A stretch of DNA of 64,000 bases from NCBI GenBank assembly GCA_033439765.1, contig JAULSN010000011.1:372001-436000 (forward strand). The letters are read 5' to 3'. The DNA is from Lasiosphaeria ovina. Lineage: Eukaryota; Ascomycota; Sordariomycetes; Sordariales; Lasiosphaeriaceae. Below, piece by piece: positions 1 to 64,000 of this stretch; within the stretch, counting starts at the first letter, position 1; each line of letters opens with the position of its first letter. The position numbers were made by a program, and so were the translations under genes. A model generated the notes under the pieces. The model ran no database searches, was not told the origin of the DNA, and was given only the letters and a program-made list of their open reading frames with translations.

Positions 1-2
1 GC

Positions 3-275
3 TACTACCCCGGCCAGAGCAATAGCCTGTGCGTCTACTTTGCCGACGGCAAGTTCTCGACGCACCGTGATAGTGAGGCTGGCGGCGCTGATGGCGGACC
101 CTCGCTTGATGTCACCTACTCGCGCACTGTAGTCCCTGATGAGGACACGCGCGACCTTGCTCATCTTCGTGAGGCTCTGATCCACATCTTTGGGTCTTCG
201 GCGCTGGTGATGCTGGCGTCGACCCAGGTTGTTGATCTGGATGTTGTTGATGAGAAGCGCAAAAAGTGGTATTAA
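3..275 (+). CDS. C-terminal end of an unrecognised protein (5' part outside window)
   Basis: An open frame enters from the left edge and runs for 90 codons to a TAA at 273-275. The peptide starts YYPGQSNSLCVYFADG and ends with a basic, aromatic tail (EKRKKWY). Codon use is GC-rich at third positions, as in the clear genes of this window, which supports a real coding end. I do not recognise the family, and too little is present to assign a domain. There could be an intron border inside the visible part, but none is needed. Confidence 0.55.
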   Translation, partial: YYPGQSNSLCVYFADGKFSTHRDSEAGGADGGPSLDVTYSRTVVPDEDTRDLAHLREALIHIFGSSALVMLASTQVVDLDVVDEKRKKWY

Positions 276-1160
276 TACCGTCTAGTTTTAGACTTTAACT
301 TTCCTCTTTAAATGGGGGAAAGAGTTTCCTGCCTTGTCTCACGAAATTGGCCAATTCTATACCCCTGAAATATATTCCCGATGATACCCAGACCAATGTG
401 CCCGCTTTTTTCGCCTTGATAATTATATCACCCCCCGACCTTCAGAAGTATACCCTTAATGTACGGAAAACAGTCTATCCAGATAAACTTTGTTAATATT
501 TGTAAGTACCTATCTTTTGCCTTCCCTCGACGTATACCCAGGTCCGGGAATTTGCCCGCTTCCCCATGTTGTGTAGTATTAGACTTGCGGCTGGCATTGC
601 TTCTCCCGCATATTCTCGTTCGTTTACGAATCAAACCAGCTAGCCCATGGATTAAAAGCCACAAAAATTTGCGATGGGCAGACCAGTCGTTTTGGCTGTG
701 AATGCCACAGCCTTGTGTTTTCTCATTGGTGGCCCTTGCAACCACCACTGCCAAAGGTTGGTTACACCACTCCTCCCACCACCTTTCAGCACCTCGGCAT
801 CTAGTTAGGTCTGGCTAAGGCCTGGGTTGGCCCAGAGCCCGGGTTGGTCCAGATCAGGGATCCGGAACGCCGCCTCAGTCCCGAACCATGGCCCTGCCAA
901 TAGCAGGTCAGCTATGCAGCTTCTCTGCATTAAATATTGGCAACATGCTGGAGCTGAAAGTCGCGGCTCTGCTGCACAAAGAAAAACACATGATCGGGCT
1001 CTGGAACTTTTGAGGGTAATCTCTGAATGCCCATGCATGTCAGTAACAGCCAAGAGATAAAACTACCACATGTCCACCCAATCCACAAAGCAAATTCCTT
1101 GTGTGATATGTTCCTCCCAAGAGACACTGGCTCCAAGACCTGCCCATTCATCCCAAAAAT
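276..1160. other. Gene-free spacer
   Basis: Lower GC than the flanking genes. Short frames on both strands have no protein-like composition. It should hold the 3' UTR of the gene on the left and the promoter of the Cys-rich membrane protein on the right. No repeat or RNA gene was recognised. Confidence 0.5.
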
Positions 1161-2839
1161 ATGGCCACGACGGCCATCCAGATCCTCCTGGCCATGGGCT
1201 CGCTGGCCGCAGCGGTACCGTCACGAGAGCTGGCGGCGCAATCCGACGCGAACCCCATCGGCCAGCCTTTTATCGGCGCAAGCCTGCCCACCCGACGACA
1301 GCCGGGCTTTTCATCGTCGCCGTTCAGTCTCGTGCGCCGCCAGGGATGCGATCTGCAGACAAAGCTCTGCCCGTTCAATATTTGCTGCGGGTATGACCAG
1401 TCGTGCTGTGGCAACACCTGCTGCGATTCCGGCTACCTGTGCACTGGCGGAACACCCGCAGCTCCGTGCTGTGTTTCCATGTTTGCATCGGATGCCACCG
1501 ATTGCGGCGGGGGCAGTGATAGTAATGTAAGAAGAAATGGTCTTGCGCAGTTAATTAATAGGTAACATGCGACTGACCTTGACCCCTTTTTCTTACCTTA
1601 CAGCCATGCCGCGACCCTGGCTACGAGCCATGCCCTGGACTCAACTTCTGCTGCCCTCCGGCAAACCAATGCTACTACGACTCTGCCGGCACCCCACGTT
1701 GTTCGGATTTATCACCACCTTCTCCGTCGCCAAGTCCCGACCCTGACCCAGACCCGATTCCCACTCCCAGTCCCGACCCGATTCCTCCCAGTCCCAGTCC
1801 CAGTCCGAGTCCCAGTCCGAGTCCCAGTCCCCGTCCGCGCCCGAACCCCGACCCCGAACCCGTGATACACACCACCAACAACAGCCCCGAGTTCTGGACC
1901 CCTGCCAAGATCGGGGGAGTAGCCGGCGGCTCCATCGGCGGCCTGATCGTGCTTATAATCCTCGTCTGCTGGATCCGCTCCTGCTGTTGCGGCGGCGGCG
2001 GCGGCGGCAGCGGGTTCTGGCCCGCCACCGACCGCACACCCAAGCCCCTGACAGACGAGGCCATCTACTGGCTGATCAAGGACCTCGAGACGCCGGCGGC
2101 CTGGCTCGCCGCGTACACGGCAGAAGCCCATCGCATTCCGAAAGACCAAGACAATGTCGACCCGGGGGCGTGGATGAAGGACTTCTCTGAACGTGCCGTG
2201 GCGACGCGCATCCAGCAGCTGCGCGACGGCGGGCGGCGCCGGTTAACCTGGGCGTGGCACGGGATCTGGGGGCTGGTGCCGTTCGGCAACTGGGTCGCGC
2301 GGCGCCTCTACGATACTGTCCGGGTGTTCCGCGAGCTGGCCATCGAGGCGGTCGGGCTGGGCAGCGACTCGGAGCTGACGGCGCAACTGCAGGCCATGGC
2401 GAAGCAGGTCACGCAGACGACTTGGCTGATGAGGCTGGGCACCGGCGCCACGTGGCTCGGCGAGACGGCCATCAAGCACCCGGACCTGGTGGCCCAGGTC
2501 CAGGCCGGCGTGGCTCAGTTCAAGGCCGGCATGGCGCAGGCGGTGGCGAGCGGGCACGCGGACTTGGCGGCCGAGCTGAAGGATGGCATGGTGCAGGTGG
2601 TGGCAAGCGAGTTTTCCCAGGAGGCCGCCAACGAGTTTGCCGGTCAGGCGGTGCATGGGCTGCCGGGACTTGGGCAGGCCATTTCCTTGGGCACGGCTGT
2701 ATATACGTGTGATGACAAGATGCTGAGGGTTTTGGTGTGGCTGGAAGTGATTGCCAAGGAGCTCCATCTGGAGCTGTTCGTTACGAAAGTCCTGGCTGAG
2801 GTCTTTGGTGAAGCCGGTGATGCTCTGAAGAAAGAGTAG
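1161..2839 (+). CDS. Membrane-anchored Cys-rich surface protein with Pro/Ser stalk
   Basis: Two exons, 1161-1526 and 1604-2839, with a phase-0 intron (GTAAGA..TTACAG), give 533 aa. In order: a signal peptide (residues 1 to about 18); a Cys-rich ectodomain with closely packed pairs such as CCGYDQSCCGNTCC, continued across the splice by CPGLNFCCPP; a low-complexity stalk of SP, DP and RP dipeptides (about 165-207); one transmembrane helix (about 225-245, GGLIVLIILVCWI) followed by Cys and poly-Gly; then about 280 cytosolic residues rich in Ala and Gln with amphipathic helices. The layout is that of a wall or surface sensor with an internal domain. No enzymatic motif was seen. The splice is supported because the second-exon frame has Cys-rich coding from 1604 onward, well before its first start-like codon. 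Confidence 0.75.
1735..1862 (+). repeat. Short tandem repeat coding a Pro-Ser/Pro-Asp stalk
   Basis: CCCAGT/CCGAGT hexamers, with CCCGAC variants, are repeated through this stretch and encode SP and DP dipeptides. The repeat stays in frame with the flanking exon. Such hexamer tracts change length easily without breaking the frame, so the stalk length probably varies between strains. Confidence 0.75.
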
Positions 2840-3918
2840 ATACCAGGCCGGACTCGTGCTGCTGGCGCCCCATTTTCTTGTTGGAGTGGGAGCAGATTTA
2901 GGTCTTAGGTGCCAATTAATAATAATCAGGCCTTGGAGCGTGTCAAGAGTTCTCAACTGAGTACCTATTTAGATGTGCAAAGTCCCAGTCAGACGGATAT
3001 CTACTAGTTTCGAGCCGAACATATCAATATGCTTTTTAACATCTCAACACACTATTGTTATAGGTTTATTCCTCGGCAACTCGGGCTAGGGCCCGCGTTC
3101 TCGCTATTGTTACCCAAGGCAGCTAAGACTCCTATCAACTAACAAACATCCAGGGACTGCACTCTATATACGTGTCACCCCCAAACCCCCGCATCGCTGT
3201 CAAGACCATCACCAGCTAGCCTCGGAAGGTTTTCCCTCTTGGCGCTCGCGCCACCAAAAAAAAACCGCTCCTGCTGACTGGTGACCACAAAAGTCGTTGT
3301 CAAAGACACGGACGAGCCCGTCTCATGAGATGCTAAAACTCGCGACAAATTTGTAAGCACAAGTAATTACCCATAAGGTAGCTGTGAAAGTGGAGATTGT
3401 GGTGCTTGCTCTCCAACAAGCTGAGACAGACTCAACACCCATAAGGCGCCTAAGGAACACAATATCTAATTGGGACCATGACATTGAAGTTCCTAGGAAA
3501 TAATACTTGAATCCCGATACCTCCAGAGTTGGAATCTATGCAACCTGCCATAAGAGGCTTTGTAACTACAGGATACCTATGCCGGACTGCTCAATGGCAA
3601 ATGAAAAGAGGGAGCGAGGTTCTCTGTCAAGAAAAAAAAACCGGAAGAGTTGAGGGATTGATAGGTTGAGATGCACGTGTTGTGTCACGGATGCACAATG
3701 GTAAAATCGATCAGTGGCATTTACTACCTCGGTATCTGCAGACAAGTGCATTCTACTCAGTGACCCCGTAACCCCAGGTGCCCCAGCGCTTTATACTATT
3801 CCCTCATTAAGCCCTACCTTTTGTCCGTCATCAGGTCCGAACTCGTCGCTCATCATGCAGAAAATCGTCATTAAAATCCCACCCGTACCGTGCTATGCAA
3901 CCAATATCTCCTTTCCCC
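2840..3918. other. Gene-free spacer between convergent genes
   Basis: Mixed composition, with no frame that resembles protein. It lies between the 3' ends of the membrane protein and the importin gene and should hold both terminators. Two short A-runs near 3250 and 3630 are the only simple sequence. Confidence 0.5.
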
Positions 3919-6900
3919 TCAAACAACACCAGCCAACTTCAGCACATTAGGATTACTGCTGAACAGATCCGGCTTCACGTTGAAGAGAAGGTGGACAGTC
4001 CGGCGCACGATCTCACGCGTCTCGTCGTCAAGCTGCTCAGCGGGAGGATTGAGGACAGCTTCGAAGATGGGAATCAGCGTCGGCGTCAGTACTTGGATGG
4101 TGTGGTCGTTTTGCTCGTCTGAGATTTGTTAGCTGTGCTAGCGGTATCATGGGGACTGGGAACTTACAAAGCTTGAAGATGCACTCGTACACGGGCGAGT
4201 TCTCCTCGTAATCGTCCTTCAGGGGAAGAAGCCCGACCAGTGCGGGCAGAACTTCGCTGATCGGGACACGGTCTGGGTGAGACATGATCATGCGGCATAG
4301 GCAGCCCGCCGCGTTGTCCTTGATGCGAGCTTCCTGAATTTGCAGCATAGGCTCAAGCTTGCGCAGAATTGTGTCGTACTGGGCCAAATACGTGTTGCTG
4401 TCGGTCGAGTTGTAGATCAGCTGGCCGGTGGCGTAGGCAGCGTTGCTCCTCGTCTCAAGGTCAGTGTCCGAGAGTCGCTTCAGGAGCAAGTTGAGCAGCT
4501 TGGCGGTGTACGGGGTGACGGCTGCCTCCATATTGGCAGCGCACTCGGCAATGACACCAACGCCGGTGGATCGCTCGAGGTTCTCAGACTCTGACGACGC
4601 GAACCGCAGAATCGGCTTCTCAAAGACCTTCCACAGCTCGGCAAAAGAAGGGCCGAGAGCGACAGCAAGGCCGATGACAACATCGAGAGCGGTGTCGATA
4701 ACCAGCCAGTCGTACTCAGACGTGCCCTCGACCTCCTGGTCCTCGTCCTCATCGCCAAGGTCTTGCTGACAAGGGTGGGACCGAGTGACAATGGTCGTGA
4801 GGACAGTGACAATTTCCTTCATCATGTCTTCCTGGGCCAGAATTCCGGGGCCGCACGCCTTGAGTGTGGCGGCGACGTTGCGGTTGATCTCGGTAACGAC
4901 GGAACTGAAATCCATTAGCATGATGCCAGTACCAGTGCGGCAGCGAGGGTGAGAGTTCGTGGATTCAATCAGGAGTAGATGTGACGTGTTCTCAGCATCC
5001 GCGAAATTGATCGCGTTTGAGTGAGCTGGGTATAACGTGGTGTGCTCATCAGGGTGAAATGGAGAAATGTGAGTAGGCGTCAAACTTACCGATCGGCTTC
5101 CTCGTTCCAGTTGTGGAGCGTGGCCTTGGTCACAATCTCACCAAGCTTGACCAGAGTGACGGTCGGGGTCTGCTTCAGGGGAAGACCAGGCTCCCAGCTT
5201 GCGCCGGTCTCCTCCTCCATAACCTGCCATACTCGCGCATAAGAGCGCCACAGGGTCGCGATAGCAGCCTTGCGGACGCCCTCGTACGTGTGGTCAGCGA
5301 GAGGCGCGATCATCTCGACGGCCTTCTCGAGGTACTTCTTAATCTCGGCCCCGCCGCAGGCGTATGTGATGATGTCTCCGAGGATCTCAACAGCCACCTC
5401 CTTCTCCAGGGCCTCGGGAGTTACACCACCGAAGTCTTCCCAGTCATCGCTGTCGTCATCATCCACGTCGTTCTCGTCGTCGTTATCATCGGCGCTTCTG
5501 ATCTTAATCTTTTTGCCGCCAACAATAACTCCCTCGTCAGTCCCAACGATACCCTTGTCGGCCTCAGTCAACTGGAGGGAGAGCTCCTCCTCCTCAAGCT
5601 CGAGGCTCTCGAACAGGCCCTTGAAAACGCCGGGCAAGAACGGAGTAAACTCCTTCTCGTACACCTTAGCGAGCGAGCTCCACAAGATAAAGCTGCTCTC
5701 CCTCAGCCGAGAGCTGTCGAGGTGCAGGGCTTCCTCGCTCGCCCGCATGATGTCCAAGACAAAGGGCTGGAAGTTCTGAGCACCGACAGCAGAGGCGATG
5801 CGACCCATGGAATCGCAAACTCCGCTACGAAGAGTCAACTGTTCCTCCGTGTCCTTGACAGTGAGATAGGCACCAAGAGCGAGCATGGTCTTCTCGAAGT
5901 AAGGCGCGAAGTCCTCGTCCAGAGACTCTGCAATTGCACCAAGCGCACCAGCGGCGGCAACCTTGACCTTGTAGTCGTCGTGGGCCACAAGCGCGCCAAT
6001 GTTGCTGACGAGGTCGCCGGCATACTTCTTCATGAACTCGGCATCAAGACCATCAGACATGGAGTCGAGAGCTCCGCACACGGAACGGATGATATCGACA
6101 TTCTTCTTGGTGACCTTGGGGTCGGAGCTGGCGATCATGGCAGCTTGGAGGTTCTTGACAAGAGCCGTCATCAAAGCCTCGTTGTATTCTGAGAGTTCTT
6201 CGGCGATATCGTCGGCTAAGCGGGAAAGACCGATCAAGGCAGTATGCCTAACTCTGACATCGGCATCGTTCAACAGGTTGACGATGTGGGGCATGATCGA
6301 CTTGACCTGAGAGGCGATGAAGTCTGGGGCTCCCTCAACGACGGTGCCCAGCGCAAGAGCGCCAGCCTTCTTGTAACCAGCGTCTTCAGAGGTGGCGAAC
6401 TTGGGGAGGGCCTCGAGCAGAGGAACGATGACCTGGCGAGGAGGCAGATCGTTGGCAAGCTGATCAAGAAGAGCCAGAGCGGACCTCGCGGGGCTCATCT
6501 CGTCCTCATCTTCGTCGTCGTCGATCTCGGTCAGAATCACCATGCTCTTCAGGGTAAGCTGCTGGCCCATATCCTTCATGCCTTGGATCTTCATCCGGCG
6601 GTAACGGACGGTCTGAGCAAGAAATGAAAGGGCTTGTGACCGAACATCATCCTCTGCCTGCGTGTTTGCGGCAAGATCGATCATGAACTGGACCAGATCC
6701 TTGAGGTACTTGCCAAGCAAGGCAGACTCGTAGGCCAGGAATTGCTGGAAAACCTCGAATGCCTGGCCAGTCTTCTCGTCGTCGCCAGCCTGAACGGCGT
6801 CCTTCAGGATCTCAACCATGGGCGGGACAAGGGTCTGGAGGGTGGCCACAGACTCCTCGTCCTCCTCGGGCTCAAATATCAGCAGCATGGCGCCAATCGA

Positions 6901-7550
6901 CATCATGGTGTTGATGCGGACATCTGCGCTCTGGGGGTCGCGGATTGTGTGGCTGAAGAGCTCGAGGACTTTGTCGGTGTGCTTGCTGAAGCTAGTGGGG
7001 TTGGCCTCGAGCAAGCTGAAGATGATGTAAGATCCCACCTCGCGCTGGGCAACATCGTTGCTACTAGCAAGGTTGAAGAGGGCGGGGAGAAGGTCGAGCC
7101 ACTCGCCGTCTTCGAGGTCGAGAGCTCCAATGGCAGCAACGACACGCGAATCGGCGTGACGGACGGGGGCATTCGGCTCCTTCATTGTGGCTTGTACAAG
7201 GTGCTGCCTCACGGCGCCCTTCTGGTCGGCGGGGATCTTCTCCCAGTGCTTGGGCACCAGTCGGGCCGCCTGGATGGCGGCCTGCTGCCGCACACCGACA
7301 TCTCCGTGCGTGGCGATGAGCTCGATCAGGAGCAACAAGGACCCGGGATGGGCGTAGTAGTTCTTCTGCAGCTCGGCGGTGATAGCCTTGAGTCTTTGGG
7401 TATCAGCTGGAAAGACGCAGCACAGTCAGAAAGCAGCACGCGATAGGCAGAGAGCCGTGAGGCGCGGAGCGGGGAGATGACGGGAACGGATTGGGCAAAC
7501 ACACGAGCTTGCGACTCCAAGAGGAGCGCCGCCAACTTCTGCTGATCCAT
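3919..7550 (-). CDS. Importin beta-family karyopherin, Kap123/importin-4 type
   Basis: Four exons read on the minus strand: 7550-7505, 7406-5090, 4904-4168 and 4118-3919. The joined frame is exactly 1100 codons (1099 aa), the usual length for Kap123/importin-4. The start MDQQKLAALLL and the early QKNYYAHPGS segment match the N-terminus of that group. The body is HEAT-repeat helices throughout, with an acidic insert (EIDDDEDEDE) and a second acidic stretch (NDVDDDDSDDWEDF) typical of the family. The product would carry ribosomal proteins, histones and other cargo into the nucleus with Ran-GTP; that is known for the family, not shown here. All introns have GT..AG borders. The symbol kap123 is likely, but Kap121/Pse1 is a close relative, so I leave it blank. 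Confidence 0.9.
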
Positions 7551-8815
7551 GGCCGGCCAAACCAGGTAAGAATAAATAAATGGGTATCAAAGGAAGGGAA
7601 TTAGAAGCACGAATGTAGAGGGAAGGAAAAGCTCGTTGGGCACGGCGCCGTCGGACTTTTTGTTGTCGCAGAAAGGCGGAGGGGGACCCTGGGTGCAGAA
7701 AATTTTGTATTTTCCCAATTTCCAGTGTGGAAGCGGGCGATAAGAGATTACAATCTGGTGCGGGGCAGAGAGGGGAGGAAAGTCGGGAGTGAGCACCAAC
7801 AGTGGGACGCGTTCCAAGCCAAAACACGCTAGCCCCAACCAGCGTTATATGTGGGGCAATATGTGGCTGAATACAACAAGCGCCACAACGCCATTCAGCA
7901 TTTGCCAGCTGGGTCTCTGCCGTTGCATGACATTGAGCCAATCAAGACTTCGCTCCTTTTTCATTAGTGGAGCCTCCACTGTGGAGGTTTCGCGCAGGAA
8001 AATGTCAAATGAGGGCCGTGTGCAACTCTGCATTGTAATGCATTTTACTTTTCTTTGTAGCTCCTTTCTGTGTCTATCCCTGTGAATTTTGTCTTTCACG
8101 TAGATCTATCCTACTTGCAAGGTTTTGGCTAACTTGTCGAGACTTTAGCATCCTAACGGCTTGCAGACGAGTCTGTCTTTCATGCAATCCTTTCTTGCAC
8201 GATTGTTCGGTAAGACATGGGTCCAATATTACAGGGCCTCCCCCACGGTTTTGGACAGGTAATTGAGTCAGACAGGGGATTGGCTCCAGACCCGAGTCAC
8301 GAAAATAAACGAGAAGAGGGGAACATACACGGATAGAAGAAGAAATAAAGAGAAAAAGGAAAATATATACAAAAAAAACCTTCATGGTCTCATTCATGCA
8401 GAACGATATGATGGGCTAGGAACTGATTAGCCACTTGGTGGCTTCACGCAAGTGTGGACCCAAAAGCGCTGGCATGGACAACGTTTCCCGGCGCGTGTGG
8501 GCTGCGTCTGACATTTAGGTCGGTGAAACCGAACACAACGAGGCGCAAGGAGACATGTTTGTCTTGGTGGTTTGATGCAGTGTTATAAAGATGCGTCTTG
8601 TAGAACGAACGATCCAAATAAGGGTCGGGGGGATGTATTCGGGCTTGGATTCTGCAGTGCCCTTCTCGAACCAAGTAGACAAGAGACAAAACGGCGGGAG
8701 GGTGGAGGTTACAATGCGCGCGCTACCCAGTACTTGGCAAAATCAGGCGGGTTCCGACGGTAAATGAGAAGGGAGAATCCGAGAAAGCCCTCCAAGATCA
8801 ATTACATATCTGGGG
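7551..8815. other. Promoter side of the karyopherin gene and gene-free spacer
   Basis: No convincing coding sequence. The first few hundred bases upstream of 7550 should hold the karyopherin promoter and 5' UTR. The right end abuts the target-site duplication of the transposon at 8824. No repeat or RNA gene was recognised. Confidence 0.5.
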
Positions 8816-8823
8816 CTTTAAAA
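8816..8823 (+). repeat. Left target-site duplication of the TIR element
   Basis: CTTTAAAA directly before the left TIR, identical to 10587-10594. Confidence 0.85.
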
Positions 8824-8885
8824 GAGCTTTGATGCGCGTACCTACCAACTTTTTCATACCACCTACCTGTGGGTCCTTGGCAACT
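8824..8885 (+). repeat. Left terminal inverted repeat (62 bp)
   Basis: Perfect reverse complement of 10525-10586. Just inside, both ends continue with a GGCAAC word, but the pairing is no longer colinear. Confidence 0.9.
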
Positions 8886-9162
8886 GGCAACGCAGGGGCC
8901 GCTTTTTGTACTGTAAAATGCCGTATTTCATGGCAGCCACCCAACGCCCTACCGGGCATTGAGGAAGTCAAATAAAGCTCGGTAAAGTCAAAATGCCACT
9001 AACGTTATTTACACTTTCATATGCCGGGCTTTTTGCGCGCCGTTGGTGTTTTAAGGTGTGTAGTAGCCAGGTGGCCTTTACAGGTCTTTACATACATATG
9101 CAGTGCTTTCCTGTTCCAAAGAACACATCGTCAACCTACCATTACGCATCGCAGCCTTCATG

Positions 9163-10114
9163 ATGCATTTGATTGAGCTTTCCTCTGACGATTCGAGCTC
9201 CCTAGCTCTCTCGCCCTCGCCGTCGTCGTCGCCTTCGGTAGCTTCATCGATCTCATCGACACGGGCTCCCTCGCCGCCGCTGTCGCCGTCCCCGGCTCCC
9301 TCGTGCCGTGAGGATTTCCTACCTACCGGCTCGGTCAGCTCGGACGATGAAGCTGAGATCTACGGACCTGACGATACATGGACCATTGATGCCGAGGACC
9401 CGCCTTTTTTCATCGAGGTTCATAGACTTCTCTGTAATCTATACGAGTAGGTGACGGAGTGGGCGAAGAAAAACAAAATTCGGGCTTTCCATTCAACGTA
9501 CTTGGTAGCATAAGAAGACAAAGAAATTATCTTTCCTAGCTAATTTGCTTGCAGGATGCGGAAAACAAGTATCTACGCATCGAAAAGCCCGACAAAGGGA
9601 TCACGAAAGGTCGCCCTGTCAATCAGGGCGGTCCTTTCGGAAATGAAGCCATTCTTCCAGAGCCGCCGGCACCGAAGACACAGACGACGGCCCGCAACGG
9701 CAGGATCCACCGGGACGCTCGGCGTTACTATTCACAGTTCGAAGTAGCCGGGCCGGGCCGGGCCTAGAAGAGCTGGATGAACAGGATGAACAGGATGAAC
9801 AGGATGATCAGGATGAAGAAGATATGGAGATTGACTCGGACTGCATCGTTGTTGGTGGAGGGCCAAAGAGAAAGGCGGCAACACAACACAGGAAGAAAGG
9901 AAAGAAGAGAAAGACAACGAAGAAAGGGAGCCAGAAGACCGTAGTCGAGACCCCGGTTCCTAATCCCCACCTCTACAACATAGGGGTAACGGAGTGGTGG
10001 TGCCGCAGGGCTCAACGCAGGAGCTCTTGGGAGGCTTCAAATACCGAAGAGGACGCCGACTTCGACTCCGGGGATGAAGATGACCCTTTTCCTCGGAAGG
10101 AGGACTTTTTCTAG
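9163..10114 (+). CDS. Low-complexity nuclear-type protein carried by the TIR element
   Basis: Best model: exon 1 at 9163-9446 and exon 2 at 9661-10114, with a 214-bp intron (GTAGGT..TTCCAG), giving 245 aa in one frame; an in-frame ATG at 9103 would add 20 residues. The N-terminal third is Ser/Pro-rich (SPSPSSSPS) and ends in an acidic patch. The middle has an acidic DEQ repeat coded by GATGAACAG units (9775-9815), followed by a strongly basic run (KKGKKRKTTKKG) that looks like a nuclear localisation signal. The C-terminus has a VTEWWCRRAQRR motif and an acidic tail. No transposase catalytic motif (DDE, zinc finger or HTH) was recognised. It may be a captured host gene or an accessory element protein. 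The alternative acceptor at 9554 would give a short, less protein-like product. Confidence 0.5.
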
Positions 10115-10116
10115 GT

Positions 10117-10217
10117 CTCAACACCAAGGAATTGCATCACGATGTCAACAAGCTAGAGGTTATCATTAGACTAGATTGCTAGACTCAACACCAAGGAATT
10201 ACATCACCATATCAACA
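10117..10217 (+). repeat. Pair of 34-bp direct repeats inside the TIR element
   Basis: CTCAACACCAAGGAATT begins both copies, at 10117 and 10184. They continue for 34 bp with a few differences and lie just after the stop codon of the element's gene. They could be subterminal transposase-binding repeats, but only two copies are seen. Confidence 0.6.
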
Positions 10218-10524
10218 AATCAGGACTCAACGGATTACACGGACAGCTGGGCGTATGCCATGACATTTAGCTAATTTACGTACAAATCCCGGCCTCAGAG
10301 TTGCCGTATGCAACTTGCCTTTATTTTGAGGGTGACTCAGCAACGAAGACATCGTCAAAATGGAAAACACCACGGTAAACGCGTTTTCAGGGCTTTTGAA
10401 GGTTTTGACGGCTTCAACGCCGTTGAGCCGTTGAGCCGGGCTGCATGGCATGCGCATGGGCGGCCGAATAGTAATTCAGGATTTTACAGGCTTAAATTAG
10501 GCTCTGTGTATCTCAGTTGCCAGC

Positions 10525-10586
10525 AGTTGCCAAGGACCCACAGGTAGGTGGTATGAAAAAGTTGGTAGGTACGCGCATCAAAGCTC
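10525..10586 (-). repeat. Right terminal inverted repeat (62 bp)
   Basis: Perfect reverse complement of 8824-8885, followed immediately by the second copy of the target duplication. Confidence 0.9.
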
Positions 10587-10594
10587 CTTTAAAA
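10587..10594 (+). repeat. Right target-site duplication of the TIR element
   Basis: CTTTAAAA directly after the right TIR, identical to 8816-8823. Confidence 0.85.
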
Positions 10595-13210
10595 CCTACG
10601 CCGCCCTTTGAGAAAAATATCCGCACCAACATGCGGTAACAAAGCCACTCCATCGTCAAAGGTCCCGCTCCAATAAAAAGAAGCATTCTTAGATTAGATT
10701 GGATTGCGGTGAAGGTGCTGTGATGTGCAGCCAAAAATATTTCCTGCCATCAAAATGGCAAACAGACAACGAAATACGGTGCGATTGGCACTTCGAATTG
10801 TCTCGGGGAATGGGGGAAGTGGAAAACTGGGAGGTGAAGACAATAACAGGCGTAATCTGGGCACTCGACATGGAGACAGAGAAAGGGGAATCGGCGTCAA
10901 TTCAACGCAGCATTAGCTCTAGGGAGTGGAATGACAGCAAAATATCAAAATGAGCTCAGTTTCAGTTATCATCATTGCTCAGATCGTAACCCATTGGACA
11001 AGATGCTCGCATTTCAAGGCGGCGAGCGATCGGTTGGAAGGTGCCCGTGTCACTCAAGATATGAAAGCTGGCAGTTGCCCACCAAGCCGTTGTAGAGGAA
11101 GATTCATACACGAAACGAAGTTCGAGGAGAGGCCTATTTCTATAGAAACTTGAGAGGGAGTTGCGAGTACCACGTGAAAGCTAAACAATTCACGTCTGGC
11201 CCAGCAAGGTCTCAGCAAACATTAACATTTAAACTTTGTTGGGAACACGGAAAACAGGGAACAGAAGACCATAGAAGCAGGGAAGTGGAGAAATTGCACC
11301 TAAAATGCCTAAACAGCACAGCATGGAGCGAGGAGCTATGTACTGTGTCTAGGGAGTGAAGGTAGTGGGTAACTAGGTATGTCAGCATCGTGGAGTGACT
11401 AGCTCATGGAGATAGGAGCCAACCAATGATTCCTCTTCCTGTCAAATCACTCTCTATTGCCTGCTAATCTATCCCTAGCGGGGAATATCGCCTAGATGGG
11501 CTGCCTGTCATTGGGAGCGGACCGACCGCATCCCTACACCGCCCAGAGTCACCTCAAAGGAAACTCAAACTCCTCCGCCACAGCACCCACACAATATGAG
11601 GAAGCACTCAGGGGGGGGGGGGGTTAGATGGACGCACCTGTGAAGAAGGAAAAGGGAAAAGAAGGGAAGCAGAAGAAGCCTTGGGGGTGCGGGAGCTTAT
11701 GTACTGGACGCTGGACGCTGGACAGCGGGCTCTGGCTCATGGCGCAACCACTTTCGTCAATGGGGAAGAGCACCTCTTGTCTGACATGGCAGGGGACGCC
11801 GAGCGAACATACAGGGAGCACACCAAGCCAGAGTCAAGGCGGACAGAATGCACACGCCAGTCGCGGATCAAGGCAGCGATATTTGACCTGGACGACCCGG
11901 AAAGCTGCACCTCTCATGTCTCCATTGCTTGACAACGACTAGATATAGAATGGAGAAAATTTATAAAATAACTCTTCACTTAACATAGTAGCGAATGCAA
12001 CCAACCCTTAGAGTTGGTGACGGCGGGGAGCAGCCTTGCAACACCGGTCCCATCGGTTCCTGCCATAACCAAATCCCCATGACTGAGATGCCGGTAGACT
12101 GGAGGTTGCCGCTGTTTATCTCCTGCCCCTTCCTTTCTCCATGAGAATCAGGCCATGCACCGGAGTCCAACTCCATGACTGCCAGTAGAGACGGTACCAA
12201 GTTCTGTCTCAGAAGGAAAGAGCTGCCATCAAAGGCGTCCAGAACCGAGCCGCGTGCCAAAATGGCGCGATGGGAACTCACTCAACTTGGGCTTGGGAAA
12301 GAGCGCCTGGCTCATCGCTTCATCTGAATTAATTATGTCAGCAGGTGTTGACTTCCCCCCTGAGCTCGAGAGACCATGGTTGTCTCCAACCCGTGTCCGA
12401 ATTGCGGGTGAGTTTTCAGTTAGTGGTTCAATACAAAATATCATAAAACTAAAAGCCATTTCTACTTTGGTGATAAATCTAACTTGTGGAAGCTTCCCCT
12501 AGACTAGACGAAATGATATTTAACAAAAACACAATTCTGTGGAGAAATTTCCAATCAAAATTACCTAGTAATAACTTTGACCTCGAGGAAGGTTGGTGAC
12601 AGAACATTAACATTTAGATTGATAAACGGTCCCGATGGAGGTTCTTGTTTGAATGCAACTACAGCTAGTCCAGCATTAACGATAATGAATGGGGCCCTCG
12701 AGTGTTAAGCATCATCTCGCGCTCTATATGACAGGCAGAATTAGGGATCATGATAGATAAACCAGGCGGTTAACGCCTCTTACTAATTAGCTTAAGAAAT
12801 GGTCTCGAGGACTCTTACGAGAGCTATTTATCAGTTTTGTTAAAAGAGCATTTGAGACGACCAGTAATCTCTTAGCGTTCTGTTGCGATAGCCTGCATAA
12901 TAACTAAGGGGGTGTTCATATTTAATGAGGTTAATAGGTGCGAACTCCATGCTATTCGTGGTATTTGATACAATGGAAGTACACTGCTCAGGAGTAATTA
13001 CAAAAGTAAACAAAGGAAAAAAGAAAACAAATAAAAAACAAATAAAAAACTATGCCGGGTCTCTAGTATATCCCCATAACCAAAGATCTATCCTAATGTA
13101 TCCAAATGTCATTAAACCCTTTCTACCCAGTCCCAGTGGTTCCTCCACTATTCTAACCGACGCTTGGACCTCGACCGAACCACACCCACCCTCACAAACA
13201 CCGCGAGCGA
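10595..13210. other. Long gene-free stretch
   Basis: About 2.6 kb with no frame I can defend on either strand. It contains a run of 13 G at 11611-11623, a short GGACGCTGGACGCTGGACAG triplication near 11706-11725, and AT-rich sequence from 12400 to 13100. It could hold an untranslated RNA or remnants, but I see no supporting structure. Confidence 0.5.
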
Positions 13211-14333
13211 CTAGTTGGCATAGCCGCCCTGGTATCCCGTCATGCTGGGCCGGCCGCTGCTCTGGTAGCCGGGCATGCCGGGCTGGTTGGGGACCTGCTG
13301 GTGCTTGTCTGGCGAGCCAGGGGCGGTCATGGGGAGGATCTCGCCGCGGGAGGGGCCCCTGCTGTCGAGGCTCTCGAGGGTGACGCCGTCCTTGTAGCCG
13401 GCGAGGGCGCGGCTAGGGTGGTAGGCGAGCAGGATGACGGCGCAGATGAGCATCAGCGCGCCGTCGAGGATGAGCAGGTAGATCTCGGACCCCAGCAGCA
13501 CGCTGTCCTGGCCCGAAGCGTACTCGACGGTGCGGAACACGGACCGTACCAGGATCAGGAAGCTGACCGCGTACAGGGCGAGGATAAACTGCCGCCACGG
13601 CGCCGCCACCGAGAACGACCGCGCCGTCGGCTCCTTGGTGATGCGGATGTGAAAGATCACGATGGTGATGATGAATAGCCCGAAGAAGAGCACTTGGATG
13701 GCCAACCCTGCGAGCAGCACGTTGCTGCCGAGGTCGCTCTGCTTCTTCGTGTCGGCGTTGGAGAGGATGCCGCCGCCTGGTTTTGCTCCTGTCAGTGCTG
13801 CTTCCCCCTTCCCTCAGCGATGCAGCGCAGACTTACCGGCGCCCTGTGTGAGAAAGGACAAGACGTCACCAGCGACAAAGATCTTGGTCAGCCATGTCGT
13901 GCGGACTATCGAGTGATGGTGGGCGTCGAGCAGGCGCACCAGCCGGCCGAGCATCATGTAGACCGAGGCGGCCATCAGCGCGGGCGCGAGCAGAATGAGC
14001 AGCGACTGCATGATGAAGGGGCCGAGCGTCCAGTTCGGCGTCTGGCCCGTGGCGATGACTCGACCAACATATCCAATCGCTTCGACTGTTTCGTGGGGGA
14101 AGGTGAGGCATGGTAAGCAACTTGGCGGGGGGGATCGAATCGATCTCGTTGGATTGTTACTCACAAAGACATCCCACGAGAAACGGAATGAAGTACCACG
14201 TCTTCTTGCGCACGATGAGGAAGAGGTGCCCGACGGATACGATAGCGAACAGTATAACGAAGGACAGGTTGGCGGCCTTTGACGGGTCGTAGTGGTAGTA
14301 CTTGAACTTTGGCTTTGCGTCTCCGTCCGACAT
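13211..14333 (-). CDS. RTA1-like multi-pass membrane protein
   Basis: Three exons on the minus strand, 14333-14165, 14085-13837 and 13776-13211, give 327 aa in one frame with both introns in phase 1. About seven hydrophobic helices run from residue 20 to 250. The segment FEAIGYVGRVIATGQ is the second-helix signature of the fungal RTA1/RTM1 family, and MMLGRLVRLL, SFLTQGAGGG and a GSEIYLLILDGALML helix follow in the family order. The soluble C-tail ends in Gly/Tyr/Pro repeats (PGMPGYQSSGRPSMTGYQGG). RTA1 proteins sit in the plasma membrane and are linked to lipid-asymmetry stress and resistance to membrane-active drugs; the substrate of this one cannot be told. The start at 14333 fits because MSDGDAKPKF precedes the first helix and an N-terminal extension would be off-family. 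Confidence 0.9.
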
Positions 14334-17300
14334 GGTGAAGAGCCTTTGCGCGGGCACGCTATGCCTTCGGAACTGGTGTTGATTCGATGTTGACAGGGAT
14401 GACGGACGACGAAGTATTTGGGAGGCGAGCGACGGGTGAGTAAAGAACGAAATCCAAGACACCTAAGGATGTGAGTTATCGATGTGTTTCGTGGACCGGC
14501 CAAGACAAGCCGAGGAGTGTGGGCGCACGGCGCATATAAAACGAAGAGGAGCAACAAGATTTGGCGTGGCTGAGCGATTGGGGTCCCTTGTAGGGTGGGG
14601 CTGGAAGCGGGTTTGGGAACCGGTGGGTAACAGGGAATAGTCTCCGAACTTGGACTATGTGTGTTTCTGGGGGGGCAAAGAGAAAAAAGAGGCTCGCGTG
14701 CGTATTTCGTAACGAATCCTTCAAATGTTGTTTGCTTACGCGTTTTGATGCAGGCGTTATGGCTGTTTTGGGCAAGCTTATTTTTATTTACAGGGGGGAC
14801 ACTCCGTCTTGTACATTGATAAAGCATTGAAACGGCAACTGCCAAGAGCCCATTGGTACCGACCGCGTGTTCTAGGCCATTTTAATCTCCTTCCATTGCA
14901 CAGAGCCTTGAGCTCAGCCCCAATCCGTGCCTGTCGTATCTCGTAAGGCGGCTACGGAAGGGGGCCCGGGGTTTACCAGAGTCCGCCAGATGCCTAACAG
15001 GGCATTTTGTACTGGGGTCAGGCTTGGGCGGGATTTCGCTTCGCTTTCGCATCCTCGTCCCATTGGCTAGCGGCAAGGATGACGTTCCTCGGGTTGGCTG
15101 AGCCGCAGCTCAGGGGTCGACCCGCCCTTCTTACCTTCCCCCATCGGCCGTTCCTTATGGCGAACCTCCGATGGTGACACCGTTATACGCCCTTCTGTCA
15201 GCATTGCTTTCAGACGTTTCCTTTTCACTGGCCCCTATCGCAAACCTAAAGTTGAATGCCGATTCAAAACTAATTAATTGGACAGAGCGACGCAATTAAT
15301 TGCTCAGTAATTAGTTAGTTACCGAAGCTCATTACGTTTACATATGCCAGCGCACAGCCGATATCTCTTTTAGCACTTGGGATTTCTGGTTGCTTTGTTG
15401 TTACCGTCTTATTACGGTGCGTGGGAGCTCATTGGATGATGTTATTTGACATCCAAGGTGGCGGTGGGACCTGGGGCAGAGTCACTCATGCGGTGTTATC
15501 TTTCTGATCTGGTTGTGTTCCTCGAACCTCCAATCGCTAGCGGCCCAAGCTTCAGCTGCATCTCAAATCATACCCAAAGTGGCGGTAAGTCAAGCAACGC
15601 TCAGCCATGGCATGCGCCATCGAGACTGCAGCGGCTACTTCCGGTCGTCGTCAACCACCGTGTGCGGCTTAGTTAATTATGTCTCCGAGCCGCGTCGACC
15701 TAATTATTAGATAGAAAGATGCCACCGAAAGTCGAACGGAGCACCATAACGGCCAGAGAACCGGGCTTTACGGGTTTCCGCCTGGCCGAATTCTAGTCTG
15801 CTGGCTGACGTGTCCCCCGGGCCGGGCTTCTGGAGGCGGACGCCAATGGGAGCCTGGCTGGGTACCGCCCCGCAAAGTTAACCGTCAGGCTCTCATGCCC
15901 CCCAGCCGCCGCCCTGCATGATTGAGCTCAGTCTTTATCGTGGCTCCGCCCCATCGGTAGATGAAACCCGGCGCGTCTAGGCCCGTTCGTTACTTGAGAA
16001 CCGGGGCGGCGGTCTTGATATGGGGCCAAACTCTGCATCTCGGTTTCGGTTTCGGTTTATTGTTCGTATTATTTGCTCTTTGGACCAGATGTTGCCGTCG
16101 ACGCTGCCCTGCTGTCTCATCAGAACACGAACCGATAACCTGCGAGAGGCCTTTGTTTCTTGTAATGGCAGTCGCAGCTCAACAACATGTGCTGATTAGG
16201 TCTGTATTTGGCGGGCGTCATGCCCTCTAGGCTCTCCACTGTCTGAGCCTTTGTCATTCTCGGGGGGCGCAGTTGCAGTCCATTTTCGTTCCCCGTACAA
16301 CTCCACTAATAACGAAGACGTTAACTGAATCGCCAAAATTACAAAATATTCTCGAGCTACCCAAAGCCCCCTTGCATCTCTCCATGTCTCTTGTAGTAAT
16401 CGACTGCCTTGCCCTTCCAATCATGAAATAAGGCACCGTCCATCGTGGGAACTCCAAAGTTATTTGCTGCTGATGCCCTGACCGACTTCTCTAACAGTCA
16501 TATGGCATAAACGACTCCGGAAGTTGCTGCTGTCTTGGATGAAGTTTGACTTTCACATCCTACATGGGCTTTCCCCCTTAGCTGTTCGCCTCGGATAGTA
16601 TCGTCCGACGGTAATTAGACGAGGGCGCGTGTTCATCTTCAGACAGAGTCGGGGTCCGTTCCGACTCGCTCATTATGTTCTCTCCTTGCCCCAAGTCGGG
16701 GTAAACCCCGTTTCCTCCAGCCTGAAAAATTGTATTGCTGCGCCCCAAAACTCGCGTGCCAGGACACCATATGATCAATACTGCACACTTGGACCCTGGA
16801 AAGGCCTGCGCGGCATCATGCCCACCCACAGCGCTAACTATGAACGCGATACGGGACCGAATCACGCCAGGCCTGGTTCATTCACCTGCTCCGGGCCATT
16901 GTCCTGTCTGTACCACTCAAAGCATTGTTCATTTTCTGTTCCCAAACAGGCGGTGGGCTAATCGAAAGCAGTTCGGCCTTCCGTCGGACTTTGGACGTGG
17001 ATGGCTGAAAGAGCGTGCGATCTCTGTCTGTTCCTGACGCCAAGTTGGTGATCCGGTATGGTTTGATGGTCTCTTATGGGGGCGCAGCCAAGGCTCAAAC
17101 TCTACCCTGGTTGAACCACATACCCCTTTGCTCACCGACCGATGGAAATACGGATGAGAAACCCAGTGGTATGGATCGTTTACCCAGCCTTCTAACGCCA
17201 CCTCCTACCTCTGTCGTGGTCTTCATCATTGACGTCGCGAAGTCCAACCGCCAACCTGACTTCTTCATTGTGCTGGGGGTGGCTACAGCCTACGGCCTAC

Positions 17301-18345
17301 AGACTGTTGCCCAGGCCGCCAGGGGACAGGTGATTATCTGTTTTGTCTGGCTGTTGCAACGGTAGCCCACGACATTCACGCGCCTTGTACAAAGCCTAGC
17401 CTCACCATCGATTTGGCCTGTTAGGCTTTCTATCAGAGCCCTGCCATGCCGATTACGAGATCTACCCCGGTTCGTGGGCTCCAAGGGTTGACTCGGGCTT
17501 GGACATGCTCTCCTTGCCGCGTAACCCAGACTTTCCAATGTATTGCAGAGAATTGCAGAGACTTGATTTTCTGCGGGATGCACCAGTACTAGTACTTTCC
17601 AGTCATTCTTCAACAGTCTCTGTACCTGCCACCTCCCCCTTTCCGCAGCCCAAGTCTCATCGCTGCGAGATTCACAGGGTTAGGGTTATGGCGGTTTGTA
17701 CCCCAAGACGGAGGTATTTCGGAAAGCGCACAGCATTTCCGTCAGCCACAGCCAGCAATAAAATCGCGCTGACTGACAACGGTAGCACGGTTGGCGATGG
17801 TTAAGAGCAATCAGCTGTTATCGTTTCCCCAAAGTGTTGCCCAACCGGACAATGCCGACTCACGCTGCGAAGCCGCTGAATAAGTGGGTCAGGCTTCCAT
17901 GACATCATGCGCGCCGAAACGGGGTGATTATTGCCTTAATAAGGAGCTTGGCAAAGGCAAAAGACGATGAATATGGAAGTGAGGAAGGAGCATGTTATAA
18001 GAAGTTAATGTCCACGCCGCGCTCGCAACTTCCTCGGCGTGGTGCGGGTTTCGTGGGGGATTGGGCATCTCCGACACCGGTCGGCCCAGGGGCACAGCAT
18101 TCGGGAGCAGACATCCACAGCGGGGCAAGCTGCCCAGCTGCCCCTCATCGGCATCACCAGTGCCCCGCCCCAAGCAGCGGCACGCGTCGAACTCCCGATA
18201 GCGTTTTGGAAAAGAGAGTCGACGAGAAGGTTATATATTGAGTCGACGTCCGCGATTCTAGACAGTGGCACAGATGAGGACAACCGCAGCCCACTTTCTC
18301 CAAGCCCTAAACTCACAACTTCGACACAGCAGCACCACCAGCAAA
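14334..18345. other. 4-kb gene-free stretch
   Basis: Between a divergent pair (RTA1-like on minus, dehydrogenase on plus). Many short frames occur on both strands but none has protein-like composition or a family match. Small features only: a (GGTTTC)n tract at 16041 and a two-unit TTAGGG-like string at 17676. This may be an old, decayed repeat or a long regulatory region. Confidence 0.5.
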
Positions 18346-19290
18346 ATGAAGCTCCTCTACCCCAACTCGCTCGTGCTCGACACGGCCAGCCTCCAGGGCT
18401 TCGCACCCACGCTGCACGAGTACGACGTGCACGCACCGATCCCCGATGCGCTACTGGACGCCGAGATCCTGGTGACGTGGACTAACAGCGCGGCGAACCT
18501 GCGCGACGCCAAGGCTCGCATGCCCAACCTGCGCTGGATCCAGTCGCTCGCGGCGGGGCCCAACGACGTGCTGGGCGCCGGCTTTGACCCCCGCGCCGTC
18601 GCCGTCACCACCGGCTCCGGCCTGCACGACCGCACCGTCGCCGAGCACGCGCTGGGCCTGCTGCTCAACGCCGCCCGCCGCTTCTACGAGATGCGCGACT
18701 ACCAGCTGCAAGGGAAGTGGCCCGGCCACCTCGGCGGCCCGCAGCCCGACCGCGCCCCCGGCAGCTTCCGCACCCTGCGCGACGCCCGCGTGACGGTCTG
18801 GGGGTTCGGCAACATCGCCAAGACGCTGACTCCGCACCTCGTCGCCCTCGGCGCCACCGTGCGCGGCGTCGCCCGCCGCCCGGGCGTGCGCAACGGGATT
18901 GAGGTGTTTGGCGAGGACAGCCTGCCCGAGCTGCTGCCGCAGACGGACGCGCTGGTCATGATCCTGCCGGGCGACGCCTCGACGCGCCACGCGCTTGCTG
19001 CCGAGCGCTTGGCGCTGCTGCCCAGCCACGCGTGGGTCGTCAATGTCGGCCGCGGCTCGTCCATCGACGAGGACGCCCTGCTCAAGGCCCTCGAGGCCGG
19101 GACTATTGGTGGTGCCGCCTTGGATGTCTTTGACACGGAGCCCCTGCCCGAGGCCAGCCCCTTGTGGAAGGCGCCGAATCTCATCGTCTCGCCGCATGCT
19201 GCTGGCGGCCGGCCGCAGGGCGCCGAAGCGCTGATTGTTGATAACCTGCGCAGGTTTCTGGCTGGCCAGCAGTTGAGGAACGCACTTTAG
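18346..19290 (+). CDS. D-isomer-specific 2-hydroxyacid dehydrogenase
   Basis: An intronless frame of 314 aa. It has the NAD-binding motif GFGNIA at residues 153-158 (the third Gly of the usual GxGxxG is Ala) and the catalytic set in family order: Arg236 in NVGRGSSID, Glu265 in DVFDTEPLP and His284 in SPHAAG. The product should interconvert a 2-keto acid and a D-2-hydroxy acid with NAD(P)H; the substrate cannot be read from sequence, but glyoxylate/hydroxypyruvate reductase-type enzymes look alike. I chose the ATG at 18346 because it has a good context (CAGCAAAATGA) and begins KLLYPNS, which aligns with the first beta strand. An in-frame ATG at 18265 would add a 27-residue basic, Ser/Thr-rich leader that could in principle target mitochondria. 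Confidence 0.9.
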   Translation: MKLLYPNSLVLDTASLQGFAPTLHEYDVHAPIPDALLDAEILVTWTNSAANLRDAKARMPNLRWIQSLAAGPNDVLGAGFDPRAVAVTTGSGLHDRTVAEHALGLLLNAARRFYEMRDYQLQGKWPGHLGGPQPDRAPGSFRTLRDARVTVWGFGNIAKTLTPHLVALGATVRGVARRPGVRNGIEVFGEDSLPELLPQTDALVMILPGDASTRHALAAERLALLPSHAWVVNVGRGSSIDEDALLKALEAGTIGGAALDVFDTEPLPEASPLWKAPNLIVSPHAAGGRPQGAEALIVDNLRRFLAGQQLRNAL

Positions 19291-19610
19291 ACTGGTTGCG
19301 TGTTTTGGTTGACGGAGGGCTGATTGAGTTGGGAACTTTGGATGAAAGGAAGGACCATTAGATGGCGTAATTCTTGGATCACGGAGATTCGTCGACAGGT
19401 TAGTTTCCTTGGACTCCAAAATGTTTGGATAGAGACAGTTTTCATTATCGCATAGTTCATAGCGGTCAGTTCATTAATAGTTGGTTGATTGAGAAATTAG
19501 TTTCAAATGACAGTTTTCTTATTCCAATTATCTAAATGGATGGGGGATTACGGATCTACCTTCTTTGTTCTTGACTTACCAACAAGGACGGTATTACTTT
19601 GTGAAACCAC
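19291..19610. other. Short gene-free spacer
   Basis: AT-richer sequence holding the dehydrogenase 3' UTR. Nothing else was recognised. Confidence 0.4.
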
Positions 19611-20118
19611 TTATGTGGAGTTACTTGGCTGATCAGCCGAGTCAGTGGGCTCAGTGGGTTGAATAGTCGAGTCCTCTGGCCGAGCAGTCGATTCATCAAA
19701 TGGAGGATCAACATATGTGACCATCATAAATGTTTTATCCCCCTCATAGTTGTCGCCTATAGCTACTAGGCACTCACTTACATAGCGGTCGAGAGCACTC
19801 AGCGAGGGGACCTTACTCTGGTTGCGGGCGTGGAAGTGCGCAAACTCGGCGTCGTAGGTGAAGCTGGCCAACTCGTCGAACTTGAGCTTGCCCAGCATGA
19901 GCAGGGCATTCACGAAGCCCCTGACGGCCTCGGTGTCGTAGACGTCCCTTCTTTGTCACTTTCTTTGCAGTGACGCTTCCGTGGTTGTATTTCAGGACGT
20001 CTTGTTGAAAACTCTTCTTGTTGAAAGAAAGGCCAGGCGAATGGCCCGGAACAGTCGTGAGGTTTGTTGGTGCAATTGCCTCACGCAGTTGCATTTCTTT
20101 CCTGACCCAGTGCTGCAA
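19611..20118 (-). pseudogene. Possible broken hypothetical gene
   Basis: Two minus-strand frames overlap. The upstream one (20118-19927 or so) reads into KKVTKKG. A different frame then continues RDVYDTEAVRGFVNALLMLGK through ELASFTYDAEFAHFHARN and ends in an acidic Thr/Pro-rich tail at 19611. One frameshift at about 19945 joins them. The middle part is GC-rich and protein-like, while the ends are AT-richer. I do not recognise a family. It may be a decayed gene, or a real gene with an unseen intron near the frame change and a further exon upstream (20124-20342). Confidence 0.25.
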
Positions 20119-21010
20119 AGTGAATGGTCCTGAAATTCATAATTCAAACTCATGACTGCCTGACTTTTGCTAGGAATATGCTTAATTGGTATGGTTATAT
20201 TCTTATAGAAGAACCATGCTGGTTCGATGTCGCAAAGGCACTGTACATTGACACCTTGGACTGTCGACATTGACAGCCCGTCTAGCGACTCAAACCCACA
20301 ACTGCCGAGTTTCCACCAAAGAAAATGGACTACGTCAATCACAGCCCCTAGCTAGACCACAGAAAATCACCAGAAACACGCTTTCGAAGCCCGTGCTTCA
20401 CATCGCAAAAGGGGGCTTGGTGATCGGCGCCAGGGGCAGCGGCAGAGACGGGATGGCACGTGTGGAACGTCAAACGGTTCCGGCGTTCTGAAGCACGGGG
20501 CTGCAATTTATCCACCACCCACACCGGCACACGCGCAATTTGCCTGTTGTCGCCGCATCAGAAACCTCAGACGGACGCGTCTTGGCGTACGCAACTTGCT
20601 CGCCTGCCCCGTCTGATGTCTGTGGAACCCGGGGGCAAAAGGGGGTTGCTTTTCTCTTGAGGTCTTCACAATTGGCGTGTCACGCTCCCGTGGAGAATGA
20701 GATCGACAGCTCGTGCGGCAGCGCCGACACACATGAGATGTTTCCTCGGCTTATCTGCCCCGGGCGGGTGAGCATGACGGTTGTGGGCGCAGAGATGCGT
20801 GTGTTTAAAAGAGCAGCCCGACCAGCCCCAGGCTGCTAGATCTGTTGTTTCTTTCTTTTCCTGGTTATCCCTGGAAGATTGTTGAACGAGATTCGCTCCT
20901 TTTGTTGCTTGGCCTGGTAAATCTGTTTTCTGTCTTTCTTCTTTTAACACCCTGATCTCGTTCGCTTCTTATTCGTTCCTTTATATACATATATACCACC
21001 TTGCCCGGCG
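20119..21010. other. Spacer and promoter side of the GH7 gene
   Basis: No convincing gene. The last 150 bases before 21011 are pyrimidine-rich (TTTCTTTCTTTTCC), as is common just upstream of strongly expressed fungal genes. Confidence 0.45.
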
Positions 21011-22508
21011 ATGGCGTCTCTCAGGCTGGCAGCTGCGCTGCCCCTTTTTCTCTCCCTCCTCCACCCAGCCCACGGCCAGCGCATCGGCACGCTGGTGCCC
21101 GAGGTGCACCCCAAGCTGACAACGCAGGTGTGCACGACGGCGGGTGGATGCGTGAACAAGCAGACATCGCTGGTGACGGACGCGCTGTCGCGGCACTTCC
21201 ACGCCGCCGACGACGCGTCCGTGTCGTGCTCGGCGCAGCCGCTCAACACGACACTGTGCCCGGACGCGGCCACGTGCGCGCAGAACTGCGTGCTCGAGGG
21301 TGTCGAGTATGGCAGCATCGGCGTGCTGGCCACGGGCGCTGCTGTCACGCTGCGCCAGTACCTGTTCGACGGCGCCGCCTTCAAGTCGGTCAGCCCCCGC
21401 GTCTACCTGCTCGCCGAGGACGACATGAACTACGAGCCCATGCGCCTGCTCAACCAGGAGCTGGCCTTTGATGTTGATTTGTCGCGCCTCGGCTGCGGCA
21501 TGAACGGCGCCCTGTACCTGTCCGAGATGGACATGTCGGGCTCCCGCAGCGCCCTCAACCCCGCCGGCGCACAGTACGGCACCGGGTACTGCGACGCGCA
21601 GTGCTTCACCGTGCCGTTCATCAACGGGCTGGTGGGTTCTGTCCATTCCCAAGTCTGTAACTACCTCCACTAACCTTTGTGTCCAGCCCAACCTCAACAA
21701 CTCGGGCTCGTGCTGCAACGAGATGGACATCTGGGAGGCCAACGCGGAGGCGACCGTGTTCACGCCGCACCCGTGCAGCGGCGTCGGCTCGTTCCTGTGC
21801 GCGGGCACCGAGTGCAACAAGACGGTCGGCGTGTGCGACAAGGACGGCTGCGGGCTCAACACGTTCGGGCTCGGCAACCCGGACTACTACGGCCCGGGGC
21901 TGACGGTCGACACGGCGCGGCCCTTCACGGTGGTCACCCAGTTCCTGACCAGCGACAACACGACGGCCGGCGACCTCGTCGAGATCCGCCGCCTGTACGT
22001 GCAGGACGGCGCCGTCATCCCCAACACCGCCAAGACCACCAACGCCGCCGTCGCCAAGCTGCCCGGCTACCAGGGCGCCGTCACGCAGGACTACTGCGAG
22101 GCCCGTAATACGTCTGACTTTCTGCGGCTGGGCGGTGTCAAGGCCATGGGCGAGTCGCTCGCCCGCGGCATGGTGCTCATCTTCAGCATCTGGAACTCGC
22201 CCGGCGACTTCATGAGCTGGCTCGACGGCGGGAGCAACGGGCCGTGCAATGCGACGGCCGGCGACCCCAAGACTATTATTGCCAATAACCCCGACGTCTC
22301 GGTTACCTTCTCCAATATCCGCTGGGGAGACATTGGGTCGACGTTCAGCGCCGCCACGTCGCCCGGCGGGGGAGCGTCGAGCGCCGGCGCCGAGGCCGGT
22401 GGCAAGGCCGCCCTGCAAGCGTCGACGTCTGGGGCCGTGTCCGCGAGGCAGGCCGCTGTGGGCGCCGCCGCGGGCCTGACGGCCTTGCTTGGAGTGTTCC
22501 TTGCTTAG
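21011..22508 (+). CDS. GH7 endo-beta-1,4-glucanase, secreted, probably GPI-anchored
   Basis: Two exons, 21011-21631 and 21687-22508, with a 55-bp phase-0 intron, give 480 aa. A signal peptide (cleavage near residue 22, after AHG) leads into the GH7 start IGTLVPEVHPKL. The catalytic motif EMDIWEAN lies just after the splice: nucleophile Glu219, Asp221 and acid/base Glu224. Many Cys residues are in family spacing (CCNEMD, CDKDGCG, GTGYCDAQC). There is no linker or cellulose-binding module. Instead the end is a Ser/Gly/Ala stretch and a hydrophobic tail (GLTALLGVFLA) typical of a GPI-anchor signal. The overall sequence resembles endoglucanase-type rather than cellobiohydrolase GH7. It would cut beta-1,4-glucan at or outside the cell wall; anchoring suggests a role on the fungus's own wall or surface-bound cellulose breakdown. 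Confidence 0.93.
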
Positions 22509-23147
22509 GAGGCGTTTGGGTAGATAACCGGAGTGTTCGCCAGGGAGAGGCAGCCTGAGGAGTTCGGGCGTTGAATGCATGTAGATACACGTAGAGGCAA
22601 CCTGTATATAGATGGCGTGCTTGTAGTTACCTAGGAGTACAAATCCCTGATTTTTCCACCATGTCGCCTCGCGGACCGAGTTTACTCTTTGTTGTGATTG
22701 CGGGTGTGCCTTTTGAGCGAGTCTTGGTAGGAGATCTCTGTAACTCTTGAGTCTTTGCAATTTTGTGGTACGTTTCTCTAGCTTTTTCTGTGCATATAGA
22801 TATTCAACTTTATCGTGAGTTATAGAGTTGCTGGCTACATCCCTTAATTTGTGTCAATGGCGCTCGGGTGTATTTAATTCATATTTAATACCATAAATCA
22901 GGTAGACAACTTCAGCGGAGGGCTGTGGCAGTCAGCCCAGTCTCCATTTAGCTTAGCTGCAGTGACTATTGGGCTTGTCGCAGGCTTGCGTCCAATGAGC
23001 AGAATGACCTGGGGCTGTGCGTCACGACCTCAGAAACAAACACCTCAAAAAGCTGCAACTGTCGTCTCACACAGCTTGAGTCACACCCTGACTATAATCT
23101 CAAGACGCAAGCTGAAACCGGGCTGGCGAGGCATTCGCCTGGCTAGC
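22509..23147. other. Gene-free spacer
   Basis: Holds the GH7 3' UTR and the promoter of the following membrane protein. An open frame runs upstream of 23148 from 22962, but its residues are not protein-like. Nothing else was recognised. Confidence 0.45.
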
Positions 23148-24308
23148 ATGACGTCGATATGCAACTACTCGCACCCTGAACTGCAGCTGACCGACGGGCT
23201 CGTGCCCCAGGGATCCGGGGCCCTGTTTCCCTACAACCCCGAGATGTACGAGCGCGTCTCTGGGCTGTACGGCCCGGGCACCATTTACTGCTGGCACCTG
23301 ATCATCGCCTCGTTTCTCCTCGCCGTCATCTTCCGCGCCGTGGTCTACGCCAGGGAGGGCCGCGCCGGCTTCGAGAGGGACCAAGGCGTGTCCAGCGACC
23401 TGCTCGCCGTCGTCGCCTACCCCGTATTCGCCGCGACGGACCTCACCATCCAAGGGATGCGCAACGTGCACCTCGGCAACCGCGCGCTGGCCATCTGCTG
23501 CCTGCGCTACCCGGGCGCGTCGCTCAACGACCTCGGCTACACGTTCGGCCACACGCCGCTCGACATGCGCGAGCCGATCCCACCCGACGTGCTCGACCTC
23601 GGCCAGCGCGTCGTCGACATGATGGGGCCCATCGCCGTGTGCTACACGTTCGCCTTTGTGGCGTTTGCGATCCTCGTCACGCTCGTGGTCCTCGAGAGGA
23701 ACCACGTCAAGCCCGGGCCCTGGCGGCCGAGCTCCATGTCGCTGCGGCTCGTTGTCGGCAGCTATGGCTACGTGGTGCTGGCACTCATTGTATTCCACCT
23801 GAGCGTCGGCGACCTCGTGGTCAGCTTCGTGCTTTTCCTGTACGAGGCGCTGACGCCGCTCCAGTCCGCTGTCGCTATCTGTTTGGCCTTGGTCTTCCTC
23901 GCGGCCGTCCTTGGCTCTGCCGGCGTGTTTGCCGGCGGGCTCTGGGCCCGCGACAGGAAGAAGATGGGCGAGGGCCTGGGAATGGCCGCGAAGTCCTTCT
24001 TCTGGGGCTTCCTGATTCTTACTCCCTTCCTCTTCCTGTTGTACGCCAACCCCATGCGGCCGGTCCCCGACGTCGCCGTGCGCCTCGCCGAGCGCGACCA
24101 GCTCGCCACGCTGCTCGTCGGCGTCGTCACCCTGGCGTATACTGTGTCCGAGGTTGTGAGGTATGTGTGGGAATTGCGGCAGGCGAGCTTGCGGAATGCG
24201 GGCGCACGAGACGTGCCTGGGGCCGCTGAGGGGGTTGAGCAAGTAGAGCTGTTGCCGGTTTTTCAGAGCGCAGAGTTAGGAGCAACACAGCGCCAGCAAA
24301 CATGGTAG
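23148..24308 (+). CDS. Polytopic membrane protein, family not recognised
   Basis: A single exon of 386 aa from the ATG at 23148 (MTSICNYSHPEL); an in-frame ATG at 22962 would add 62 residues of poor composition. There are about seven transmembrane segments, including WHLIIASFLLAVIFRAVV, MMGPIAVCYTFAFVAFAI, YGYVVLALIVFHLSV and FFWGFLILTPFLFLLYA, with a GYTFGHTPLDMREPIPPDVL loop between the second and third. The short C-terminus is polar. Third-position GC is very high, as in the neighbouring genes. No channel, transporter or receptor signature was found. It looks like a lineage-specific fungal integral membrane protein. Confidence 0.72.
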   Translation: MTSICNYSHPELQLTDGLVPQGSGALFPYNPEMYERVSGLYGPGTIYCWHLIIASFLLAVIFRAVVYAREGRAGFERDQGVSSDLLAVVAYPVFAATDLTIQGMRNVHLGNRALAICCLRYPGASLNDLGYTFGHTPLDMREPIPPDVLDLGQRVVDMMGPIAVCYTFAFVAFAILVTLVVLERNHVKPGPWRPSSMSLRLVVGSYGYVVLALIVFHLSVGDLVVSFVLFLYEALTPLQSAVAICLALVFLAAVLGSAGVFAGGLWARDRKKMGEGLGMAAKSFFWGFLILTPFLFLLYANPMRPVPDVAVRLAERDQLATLLVGVVTLAYTVSEVVRYVWELRQASLRNAGARDVPGAAEGVEQVELLPVFQSAELGATQRQQTW

Positions 24309-24545
24309 TTAAAAATAAATTGCATTGTATGCCAGTTATTACTATGCACCGGTACAATTTCGTCATACGCGAGACAAAGGGAATAATTACCCCCGGCCTT
24401 TTTCTAGGATTTCCTCTATCGGTCAACTTCATTTCCGCTACTGTATATCGACCCACACATTAGTATAAAGTTTCAGAGCCATTGCAACGAGATACCGCTT
24501 ATTCTGACATGTGATCCTCCTGCCCTCCCAGCTCCTCGAGCGCTT

Positions 24546-24916
24546 TAGGGCTGGATGGCTATCCCGGGCATCCTCGGTGTCCTCTTTATCGGCCGCGAGA
24601 TTGAGGACTCCTTCGGCCGCGACGTCAATGACCTGCCGCTCGAGATATTTCGCGCCCAGATCGCCGCTGATATGGACGTCATCGCTAGCCGGCCCAAGCG
24701 TAGGAATGCCGAGTGGATCGAGTCGGCCGAGAACCGCGTGCTGTGGCGCCTCTCCTAGGCGAGCTAGCACATATGGATGCACCGCGGCGAGGAGCATATC
24801 CGCGAGGCCGTCGTGTACAAGGTCGAGGCTACCTTTGATAGTCTTAAGGGCGTATATAACCGGTTCTATCCTGAGGAGAAGGTTGACGAGCACAAGACCA
24901 CCCAGGGTTATGTTTA
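24546..24916 (+). pseudogene. Bestrophin-family fragment, broken by in-frame TAG codons
   Basis: The frame from 24555 reads GREIEDSFGRDVNDLPLEIF, the conserved segment of fungal bestrophin-like (UPF0187/RFP-TM) anion-channel proteins. It stops at a TAG (24756-24758). A second TAG follows three codons later. The same frame then continues HIREAVVYKVEATF through to NRFYPEEKVDEHK and a final TAA. A further TAG lies just upstream of the ATG. The breaks all fit CAG-to-TAG changes, the expected RIP product. The N-terminal membrane part of the family is missing. Confidence 0.7.
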
Positions 24917-25104
24917 ACGTGGTTGGCTGTTTCTAGCTAGATGCCTATATTGCTGTCTACTCTTGCGGGAGTTAATGAACGCCGGTTCGAGCGGGACTGT
25001 TGATAGGTATTCCAGTTTTGGATTTGGTAAAAAGTCATTGGACTAAATTATAAGCTAGGCTAGCAGTAGTTAGAAAGAAAGAGGTTACGGCCAAAGGCTA
25101 CAAA

Positions 25105-25289
25105 TGTCAGAAACCACCAGAACTGTGGATTTGTAATAAATAGCCACAGCCGCGTATAATGACGCGTAATGGCCTGCCATCATCCACAACTATAATAGAG
25201 GCTCTCTGGCGAAGCCAGAGAACCGAAGACAAGCAAGACAATCACGCAGTTGCAATTCCTTCATTTCCAAGAGCGCAGCGCTTCTGACA
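25105..25289 (+). repeat. LTR copy 1 of the copia-like element
   Basis: 185 bp with ends TGTCAGAA..TTCTGACA, an 8-bp inverted terminal pair in the TG..CA form of LTRs. It is closely related to 33388-33571 and, in its 3' half, to 28725-28828. It contains a hairpin with arms like GGCTCTCTGGC. Confidence 0.72.
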
Positions 25290-26540
25290 ATTAAGAGTCT
25301 CATTCGCTGGTCAAGTCACAAATTCCAACAAAATGAACACCAATAATAACGACAAGATAGCCATTTCTGGCCAGTTCTGACGACTGGGAGTCGTGGAACC
25401 TGCAGTTCCAGGCCCAGGCCCAGGCCGGAAGCATCTAGAGTCAAGTTCGGGGGGTGACCCTTTTTCTCCAAGAATCTACGGCTCCAAACCCTGCGCACCA
25501 CAAGCACAAACCCCAAGCTAGCCAAAAATTACGGCCAGGGGTAGTACGGAATCTGTGGCCGGCGACGACGAAGCTGGCCCAGCTAATCAACAATCCACCC
25601 CACTGATCACTACTGCGGATCTGACAACCGATGGCTTCCGCAACGATGGCTTCCGCACCTACCAGATGGATTGGACGATTTACTAAGCTAACGATAAGAA
25701 GTACACCCAACAGATTGAAAGGGTTGAACGGCTGAATTAGTGGATTCTGAAAACTATTAGTCTACAGCTTTAGCTTACCTCCTGTGATCCAATCTAACCT
25801 ATCACTTACTGGTATAAGGCCCTGAAACAATAAGCCGGAATCAGTGACGACGAGGCTCTTCGTAACGCGCGAGAAGCTTATCCACTGGCTACGAAACCAC
25901 TACTTCGAGCCCCCGGAGACCTAATTAAATTGTTAGAATCCTGGGAGCAAGCCATTGCTACGGCACAGCTAAAAGGAGTCCCTGAGGCTCTAACCCTAAA
26001 GACGTGGTTTTACAATTTCCTGGATGTAGTGAAGCCAATCCTTGGCCACTAGGTAACATCTTACAAGCTATCAAAAACAACACCAGCACAGTTAACACTG
26101 AACTACCGTGCGGTGGCCAATGAATTTCGGGAGGAGTTGCGGCAATCGACGAAAGCCCGCATACCGGTTGGCATCCGGATAGCAAAAGGCTCGTTTGAAG
26201 CATTCTTTACAGCCAAAGAGCAACTCGGCCGACCAGCAGGACGCTCTAGATAGCGAAATCGAACCCGGTAGTAACGGGAGGAACAAAAGAATGGCCGGAA
26301 ACGACAGCGTGGCTCTGGCTCTGGAAACGGCTCTGGCAAAGGCAAAAGAAGCAAAAGATTCCCAGCCCAGCCAACCTTCCAGAGGGCGAAAGACCGAAAA
26401 ACGGGCCAAAGAAGGCACCCAGCATAGCCACTACCACATGCCCCTGTTGCGGCCAGTTCCAACGTCTAGAAAAATGCTAGTATAGTATGAGAGAAGGCAG
26501 GTACGCCTAATCAAGGTGGTCATAATGAAGGTAACAAGAA

Positions 26541-27318
26541 GAAGTGTTAGTTTTAATATATATTGATTTTAACTCCTAAAATAACTATATCTAAATAACC
26601 GTAAGAGAAAAAATTACATAATAACCATATTTAAGGTTCTTATATAACTATGTAAATATAAATAATTATCGGCCCTTAAAGTGGGCCCTTATATAAGCCC
26701 TTGAATTAAATAAGCAATTACGTAAATAAAATCCACAACCACACAACGCCTCCTATATATAGTTATTAGAACCGATCCAACTGCCACGCAACACGCCCAC
26801 TTACGACCTGGCCAATAAGAGGCCATAGTGGTGCCTATTCGAGCCAGCTGAGCGCAGACCGTATCGGGCCGCTATTTACGATCCATCTCACCGGCACGGC
26901 TGCCAACGAGGCGGCACGGCTGCCAACGAGGCGGCACGGTTGCCAACGGGGCGGCACAGTTGCCAACGGGTCTTCAAATGCGGCCAAAAACTATCAGCCG
27001 GACTATTGAATAGAGCCGAGTTCAGTTCAACAGAGTCCTTGCAAGCTGGTATAATAAGGGGATCTTTTCTCACCTTCATATTTAGAATAATGACATATTC
27101 ATCAAGACGCAACAACCAAACATAACAATTTAAACACTATTCTGCTCCACTTTTTCTGTTCTTCATTATCATCCATTTTGCCGTCCTTCACCGCCTTCGA
27201 ATCCTTCTCTAGAAAGCTCCAAACCTCAATCTTTTAATAAACCTTTCTATAACCACCATTCCTTCAACGGTTTGAAAACTAATTAATGCTCTATCAATAT
27301 AACCTCTTCAAAAAGAAG
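26541..27318 (+). mobile_element. Nested insertion, possible solo LTR
   Basis: About 775 bp interrupt a sequence that is otherwise colinear with 55166-55300. The insert begins TGTTAGTTTTAATATA and ends about CTCTTCA, TG..CA like an LTR, with similar AAGAAG/AAAAG words at the borders. It contains the 4 x 20-bp repeat and a long pyrimidine-rich stretch (27130-27260) like an LTR leader. The exact borders and target duplication are uncertain. Confidence 0.45.
26893..26972 (+). repeat. Four tandem 20-bp units
   Basis: GGCACGGCTGCCAACGAGGC and three near copies stand head to tail, with changes mainly C-to-T or A/G. GC-rich within an AT-rich insert. Confidence 0.85.
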
Positions 27319-28244
27319 GGAGAGCAATGACTGGTGATGGGGCAAGATTTCAACCTAACCCTCGCAAAGGAAGGAGGGCGATGGCTGCTACTTATATACA
27401 TGGTGGGGGGACTCAGTCCCGTGTGTACTTATGGAGGCGTGGTGCCACAGTGTGGCTCTAGTGGCTTGGCCAGCTGATGGTGGCTTGGCTAGGTGGTGGC
27501 AGGTGGTGGGCGCGTATATGGCGCGCGCGCGTTAGAGAGTGTGTGGGTTGGGGTGCTCTTTCCTTAAATGCCTAAAAAGGGGTATATCCACTACCAAAAG
27601 GAATCCAACAATGGAGTCCAAAACTAGATCCTAGAGCCTGGGTTGGCTACCTAGCTGGTTATAGTTTGACAAGCATTTACAGGATTTGGAATCCACTGGC
27701 CAATAAGGTGATCAGCACTAGGGACGTCATTTTCAACGAAGAAGAGCTTTTCAGTGGCAATATCGAGGCCCTGAAGGCCGACTATTTACGTGTACGGCTG
27801 AATGAACTACAACAGCTCCTCTCCACTATGGAAGAGCCAGATTCAGAACATCTACCACCCTCTATAATATAGGAAGACGAAGGAGTCTATTTTGCTTAAG
27901 AAGAGCCTAAAAAAAAGCCTGAAGAAGAGCTTGAGGAAGAAAAGGCCCAGCCGGAAGAATTTCCAAATACGTGCTCTACATTTGAGCCGTACCCAACACC
28001 ATCTTTATCCCCGGAAGCAGCACTACTAGCTAGATCAATCCAACAAACCACAGCCACAGTCATAGACACAGCCAACACTGCGGATTTCAAGCCCTAATTA
28101 GATGGTTACATTCGCTATAGGCCGACTGTTACAATCTATTGAAATTTAGGAAGGCGAAGCCATTACAAAGGCTACGATTCAACGGCTAGCTAGACGGCCA
28201 AATAGCCTTCAAACGCTCCATAGCAAAAATATACCCCCTTTGCC

Positions 28245-28446
28245 GAAATCACACCACCAACTAGAACATCACCTTTTCGGCCCTCAGTTTCTAGAGGCTG
28301 AAGAAGATCATCTTTAGAGAAGTGAGCAACAAAACGATCAAATTGGAAATCACACCACCAACTAGAACATCACCTTTTCGGCCCTCAGTTTCTAGAGGCT
28401 GAAGAAGATCATCTTTAGAGAAGTGAGCAACAAAACGATCAAATTG
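28245..28446 (+). repeat. Exact 101-bp tandem duplication
   Basis: 28245-28345 is repeated base for base at 28346-28446 (the unit starts GAAATCACACCACC and ends CAAATTG). It lies inside the copia relic. The identity of the copies indicates a recent duplication, or an assembly slip. Confidence 0.88.
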
Positions 28447-28570
28447 AATACACACCTTCAAGCAGTATGACGGCCCACGGCTTGACCAAAGCCCTGAATT
28501 TTCCACTCCACCAACGGTTCCTCCAGCAAATAGGGGTCACAGAGCTAAAAGGTCCAGATCAGAAAGAAGG

Positions 28571-28828
28571 GGGTTCTGGCCTCTGGCCAGAACCCATGGA
28601 GGTGTGGATAATAGAGCTGAATGGAACTCAGCTAAGCTGAGCATCCGAGCTGAAAGGAGCCTAGGGGAGCTAAACTGACGTAGTCAGTTCAGCTGGTGTG
28701 AGCCACCATTTGCTACCAACTTTGCTACCATTCACAACTATAATAATGGGCTCTCTGGCTTTGCCAGAGAGCCACGAACAGGCAATACAATCACACCGTT
28801 GAAACCAAGAGTGCCGTGTTTTCTGACA
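28571..28828 (+). repeat. LTR copy 2 region, with two hairpins
   Basis: The right end GTTTTCTGACA and the hairpin GGCTCTCTGGC-TTT-GCCAGAGAGCC (about 28750-28774) match the 3' half of the LTR at 25105. A second hairpin, GGGTTCTGGCC-TCT-GGCCAGAACCC, lies at 28571-28595. The 5' part has diverged or belongs to another element. Confidence 0.5.
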
Positions 28829-29425
28829 TCGTCAACTTACAACAGCAGCAGATTGGCTGTTCTATGGACTAGTTCTGCAAGCGGGTTACGGGCCAACCGG
28901 AAGGTACAGCTTGTAGCCAAGAAGAAGAGGAAGCCGTAGAGGAAGGAAATTCAAGAGCTCTAATTCTGGACTCTTTGATGCAGTTTGACAGACAATACAA
29001 GCCCACCTTCACTAAAATGATCCTTTTTTATATGGTTGTGAATGTGTAAAACACTTAACAAAAAAAAAAAAAAGGCTGGCCTGCCGGCATACGATATGGG
29101 CGAATATTGTTCGTTGGTGACCAGCGCTGAGGGCATGGCCGATTTTTAGCGCTAATGCATCAATAAGCGGCTGACCAAGCCACCAACGGCCGGGTGTAGA
29201 TATCCTATTTGATATCGCCGCCACCAAAACCGTTGTAGCTCTAACACCGTGCGCACGAAGAGAACGTCCATCTGCCATCTGCACCTGCACTATGAACACC
29301 GATAAGGCAGCCCATTGTTTGTCCATTCCTTCTCTACCCGCAGGCATTGGAATGACTGAAACCCTTTATCCCGGTTGTAACCGACACAATGGACCAGCTG
29401 TCCCAGACCGCAAACAACCCGGTCC

Positions 29426-30552
29426 TCAGGTCTTGGATTCGATTGTGAAGGCGACGGTGACGGAGCCGATGATGAGAGTCGACTTATCCGCCACGTAGAT
29501 CTGGATCGAGGCGTTGCCAGCCTTGAGGGGCTTGAATTCGAGCTTGCCGTTCACGAATGTGTCGTTCATGTGCTTCAGCACCTCTTGGCCGGCGATGTAC
29601 TTGATGAAGACGACCTCATGCAGTGTGTCAACTGACACGAGCTCGACCTCGGGGTACGGCAAGGTCAAAGCTTTGCACTTGATGGGCCCGGGCTTTTTCA
29701 ACTCCGGCTTGGGCGTGATGCTATGCGACGCTGCGTCGTACTTGACAAGGTGGTCCTCGAGTTTCTTGGAGAAATTCACGAGGTATTCTCTAGCCGTTGG
29801 ATGGGTAGCAGAGGCCGTGGGCGCTCCCCGGTTGGTGTTGTTGCCCGCGGAGATCTCGGAAGCATCAGGCTTCCCGAGAACGTGGCTGGTATTTTGCGGC
29901 TTGGGTTTTGGCTGATCTCTACTCTCTTGGGCAACTAGGTATTCGGAAAGACCAAATGTGGACACCAAATGTTAGCTAAAAGCATCCATGGGTCAGGTGG
30001 CACGGAGTACTGCCTACGCTTGGGCGCCTGAGCCGGCGTAGGCTGGGCGTGGACCGTGACCATGATAGAGTTGTGATGCCACATGATGGTACCTGCCTTC
30101 TGAAGCGCGAGCTGGCCGAGAGCCGGGGTTGGTTTGGTCCACTGCGACAGGTCGCCCTGGAAAGTTTCTAATGCTGTGCGAAAGGCGGCTTCGGCAACGT
30201 CGTTGGTCGTGGCGTGCAGAATGTCGACAGCGACGTCGCTCTCCCCACCACGGATCATGTACGACACAGACATGCCGCTAGGCGTCAGAAAACCACTGTG
30301 AGTTGGCTCCAACGTCGGCCTTTTTGATGCCTCGGTAATGGTACCCTGGGCCAGAGATATCATGGTGTCGGCGTCTAGCTTTGCCGTGCTCTTCTTTCCG
30401 TTTGAGGCATGACCCGTCTTAGCCTTGGCTAAGACCTCTTCCAGCGTGACTGGTGTTGGCGGGTCCTCTACCGATTTCTGCCGCGTAGGCAGAGCCGTCT
30501 CCTTCAGCTGCGCTGCCTGCGCATTTTGGATGGGGGGCTCAATGTGCGGCAT
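29426..30552 (-). CDS. Hypothetical protein, no recognised domain
   Basis: Two minus-strand exons, 30552-30018 and 29934-29426, are joined by an 83-bp phase-1 intron (GTAGGC..CCTAG) that contains an AGCTAAC branch-like word. This gives 347 aa with no stop, and total length divides by three. The N-terminal half is rich in Thr, Pro and Ala and includes MIRGGESDVAVDILHATTNDV. The C-terminal half includes YLVNFSKKLEDHLVKYDAAS and ends in beta-strand-like Val/Ile/Thr sequence (YVADKSTLIIGSVTVAF). I recognise no family. Third-position bias is weaker than in the core genes. It lies among repeat relics and could be a lineage-specific gene in decay. Confidence 0.5.
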
Positions 30553-30959
30553 GATGGGCTGGTGCGCAGGCCTGGTCTGGGTCTACTTCTTGTCCTTGAG
30601 CGGTGAAGGCTGAAGTAGGAAAATCTTTCGCGTTTCGAGGCCGGTGGTAGTTTGAAGGCGAGGCTGCTGATGATGGCTGGCGGAGGTGATGGTCGTGGCA
30701 TCGATCCGGGGCTGCGTATTACAATATATATACCGAAATATACGTTTTTGATGTACCAAAATAGTGGGCTTGAGATTGTCGCTGCTCTGACTCGTCAAAG
30801 ACTTCGGATCACGTGGGTGGAGATGTGTCGCAGAGACCCAACAGAGTTGAAAGGCTGCCTAAAACGTCTCAGCTAGATGTTTCAGGCGGATAACTGTGAG
30901 CGGCGCGCAGACCATTTGGTCGCAGAGTGGCGTGGTTAGCCGCGCGAGGCACGACGCTA

Positions 30960-31090
30960 GACGAGGAAAATGCGAGGAGGATGGAAGGAATGACGCGCGG
31001 TAAGGCGCGATGACGTTAAATGAAGGAAGACGAGGAAAATGCGAGGAGGATGGGGAGGAATGACGCTCGGTAAGGCGCGATGACGCTAAA
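30960..31090 (+). repeat. Two tandem copies of a 69-bp unit
   Basis: GACGAGGAAAATGCGAGGAGG starts both copies, at 30960 and 31029. They differ at several positions. A 25-bp perfect hairpin, CTAGCCCGGCC-AAC-GGCCGGGCTAG, stands nearby at 31257-31281. Confidence 0.75.
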
Positions 31091-31590
31091 ACGGATAGCG
31101 TTGAGAACCAATCTCGCATCCCACCCTACACGTCTAGACGCCTCCCTCAGAATGCAATCCTCTGTATCGGTGAGGTTTCTGATTCATCTTATTTCCCTGT
31201 GGCCGAAGTTACGTCGAAGAGCAAGAAGCACTTTTGAAACCAAGGCTGAGTGAGGGCTAGCCCGGCCAACGGCCGGGCTAGGCGCTATGCCACATAATTA
31301 TTCATTTCGAGACGAATTCGTTTAAATGAGATTGTTGGTGCTTGGCGCCCATGAGCAAGCCTACCTAGCTAAGATACATATATATATATATAACTCAACC
31401 CCTAAGCCAACTCCCCAAGCTGTCTGTTCAAACCCAAACGAAACCTCAGACCCAAGCCTCAGCCCTAAGTCCCCCCGGAACCTCCCCCCCCTAATTTGCG
31501 ATTTCACTATTCTATCATTCAATCGCTGTCTTTGCCACCTTAGGTTATCTCTTGCAGTGGTGCTTTTACACTTTGTTACCAACCAAAGCC

Positions 31591-32958
31591 ATGTCTTTAC
31601 CGGTTATTACTCGGATCAGACGGGTCGAATCCGAGCATGATTTGGACTTGCGTGAGCGCTTTGGTAAAAATAAGAGATGGACGCTCCCTGATGACCAGAC
31701 AATTTGGTCCGGCAGGCGGGAAAAAAACTATCCCGCCATCTTCCTCTGGAACAAGAACGATATACCGCTCATAGTCACGGGAGAGTTTGCCTTCCCGATC
31801 ACTCACGACAAGACGAGCTATCGTCTTAGGGGTACCCTAGGGTCCTTTAGCATCTACAGCTCCCCGATCTCCATCAAGGGAACTGGGTCCGCCCTCGAAT
31901 TCACCGCCACCGGCTTTTCAAATATAGGCGCGGCCATCGACTCGCCGTTCAAAGTTCAGGGAGATTGGTTATGGACCGTGTTGGATGACGCTATGACTAC
32001 TAATATATCTTCCAGGGCTGGCAAGGTTCCCCTTGAGCTTTACTTTTCGCTTGGCGACGATGCCACCGCCTACGGACACCCCAGAGTTTTCTTCCTGGAG
32101 CTGGTCCGCATCTCATTTCCTACGTACGAGTCTATAGCTGGCAAGGCGTGGGCTGCCGTCGAGGAAGACGTCATCTTCGGCGTCGTTACCGGGCTATGGA
32201 ATCTTGGTAGCATCTACACCAGCGACCGCCCATTGTATTACGACTCCCGCTGGACCAAGGGAGGCGTAGCCAAGCACCTCCGCCACGGCTCGCTCAATCT
32301 TGAGTCCATCTTTCTGAAGAGACAGCGTTGCGTTAACTGCTTCGACCTTGCCGCCCTGGCCATGGTAACTCTCCAGTCTCTAGGCAAAAGACCCGGAAAC
32401 CCACGTCCTGTGAGCTCCTCGATAAGCCCCCCCCCCTTAACGAGGACGTGCAGCTTCAACTAACCACACTTGTCACAGGTTCGCGTCGTCAGAGGGCTGA
32501 GGCTGACTACTGACGAGCCGTGGGGTTATATCCATATGGGACCCCTATTTGGATGGGAGGGTACCATGGCCCATAGGTGCAACAACCCTTTCTGGCAGCA
32601 CCGGATCGAGCACATGAGTATAAGCATCGACGCGCAGCCCACGGTAGCCCCGCTTGATCCTCTTCGGACCTACTTTGATCGTCATTGTTACTGCGTCTAT
32701 CGTGCAGCTCGGTCCAACTCCGAGCGCGTCGTGGACATTTGCCATGCCAATATCGACGCCACGACGGGCGATACCCTGCTCATTTCCGGCGGTGAAACCA
32801 TTTCCGAATTCCGAGACGTGTGCATAGATCGGGGCTACACCAACCTTTTTTCCCGGCCTCTGATAACTAAACGTATATTTCTCACTCTCCCCCTAGATTG
32901 CAGGTGCCTCTTTCTAGCAACTGCTGACCTTGCCAAAAATTTACAGCGGCCGTTATAA
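31591..32958 (+). CDS. Putative transglutaminase-like (papain-fold) protein
   Basis: Two exons, 31591-32409 and 32479-32958, with a 69-bp phase-0 intron (GTGAGC..CACAG and a CTAAC word), give 432 aa. The first 250 residues are beta-rich and carry no known motif. Around residue 250 a Cys stands at the start of a helix (VNCFDLAALAMVTLQSLG), then comes a strand (VRVVRGLRL), then VVDICHANIDATTG with a possible catalytic His and Asp. A Cys-helix, strand, His, Asp order is that of transglutaminase-like and related papain folds; this is inference from motif order only. It could instead be an inactive relative. The 3' end is uncertain because the last 30 residues look poor and another intron may exist after about 32860. 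Confidence 0.5.
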
Positions 32959-33387
32959 ACTCGGTTATTGCCTAAGCCGTCGGATTCGACATTACCAAGG
33001 AACTGACTTCCGATGTTGTCACGAACATACACAGAGACAAGTTACCTTGCTTAGCTTATTTTGTCCTGGGATATATTTATAGAGTAGGAGACGAGGACCT
33101 CGTGAATTAGACATGCTAGTCGATACCCGAGCTTGGAGAGTAAAAGGTTAGTTTAATGCCTTTAAAAATAGGAAAGTAGGTAGCTTTAACTCGTGCGGCG
33201 CCCCATCTCTCTACAATCGCTCGTGGTCCTTCGAACTCTCTGCGCGCTGCGGGCTTCTTGACCGTTTCGGGGCAGTGTCTAAACACATAAACACACGATC
33301 CAACCACGGCGCCTTCAGAGCACCGAAAGCTAGTCGCGCCGGAAGCCTACAAGCTATAGAGGGCCGCTGGGCTGCCAATGTAGCTAC

Positions 33388-33571
33388 TGTCAGAAAACAA
33401 AGGTCTGGAAACCACCAGAACTGTGGATTCGTAATAAGGAGCCACAGCCGCGTATACAGACGCGCAATGGCTTGTCACCACCCACAACTAAACGAAGCCA
33501 GAGAGCCTCGAGAAGGAATACAATCACACAGTTGCAATTCCATCATTTCCAAGAGTGCAGTGCTTCTGACA
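33388..33571 (+). repeat. Solo LTR (copy 3) of the copia-like family
   Basis: 184 bp with ends TGTCAGAA..CTTCTGACA, about 80 percent similar by eye to 25105-25289 and in the same orientation. It has a small extra piece near the 5' end and a deletion in the hairpin region. No coding sequence is attached and no clear 5-bp target duplication was found. Confidence 0.7.
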
Positions 33572-33589
33572 GAGGATGCGGTGTATTTA

Positions 33590-34473
33590 TCAAGACATGG
33601 TGACTTCAACAGTGAAGTGAAGCGGCCGGTACTTAGGCTTGTCGGGCGAGGTATAAGATGGCGGCCCGAGCGCGGAATCTGATTGGCTAGCTTCGGTGGA
33701 TCTAGCAGGGAACGCTGAGCGATGAGAATTCGTCAGTCCCGACCACGGCACATGTATTCCATTGACAGGGTGCCACAACGGTGGATAGACCTCATAAATT
33801 TCAAGGGCAGGCAGGCTGACCGGCTCGCCTTGGCGGAGATGTGACCGAGGCCGATCAAACAGTACCACAAATTCTGCGCGTTCTTGTCCGTGAGCGGGCA
33901 AGTGGGCCGTGTCCTCGACTCGTGTCGTTTCTGCTGCGATGCCCATGGCATTATCTGCGCTATACTGGCCTCACGATCCATGTATCTGTATTGAAGGTGT
34001 TCAGCCCGGATTGAGCTTAGCGGCTTCTCGTCAACAGTCTTTTCCGTGATATAAAACCATTTCGAATCGTAAAACAGCACATCATCTGGGGCAAGAAACT
34101 CTTGGAGAGTCCAGCCACACGTGAACCACCGACTCTTGCGCATCGACGTCGCCAAATACTCTTTTCTCCCTTCATTTTCCTCAGTTGTAGTGACATCTGC
34201 GAGATAGACGAGGCAGATACGAGATTGGCGGTACTATATCTGAGCATGGAGTTAATGTCTCAAACGACGGCACATTGAGGAGCTGGAGCAGGACGGGGTC
34301 AAGGCCGAGACCCGCTCGGGGCCTATCTTGCGTGCTTGTGTTGCGATGGTCTAGTCCTGGAGGGAGACCTCGTCGTCTCCCCACGTATGCCACAAGATGG
34401 CATAATCAGGTAAGCTGGACTCGCCTCCAAAATGTTCCTCCAACTCAAAGTGTGGACGTCGATTTAGTCTCAT
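33590..34473 (-). pseudogene. HET-domain gene remnant
   Basis: On the minus strand the start region MRLNRRPHFELEEHFGG followed by DYAILWHTWGDDEVSLQD matches the opening of HET domains (family motif YAILSHTWG). A later frame reads SRWFTCGWTLQEFLAPDDV, the second HET motif (RGWTLQELLAP). After IAQIMPWAS the reading changes frame and continues AETTRVEDTAHL, the third motif (TTRVEDTAYCLLG). Stops and at least two frameshifts separate these blocks. HET proteins trigger cell death in non-self recognition (heterokaryon incompatibility); this copy cannot work as it stands. Only the HET domain, about 250 codons, is visible. Confidence 0.75.
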
Positions 34474-35529
34474 GCTGCCGACAAATGGTGCCTGATGTGG
34501 GACTGAGGCAAGAGGGGTGCAGCTCGCGACGTGCGCAGCACGAGAAAGCACACCCAGGACGCGTTAATCGCGCTGATTGTGGCTGAGGACGACTTTGCAA
34601 TTCGCTGCTTTACTTGGGCGCCCGTGGCCATTGGGCGCCAGCCTCCAGCTGGGCTCCCATCATTGATAGGTGCAAATGTCACCACTTGCATCTCGCCCCC
34701 ACAAAGTTACTGCCTGATGAGGGGGCGCAGGAGCCAAGTGGCCACTGCCCTGCCACAGCTGAAATCCGGGTCATGCCCAGCCGCACAGAAACACCAAATC
34801 CAAACTCGGTCTTCTTCGGTTGTTTCGTCGAAAAGGTCTCAAAGAAAGAACCAAGAGGTAGAAATTAAGTTGAAACTAAGGTAATGAAACAATAAAACAA
34901 GCGGTCGCTTTAACGGAGCGTCAATCAACTGATTATTTCTTAGTAATGTATTCACTAATTGCGTGAAAATAATGAAGGTGGAGAGGGAAATAAAAGAAAC
35001 CGAAGCTATTATACTTCAAGCTTCAAGCCACTGTTCTAATTAACCATTCGCCTCATAATTGTTATGTTTCTAATTGCAACGACACAAGCCATCTAAGGCA
35101 ACCCCATTCACACACCCAAGGATCGTGCATCCCATCAACCTGGCAGCATGAGGATCAGCAACAACAGAGTCCGACCCGGCCAATAAGAGCGGCGCGCATC
35201 TCGTCTTGCCTCTTCTCGTTCTGGCCCTCTTATCACCGCACTGATGGGCCGGAATTTTATGCTGCCGTCTGCTGCGGCCACGACTTGGACGTTCAGGCTC
35301 TTTATTAGGCAGCCGCCTACATCCTTGCCCACACATGCCCCCTGCCATAAGGCATAGGCGGCCGCCGACTGACGTTTTGCCCCATTTCCTTGTCCTGCTT
35401 GCAGTTTGCACAGACCAAAACTCGAGATAATATGAATATATCTTGATAAGATTGTAATCAGATGGATTCGGCGTGATGATTGTTTCATCCATCTAATCAA
35501 TCAATCGCCAAACCAACGCGAAACCCACG
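34474..35529. other. Gene-free spacer upstream of the ankyrin gene
   Basis: No coding sequence I can defend. The part near 34850-35060 is AT-rich. The promoter of the gene at 35530 should lie at the right end. Confidence 0.45.
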
Positions 35530-37721
35530 ATGGCCGACCCACTATCCATCGTCGCGGGCGTCACGGGCGTCCTGGCCTTCACAGCCAAGCTAACACGCGA
35601 GGTCATCACACTGATATCCGACGTGCGGGACGCGCCCGAAGAGATCATCGACCTGCGGTTCGAGCTGGAGCATCTGTCGTCGCTGCTGCACTCGGCGCAC
35701 GGCCTCTCGCTGCGCAACCCGCTGCGGCCCGAGGAAAAGCCGCTCGAGGCCACCGTCGAGGACTGCCTCGACCGGTGCCAGGAGGTCATGCGCGACATCA
35801 AGGACCGCCTGAGCTCGTTCCTGGCCAAGGGGAGCGGGCGCAGGAGCCCGCGCCGCTTCTTCAACTCGACGTACTGGTACTTCCGCAAGGGCGAAATCAC
35901 AAAATTCAAGGAGAGACTGCGGAACTCAAGAGCCATGCTCGACGTGTCTGTCAATGTTCTGAACGGGTGAGTGGCTGACCACAGGCTTTTCCCGGCAATA
36001 ATTATGCAGAGTTTGCTGATTGGAGGCGCAGACACTTGGTGGGCAAGGGCCAGCAGGAGATCAGAGACGAAATGGGCCGCGGCATGGACAGGCTGGCGTA
36101 CCTGTTTGAGAGCGCCGAGAACGCGCGCAAGTTCCACCGCCGGCTGCAAGACGACCTGGAGAGCGTGTCGGCGTTTGGAGGCCGGCGGGCGTCTGTGTCT
36201 GACGCAACCGACGCCGGCCTGCCGATGCGGAAATACCTCGAACAATACCATAACACTACCAGCCTGGCGCCTCCCACGGTGGCGATGCAGGAAGAGTGAG
36301 CATAGATCTTGTGCTGTACCGGTAATTATTTGAGTCAACGGGCTAACCAGCCTCTAGCTTCCTAGACGGCGAGAGCGTGACGCTGGCCTCGGCCGGCGAG
36401 ATGGTCGCCGAGGAGACACCGTCGCTCGTGCAAGCCGCACAGGCAGGTAACGCACAGCAGGCGCGGGCGCTGATATCGCTCGGAGCCGAGCCGTCGGCGC
36501 GGCTGCACGACGGGCGCACGGCGCTGCACTTCTGCGCCATCTACGACGACGTGGCCACGGCCGAGGTGCTTCTCGAGCACGGCGCCGAAGTCGACGCCAC
36601 AGACCAAAAGTCTCGGGCGCCCATGAGGGTTGCGCTGAGCAGCGAGTCGTACGCCGTGGCGGCGCTACTGCTGCGCAAGGGCTGTGCCGTCGAGAAGATG
36701 CTCCCCGCGCTGCTCGACGCTGTCAGGGACGGGGAAGGGATTCCAGGGTTCAAAGACTTCCTGGCCGCGCTGCGCGAGCGCCTCGACGTATCTGAGGGAA
36801 CACCGCACTTGTTGCATGAGGTGATTGGACGCGAGGACGACACGTCGCTGTGTCTCTTGCTCGAGGGCGGGTTCGACCCAAATACTCGAGATGCATGCGG
36901 TGAGAACCCCTATGCTTTCCTCCCCTGCCATCTCAACACCCGCTGACAATATTTCGTCTTTGCGCAGGAATCTCACCGATCCACCACGCCATCATCCTCA
37001 AGCGGCAGTCGACGGTCAAGCTGCTCCTCAAGCACGGCGCCGACAAGAACGACTACCTGCCGCCCGAAACCCACGACCACCTGCGCGACGACATTGCCTG
37101 GCACCGGCCGCTGTTCCCGATGCTCGTCTCGGGCATCACGCCCATCGCAACGGCCGCGCGGGCCATGTCAGACCCCGAAATGCTGCTGCTGCTGCTCGAG
37201 GCCGGGGCGGACCCCAACTGGGAGTACCCGTCGGATGGTAATCTCACCCCCCTCCCCCCCTGTAATTACCATGCCGTAACCAACTCTGACAAATTCCAGG
37301 CATCATCGCGATAATCGGCCTCTGCGCCGGCCAGTACCTGGACTCCGCCAAGCTGCTCGTCGACTTCGGGTCGCACGTCAACCACAAAAACCACACGGGG
37401 CACAGCGCGATGTACTGGGCGGCCGTGTGCGGCAACGACGCGCTACTACAGTACATGCTGGACCGCGGGGAAGGCGACCTGGGAATCGTGTGCGAGGCCG
37501 ACGGCCGCTGGACGCTGCTGCACGCCGCCGCGCACCAGAACCGCGCCGACGTCGCGCGCACCCTCGTCGCGCGCGGCGCGGATCTGCTGGCGCGAGATGT
37601 CAGGGGCCTGACGCCGGCTGATGTGGCGGTGGCGTATAGGAATGGGGATATGGCGAGGTTTCTGGGTGAGAGGACGAGGGAGGTGGTTGAGGCGTTGAGG
37701 GGTGGGGTTGATGAGGGGTGA
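35530..37721 (+). CDS. Ankyrin-repeat protein with a STAND/NLR-like N-terminal domain
   Basis: Five exons, 35530-35966, 36032-36295, 36358-36899, 36968-37237 and 37300-37721, give 644 aa in one frame. The N-terminus (MADPLSIVAGVTGVLAFTAK, then helical sequence to about residue 140) is the fungal N-terminal domain found on STAND/NLR-type proteins. A helical linker follows. From about residue 250 there are ankyrin units: DGRTALHFCAIYDDVATAEVL, ISPIHHAIILKRQSTVKLLL, TPIATAARAMSDPEMLLLL, SAMYWAAVCGNDALLQYML, WTLLHAAAHQNRADVARTLV and LTPADVAVAYRNGDMARFL. There is no NACHT or NB-ARC ATPase between them. Such proteins may act as adaptors or decoys in fungal innate recognition; no partner is visible next to it. 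Introns are short, with clean borders. Confidence 0.88.
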
Positions 37722-38885
37722 GTTTTGAGGTTGTGGTTGGTGGCGGCCTTCCGCCTTCTCTCTTCTGGTGAGGGGGTTCATGTTCACCGCGTGCAGAAGA
37801 TGAGTTTCTAGTGTGATCGAGGTCGCCTTCAAGTGGGAAGCTGGGAAACGTCCTGTTGCGCACGTCCATCGGAAGGTACCCTGGACAACGAGTATTGTAG
37901 TTCAAGATTGTCCAAGCCTTGTCTTTTCCGCATGCAGGTGTCTTGCCGCTTTGCTGAGTTCATGATAGTCGATATCCCCGGACCTCTGCCGCTCAACTCA
38001 CACAACGTCTGATGTCAAATTCCACGATACTTTCCCTGCTTTTTGTCTTCGCATTGCTGCTTATTGACAACAACAAGAATCGAACCACTTACGTTCCCTT
38101 TGCAGCACGCCAGGGGGTCAGCGGAAGAACACCACCTTTTGCTTCAAAACGAAAATAAACAAAAAAGGTAAAAGGGAAAAAAAGTGGCTCTTCATCTCTG
38201 GTACCAATTCCATAATCAGTCATTCGGCCCGATATGAAATACGAATGTCGAGGTGTTACACTCAAATTGGCTTTGTTTGTTCGTGAATCTCAGCGATAAG
38301 GAGAAATGCGCACAGGGTTAGGGTTGATATGCAAATATCCAACAACCCCACTAATCGGGGCAGCCCGCTCGGTGTTGGCAGTTGGGGGTCTCAGGTGGAG
38401 TCGCATCAGGCCATGACATCATGGTCTGACGCACGCCAGGGCGCCGCCGAGACTGCCGATCGCCTGGCGCCCCAGTGGCAGCGCTGAAAGGGCCACTTCT
38501 CAACGTCATTGAGGAGCATTAGCCATGGCTTTTGTCGAGCACAGCATCCGCATTCTGTCATTGCCAATCCAAGTCTCCCGCGTTTACTGTTTTGTGTTCA
38601 GTTTGCTGCACCTTCCGCAGTGCAACCCGTCTGGGCGTGCCTGCCTAACCCGGACCCAATTCCCACTCAGTAAGCAGGAACACACAGGTCACAAAATGCA
38701 GTGCCTCACTATTTCCGTGCATTTTTGCCACCGCCGTCCCGACTTCCCCTTGCCCTAGAGCCGCTAATTCCTTTTCACGATCGAGTGGCCGCCCTCGCTC
38801 TTACCTACCTCAATCTCAATCCCAACCTCGAACCCCCCACCCGCGGAACACAGCCGAATTAAATACAAAACTGGCAGCACGTAAA
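37722..38885. other. Gene-free spacer and promoter
   Basis: No supported gene. A TTAGGG-like doublet at 38315 is probably chance. The last 100 bases before 38886 are C/A-rich (CCTCAATCTCAATCCCAACC), typical of a fungal 5' UTR. Confidence 0.45.
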
Positions 38886-39983
38886 ATGGCCGACACAGCG
38901 ACTGACACTCACACAACACCGCAACACGGAAATGGAAACACGACCGCGCCCCCAGACAATGGCATGGCCAACGGCTCTGCCGGCAGCACCGACGAATCGA
39001 AAGGCGCAATCTTGCGAGACATGTCGGTGACATCGGGGACGCTCACGGGGCCGGTGCCGGACCTGCCCGAGGCGCACGGGCTGCCGCGGCTCAACTACAA
39101 CCTGTGGGACTACAAGATGAAGCTGTTCATCGTGACGGGGCTGCTAGTAATCGAGTCGAGCCTGCTGCCCATCGCGCTGTTCTACGGGCTGTGGTTCTCG
39201 ACGACGCTGCGCCACGGCATCATCTTCGCCATCATCACGTCCTTTTTCGGGTTAGTGACAGGCATCGAGTTCGCGCTGCGCTGCTGGAAACTGATCCTGC
39301 CGCGCGACGAGTACCGCCCCATCGGCGGCGCCCGCTGGAGGTTCGACTTCACCCACATGACGCTGTCGTGCGGCTACACCATCATGACGGGCATCCTGAT
39401 CGGCGCGTCCATCCCGCACGAGCCGCTGGTGCGCCCGCTCGCCATACCCGTCCCGCTGTTCTTCATCCAGCTCGGCCTACAGCTTATTGCGACTGGCGTC
39501 ATGAGCGCCCGCGCCGTCCCCGCCCCGTGTCGTATTAGCTCCGTCCCCAAGGGCGCCCGCACCCCGCCCCTCGTCTACACCCTCGTCGAGGACATTGTCG
39601 CCGTCGACGGCGCTGCTGGGCTCTCGTACCGCAAGGCTCTTCTGGCGCGCTACGAGGCCAGCCCTGCGTTCCGCAAAATGATTGCCCAGCAGAACTGGTT
39701 CTGGGGCGTCGGCGCGCTGGTCGATGGCGTCGGCACCATGGTCGTCATCTGGACGGTGCCGCAGGAGGTGGCCTACGGCGTTGGTGCGTTTTGTCTTTCT
39801 CTATGGTTGCCAGCCCTTTTTTTGTCGTCATGCTAACAGTTTGTGCGCTGTCTAGGCTGGGGAAGCCCGTTTGTCTTCACTATCATATGGACCGTCACCA
39901 CGGTCCTGTGGGTTCGCCGTAGCCTGCGCGAGGAAAAGAGGCTGTGGCGCGCGAGCCACGACCAGAGCGCTCCGAAAATATGA
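38886..39983 (+). CDS. Multi-pass membrane protein, family not recognised
   Basis: Two exons, 38886-39783 and 39856-39983, with a phase-1 intron (GTGCGT..TCTAG), give 341 aa. The first 70 residues are polar (Thr, Asn, Gly, Ser) and probably cytosolic. Then come about six helices: LFIVTGLLVIESSLLPIAL, IIFAIITSFFGLVTGIEF, MTLSCGYTIMTGILIGASI, PVPLFFIQLGLQLIATGVM, WGVGALVDGVGTMVVIWTV, and FVFTIIWTVTTVLWV in the second exon, followed by a short basic tail. A lumenal or cytosolic loop around residues 220-270 is charged. The pattern is common among uncharacterised fungal integral membrane proteins; no transporter motif was found. The splice is secure because the intron restores a helix. Confidence 0.78.
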
Positions 39984-40682
39984 TTTATCTTGTGTTTTGA
40001 ATGCGGTGCGTTGGCTTGGTGGTACCTTGGCACACCTTACATAGAATTGCACTTTACCAGCCTAGAATTCGGGTTTTGCGTATATTTCATCAAAACATAA
40101 ATGTCACTAGTATGGTTGTAACATCTTAGCAAACAGCTCGAGTTACTTCGCTCCTCTCGTGCGACTCCAAGCAAACAGAAGAAGTACCCGACGTGATGCA
40201 AGAAAAATGTGGTCCTTTGTGGGGTTGGGTTCCATAAGATAGACGAGCTGGTGCAAGTCGGGATTGGCGCGCTTGTAGACTTTTAATCTAGGTATTCAGG
40301 GGTCGGAGCTGAGGGGGCATCACCGGCTGCACTGCAATATCAAGCGGGTTAATACCCGGTTTGGCCTGACGAGCGCCGCCGCTTCGGTACAACAGTACGG
40401 CCAAGACGCCGTGCGGAGGTAACTCGTTGAACACGATCAGCCACGAGACGGGAGAAGCGAGCAAAACATTACCACCAATGGTGTCTGTTACTGATTAATG
40501 TGGTGGCATTATATGGTTGAGTTCTCCCTAGAATTGGCTACCAAGGGTTGGTCCTGGGAATATCTTCCTGCTGTTCAACTGTTCCAACACTTGTCCGTGC
40601 CAATGGATTCCTGACATCGATGACATTCTCCTGAATCACCAATCGCCACATCAGACGAGACCAAACATTGCCCGACCCGAAG
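39984..40682. other. Gene-free spacer
   Basis: Mixed composition. Contains the promoter of the GH43 gene at its right end. Nothing else was recognised. Confidence 0.4.
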
Positions 40683-42413
40683 ATGAAGGTCCAGAGAGCC
40701 GCGGCGCTGGCTGCGAGCTGCCTCAACGCGCTAACCACCTGTCACGACGTCGACGCCTCGCCAGCTCCCCAGGCCACAACCTTCTCCAACCCCGTCCTCT
40801 GGCAAGACTACCCTGACCTGGACGTGTTCCGCGTGGGCGACGTCTTCTACTACTCATCCTCAACATTCGCATACTCACCCGGCGCGCCCGTGCTGCGGTC
40901 GTACGACCTGGTCAACTGGGAGCCCGTGACGCACAGCGTGCCGCGGCTCAACTTTGGCGCCAAGTACGACCTCGGCCCTTCGTCCCAAGCCTACGTCAAG
41001 GGCATTTGGGCGTCGAGCCTGCGGTACCGCGCGTCGACCGACACGTTCCACTGGCTGGGCTGCGTCGAGAGCAGCCGCACGTACGTGTGGACGGCCGCGG
41101 GCACCCACGCCGGCCGCAACCACGGTGCTGTGGCTAACGCCAACTGGAACTGGACCAGCCATACTCCACCGCTCGCCTCGTGCTACTACGACGCCGGGCT
41201 GCTGGTCGACGACGACGCCGCCGAGACGCTGTACGTGGCCTACGGCAACACGCGCATCCGCGTCGCGCAGCTGTCGCCCGACGGCCTGGCCGAGGTCAAG
41301 TCGCAGGAGGTCTACGCCGCGGCGTTCACCGTCGAGGGCTCGCGCATGTACAAGATCAACGGGACGTACTACATCCTCGTCACGCGCCCCGCGGCCGCCG
41401 AGTACGTGCTGCGGTCCACTACCGGCCCGTTCGGGCCGTACCGCCTCGCGCCGCGGCCGCTGGTGTCGAGCATCGCCGGGCCACTGAGCAGCGGCGCCGG
41501 CTTCGCGCACCAGGGCTCCATCGTCGACACGCCCGACGGGAAGTGGTACTACGTCGCGTTCCTCGACGCGTACCCCGGCGGCCGCATCCCCGTCGTCGCG
41601 CCGCTGACCTGGACGCCCGACGGCTGGCCGCAGCTCGTGACGGATTCTGCTGGCCGCTGGGGCGCTGCGTACCCGCCTCCGGTCGTGAACAGCAGCTGGG
41701 CACAGGCGGCGGCGTCGCCGCTCGGCACGGACGCCTTTGAGGGATCCGCGCTCAGCCACGCGTGGGAGTGGAACCACAATCCGGATGACGCCAGGTGGCG
41801 GCTCGCTGGGAGTAGCAATAGCACCAGTGGCAACGGCAGCAGCAACAAGGCCGCCGGCGGGGTGGTGCTGCAGACAGCCACCGTGACGGCAGACCTGTTC
41901 GCGGCGCGCAACACGCTGACGCAGCGCATCCTCGGCCCCAAGGCCGCCGGCACGTTCCGGCTCGACGCGCGGGGGATGCGCGCCGGGGACCGCGCCGGCG
42001 CCGTCCTCTTCCGCGACCGCGCGGCCTACATTGGCGTGTGGGTTGATGACAAAAATAGCAGTGTGGCGCGGCTTGTCGTCGTGAGTAACCTGACTCTGGC
42101 GCAGGGCACGTGGGCGACGGCGTCCGCGGGGACGGTCGTGGCCACGGGGCCCGCGCTGGCGGCGGATGGGCTGGGCGACGTGTGGCTGCGCGTTGATGCT
42201 GATGTGACGCCTGCGTTTGGGACGAGTACCGAGCGCACGGCTACGTTTGCGTATAGTGTTGATGGCGGGAAGAGTTTTGTGCGCCTAGGCCCGGCGGTGG
42301 CGATGAGTAATTCGTGGCAGCTCTTTTCTGGGTACCGGTTTGGTGTGTTCAATCATGCTACCCGCGCGCTTGGTGGTGAGGTTACTGTTAAGAGCTTTAC
42401 TATGAGCCAGTGA
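40683..42413 (+). CDS. Secreted glycoside hydrolase family 43 (beta-xylosidase/arabinofuranosidase type)
   Basis: A single exon of 576 aa. The start at 40683 puts a signal peptide (KVQRAAALAASCLNALTTC) first; an in-frame ATG 15 bases upstream is less good. The GH43 five-bladed propeller begins FSNPVLWQDYPDLDVFRVGD, with the catalytic base in the DYPDLD segment (Asp45 likely). Asp170 in ASCYYDAGLLV fits the pKa-modulating residue and Glu218 in FTVEGSRMYKINGTYY fits the acid. From about residue 355 a second beta-rich domain follows (LSHAWEWNHNPDDARW onward), like the C-terminal concanavalin-A-type domain of GH43 beta-xylosidases. Many Asn-X-Ser/Thr sites fit secretion. It should act on hemicellulose side chains or xylo-oligosaccharides; the exact substrate cannot be told. 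Confidence 0.9.
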   Translation: MKVQRAAALAASCLNALTTCHDVDASPAPQATTFSNPVLWQDYPDLDVFRVGDVFYYSSSTFAYSPGAPVLRSYDLVNWEPVTHSVPRLNFGAKYDLGPSSQAYVKGIWASSLRYRASTDTFHWLGCVESSRTYVWTAAGTHAGRNHGAVANANWNWTSHTPPLASCYYDAGLLVDDDAAETLYVAYGNTRIRVAQLSPDGLAEVKSQEVYAAAFTVEGSRMYKINGTYYILVTRPAAAEYVLRSTTGPFGPYRLAPRPLVSSIAGPLSSGAGFAHQGSIVDTPDGKWYYVAFLDAYPGGRIPVVAPLTWTPDGWPQLVTDSAGRWGAAYPPPVVNSSWAQAAASPLGTDAFEGSALSHAWEWNHNPDDARWRLAGSSNSTSGNGSSNKAAGGVVLQTATVTADLFAARNTLTQRILGPKAAGTFRLDARGMRAGDRAGAVLFRDRAAYIGVWVDDKNSSVARLVVVSNLTLAQGTWATASAGTVVATGPALAADGLGDVWLRVDADVTPAFGTSTERTATFAYSVDGGKSFVRLGPAVAMSNSWQLFSGYRFGVFNHATRALGGEVTVKSFTMSQ

Positions 42414-43005
42414 CGGAAGGGTTGACTATTAGAGTGGGTACATTTAGTTTTGTGATTATACATTTATCCTATGCCGGTATGACTCTGACGGTGCTGTTGA
42501 ATTGTTTGACCTTTTGCAGTACCGAAGCCTTGCGATGTCATGAAGAAGGCATGCCTCAGCGACAAGGAGAAGGTAGTGATAGGATGTATCAAGTTCTTCC
42601 TCTGTGGCGACAAGGCTAGGGAAGAGTTTGAAGACGAATCAAGCGGCGACGAGATCGATCTCAAAAAAGTCAAACACCAGTCTGGTATCAACCAGAAGCC
42701 CAAAAACGCCAAAAAGCATGGGTGGCCGACATGGTTGTGGGGAAAAAGATGCGCCGAGCGTTGGTGTGATGTGCGCCCCGCAGTTTTTGGAGGAGAGAAA
42801 CATCACGAGTCGGAAAAAGGTGCACGGAGCGTTCAGCTCGCGAGATCATGTGACATAACCCTGCAGCATGGACTCGACAAGATCCAGGTTGTCCAGAACC
42901 TGGCCAGAGCCGACCTGCAGAGCCCTGCCAGCAAATGGAACATGCGCCATTTGATCGCCTACAGGCTGCTTATCCGTCCGCAATCTGCGTTTCTTCCCGT
43001 CTTCG

Positions 43006-43674
43006 ATGCTCTCCACCGAGACGATTGTCCCGTATGCTACGACGACGGCCAAGGTGCACGCCACTGACGACACGGATTTGACCGGGGCTGTGCTGCTGGC
43101 ATACCGCGATGTCGAGCAGCAGCGCCGATCGCCTCGCACCACGGCCACCGCCGACACTTTTGCTCTTGCTGGCCCCGTCGACGATGTTGTAACGCGCGTC
43201 GCCCGCTACATGTTGGACTGGTATGACGGCCGCTGGCCCGATCGCACCGCCGGCGAGCTGCCCTGTGATGTCGGCAATGCAACTGAGGTGTGCATCCGCC
43301 GCTTCAAGGCCGGCGCCCATGTCCGCAACAGCGGGGTTGGCCACGGCCAAGCCGGAAACGGATCTCTGATGAGATGCATCCCCACTGCACTCTTCTGCGC
43401 CTGTCCGTCCGTTCGACCGTCCGGCTGGGATGCCGACCACGTGCAGGTCCGGATCGAGGCAGAATCCATGGCCATCTCGGCCATCACCCACGACGGCCTG
43501 CGCTGCACTATTGCTTGCGCCGCCTACAACACCATGGTGCATGCCCTCGTGCATGGCAGAACCCCCGCCGACGCGTGGCAGGCCGCCAAGGATGCTGCAC
43601 ATCGCTTGCGTGGTACCGCGAACTTCAACGTCTCCAGTTTGCATCTAAGTTCACCAGCATTATCGAGTACATGA
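43006..43674 (+). pseudogene. ADP-ribosylglycohydrolase-family fragment, cut at both ends
   Basis: A 222-aa frame. It has a metal-binding DDTD (HATDDTDLTGAVLLAY, residues 18-33) as in DraG/ARH enzymes, then the family's RNSGVGHGQAGNGSLMR (RGNGSLMR-like) block, then ESMAISAITHDGLRCTIAC, matching the conserved SxxTH helix. The usual N-terminal GxxxGDAxG motif about 50 residues before the DDTD is missing, and so is the C-terminal DxDT metal site, because the frame ends soon after the helical core. These enzymes remove ADP-ribose from proteins or nucleic acids. With half the metal site gone this copy is unlikely to be active as drawn; an unseen upstream exon cannot be excluded. Confidence 0.65.
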
Positions 43675-44459
43675 TACCTAAAACCAGCTGGTTATCGTGC
43701 AGGGTTATAAAGGCATGACTTTGCCTCGGCTGATACCGGTGATGGGTGCAGCGCGGTGACTTTTGAACACCGAGACGGGGAGGAGAAGCTGCAGTGAAAC
43801 TGAGAGCTAGTTAAAGTGCCACGGTGTACGACCGTGCGAGGGCGCATCAAGCGGTGATTTCAAGACGTATCTAGGCCTGCACGGAGGCATTTCCCAGAAC
43901 CGATGTACGAGTCTTCTGGGCTTGATCCTCAGAGTCAATCCTTGACCGTCACTCGTCTACGCCGCCACTTATCATCTTGACTTGGACTGTCCCTGTGTAA
44001 ATCCTGCCTTTCTTGGCTAGGACCTCATATCGTCTCTTACGGTAGCTAGCGATTCCTTTCTTGGCGAGCGTCGGGCTAAATACAAAAAGATATTGGCCTG
44101 AACGGCAGTTCGAACGTCATGACCATGATGGTACCAAAAACAAAACAAAAAAAAAAAAAAAAAAACAGATTCCTCTGCACAGAGACACAAGATTGTGCTC
44201 TCGCAGTTCAAAACAGACACGTAGCTCAGATAATTCAGGAACTGTACAGTCAAGAATAGCGGAAAGAGCCTCCTTTCCTAAACTAGCATTCCATTCGGTA
44301 ACATAAACACAATATGACAGGGAAAGAAAGCCGGCCTTCAGATACCATATGTGGAACAAGGAGTACACGTGTGGCTGGGATACCTTACTTGAGGGAGAGC
44401 TACGCACTATTGGACGTGAATTTGTGCCACGCACCAGACCACATGGGATCAAGTCTCCC
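43675..44459. other. Gene-free spacer
   Basis: No coding sequence seen. It holds an A-rich run at 44139-44166, possibly the tail of an old retrotransposed sequence, and the 3' UTR of the minus-strand DUF1996 gene. Confidence 0.4.
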
Positions 44460-45797
44460 TCATTGGATCGGTGGGGCACCCGGAAGCTCCTTCAGCCCTG
44501 CGTTGTTTGTTAGTTGGTTCCGATGCACTTAGCCGGGATGATGACGAGGTGGCTTACATGTGTTGGTCCTGACGTCCTCCTTGATTTGCTGCGCCTTCGT
44601 GCACTTGATCGCGTCTTCGCCAGATTGCAGCTCGAGAACCGGACATGTTTCACTGAAGCATTGTTTCCCAAGGGCATCCATGGCGCGCTGCAGAGCTCCG
44701 TCCTTCCACCCAAAGAGGTAGTCACCGTGGGCACCATAGCCGGTTCTTGTCGCCAAACAATGGAAGTTAGATGATAGTTCGCCTGGAGCTAGCCCAGAGT
44801 GAAAAGGGTCAAACTCACGGGTCACCGAAGCTGTACACGAGCGGCTGCTTGCCGTTTTTATAGTAGGCCGGGTCGGCGAATCCAGAGGTGTCGTACATGA
44901 CCTCGTACATAACTTGTGGGATGCGAACAGGGTGGGTGCTTGGACATTTATCCCCCGCAAGCGCGGCTCCAGGGGCGTAGGCAACATGAGACTGGTGGTC
45001 TGGGCTGTCGAGGTTCTTGCCATCCCAGCAAGACGGGAAGATGACGGTAACACGAATCCCGCCCGGGCACGGCTTGGTTGGAAACTGGGCAGTGTCACCC
45101 GTGGAACAGGGAGCGCCGTTGCCACCCATTATGCGCTCGCTCTTAGCAAGGCAACGATGACAGTTAACGAGGCTGCCGCTGGCTTTGGATCGTCGACTTG
45201 GATCGCCAGAGATCATCCTGAATCCCTGTGGAGAGTCAGCGGAACTCGTTATCTAGATTGGGACTCTGAACATACCGGTTTCATGACCGTCACCTTCTTG
45301 TTGCTGCCGCTGAAGGGTTGCATATAGTACACAGTGATGCCACCATCCTGCTCCAAAAGCGTACCGTTCAAGCGACCATTTGCCATCTGCGGGACTCGCT
45401 TTAACGTGCCATTGTCAGGTGAGCGGAAGTAGATTGACGCTGTCCAGTAATTGCTAAAGTCCTCAACCATTTTGCATGATGTGCACTTGGAGGTCGCGGG
45501 CGGATCAATGGTCATGGGGTCCATCTATTGTCGTCTGCCAGTCAGTTGTCGTCAAGTGTTGAGAAAGTACAAGAAGTGAAGTAGGCGGCTTACGGTAATG
45601 TTGAACGAGTTTCCTCCAACGACTTGGTGCATATGGGGTGTTGGCATCATTCCTGGATTCACAATTGGGTCGGTACGCTCGACAACGAGTTGCGAGCAGC
45701 CAAAGCGAAGAAAGTCCGACCCTCTGGCGGACCCAGTCTGTGCGAAGCCATGTTGCGCGAGCGCCGCAACAAGGGCGATGCGAATGATCCAAATCAT
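44460..45797 (-). CDS. Secreted DUF1996-domain protein
   Basis: Five minus-strand exons, 45797-45594, 45524-45276, 45225-44819, 44745-44558 and 44497-44460, join to 362 codons (361 aa). A signal peptide (IIRIALVAALAQHGFA) is followed by the DUF1996 start LRFGCSQLVVERTDPIVNPG and the MHQVVGGNSF motif. Later landmarks are CTSCKMVEDFSNYWTA, CPGGIRVTVIFPSCWDGKNL, HVAYAP, FSFGDPTGYG-type sequence across the exon 3/4 join, HGDYLFGW, and the closing NTWLKELPG. The exon 4 acceptor ends in AAG rather than CAG/TAG and the last exon is only 38 bp, so these two borders are less sure, although the family motif is restored exactly. DUF1996 proteins are fungal and secreted, often paired with WSC domains; their role is unknown. 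No WSC domain is present here. Confidence 0.88.
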
Positions 45798-48264
45798 GAC
45801 TTGAGCGAGGACAAGGAAGCTGAACGGTGACGGGACAAGGAGCCAAGTAGTCTGGATCTTGTTCAATATGAACAGTTTAAATGCTGACACCGCCAAGGCT
45901 CTTGGGATAATCTGTTGCTCAAAGGAGTGGTGCCGAGGTCCCACTTTGCAGTTTAATTTATTTATTGCTATATAGGCATTTCCCAATATCGGATTGTCGA
46001 GACGGCAGTCATGGAGGCCCGGCAGGTGCGCCGGCTATTGACCAACTATCGGTAGATATTAGGAACCGACCGAAGGTTATCGCAGCAAGCTCAAACTCTT
46101 GCGTCGGATGTATCTTTTTGCCCAACACACTACCTAGCTAATCACACCCACCTAAAAAGAAGGTCTACGAGGGTTCTGGGGCAATTGTGTTCCAGATAAG
46201 TACTGGGGTCACCAGGGCCCGGATTTCCTAGTAATTCTTGGCCGCTAGCTACTTATGCCAACGTGTTTAACTGAGCTGGCACGCATGACGAAAGCGCGCA
46301 TGTGGCGCAAGGTAGATAATCCAAACAGGGAGCGCGATCTGGAGAGCCGCTGGCAGTACGAGATGGGAGTTTGGGAGTGTGGTGGCTGTGTAAAATGCAA
46401 CCCATCATGATCAGAAAACTTCGAGTTTTCCCCCTTATTCTTTATTCTTCCGAGCCCCGCCATCCTTATCCACACGTCCGTTTCTCCAGTGAGCCCCCAA
46501 TAATCATTAAATCGCCAAGGCGTTTCCTTAAGGTAGCCTTACACGACGTCTGTCTGCGTTGCCCCACTGCCTAACCGAAACGAACGTCCATGGGCGAAAC
46601 GCCTTGATCATCGCTTCAGCGCACGAAATATTTCTAAATTATTGTTAGCACATTGGGTACTGTTCCCGGGGTCGGCGAGGTGGACTTCGTTTGGACTAAT
46701 GCGTATGACGGGGCCTTGTATGTATGCAACGGGGTAGTTTAGAGGGGGTGAGACCTTGGAAATGGGCTTTGCAACGACATATGAATACGAGCAATGGTGT
46801 TCCGCTGCGGCGTGCAGGTTCCTCTCGGGCCATTGGCTACGAGTTGCTATATTGAGAATCCCGCCTAGACACATCTATAATGCATTGCATTCCGAGCATC
46901 TCCAGCGAATAGTGTTGCAGCTTCCTTGCCTAGGTACCTATCTTAAGTCTGCGGCTAGCCTATCTTTGAAGTATCTGTATGGACATTCTACCACCGTGAA
47001 TACGACATCAGTTTTGCGTTAACGGGAGTATCATTTTCGTCGGCCGCTCTAAATTTGCTCCCATGTCTCACTAATGACTTTGCCAGGACACATCGGCAAA
47101 TTTCCCATATCCCTTTCAACATGATGGGCAGAATATGATAAAAGCCAATAATTTCCATGCGGTATTCTCTTTTACTGGGCTAACGTAGGTAGAGTACACA
47201 TGCGACGCATGTGATTGAATCAGAATGATATATAGTCCAAGTAGTATCCCTTGGAGCGCAGGGGCTAATGTTAAGCAAGAAAGGATGACTAGCACGGAGT
47301 ACACGGCATTCCGCTACGAAGTAAACCCTAAGCTTATATGCTACCCTTGTTTTATCCCCTCATATGTTGACGAAATGATATATATAGCTTAGATACTGCA
47401 GAGAAACATGACATAGGGCCACTTTTCAGGAGTATTAGAATCCTTTCTCTCTTTCTCTTTCTCTTAGTAAATTAGGTGCATCTTAATTCTAATGTTACGT
47501 CCTCCACCTCGTTTCAGCGTCTTGTCACCACACACGGCCCATCCGTACAATAGCGAGTTGGAGCGTTCTGCAATAGCGATACAGAGTTAAGATAATTCCA
47601 CCCCACCACATTAGATGCCAACCACTTGGCCCCTAGCGCACATATGCTAGCTATTGTTGCTTTAGGTCTGCTAATTCTTGCGATTAACATTATTTTTCTG
47701 TTAGGCTATAACTGCTGCTGTCTTGGAACGTCTGTGTCCATGCAGGCTGCAAGTCTCTGCTCATGATTCCGAATCGCGGAAAAGTCCGATTGGTGACTGT
47801 GAATATCCCTTGAGAGATGATAGGCTCATGGGGTTTTCCTGCAGGCGGCATATGCATGATCTTCCGCTTGGCTAGCCCGGCTCACGAGACCCCGACTTCC
47901 CCTCACCTTTGCCTAATTCCCAACCCCAGTGATAAACTCGGCTGTGGGAGCGACTTCCAGTCCTCGGCCCCGGGGATTCGCTATTACTCCCTTGCTGAAC
48001 CTGGTAATCTCTGAAGCGTGGCACTTTTTGCGACGACTACACTGGGCCAGCCGCCCTGCAGCAGACTCAAGGACTCTAGGATGACGATCCCGTCTATATG
48101 GCCTCCAATGGCGATAGTAAGTCTTCCCAGATAGCGATGATGATATTTGCAAATAAATTGCTGATGATATTCAGAAAGATGCCACATGCATCTGGGTGTG
48201 TGTCTCGTGGCTTTTGTGCCACCGGTTGCTGGTTAATAGAGGATTGGTGCTCCGCGCCTCGGCC
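45798..48264. other. 2.5-kb gene-free stretch
   Basis: AT-richer DNA with only short frames. A (TCTCTT)n tract stands at about 47443-47466. No repeat family shared with the rest of the window was noticed. Confidence 0.45.
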
Positions 48265-49632
48265 ATGTCGGACGATGCCTTGGTGGGGTGCTTCGTTGGA
48301 TTCACATCGTCCATCTGGCTGGTAGTTGTTCTCTTCCTCGGCGGTGATTCGAGTCCTGTCGGCCAGCATTCCGGGATCGTCCATCTAACCCGGATTGTAT
48401 CCAGCCTTGCCAATGTGCCTGTACTTCCACTCGCCGTCTTTTTATTCTGGGTGTCCAGTAAACCTGGCACAAGGGCCAGCGGTACCAACACAGCAGTTGA
48501 TCATGTCACCTCCTCCCCAGCCTTTTTAGCCTGCTGCAGTATCGCTACTCTCATTCCTTCGTTAGCCTCCCTCGCCATTGGCGACTATACCACACCCATC
48601 CTCAACACGGCTGGCTTCCTCCTCTTCGCTCTCCAAGGCGTCCCTCGTCATCCGTACGACTCCGCCCGCCACCGCTACTCGGAAGACTATCTGCGTATTG
48701 CTCTGGCCACCGACCACCATGAGGGAACAGTCTACATCCTCCCCAGCACGCTAGGCGGCATGGACGCCGTGTGGTCGCCCAAAATCAGCAACGAGCACAT
48801 CGCTGTCGACAGGGAAATCATGACCCTCTTCCGCCACATGCGGTCCGACCGGTGGCACGTCGGCGAGCCCCTCGAGCGCCTCCGCCAAACCCTGGCCGCC
48901 TACCACGAGCGCGTCATGCTCTCAGCCGAGGGCGCCAGTTTCCTGGCCAGTTGGATCTATCTCGCGGACAGCCAGGAGCGCCCGGCAGCGGCAGAGAGAA
49001 TGTCAATGATACGCTGCGAGCGCGCCCCTGGCGTCCACCTAATCGGTCGCGATCTCATGTATGCCCTGTGCCACGCCGAGTACCTGGTTTTCATGTCTCA
49101 AGGCCGCCTGGCACCGGGCTATAAGGAGAAACTGGGCATGCTGCGGTTGATGTCCCGCAGCGGCGCCGCAAAGGGCGGCACCATCTCCGACAAAACCATC
49201 GGCTTCCGTCCGGGATTTGATGGTTACGCAGAGGCAGTGCGGCACGTCTACGCCATGTTCGGATACAATACAGAGCAAAACGACGCAGCTGAGGCGCTCG
49301 ACTTTACCGGCACACATCCTCCGGCGTTTTCCTTCGCGCTAAAAAAGGCGCCCGCGTCGATTGACGAGTATGTCACCGAGTTGTGGGATCTGAGCACTAG
49401 AAATACAGAGTCGACCTTTAGCGCGCTGTATTTTTTCACGACTGTGTGGTTCATGGAGCTAGGGAACGTTGGCGGATTCCATATCTTTCCGCTTCGGTGT
49501 CGTTCAAGGGACGGGGACGCGGCGACGCGGCTGCTGGCGTGGAGGCAAGTTTGGTATGCAGCATGCGTGGCGCAGTTGGTCTCGGTCTCGCCGGCGCTGT
49601 TGGGGTGGTTTGTGTTTGGTCTGGGGGCTTGA
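48265..49632 (+). CDS. Membrane protein of unknown family, tail to tail with the ankyrin gene
   Basis: A single exon of 455 aa from the ATG at 48265 (MSDDALVGCFVGF); the frame is open further upstream to 48196, so the start is open. Four hydrophobic segments lie in the first 130 residues: LVGCFVGFTSSIWLVVVLFL, VPVLPLAVFLFWV, ACCSIATLIPSLASLAI and ILNTAGFLLFALQGV. A long soluble part follows (about 140-390) with WSPKISNEHIAVDREIMTLF and YHERVMLSAEGASFLASWIY. The C-terminus has one or two more helices (VAQLVSVSPALLGWFVFGL). I do not recognise a family. Only 81 bases separate its stop from the stop of the minus-strand ankyrin gene, so it may belong to the same accessory locus, but that is inference. 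Confidence 0.65.
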   Translation: MSDDALVGCFVGFTSSIWLVVVLFLGGDSSPVGQHSGIVHLTRIVSSLANVPVLPLAVFLFWVSSKPGTRASGTNTAVDHVTSSPAFLACCSIATLIPSLASLAIGDYTTPILNTAGFLLFALQGVPRHPYDSARHRYSEDYLRIALATDHHEGTVYILPSTLGGMDAVWSPKISNEHIAVDREIMTLFRHMRSDRWHVGEPLERLRQTLAAYHERVMLSAEGASFLASWIYLADSQERPAAAERMSMIRCERAPGVHLIGRDLMYALCHAEYLVFMSQGRLAPGYKEKLGMLRLMSRSGAAKGGTISDKTIGFRPGFDGYAEAVRHVYAMFGYNTEQNDAAEALDFTGTHPPAFSFALKKAPASIDEYVTELWDLSTRNTESTFSALYFFTTVWFMELGNVGGFHIFPLRCRSRDGDAATRLLAWRQVWYAACVAQLVSVSPALLGWFVFGLGA

Positions 49633-49713
49633 GGGGACGACGGTTAACGAAGAGGTAAGGTAATGTTGTGTAATGGTTGTCTTCTATATTATACAGTGAC
49701 AGTAGATTGATAA

Positions 49714-51248
49714 CTATTGCAAATACGCAAAGACCAGTGCCTCATCCACAATCAGGATCTCTTCTTCGGTGATTCTGTACTTGATATCGATTCCATTCCC
49801 CTGGACGTTGACGGACCGGACTAGCAGATGTCGGGCGTCTAGTTGATACATGTACCCCTATTTACAACTATGTTAGTTGATAAACTCCCTTAAGTGGAGA
49901 TCAGGTATTGAAAAGAGATGGGGATATAAAACAGCTACGCACCGAATGTCGATCGCCAATTCTAATAGGAAACCAAGTCGGGGTGGGCTCGAACTCGGTG
50001 AGAACCTCGAGCTCAGGAAGATGCAGCATGGCGTCGTGTATCGCATTACCCAGTTCATGCTGAATCAAATCATGGAAGTGTTTCTCTAGAAGCTGCAGGG
50101 TCTGCTTTGGAATGGGCATGTGGATAACGGGTCGCAGAACCGGAATGAGGTGGCATACGTCGAGGTGCAGTGCCAGCTCGAGCGCCGACATGTTATCCCA
50201 GTCGAATTCGGTCCACAAAGTCCGCAACGTCCCTGTAAGGATGTGTTAATGCCACGAGACGGGGGGTTTAGGAGTAAAATTGGGGCCCTACTGGATGCTC
50301 CGAGGTCAATGAGCTTCTGAGTAACTTCCAGCGGGGCTCGCATGTAGACGGCCTGGTGTAACGGGGCCCAGCCAGCGACCAGGCCGGACTCGGCAAGTGG
50401 TTCTTGAATAGCGATCAGCAATGCCCGTAAGCTAAGAGGAACTGCCACTGCTTACTTAACCGAGAAGAGTTAACCCAGGACTCCCCATAGACTGAACAGC
50501 CAATGTCGATAAGACGGAACATGTCGTCCCAAGAGCCGTACTTGGCAGCGTCCGCAAGGCCCTCGCGATATTCTTGATATTGCTGCTCATGGCTGTCAAT
50601 GCGGATTTGGCCAGCCCATGTTCGCATCATCGGGTTGGAGATGGCTCTCTCCCCGCCTTCACTGTTCACCAGCGTGATATCCGAGAAAGCGTCTAGCAGT
50701 TCCGGGTGGGTTTCGCTCTGCCGTTTCTTATCTTCGGTATTCTTTGTCAGGGATAGGTTGCGCATTTGGGCCCATCTGGCATGTTTCATTGATCTGTTAG
50801 CGTTGGAGAGGAGATGCCCTTTGAGTCAAGTAACGCACACTGAGATAAGGTGGACATTACGCATAACGTCGGCCTGGGCGTCTTTAAGTCGCTTGACAAG
50901 GCCTTCGGTCGTCGAGCTCCCCAGTGTCCAAAGAATTCGCCTCATGAAACCTAGCTTGGGCTGACCGGCCGCAATTTCGGATGCGCGCGCCATAATCTCA
51001 TCAATCAGTGTTCGGAGAGTCTTCAAGAAGGGCTCTAGACTGAGAGTGAGGTCTTTGTATCCCACGTCGGCCATTTCCGTCATCGCCATGGACAGCAACT
51101 CGTTAGACTGTCTTACCTGCTCTACATGCTGAATCAGGCGCTTTAGGTCCTTTTCGGCGTGTGTGAACTTTTTGAGCTCAGCGACGGCTTTTGAGCACAG
51201 AGCAACGCCATCATTGACAAGGGAGACTGCTGCAAGCCCTTCTGCCAT
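49714..51248 (-). CDS. NLR-like N-domain plus ankyrin-like protein; partner of the ADP-ribosyltransferase-like gene
   Basis: Five minus-strand exons, 51248-50839, 50775-50456, 50402-50292, 50232-49943 and 49857-49714, join to 425 codons (424 aa). The N-terminus (MAEGLAAVSLVNDGVALCSKA, helical to about residue 137) resembles the N-terminal domain of fungal STAND/NLR proteins. There is no NACHT. Degenerate ankyrin units follow (GLADAAKYGSWDDMFRLIDI, WAPLHQAVYMRAPLEVTQKL, MSALELALHLDVCHLIPVL), then a helix (LEKHFHDLIQHELG) and a beta-rich end (HLPELEVLTEF through YQLDARHLLVRSVNV). The second half is homologous to the C-terminal half of the divergent gene at 51777, with introns at the same places and phases. 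The first intron's acceptor choice is the least certain border. Confidence 0.8.
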
Positions 51249-51776
51249 TACCAATTGAGTGTAGCCGACCGGGGCCAGTGAATATCCGATGCGAGTCAGT
51301 GGCGGCGGCGCCGGTGTGTCACGGCTAAAGCTGGGTAGTTGGGTTGTTCAATCGAAGATAAGCTATGGGGTAACTATCGTTGTGTTTCTCCTAGAACTCG
51401 ACCGACGAGGCTCCGGCTAGGCCCAGATCACGAGAGTTACGTCTTGGCCTCCATCCCCCCGGTTGACTGTGGCAGTGCCTGCAGATTAAAACGCCAAGGA
51501 CGGCCAGGCTAGCAAATCGCATTCTCGAGATCAGAGCTGGACCAAGCCGATGGGGAGCACAACATGGCCACATATGCAGGGGATGCATGAGTGTGTCCCA
51601 AAAGGGTCGCCGCCTTTCATGACCCAGCGCTTTGCTCCCCGATAGCACAAAGCACGCACACTGTCCGGTTCTTATCTAATTCCCTCAGCTTCACAACGCG
51701 GGTTCCATCTGATCCAGCTTTCCATCCCTACTTTGGTCCGAACTAGTGTCGAAGATATCTCCTACTAGCAACAAAC
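51249..51776. promoter_or_regulatory. Shared promoter region of the divergent pair
   Basis: 528 bp between two start codons that point away from each other. No further coding sequence was seen. A bidirectional promoter is likely from the layout; no specific site was recognised. Confidence 0.5.
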
Positions 51777-53949
51777 ATGGACTCGGCAGCACGGTTCTTT
51801 GACGAACCAGTTAGCACTGTATCCCTCCAAACCGCATTTTCTGGCGAGTTTGAGGGGATGCGCATGAAGAGTGTTCGGCCAAACATCACCAAAGTTCGTG
51901 AACTATGGAACTCAGAAGACGGGTATCGGGAGCTTACCCGTCAGTTCCAAAGGCTGGTCTTGGAGGAGCCCGATAATGAACTGTCGGCAAACGCTAGAGC
52001 AGCTCTCTCCCGACTCTTCGACGGCTACCGCGACTATGCCGACATGGCTCGCGCCCCGCTGCCTGCCACGTACCAGTTCGACGCCCTCGAGTTCTACTGT
52101 TCAGCGGAGGGATACGACTACGTCAGGCGCGTCATCCAGGACGTCTTTCGCAAGGACGATCCGTCTGACGACCGGCTTCTGCTCGCCACAACCCTTGTCG
52201 AGAGGATCACAATTGACCTCTACAACCTCCGTCTCTCGGAGATCGGCGACCCACGTTACGCAAACTTTGAGGGAATTGTCTACAGATGGATGGTCCTCGA
52301 TCAGGAGCAAGTTGCCGTGTATCGCGACATTCTCACCAGGCCCGACCGCTCTAAGCGCAACTTTGCCATCCCTCTGGGCTTCGCCTCAGCAGCGGGCGAG
52401 CTTGACACGACAAAACACTTTGCCGCCATACAACCACCACCAACAGCACCACATAATATCGAAGAGCAGCAGCAGAAGGTGCGCGTCCTGCAAAAAATCC
52501 ACATCCACGGCATCGACCCAGCCCTGCTAGCCGCATACAAGCAGAAATATCCAGACAGCGTTGTCACGTCCATCTGCGCCATGCCCGTGGCCCGCATGTC
52601 ACCTTTTAGCGAGAAGGAGATTCTCCTCCGGGGGCCTTTCTACCACCTCATCGCCATCAACGAGCGCGAGGACGAGGCCGGCCGCTTCGTGGAGGTGGTT
52701 GTGGCCAGCATGAACGCGAACCGCGACCACGGGTCGGAGCTATCGTCCAATGACGGTGTCAAGGCCCTGCAGCGCGCCGCCTTTCTCAACGCCGTGAATG
52801 CCTCCAAGTGGGAGGTCTGCGCCGCCATTGCGGCCGCCGAAAACTCGAGCCCCCTGGACGCGGCCGCGTATGAGAGGCTGCAGACGCAGACGCTGCAAAA
52901 GCTGGCCGATGAGTTTGGGATCTCGGCAAAGGTTGACGGCCGTCTGGCTGATGCCCAGTCGCCTGAAGTGGCCGTGTGGCTGGGTGCGCTCGGTGCGGAA
53001 TGCTATCCGCGATACTATGCGTCCCGCCGGAACGCGTGGCAGACGGCTCTGGCTTCTGGCCGCTGGGTGGATGCCGAGGCGGTCATAAAGGGTGAGTATC
53101 TGTGGGGGCGGAGCGAGTGGTACAACATTGGCCGTCTATTTGGTAAGTGCTTTCTGGACTTTGTTCATATTATACAAAGACCTAGATACAAAAAGGAAAA
53201 AAAGGGAAAGACTAACAGCGATATAATCTGCCAACTAGATGAGAATGAAACTATCGAGGGCGACAACCTGACGCTGCTCCACCAGTTGGTTAGGCATGCG
53301 CCCCCTACTGGGCTGATGGAAGACGTCGATGATGACAACTACCAGGCATGGAGGAGGCTCCTAGATGGAGCAAGTGACAATGGCGTCTGGAGTATATAAA
53401 CCCATTCACACGTTTGCTTGGTTGACCAATAAACCTGGCTGATAAATGATAACAGAATCTCTCAAATCTTTCGATGCCTCGGCTATGACAGCAGAGCAAC
53501 TCGCTTTTGATCTTGGTCAGTACTTGCTTGCGAAGAAACTCAAACCGCAAATATTCAACCGCATACCTCCCACGATTATTGAGCGCCTGGAAGCCAAACT
53601 TCACGGGCTTATGATGGAAAAGGCGGCATATTTTGTAAGACTACTCTACTTTGGCTAGCAAGGTGCATTTATTCTAAGACTCTTTATAGATCAATCCAGC
53701 CACATTTCACTTCCCTCAACTATCGGTCTTAGCAGAAATGCAACCTCCTGTTCTTTGGATTCCGGTCCCCCGCATGTATGGAGTAAGTTTACCAGAAAGG
53801 AATAAAGAGGCTTCGAAGGTTTATATTAACTTTCTCTTTTCTTTATACAGGGATTCTTAGTGGAAGCCCAAGGTCACTCTCTGAGTATCACTATTTTCGA
53901 GACAGCTCCAGGACATTACACATCTATTAAGACCGAAGTACAACTTTGA
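51777..53949 (+). CDS. Putative ADP-ribosyltransferase fused to an ankyrin-like C-terminal module
   Basis: Five exons, 51777-53142, 53239-53391, 53456-53634, 53690-53782 and 53851-53949, join to 630 codons (629 aa). Residues about 100-295 show the order of an R-S-E class ADP-ribosyltransferase: Arg170 in GIVYRWMVLD; the Ser motif at 201-204 in NFAIPLGFASAAGE; and an ExE pair Glu279/Glu281 in MSPFSEKEILLRGPFYHL, the position taken by SxxExE-type endings in the family. The assignment rests on motif order only. No signal peptide is seen, so it should act inside the cell. From about residue 415 on (GRWVDAEAVI, LTLLHQLVRHA, LEAKLHGLM, HFPQLSVLAEM) the protein is homologous to the C-terminal half of the divergent neighbour. 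Each intron has GT..AG borders and each join keeps one frame. Confidence 0.75.
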
Positions 53950-54696
53950 GAGATATCAATAGCTTTCATTACACCTACGCTTAGTTTTCCTAGATTAATA
54001 ACAACGGGGTAAGTAAGGTAGTCTACTCATAATAGCACAATGATTTTCCAGGTAGTCGGTCTCTAAAAATAATTCTCTTGGCGTTCGAGGACGGTTAGCC
54101 CAAAATCAGGTCGCTTCAGCCCCGGCTCACCTTCGGCTCAGCCTCCGCTCACCATACCACGAAATTGTCAACTTTACGCGACTCTCTAGGGGACGAGTTT
54201 TGGGCCTTACTCTCCTAATGGCCTGAAAGAGGGCCAAGTAAGTGGGACCCATTCTTATCTGCCTCGCTAGTAGTAATAACCTTCAAAACGGAGGCCCAGA
54301 AATGGTCCCAATAGCCTAGCGTATTCACTCTCCGTTTTTAAAAAGTTTTATAGTCTCATCTTATGCCTAATACCTTGGGGCGCTAGCTAGATAAGGAGGC
54401 AATTCCCCTCCGTCCTACTACGTACCGCGCGACTGTTCTTTTTCCAAACTAGATAAAAGACTTAGTTCCGCTCCTACTACCTACCGTACGACTATTCTTC
54501 TCCAATACGGTAAACAAAGAGGCAGCTCGTCCGGTCCTACTACCTACCGTACGACTATTCCCTTTCGTATCCCTCACCCCTAGTATCCCTACTCCTTACT
54601 ACTAGCCAAACCTTTCTTCTCCCGTATGTTTTCGCACCCCTTACTACCATTTTCTATTTTCATATTTCACTTCAACCTATACTATACGTACTTATA
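53950..54696. other. AT-rich spacer with short repeats
   Basis: TACTACxTACCGxxCGACTxTTC occurs three times (about 54417, 54475 and 54538), at spacings of roughly 60 bp. Composition suggests partial RIP of an old repeat. No coding sequence was seen. Confidence 0.55.
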
Positions 54697-55137
54697 CAAT
54701 GCCGAGAAAAAAGAGCCCTACAGAATTCTTTCGCCGGGGGAAGGAGAAGGGCTCGGGAAATTGCACGAAGGGAATTAACGGCTCTATAGTTCACAAAAAG
54801 CCAACTAACAGACTACTAAAAGACAGACTACCGTCGTATGATTGACCTCTGGAACCGATAAGAACCCCGAATTTCCGCTAACTAGAGGTTAGCGTAATTG
54901 TCTAACTTTATCATAAATATATTGAAGACCATCTTGGCGCCAATGCTTACGACCTCATATCCTTGAAGGACTTTATAAAGGATATTGCATTTAGTATCGA
55001 AGGTGTTGAAAACGACCCTAATCCAGGTGAAGGGACCGTAATGGTGTATTGGAAGCAGTTTATAGCTGGCTATCGTCGCGAAAATAATGCTATTCCGGGA
55101 AACATTATACTGTCGGTTACGAATGTAAGTACACTCT
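54697..55137 (+). pseudogene. DUF3435 (tyrosine-recombinase-related) N-terminal relic
   Basis: A start MPRKKSPTEFFRR is followed by several frames with TAA/TAG stops. Around 54840 one frame reads TDYRRMIDLWNR, and from about 54910 another reads YIEDHLGANAYDLISLKDFI, then VMVYWKQFIAGYRRENN and GNIILSVTN. This N-terminal pattern is typical of fungal DUF3435 proteins, some of which are the captain recombinases of Starship elements. Stops fit CAA-to-TAA or CAG-to-TAG change. The recombinase core with its R..HxxR..Y residues is absent, because the sequence passes into a repeat at 55166. Confidence 0.55.
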
Positions 55138-55165
55138 CGTTGACCACTAAGCGAAGCTAATTGTA

Positions 55166-55300
55166 AGGAAGGGCAGGTACGCCGGATCAAGGTAGTCATT
55201 ATAGAGGCAACAAGAAGGGTGAGAAATGACTGGCAATGGTGTAAGACTTCAACCCGGCCCTCGCAAGGAAAGGGGGCGAAGGCCGCTGCTTATATACATG
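55166..55300 (+). repeat. Repeat shared with 26490-27400
   Basis: GGCAGGTACGCC, ATCAAGGTxGTCAT, AATGACTGG and GGCxxCTGCTTATATACATGG occur in the same order as at 26500-26540 plus 27320-27400. The copy here is not interrupted. It cuts off the DUF3435 relic on its left. Confidence 0.7.
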
Positions 55301-55304
55301 GTTG

Positions 55305-56373
55305 TCTCATCGTCTAACATTTCGAAGCCGTCGAGACAACGACGCGCGGACACAATGACCAGTACAATCGCCCAGCCATCGTTCGCCTCAAGTTTGAGTA
55401 TGCGCACTCGCCCGAGTCGCAGGACAAGTTCCTTCAAGCTTTTCTCCAGTTCATGGGCCTTGGGATGGAGAGCGATGGCCCCGTCCTCGGCAATAACGAG
55501 GTGGCGGCAGGTCTTCGCTTGCTATTATTTGATTTTGCCGACTATCTCCTCGACCATTTCTTCCCGCATACGTAATGGCAGCTCTTCATGTTGACCTTCT
55601 GCTGGTTTGGACAGTACGAGCCGCCGCTAATAAGACGCCTCAGCCCTCCCCCGTATATCATGCCGCAACCCACTGGGTCCAAGGGCACATGCAGAGTGTT
55701 GTAGGGACACCTGAGCGCGTATTAGAGCTACGGGGCACCTGTCATGTCCGGGATCTCCATCGCCGTGTAATCACGCGTCAATTCGATGTCAGCGAAGCAA
55801 TAGAACGGTCATGACAATCTGCTTCCGAAGCAAAAGATGTCACATACAACGGTATGCAAAATGAGGGCAAAAGAGTGCTGGTATTACGAAGAAGAAAGAA
55901 AAGTGGGCGTAGCCTTGATACCGTAGCTATGAGCGGAATGCAGCTTACATAGCCTAGGCCGTAGGTGGCCTAGCATATACGCCACCTGCGTCCACTTGTG
56001 GCTCAAATGCGGCTTCTTCCGACAAAAGATGACGATGGAAATCTGCTCGTCAACAACATCGAGTTTGACTGTCTGGAAGTAGCGCACATTCTCCCCCATT
56101 CTCTAACAAAGATGGACAATAACTTGGAATTGGTTCCATACCTTCTCTCCCTATATCAGACAAAAGTTAATACAGAGAGTTAGGACGATTTTAGGAAAGC
56201 TACACTTTCCATCTTGGACATATTCGACAACGGTATAACCCACTTAATCGAAGGCACTGATATGGACCGGCCACGTAACGCCATTACCCTAAACCCCACC
56301 ACGCATCGATGCTTTGGGAACTTCATGGTCTTCTTCGAACCTCTGCCGGACTATCTGGCGGCAAAGAGTTGAT
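55305..56373 (+). pseudogene. Fungal HNH-endonuclease gene remnant
   Basis: Blocks of one protein are spread over three frames. The first reads YNRPAIVRLKFEYAHSPESQ and LRLLLFDFADYLLDHFF. The next reads RDLHRRVITRQFDVSEAIER, the first HNH segment. Then comes IEFDCLEVAHILPHSLTKMD, with the central Ala-His-Ile of the motif, and finally RNAITLNPTTHRCFGNFMVF, the closing Asn/His segment, before a TGA near 56371. Stops and frame changes separate the blocks. The Cys or His expected in the first segment appears as Arg (RRVITR for RCVITR, a C-to-T type change). It would have been a nuclease-domain protein of the HNH_2 type; it is not active now. Confidence 0.7.
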
Positions 56374-56747
56374 CACCGAGTTCCGATGCCCAACGTTTAT
56401 CTGGAGTAGCTGACTGCAAAAATACGGATACTAATAACCCAGCCTATTGCGGATATATCGTAAACATCAGCAACACAATCTTTTGTTTCTCCTTCTGTGC
56501 ACAAGGGGTCACGGGCTGGTGCGACGCCCCGCGCCCGTGGTGCACGCAGTCGCCCGGGTTCGTGTACAGAGGGGAGTTCTGCGATATTAGGACGGGCGAC
56601 GAGAGAGGCGTCAAGAACATGAGCAGCGTGCCCTTTACAAGCCAATCAAGAAAGAAGGTCCCATACAAATCAACAATCTCCTTCGGCCTTCGGTTCAGAA
56701 CTTGTTTAACATTGCCCTCCAATATTGTCCCAAGTGTCAATGCTCAC

Positions 56748-58015
56748 TCATTCGCCCGGACTCTGGGCACTGGTTCCCACAAACACCACCAACACCGCCG
56801 CATAAGCTGCGGTACTGCCCAACACATCCTTACCCTCGTTGAGAAAGTACGCCATGAGGATGCCAAAGCCCGCGACGAAGCCCGTCGTCGTGATTAGGCC
56901 TGTGTACTTTCCGCCCTGCAGCACCATTAACCACATGGGACCGATGAGAAAAGCTCCGCCAACCGCCGCGAGCAGGACGCGCTCCTTGAAGCCGTGGTAC
57001 CACGTCCTAGCGATGTTATCACTGCGGGTGCCGCAAATGGGCTCATAATCTTGCAAGGGGTCGTGTGACTTGAGAAACTCCCAGGGGCTGAGCGAGCCGG
57101 TAGACTTCATGCGGGCGTCATCGGCCAGGATCTTGTCAGTATTGCAGTTGAGCACATAGTTGTCGATGGCATACTCGCCTGTGGCCAAGAAGGGGTCGCG
57201 GATCGACTTGCTGCGTTTCTCCATGTAGTCATGGTCTTGCAGTGCTTTGACTGGGACGATCAGTCTGTGCCTTTTTCATCTTGCCCTTGATTCTCCTCCA
57301 GGACGAGCAGGGACCTGAAATAGAGAAGCATACTGTACTGCTCGAGTGTCTCCTCCCAGCCCGGCGACTCGTTGCCGTCGAGACGCATCTTGACCACGTG
57401 TCTGACGAGCTGACATTGTAGCTTGCGAATTCTCATCCGCTGTACTTCAGCAAATCTGATGCGAAAACGCTTCCCGTCACCGGACATGGCCGGTTTTGCT
57501 TGCTTTGGCGCCTCTTCGTCGCCCGGCTTGAAGCCCTGAAGCTTTTCCCTCATGCTGTCAAGTGTAGACCGAATCTTTCCAACCTCGTAATCCTTCAGGT
57601 GAACAACCAGACTGCTGCGGTGATGCCGTATGACCCAATCACCTGGGTTGTCACGGTTGAGATGAATCTTGCTTTTTGATGAACCTTGGGGTCGGTCATC
57701 TTGGGGCGTTGGTGTTTCGTCAGTGAAGGTAACTCTGCGCTGGCCTGGAGCTTCTCGGCTGGATGGTCGAGATCTAGTACTGCCAAAACTTTGGCGTAGT
57801 TGCGAGTCACTTGGAGCGCGGCTACGACTTCGCTTTCCCCTGTCGAGCGAGTGACTGCGGTGGCGAGACCGGATACTGTCCTTTTGACTGTAAGTCGGGC
57901 TTAGACTCCGACTTCGACTCCGATTTCGACTTCGAATTCGACTACGGCCACGACTTGGGGTTCGGGACCGCAAACTGGGAGGGTCATCGTCATCTCCAGT
58001 AGCTACCATTGTCAT
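56748..58015 (-). CDS. DUF6594-type membrane protein with RS-rich N-terminus
   Basis: Two minus-strand exons, 58015-57339 and 57264-56748, with a 74-bp intron (GTACAG..GCACAG), give 397 aa. Without the intron the two parts lie in different frames, so a frameshift is the alternative. The first 90 residues are a run of Arg/Ser dipeptides (RSRNRSRSRSLSPTYSQ), highly basic. The DUF6594 body follows: QRMRIRKLQCQLVRHVVKMR, a helix ending VPVKALQDHDYMEKRSKS, DPFLATGEYAIDNYVLN, then near the end GFKERVLLAAVGGAFLIGP, ITTTGFVAGFGILMAY and a last helix (AAYAAVLVVFVG), which are the family's three C-terminal membrane helices. The family is fungal and uncharacterised; many members lie near HET or ankyrin genes. 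The start at 58015 gives the best composition. Confidence 0.78.
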
Positions 58016-58319
58016 TTTAGAACGTGCGTGCCGTAGGATCAACATCCCTATCAATTTTTGAGGGTACGACATATACATCTCGAAGTAAATACCAAATTCG
58101 ACTTTTTCCTACCGCTCTTTGCATTCATTCTATAGCTATCGAGTCAATTGAAGTTATTACGACCTTCAAATATACGGAAATACTACTATTATATAGATAT
58201 ATTAGCCGGTAACGTAGGATCGATAGAAATAATAACCCTGGCCGGTATATCGTCCTGTAAGTTCAGTAATACCGTATTACCGTATTGGAATCTATAAGAT
58301 ATCTACTATACTAACTTGA
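58016..58319. other. Transition into the mutated repeat
   Basis: CpA and TpG become rare from left to right. No gene was seen. Probably the promoter of the DUF6594 gene followed by the edge of the repeat. Confidence 0.45.
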
Positions 58320-58559
58320 TCGTACCGCTATTATAGTTACTAGCTAATAAGAGTAATAAAGCCTTCCTTCTATCGGGATTAAGCCTATTCGACTTATCTT
58401 ATATTACCCTAATAACCGATATCTTCTTACCCGGCTACGCGCGAGCCGCTCCCTACGCCGTAGCGTTACTTTCGATTTATCTATTCTATACGAATTAGGC
58501 GAACCCCCTATAATACCCGCTAGGAAGAAGGGTAGTATTATATCTAAATCCACTATAAA

Positions 58560-58860
58560 GGCTACCCCTTAGTCTAGTATATATAAAAATAACGGCTCTT
58601 ATAATACCGCTATTACCCGCCGGGAGGCTATAGCCAAACCTTCTAGGGGTAGAGGCCGGGGTAGAGGTAGGAAGGCGGCTCCCGAGCCCTCTCCCGAGCC
58701 CTCTCTTAAGACCTCGGGCACCGAGGCGGTTACCGAAGTAGGCACGGAGATAGGTGCCGAGACCAATACCGAGACTTGATAGGCTAGCGAAGGTAATGAT
58801 ACCTCGGTAGATAACGAGGAGGAAATATAATATAATATAATAAAGAATACGGGGACGACT
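58560..58860 (+). other. Stretch coding RGRGRGR-like and Glu/Thr-rich peptide on the plus strand
   Basis: On the plus strand a frame reads AKPSRGRGRGRGRKAAPEPS then SLKTSGTEAVTEVGTEIGAE before stops. It has an AT-hook-like basic core. It runs against the direction of the gypsy element, so it may be part of a second relic, such as the end of a gag, or of the LTR region. Too mutated to assign. Confidence 0.35.
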
Positions 58861-58929
58861 AATAACGAAGAAGACTCGTATTCTCCTTAACCTTCTAAGC
58901 TCTTCGAGGAAGACTTTAGCCTTCAAATT

Positions 58930-59215
58930 ATATTAGGCTTCCGCTTTATTAAGAATACTATCACCGCACAGTCGATTTAATGAGATAGGGCTATACCAAT
59001 CATCGCTGTATTCGTAGAATCTAAAGCTAAGGAAAGAAAAAGAAAAGAAAGTTCCAAAAGGCTACGCGGTACGCGGAGAAGTGGGCTAGGTTTTGTGGGT
59101 TATGTAGCAGGACTTGGCACGGGCCACTAATAGCGGGGTTGCTTAGTCAGCTCGAGTCGTGTAGCGTACGACCGATTAGGGCCACCCAAATGTCCTTCGT
59201 ACCTGCCGTAATACT
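58930..59215. other. Unmutated island inside the RIP-saturated repeat
   Basis: CpA and TpG return to ordinary frequency here (for example CAGGACTTGGCACGGGCCAC near 59107), in contrast to both sides. No coding sequence was recognised. Confidence 0.5.
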
Positions 59216-62200
59216 ACCCCCGGGTTAGAAAAAAGCTTCGCCTCGAAGCTTAACCCCCCCTAGCTTATCGACGTCGGGTTATCCTACGTAGCGGATGACC
59301 TTTTACTATAGGTTTATTATCGTCTTAGTATAGTTCTTTAAACCTATCCCCCTTAGCTACTTATAGCTACTTATCGAGCTATACGGGCGGTCCGGCTTTA
59401 TCGGGGTAGGTATCGTAATATTCTTTTAGGAGAATTAGGGAGTTCTTAAAGTCTTCGGCGTAATACTAGGTGGCGTCGGGAGCCTACCCGCGCTATTGAA
59501 CTTAGTACTAGAGTTTTCTATAATACGACCGCGATATTAATACCTATTCTACGATCTATTCTTACTTATTATTAATCGTCTCTCCTTCCGGGTTTGAGTC
59601 CTCCTAATTAGGTAGTAGGTTATTTAGGTATAAGCGTAGGCGGTCCGCGTAGAATACGTCGGTCCCTCGTTATCCCTTAGGTATTTCTAGTTTATAATCG
59701 TACCCGTTAGGGCCGGACCTCTCTAGAACCTTAAAGTATTATTATATTAGTAGGAAGTCTAGTTTTGAGCTAGGCCGATCGGTCGATTATATCTTTTTAA
59801 TTATATAGATTTAGTTACTAATATCGAAGTTAGGTATTCGGCGGTACTTATTAGCTTCCTAGGTTTGGCGCTCTTATACCTTTATAATAGTATCCTTTAT
59901 AGTATTAATATATCCCTCTAGGGTTTTAGCTATTTCCTAGGCCTCTTATCGGGTTATCTTCTCTAATTATTAGAGGTCGGGGTCGGAGAGGTCCGTTCTT
60001 TTTATCTAATTATAGTATATTAGTATAGGGAAACTAAAAAGGACCTCGTACGGTTAGAGTTCTATATTATCTTAAGGAGTTAAATTCTAGACCGCGTTTA
60101 TAACTAGTATAAATTTTGACTAATTATCCTAATAGTAAGAGATAAATATTTATAATCGTTAATCGATCTACTAGTAGAGGTTTTCTACCTATCTTACGGT
60201 TTTTTATACCTAGAGGATAATAATTTCTAATAGATCCCTAGGAGCTTTATTAACTCGTTTATAAATTCAGAGATAAACTAAGGACCTCGATCGCTAATAA
60301 TTTTAAAGGGTAACCCGAATATACGATATAGTCCCTTATAATATATATAGGCGACCTCGATTATTATAATAATAGAATAATACGGTATATACTAAGAGGC
60401 TTTACTTAAGCGATTAATAATTATAAAGAGGTTATCGTACCCGTATTTATCCTTTAATAGAGACTTGAAGTTAATAACTAATCCGCTCTAGATTCTCTAA
60501 GGTAGTAGAATCGGGTATAATAGACTAAGAGTCTTATCTCGTAGGACTTTAGTAGATTTATATTTATAATTAATAACGAATCTATTTATATTAGTACTTA
60601 GACCCGCCTATTAATAGAGTTCCTTTAATATTTTCCGTATTTTATTCCTTCTAGGGTAGGCTAAGGGAAGTCGGGAATATATTTTATCGATAATTCGAGT
60701 ATATAATTACGCTACGTCTAGTACGACGAGCCTATTATTCCTAAGGAGGAGGCCGTTACGAGTTATCGATAGCTAGTTACCTTCCTAATCTTTAAGTACC
60801 TTTATATAATAGACTGATAGGGAATTATCGGATCTATTAGCTTTAAGTAGCTTATTAAGGAGTTTATACCCTAAAGACGACGGTACTTCTAAGATTAGGG
60901 CTATTAACGGCGTTACCTCTATTATTAATAAGTACTCCGTCGTCTTTACTAATACGCTATCGTAATCCTATTAAAATATCTAGATAGTATAATAGGCGTC
61001 CTATCGTTCCTTTTAAGTCTTTAGTTCGTAAGAGCGTCGGGTTAGGGCGTCTACCGTAGCGTTTAGCGCTCCCGGACGATAGAGTATTTAGAAGTAGAAA
61101 CTAGTAAGTTCTTCTACCTAACTAGCCTACCTTATATTAAGCCGCTATTTAGTTATAAAGTACTTAAGTATATCGTTATCCGAGAAGATAATAAATAGCT
61201 CTTCGTACTATAGGCCTACTAGCTCGTTCCGCTAATATTAGAGAGATCGGATAATCGCTAGTAACTCCTTATTATAAATAAAATAGTTAAGTTTAGCCCC
61301 CTTTATTATTTTAGAATAAAAGGCTACCGGGTACTATTCGTCTCCGTATTTCTAGCTTAAAACTCTAGTAATTACCCCTCCCGAGGAGTCGGTCTTAATA
61401 CGGGTTTCCCGACCGTATTCGAAATACTTTAAGACTAATACTAATATTAGACGGGCTTTTAACTCGTCGAAGGCTAGTTAATAGTCGTCGCTCTATCTAA
61501 ATACTTCCCCTTTCTTCGCTAGAGCTACGAGCGGCTTTATAACCTAACTATAGTTACGAACGAATCGGCGGTAGAAGTTATAGAATCTAAGGAAGGATTA
61601 TACTCCCCTTAGATCGTTCGGCTCCGGCTAGTCTCGTATAATATCCGTTTTAGAAGGATCGACCAATACCCTATCGACTCTAATAATAAAGCCTAAATAC
61701 TTAGTTTCCTTTATATAGAATTCGTACTTATTTATATCGGCCTATAGGCCGGCCTCTTATAATCTTTATAGGATAAGTCGTATATAACGGACGTACTCTT
61801 CCTCGGAGTCTAAATAGACTAAGATATTATCGAGGTAAGCGCTATAGAAGTCGTCGAAGTAGCCTATTAAAGAGTTATTAATAAAACGTTAAAATATTAC
61901 TAGATTATTAGTAAGGCTAAAGGGTATAACCTTATAGCTAAAGGTCCCGTAACGGGTATAAAACGTTATTAATTACTCGTCGTTTAGATATATATAGATT
62001 CTATAGAATACTTAGCGGATATCGATCTTTATAAAGATACGGGCCTTACTAATACGATTAAGCGTCTTATTAATTAGAGGTAAAGGTATTCGGTCTTTTT
62101 CCGTTAAGGCGTTTAGTTTACGATAATCTATATAGAAGCGTAGGCTACCGTTACCCTTTCTAGCGAAGAGGATAGGGGCGGCCTATAGCGTACTACTTAT

Positions 62201-64000
62201 TTAGATAAAACCTTTTTTAAGGGTATTAGTAATATATTCCCGGTATACCTCTAGTTCCTTAAGAGATATCTTATATAGTAAGCTATATCCTAAGTCCTCT
62301 AGCTTCTTCTTAGGTAATAACCTAATTTAGTAGTCGACTAAGTCGCGTTAAAGTATAAGGATATTTAATTAGACTTTATTAAAAACGTTTAGGAAGTCGT
62401 AGTATAGGGATAGTAATTTAACGATAATTTTTTTATATAGTATATTATCGTCTTCTTCTAGACCGGTGGTTTTAAGCTTATTAATTCACTTATCGAGCTC
62501 GTTAAGAGTTATAACCTCGACTTATTCCCCTTTATACAAGAGTCGGAAGGCCGTCTTACTTAGTATAGCTATCTCGGTAGGGCGCTCTTAGTACTAGCTC
62601 ATCCTATTACGTTATATATAATAAGGACCTCGCGCGTCCCGTTTAGGGTATAAGGGCTTCTTCTTCTATTCTTCGGGTTCTAGCTTCCCTAGCTACTCCT
62701 TCTACGATAGATTAAGTTCTTTCTTTATACGGTTATATTCTCGCTTAGTACGATTACCGTTAATCTATCGTACTAACCTCTAGAGGAGGGTAGGTCTAAA
62801 ACTCAGAGTAGCTCTCGTCGGGGTGAGTTCTTCCTTAGGGTTATAAACTATAAAGTTATTCTAGTTCTGGCGTTCGAGCTCGTTTATACGAGCCCGTACG
62901 AGCCGGCCGTCTCGGCGACGCTTATCCTCTTTCTCTAGGAGCTCGTTCCGTTAATAGGCGTCCTATTAATAGTCTATATTATGGACGGAGGCTACTAAAG
63001 ACTAGTCTATAAGAATAGTATTCTACTAGCTTAGATCGAGTTCCTAGCTCTTTAGGAATAGAAGGCGGTAGCGTTTTATATTAATTAAGATATTATAATA
63101 ATCTAACTACTTCTAACCGATTATAACTTTATAAATATAATCGATTTCGATAAAGCGTTCTTCTTTAATCGTACGGTTCTATATAATAAAGTCGGCGCTT
63201 AAGAGTATATTAATTTTTTAACGGGATTTATTATCGAACCCTCCTACTTCTCGTATATAAGGGTCGATCGTCGATTTAGCTTATATTACTTTACGTAATT
63301 ACTATACGAATATTCGGTTAATAAAGAGGTATCTATTTACTCTAAAGTCCATAAATATATTATTTATAATTAAGGAAAGTCTATTATTTATTAGAGTATA
63401 ACTAATAGTAAAGGCTTACCCTCTTAGATATTTAGAGAGTAATCCTAGTTCTTTCTTACTTATAGCCCCTATTATATATACCGACTCGGTCCTTAGGAAG
63501 GAGTCTATTTACCCTAGGGTTACTAGTTTTTCGGATCTACGTCTATTCCCTTAGCGGCGGGGCTTATAGGCTATATCTCGGTTCTAGATCTATAGCGGGA
63601 GTCGTACTATATATAGCGATCTACGATTTCCTAAACTCGATCCTTACCGGCGATAGGGGCGATATTCTTCTAGGGGTAGTCCCGAGTAATATAGCCTTAT
63701 TCCTAGTAAGTAAAGTATCGCTTCTTTAGGTATAGCTTCTTAAGCTCCTCGGCTAAGGCGCGAGGGGGGTTCCGGTTAGGATTCGCGGGAACGGGGGGCG
63801 TAGGTTAGCTATCGGTTCCGCTACCACCTCGGGGGTTACGTCGAGGTACGCCCTAACTACCTCTAGAGCTACTATTAACGCTACTAGTAGTAAGCTTCTC
63901 TATCTTAGCTTTATTAGCCTATCGTACCTTCTAGGCAAGCTTTATATTTAGCGCGAACTCGGCTCCGATCTTAGCGTACTTCTTAAAGTTAACGGTATCG

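Follow-up and report, generated by a model that had tools for sequence, protein, structure and literature searches.

The analysed window is a 64-kb stretch of the 51.7-Mb genome assembly of Lasiosphaeria ovina (Sordariales), at positions 372001-436000 of its contig. It contains two genes that, by their models, are transcribed divergently, with start codons separated by 528 bp (Table 1). The gene on the plus strand encodes a candidate ADP-ribosyltransferase (ART), and the gene on the minus strand, the partner, encodes an ankyrin-repeat protein. The deposited L. ovina protein P0001 (622 aa) gives a 100% match to the ART protein over 95% of the query, the 3' end being spliced otherwise than in the 629-aa model. 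The latter is better supported, as relatives such as P0002 and P0018 run on with GGFLI/GGFLV.

Table 1. Positions of the two divergent genes and their domains in the 64-kb window
Feature	Position	Strand	Structure	Basis or comment
ADP-ribosyltransferase (ART) gene	51777..53949	+	5 exons, 629 aa	spliced model
ART gene exons	51777-53142, 53239-53391, 53456-53634, 53690-53782, 53851-53949	+
ART catalytic domain	52032..52811	+	approximately residues 86-345	predicted structure, structure matches, catalytic residues
ART catalytic residues	R170 at 52284, S204 at 52386, E279 at 52611, E281 at 52617	+		codons checked
C-terminal Ank + beta module of the ART protein	52971..53949	+	starts AVWLG; four introns within	hhalign
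Partner gene	49714..51248	-	5 exons, 424 aa	identical to deposited P0051
Partner gene exons	51248-50839, 50775-50456, 50402-50292, 50232-49943, 49857-49714	-
HeLo-like / PF17111-type helical N-terminal domain of the partner	50839..51248	-	exon 1	hhalign
C-terminal Ank + beta module of the partner	49714..50624	-	starts RTWAG
Intergenic region between start codons	51249..51776	.	528 bp	putative shared divergent promoter region

Several other features are seen in the window. A 491-aa open reading frame with no Pfam match (48157-49632, plus strand) adjoins the 3' end of the partner gene. At 35533-37721 on the plus strand there is a further PF17111 N-terminal domain, with ankyrin-repeat exons after it. 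At positions 58001-64000 the G+C content drops to 34-42%, below that of the remainder of the window. An ADP-ribosylglycohydrolase fragment (43057-43632, plus strand), corresponding to positions 38-188 of the 287 in the PF03747 profile, lies 6 kb from the gene pair. It is one of three PF03747 matches in the genome, is 53% identical over 195 aa to an intact-looking gene on contig C12, and adjoins an SDA1-like HEAT fragment at 42510-43064. Together the two fragments have the appearance of several broken gene copies in succession. The glycohydrolase was considered as a third member of the locus and rejected, the truncated piece being taken as a broken duplicate; no intact ADP-ribosylglycohydrolase was found at the fungal locus.

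By its predicted fold, the plus-strand protein is an ADP-ribosyltransferase of the R-S-ExE type with complete catalytic residues, which agrees with the initial annotation. The structure model has pLDDT 82.4 and matches the ART fold, and the arginine, the serine and the E-x-E motif are present in all 50 relatives found. The serine motif in the window protein is S-A-A; most relatives have S-(S/T)-(S/T). No Pfam ART family was matched above the cut-off, the sole hit being ADPrib_exo_Tox (E 0.013) in one of 22 family members, and a sequence search of solved structures yielded no ART. The structure matches of the model include the ART toxin/immunity pairs 6dre, 6drh and 8za7. The best 50 Foldseek rows also contain many chains of lethal factor, a protein with an ART-like domain. 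The protein resembles, in predicted fold and in R, S and E-x-E, the R-S-E mono-ADP-ribosyltransferases HopU1, Vis and the ART of the pair 6dre. Mono-ADP-ribosyltransferases of the ExE type are generally regarded as arginine-specific. Unlike these relatives, the window protein is fungal, is fused to a C-terminal module of ankyrin repeats and a beta part (Ank + beta), and has no export signal noticeable by eye. In Zalerion maritima the deposited ART (P0013) is joined to a ferrochelatase, which is probably a fusion of gene models.

The partner had been described as NLR-like, a sensor or adaptor facing an effector enzyme. This identity was rejected: no NACHT or NB-ARC domain was found by Pfam in any of the eight family members scanned, and the P-loop pattern GxxxxGK[ST] is absent from all nine members. 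Nor is the partner an ADP-ribosylglycohydrolase (PF03747 in none of eight members scanned). Its residues 196-315 have the ankyrin fold, with C-terminal repeats present; the N-terminal part of the structure model is of low confidence. The first 137 residues are related by profile to the HeLo-like, PF17111-type domain. The hhalign comparison over 135 columns gives probability 97.4 and E 1.4e-11 with a PF17111 profile made from 11 of the 21 PF17111 matches in the L. ovina genome and P0059; 50 shuffled profiles did not exceed probability 1.24, and the reversed profile gave 1.96. At E 0.1 hmmscan finds PF17111 in none of the eight family members, and it does find it (7.5e-11) in P0059, a distant relative of the family. 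Thus both proteins carry effector-type N-termini, rather than one a sensor and the other an effector. The partner might act by pore formation.

The C-terminal modules of the two proteins, approximately 200 residues each, are homologous. Profiles of nine partner-family and 13 ART-family modules align over 197 columns with probability 99.4 and E 5.7e-22; none of 50 column shuffles exceeded probability 3.94, and the reversed profile gave 0.36. The alignment of the two tails, originally made by eye, is therefore well above chance. The genome search with P0001 (E up to 0.01, best candidates) produced, beyond its own exons, including the deposited last exon, a single match, which is the partner gene (34% identity over 83 aa, E 1.6e-6). 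The partner protein in the same type of search finds only itself.

The introns agree as well. Those before K/R-(S/T)L(K/R) (phase 1) and before GFLV/GYMY (phase 0) fall in exactly the same column and phase in both modules, and under a simple placement model at least two exact coincidences have a probability of about 1e-4. The third intron thought to be shared, that before LHQ, is indeed of phase 1 in both genes, but its positions are one codon apart. The module of the ART gene has one more intron, of phase 0.

The suggestion that one gene arose by partial duplication of the other implies too recent an event. In a tree of the modules (P0013 left out) the ART and partner groups are separate across species with full support, with no sign of sequence exchange between them. 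Since the modules cluster with their own gene family in different species, a recent duplication within L. ovina was rejected. The tree is unrooted and consists of three groups, and does not specify which two of them are sisters. No clear third copy was found in the L. ovina genome with the bacterial query P0061, which matched six places, the best one (E 2.6e-4) being an ordinary ankyrin protein. However, with this query the partner gene scored just E 0.04 and the list of matches did not contain the ART gene, and thus the evidence against a further divergent copy is weak.

Both fungal tails match, almost over its entire length, a bacterial-type standalone protein of approximately 220 aa (E 1.4e-44 for the partner and 7.8e-30 for the ART, with 40 shuffles at probability 1.86 or below), a relationship that the initial annotation had not noticed. 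This protein, annotated as "ankyrin repeat domain-containing protein" and present in many bacteria, consists of ankyrin repeats and a beta half with the motif WFPVPGMYGGF. The bacterial members are mostly separate proteins, whereas the fungal ones are tails interrupted by introns, with several invariant residues of the beta half changed: the bacterial R195 is retained in none of nine partner and one of 13 ART modules, and S200 in none of either (0 of 9 and 0 of 13). A conserved ligand pocket is therefore doubtful. Occurrence of the module in viruses was considered and rejected: viral contigs gave 46 pattern matches, four loci were confirmed, and these match the ankyrin half alone (residues 7-83 or 34-113 of 219). 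In an archaeal metagenome-assembled genome (L061, 659-1957) an ARPP-1 domain (E 1.3e-81) precedes, in the same frame, the C-terminal half of the module. In two Deinococcus plasmids (L012, L013) the module is downstream of a methyltransferase, a YhcG-type nuclease and one more gene, annotated in L012 as a specificity subunit. A mycobacterial locus (L046, 7023-7796) seems by eye to contain a second standalone copy adjoining the first one.

Some bacterial modules are encoded next to an ADP-ribosylglycohydrolase. The genomes of 41 out of 45 genome loci were searched for PF03747. A match occurs anywhere in 34 of these 41 and, by coordinates, beside the module in seven: L040, L045, L046, L049, L054, L058 and, as a fragment, L057, all from Mycobacteriaceae. 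A tblastn search over all 50 loci gave the same seven and no others. In L040, L045, L049 and L054 the adjacent match is the sole one of the genome; in L046 the protein is a glycohydrolase (E 7.7e-53) that also contains a phosphatase-like stretch just below the Pfam cut-off, and in L054 a SIR2_2 protein adjoins. NrtR-type regulators were found in six of the 50 loci (one by Pfam, otherwise by tblastn); such regulators are known for NAD metabolism. Among these 50 loci the association with the glycohydrolase is confined to Mycobacteriaceae. The neighbour survey relied on a rough ORF caller; outside this family it took in the plasmid loci and a small number of neighbours, by Pfam or annotation. Thus the module is linked to ADP-ribosylation twice, being fused to a writer in fungi and located beside an eraser in mycobacteria. 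In view of these two associations, the probable role of the module is to read ADP-ribose or ADP-ribosylated proteins, or to serve as an adaptor for them.

Among the listed matches, ART-family proteins (50 matches) come from at least 15 named taxa, and partner-family proteins (nine, not counting the distant P0059 and P0061) from at least six. Judging by contigs of equal size, both genes lie on one contig in at least five genomes of Sordariomycetes from three orders: L. ovina, Rhypophila decipiens, Naviculisporaceae PSN 640 (placed by its family name), Zalerion maritima and Nemania FL0916, representing Sordariales, Lulworthiales and Xylariales. The two genes are thus linked in other fungi, where the initial annotation had proposed to look for the pair, but adjacency and the head-to-head orientation were viewed directly in L. 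ovina only; in PSN 640 and Zalerion the two genes have consecutive locus tags. In R. decipiens and PSN 640 a second partner-like gene lies on a different contig, and Knufia obscura (Eurotiomycetes) has a partner and no ART among the matches listed. The search with the partner alignment scored approximately 8000 best candidates and did not list P0055-P0057, although these are part of that alignment, so that non-matches in Xylaria, Fusarium and other taxa do not mean absence. Identity across the five genomes is as low as 43% in the ART part and 36% in the partner. The identities of the two proteins correlate (r 0.92, 10 pairs); this is not used as evidence, since common descent alone would yield the same correlation.

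The closest known arrangement is that of HET-S/NWD2, sesA/sesB/STAND and other effector-STAND pairs, which are described in PMC3321046 as adjacent, sometimes divergent genes having a homologous part in common. The L. ovina pair resembles them in its effector-type domains, shared homologous part and divergent orientation. Adjacency of those pairs is conserved between species (PMC3321046); for the pair described here there are contigs of equal size in five taxa and consecutive tags in two. The differences are that in HET-S/NWD2-type pairs the part in common is a short amyloid motif and one of the two proteins belongs to the STAND/NLR class, whereas here the shared part is a folded module of approximately 200 aa and no STAND domain was found; that the modules group by gene family and not by cluster; and that one of the genes encodes an ART. 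The mycobacterial loci resemble the core of ARG-centric (ADP-ribosylglycohydrolase) conflict systems, which according to PMC9503650 comprises an NrtR-type regulator, a glycohydrolase and a phosphatase; the word "ankyrin" is absent from the main text of that paper. The fungal locus differs from these systems in having just the truncated glycohydrolase fragment 6 kb away. No description of a fungal ADP-ribosyltransferase/ankyrin pair was found among the listings of the open-licence literature searched.

The bacterial-type tail common to both proteins, the combination of a predicted protein-modifying enzyme with a cell-death-type front end, and the linkage in other fungi together suggest a defence or self-recognition unit. 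Our preferred reading, to which we assign a probability of about 45%, is that the two genes form a unit acting inside the cell in conflict or cell death. Its two effector-type domains, an ExE-type mono-ADP-ribosyltransferase and a HeLo-like domain, are each fused to the same module of bacterial Ank + beta type, which would be regulatory. The modules would bind one another or a common ligand and in this way coordinate the N-terminal domains. Upon a trigger, such as non-self, infection or damage, the ART would modify a protein of the host; the HeLo-like protein might signal or execute death, or hold the ART back until the trigger comes. The pair could then act in recognition and killing, as initially proposed. 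Several observations weigh against this reading: the glycohydrolase link is limited to Mycobacteriaceae, invariant residues of the beta half have changed in the fungal modules, hmmscan does not detect PF17111 in the eight partner-family members scanned and the N-terminal structure model is of low confidence, the serine motif of the window ART is S-A-A, and second partner-like genes exist on other contigs in R. decipiens and PSN 640. A cell-death context is plausible in this species, as PMC12258605 gives 162 NLRs for L. ovina, the most in its Sordariales set. A more specific scenario, in which fungi took a bacterial reader module linked to ADP-ribosylation and duplicated it, producing an NLR-free immune unit with an endogenous ART and a HeLo-like death domain under matching sensor tails, seems to us rather unlikely.

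One alternative is a toxin/antidote system, in which the ART is harmful alone and the partner neutralises it through contact of the modules, similarly to addiction elements or spore killers. Linked divergent genes with homologous tails would fit it, structures of ART toxins paired with immunity proteins have been solved (6dre, 6drh; 8za7), and PMC3482391 lists ankyrin proteins (Imm-Ank) among those that give immunity in polymorphic toxin systems of bacteria. However, the partner has an effector-type domain of its own, needless in an antidote, and is not an ADP-ribosylglycohydrolase, unlike the immunity partner in 8za7 (judging by its title). Moreover, the pair spans three orders, and most selfish killers are not spread that widely. 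We regard this alternative as rather unlikely.

The wide spread of the pair would agree with an ordinary regulatory ADP-ribosylation system acting in stress or metabolism, with the partner as a scaffold and no role in conflict, as would the lack of a further paralogue in the L. ovina genome (among best candidates) and the NrtR-type regulators near six of the 50 bacterial relatives. The HeLo-like N-terminus of the partner and the conflict character proposed for glycohydrolase-centred systems in PMC9503650 speak against this possibility, which we consider unlikely. Finally, the genes might be mere neighbours that obtained the module from one fungal ancestor and do not work together. Although the module tree bears no trace of exchange and partner-like genes exist away from the ART too, linkage has been kept in Sordariales, Xylariales and Lulworthiales despite the low identities, and we consider simple neighbourhood improbable.

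Paired effector genes are a known kind of fungal locus, and the L. ovina pair would be a variant of them. The fungal effector pairs in the literature consulted centre on NLR/STAND proteins and short amyloid motifs; here no NLR was found, the ART is apparently intracellular, and two effector-type domains are joined to one bacterial-type folded module. As the module is associated both with a writer, by fusion in fungi, and with an eraser, by neighbourhood in mycobacteria, its candidate role as an ADP-ribose reader is directly testable. The fungal pair would offer a handle on a widespread bacterial module that has no name. If the preferred reading of a conflict or cell-death unit is true, the pair would connect cell-death genes of fungi with the bacterial network of conflict systems based on ADP-ribosylation.
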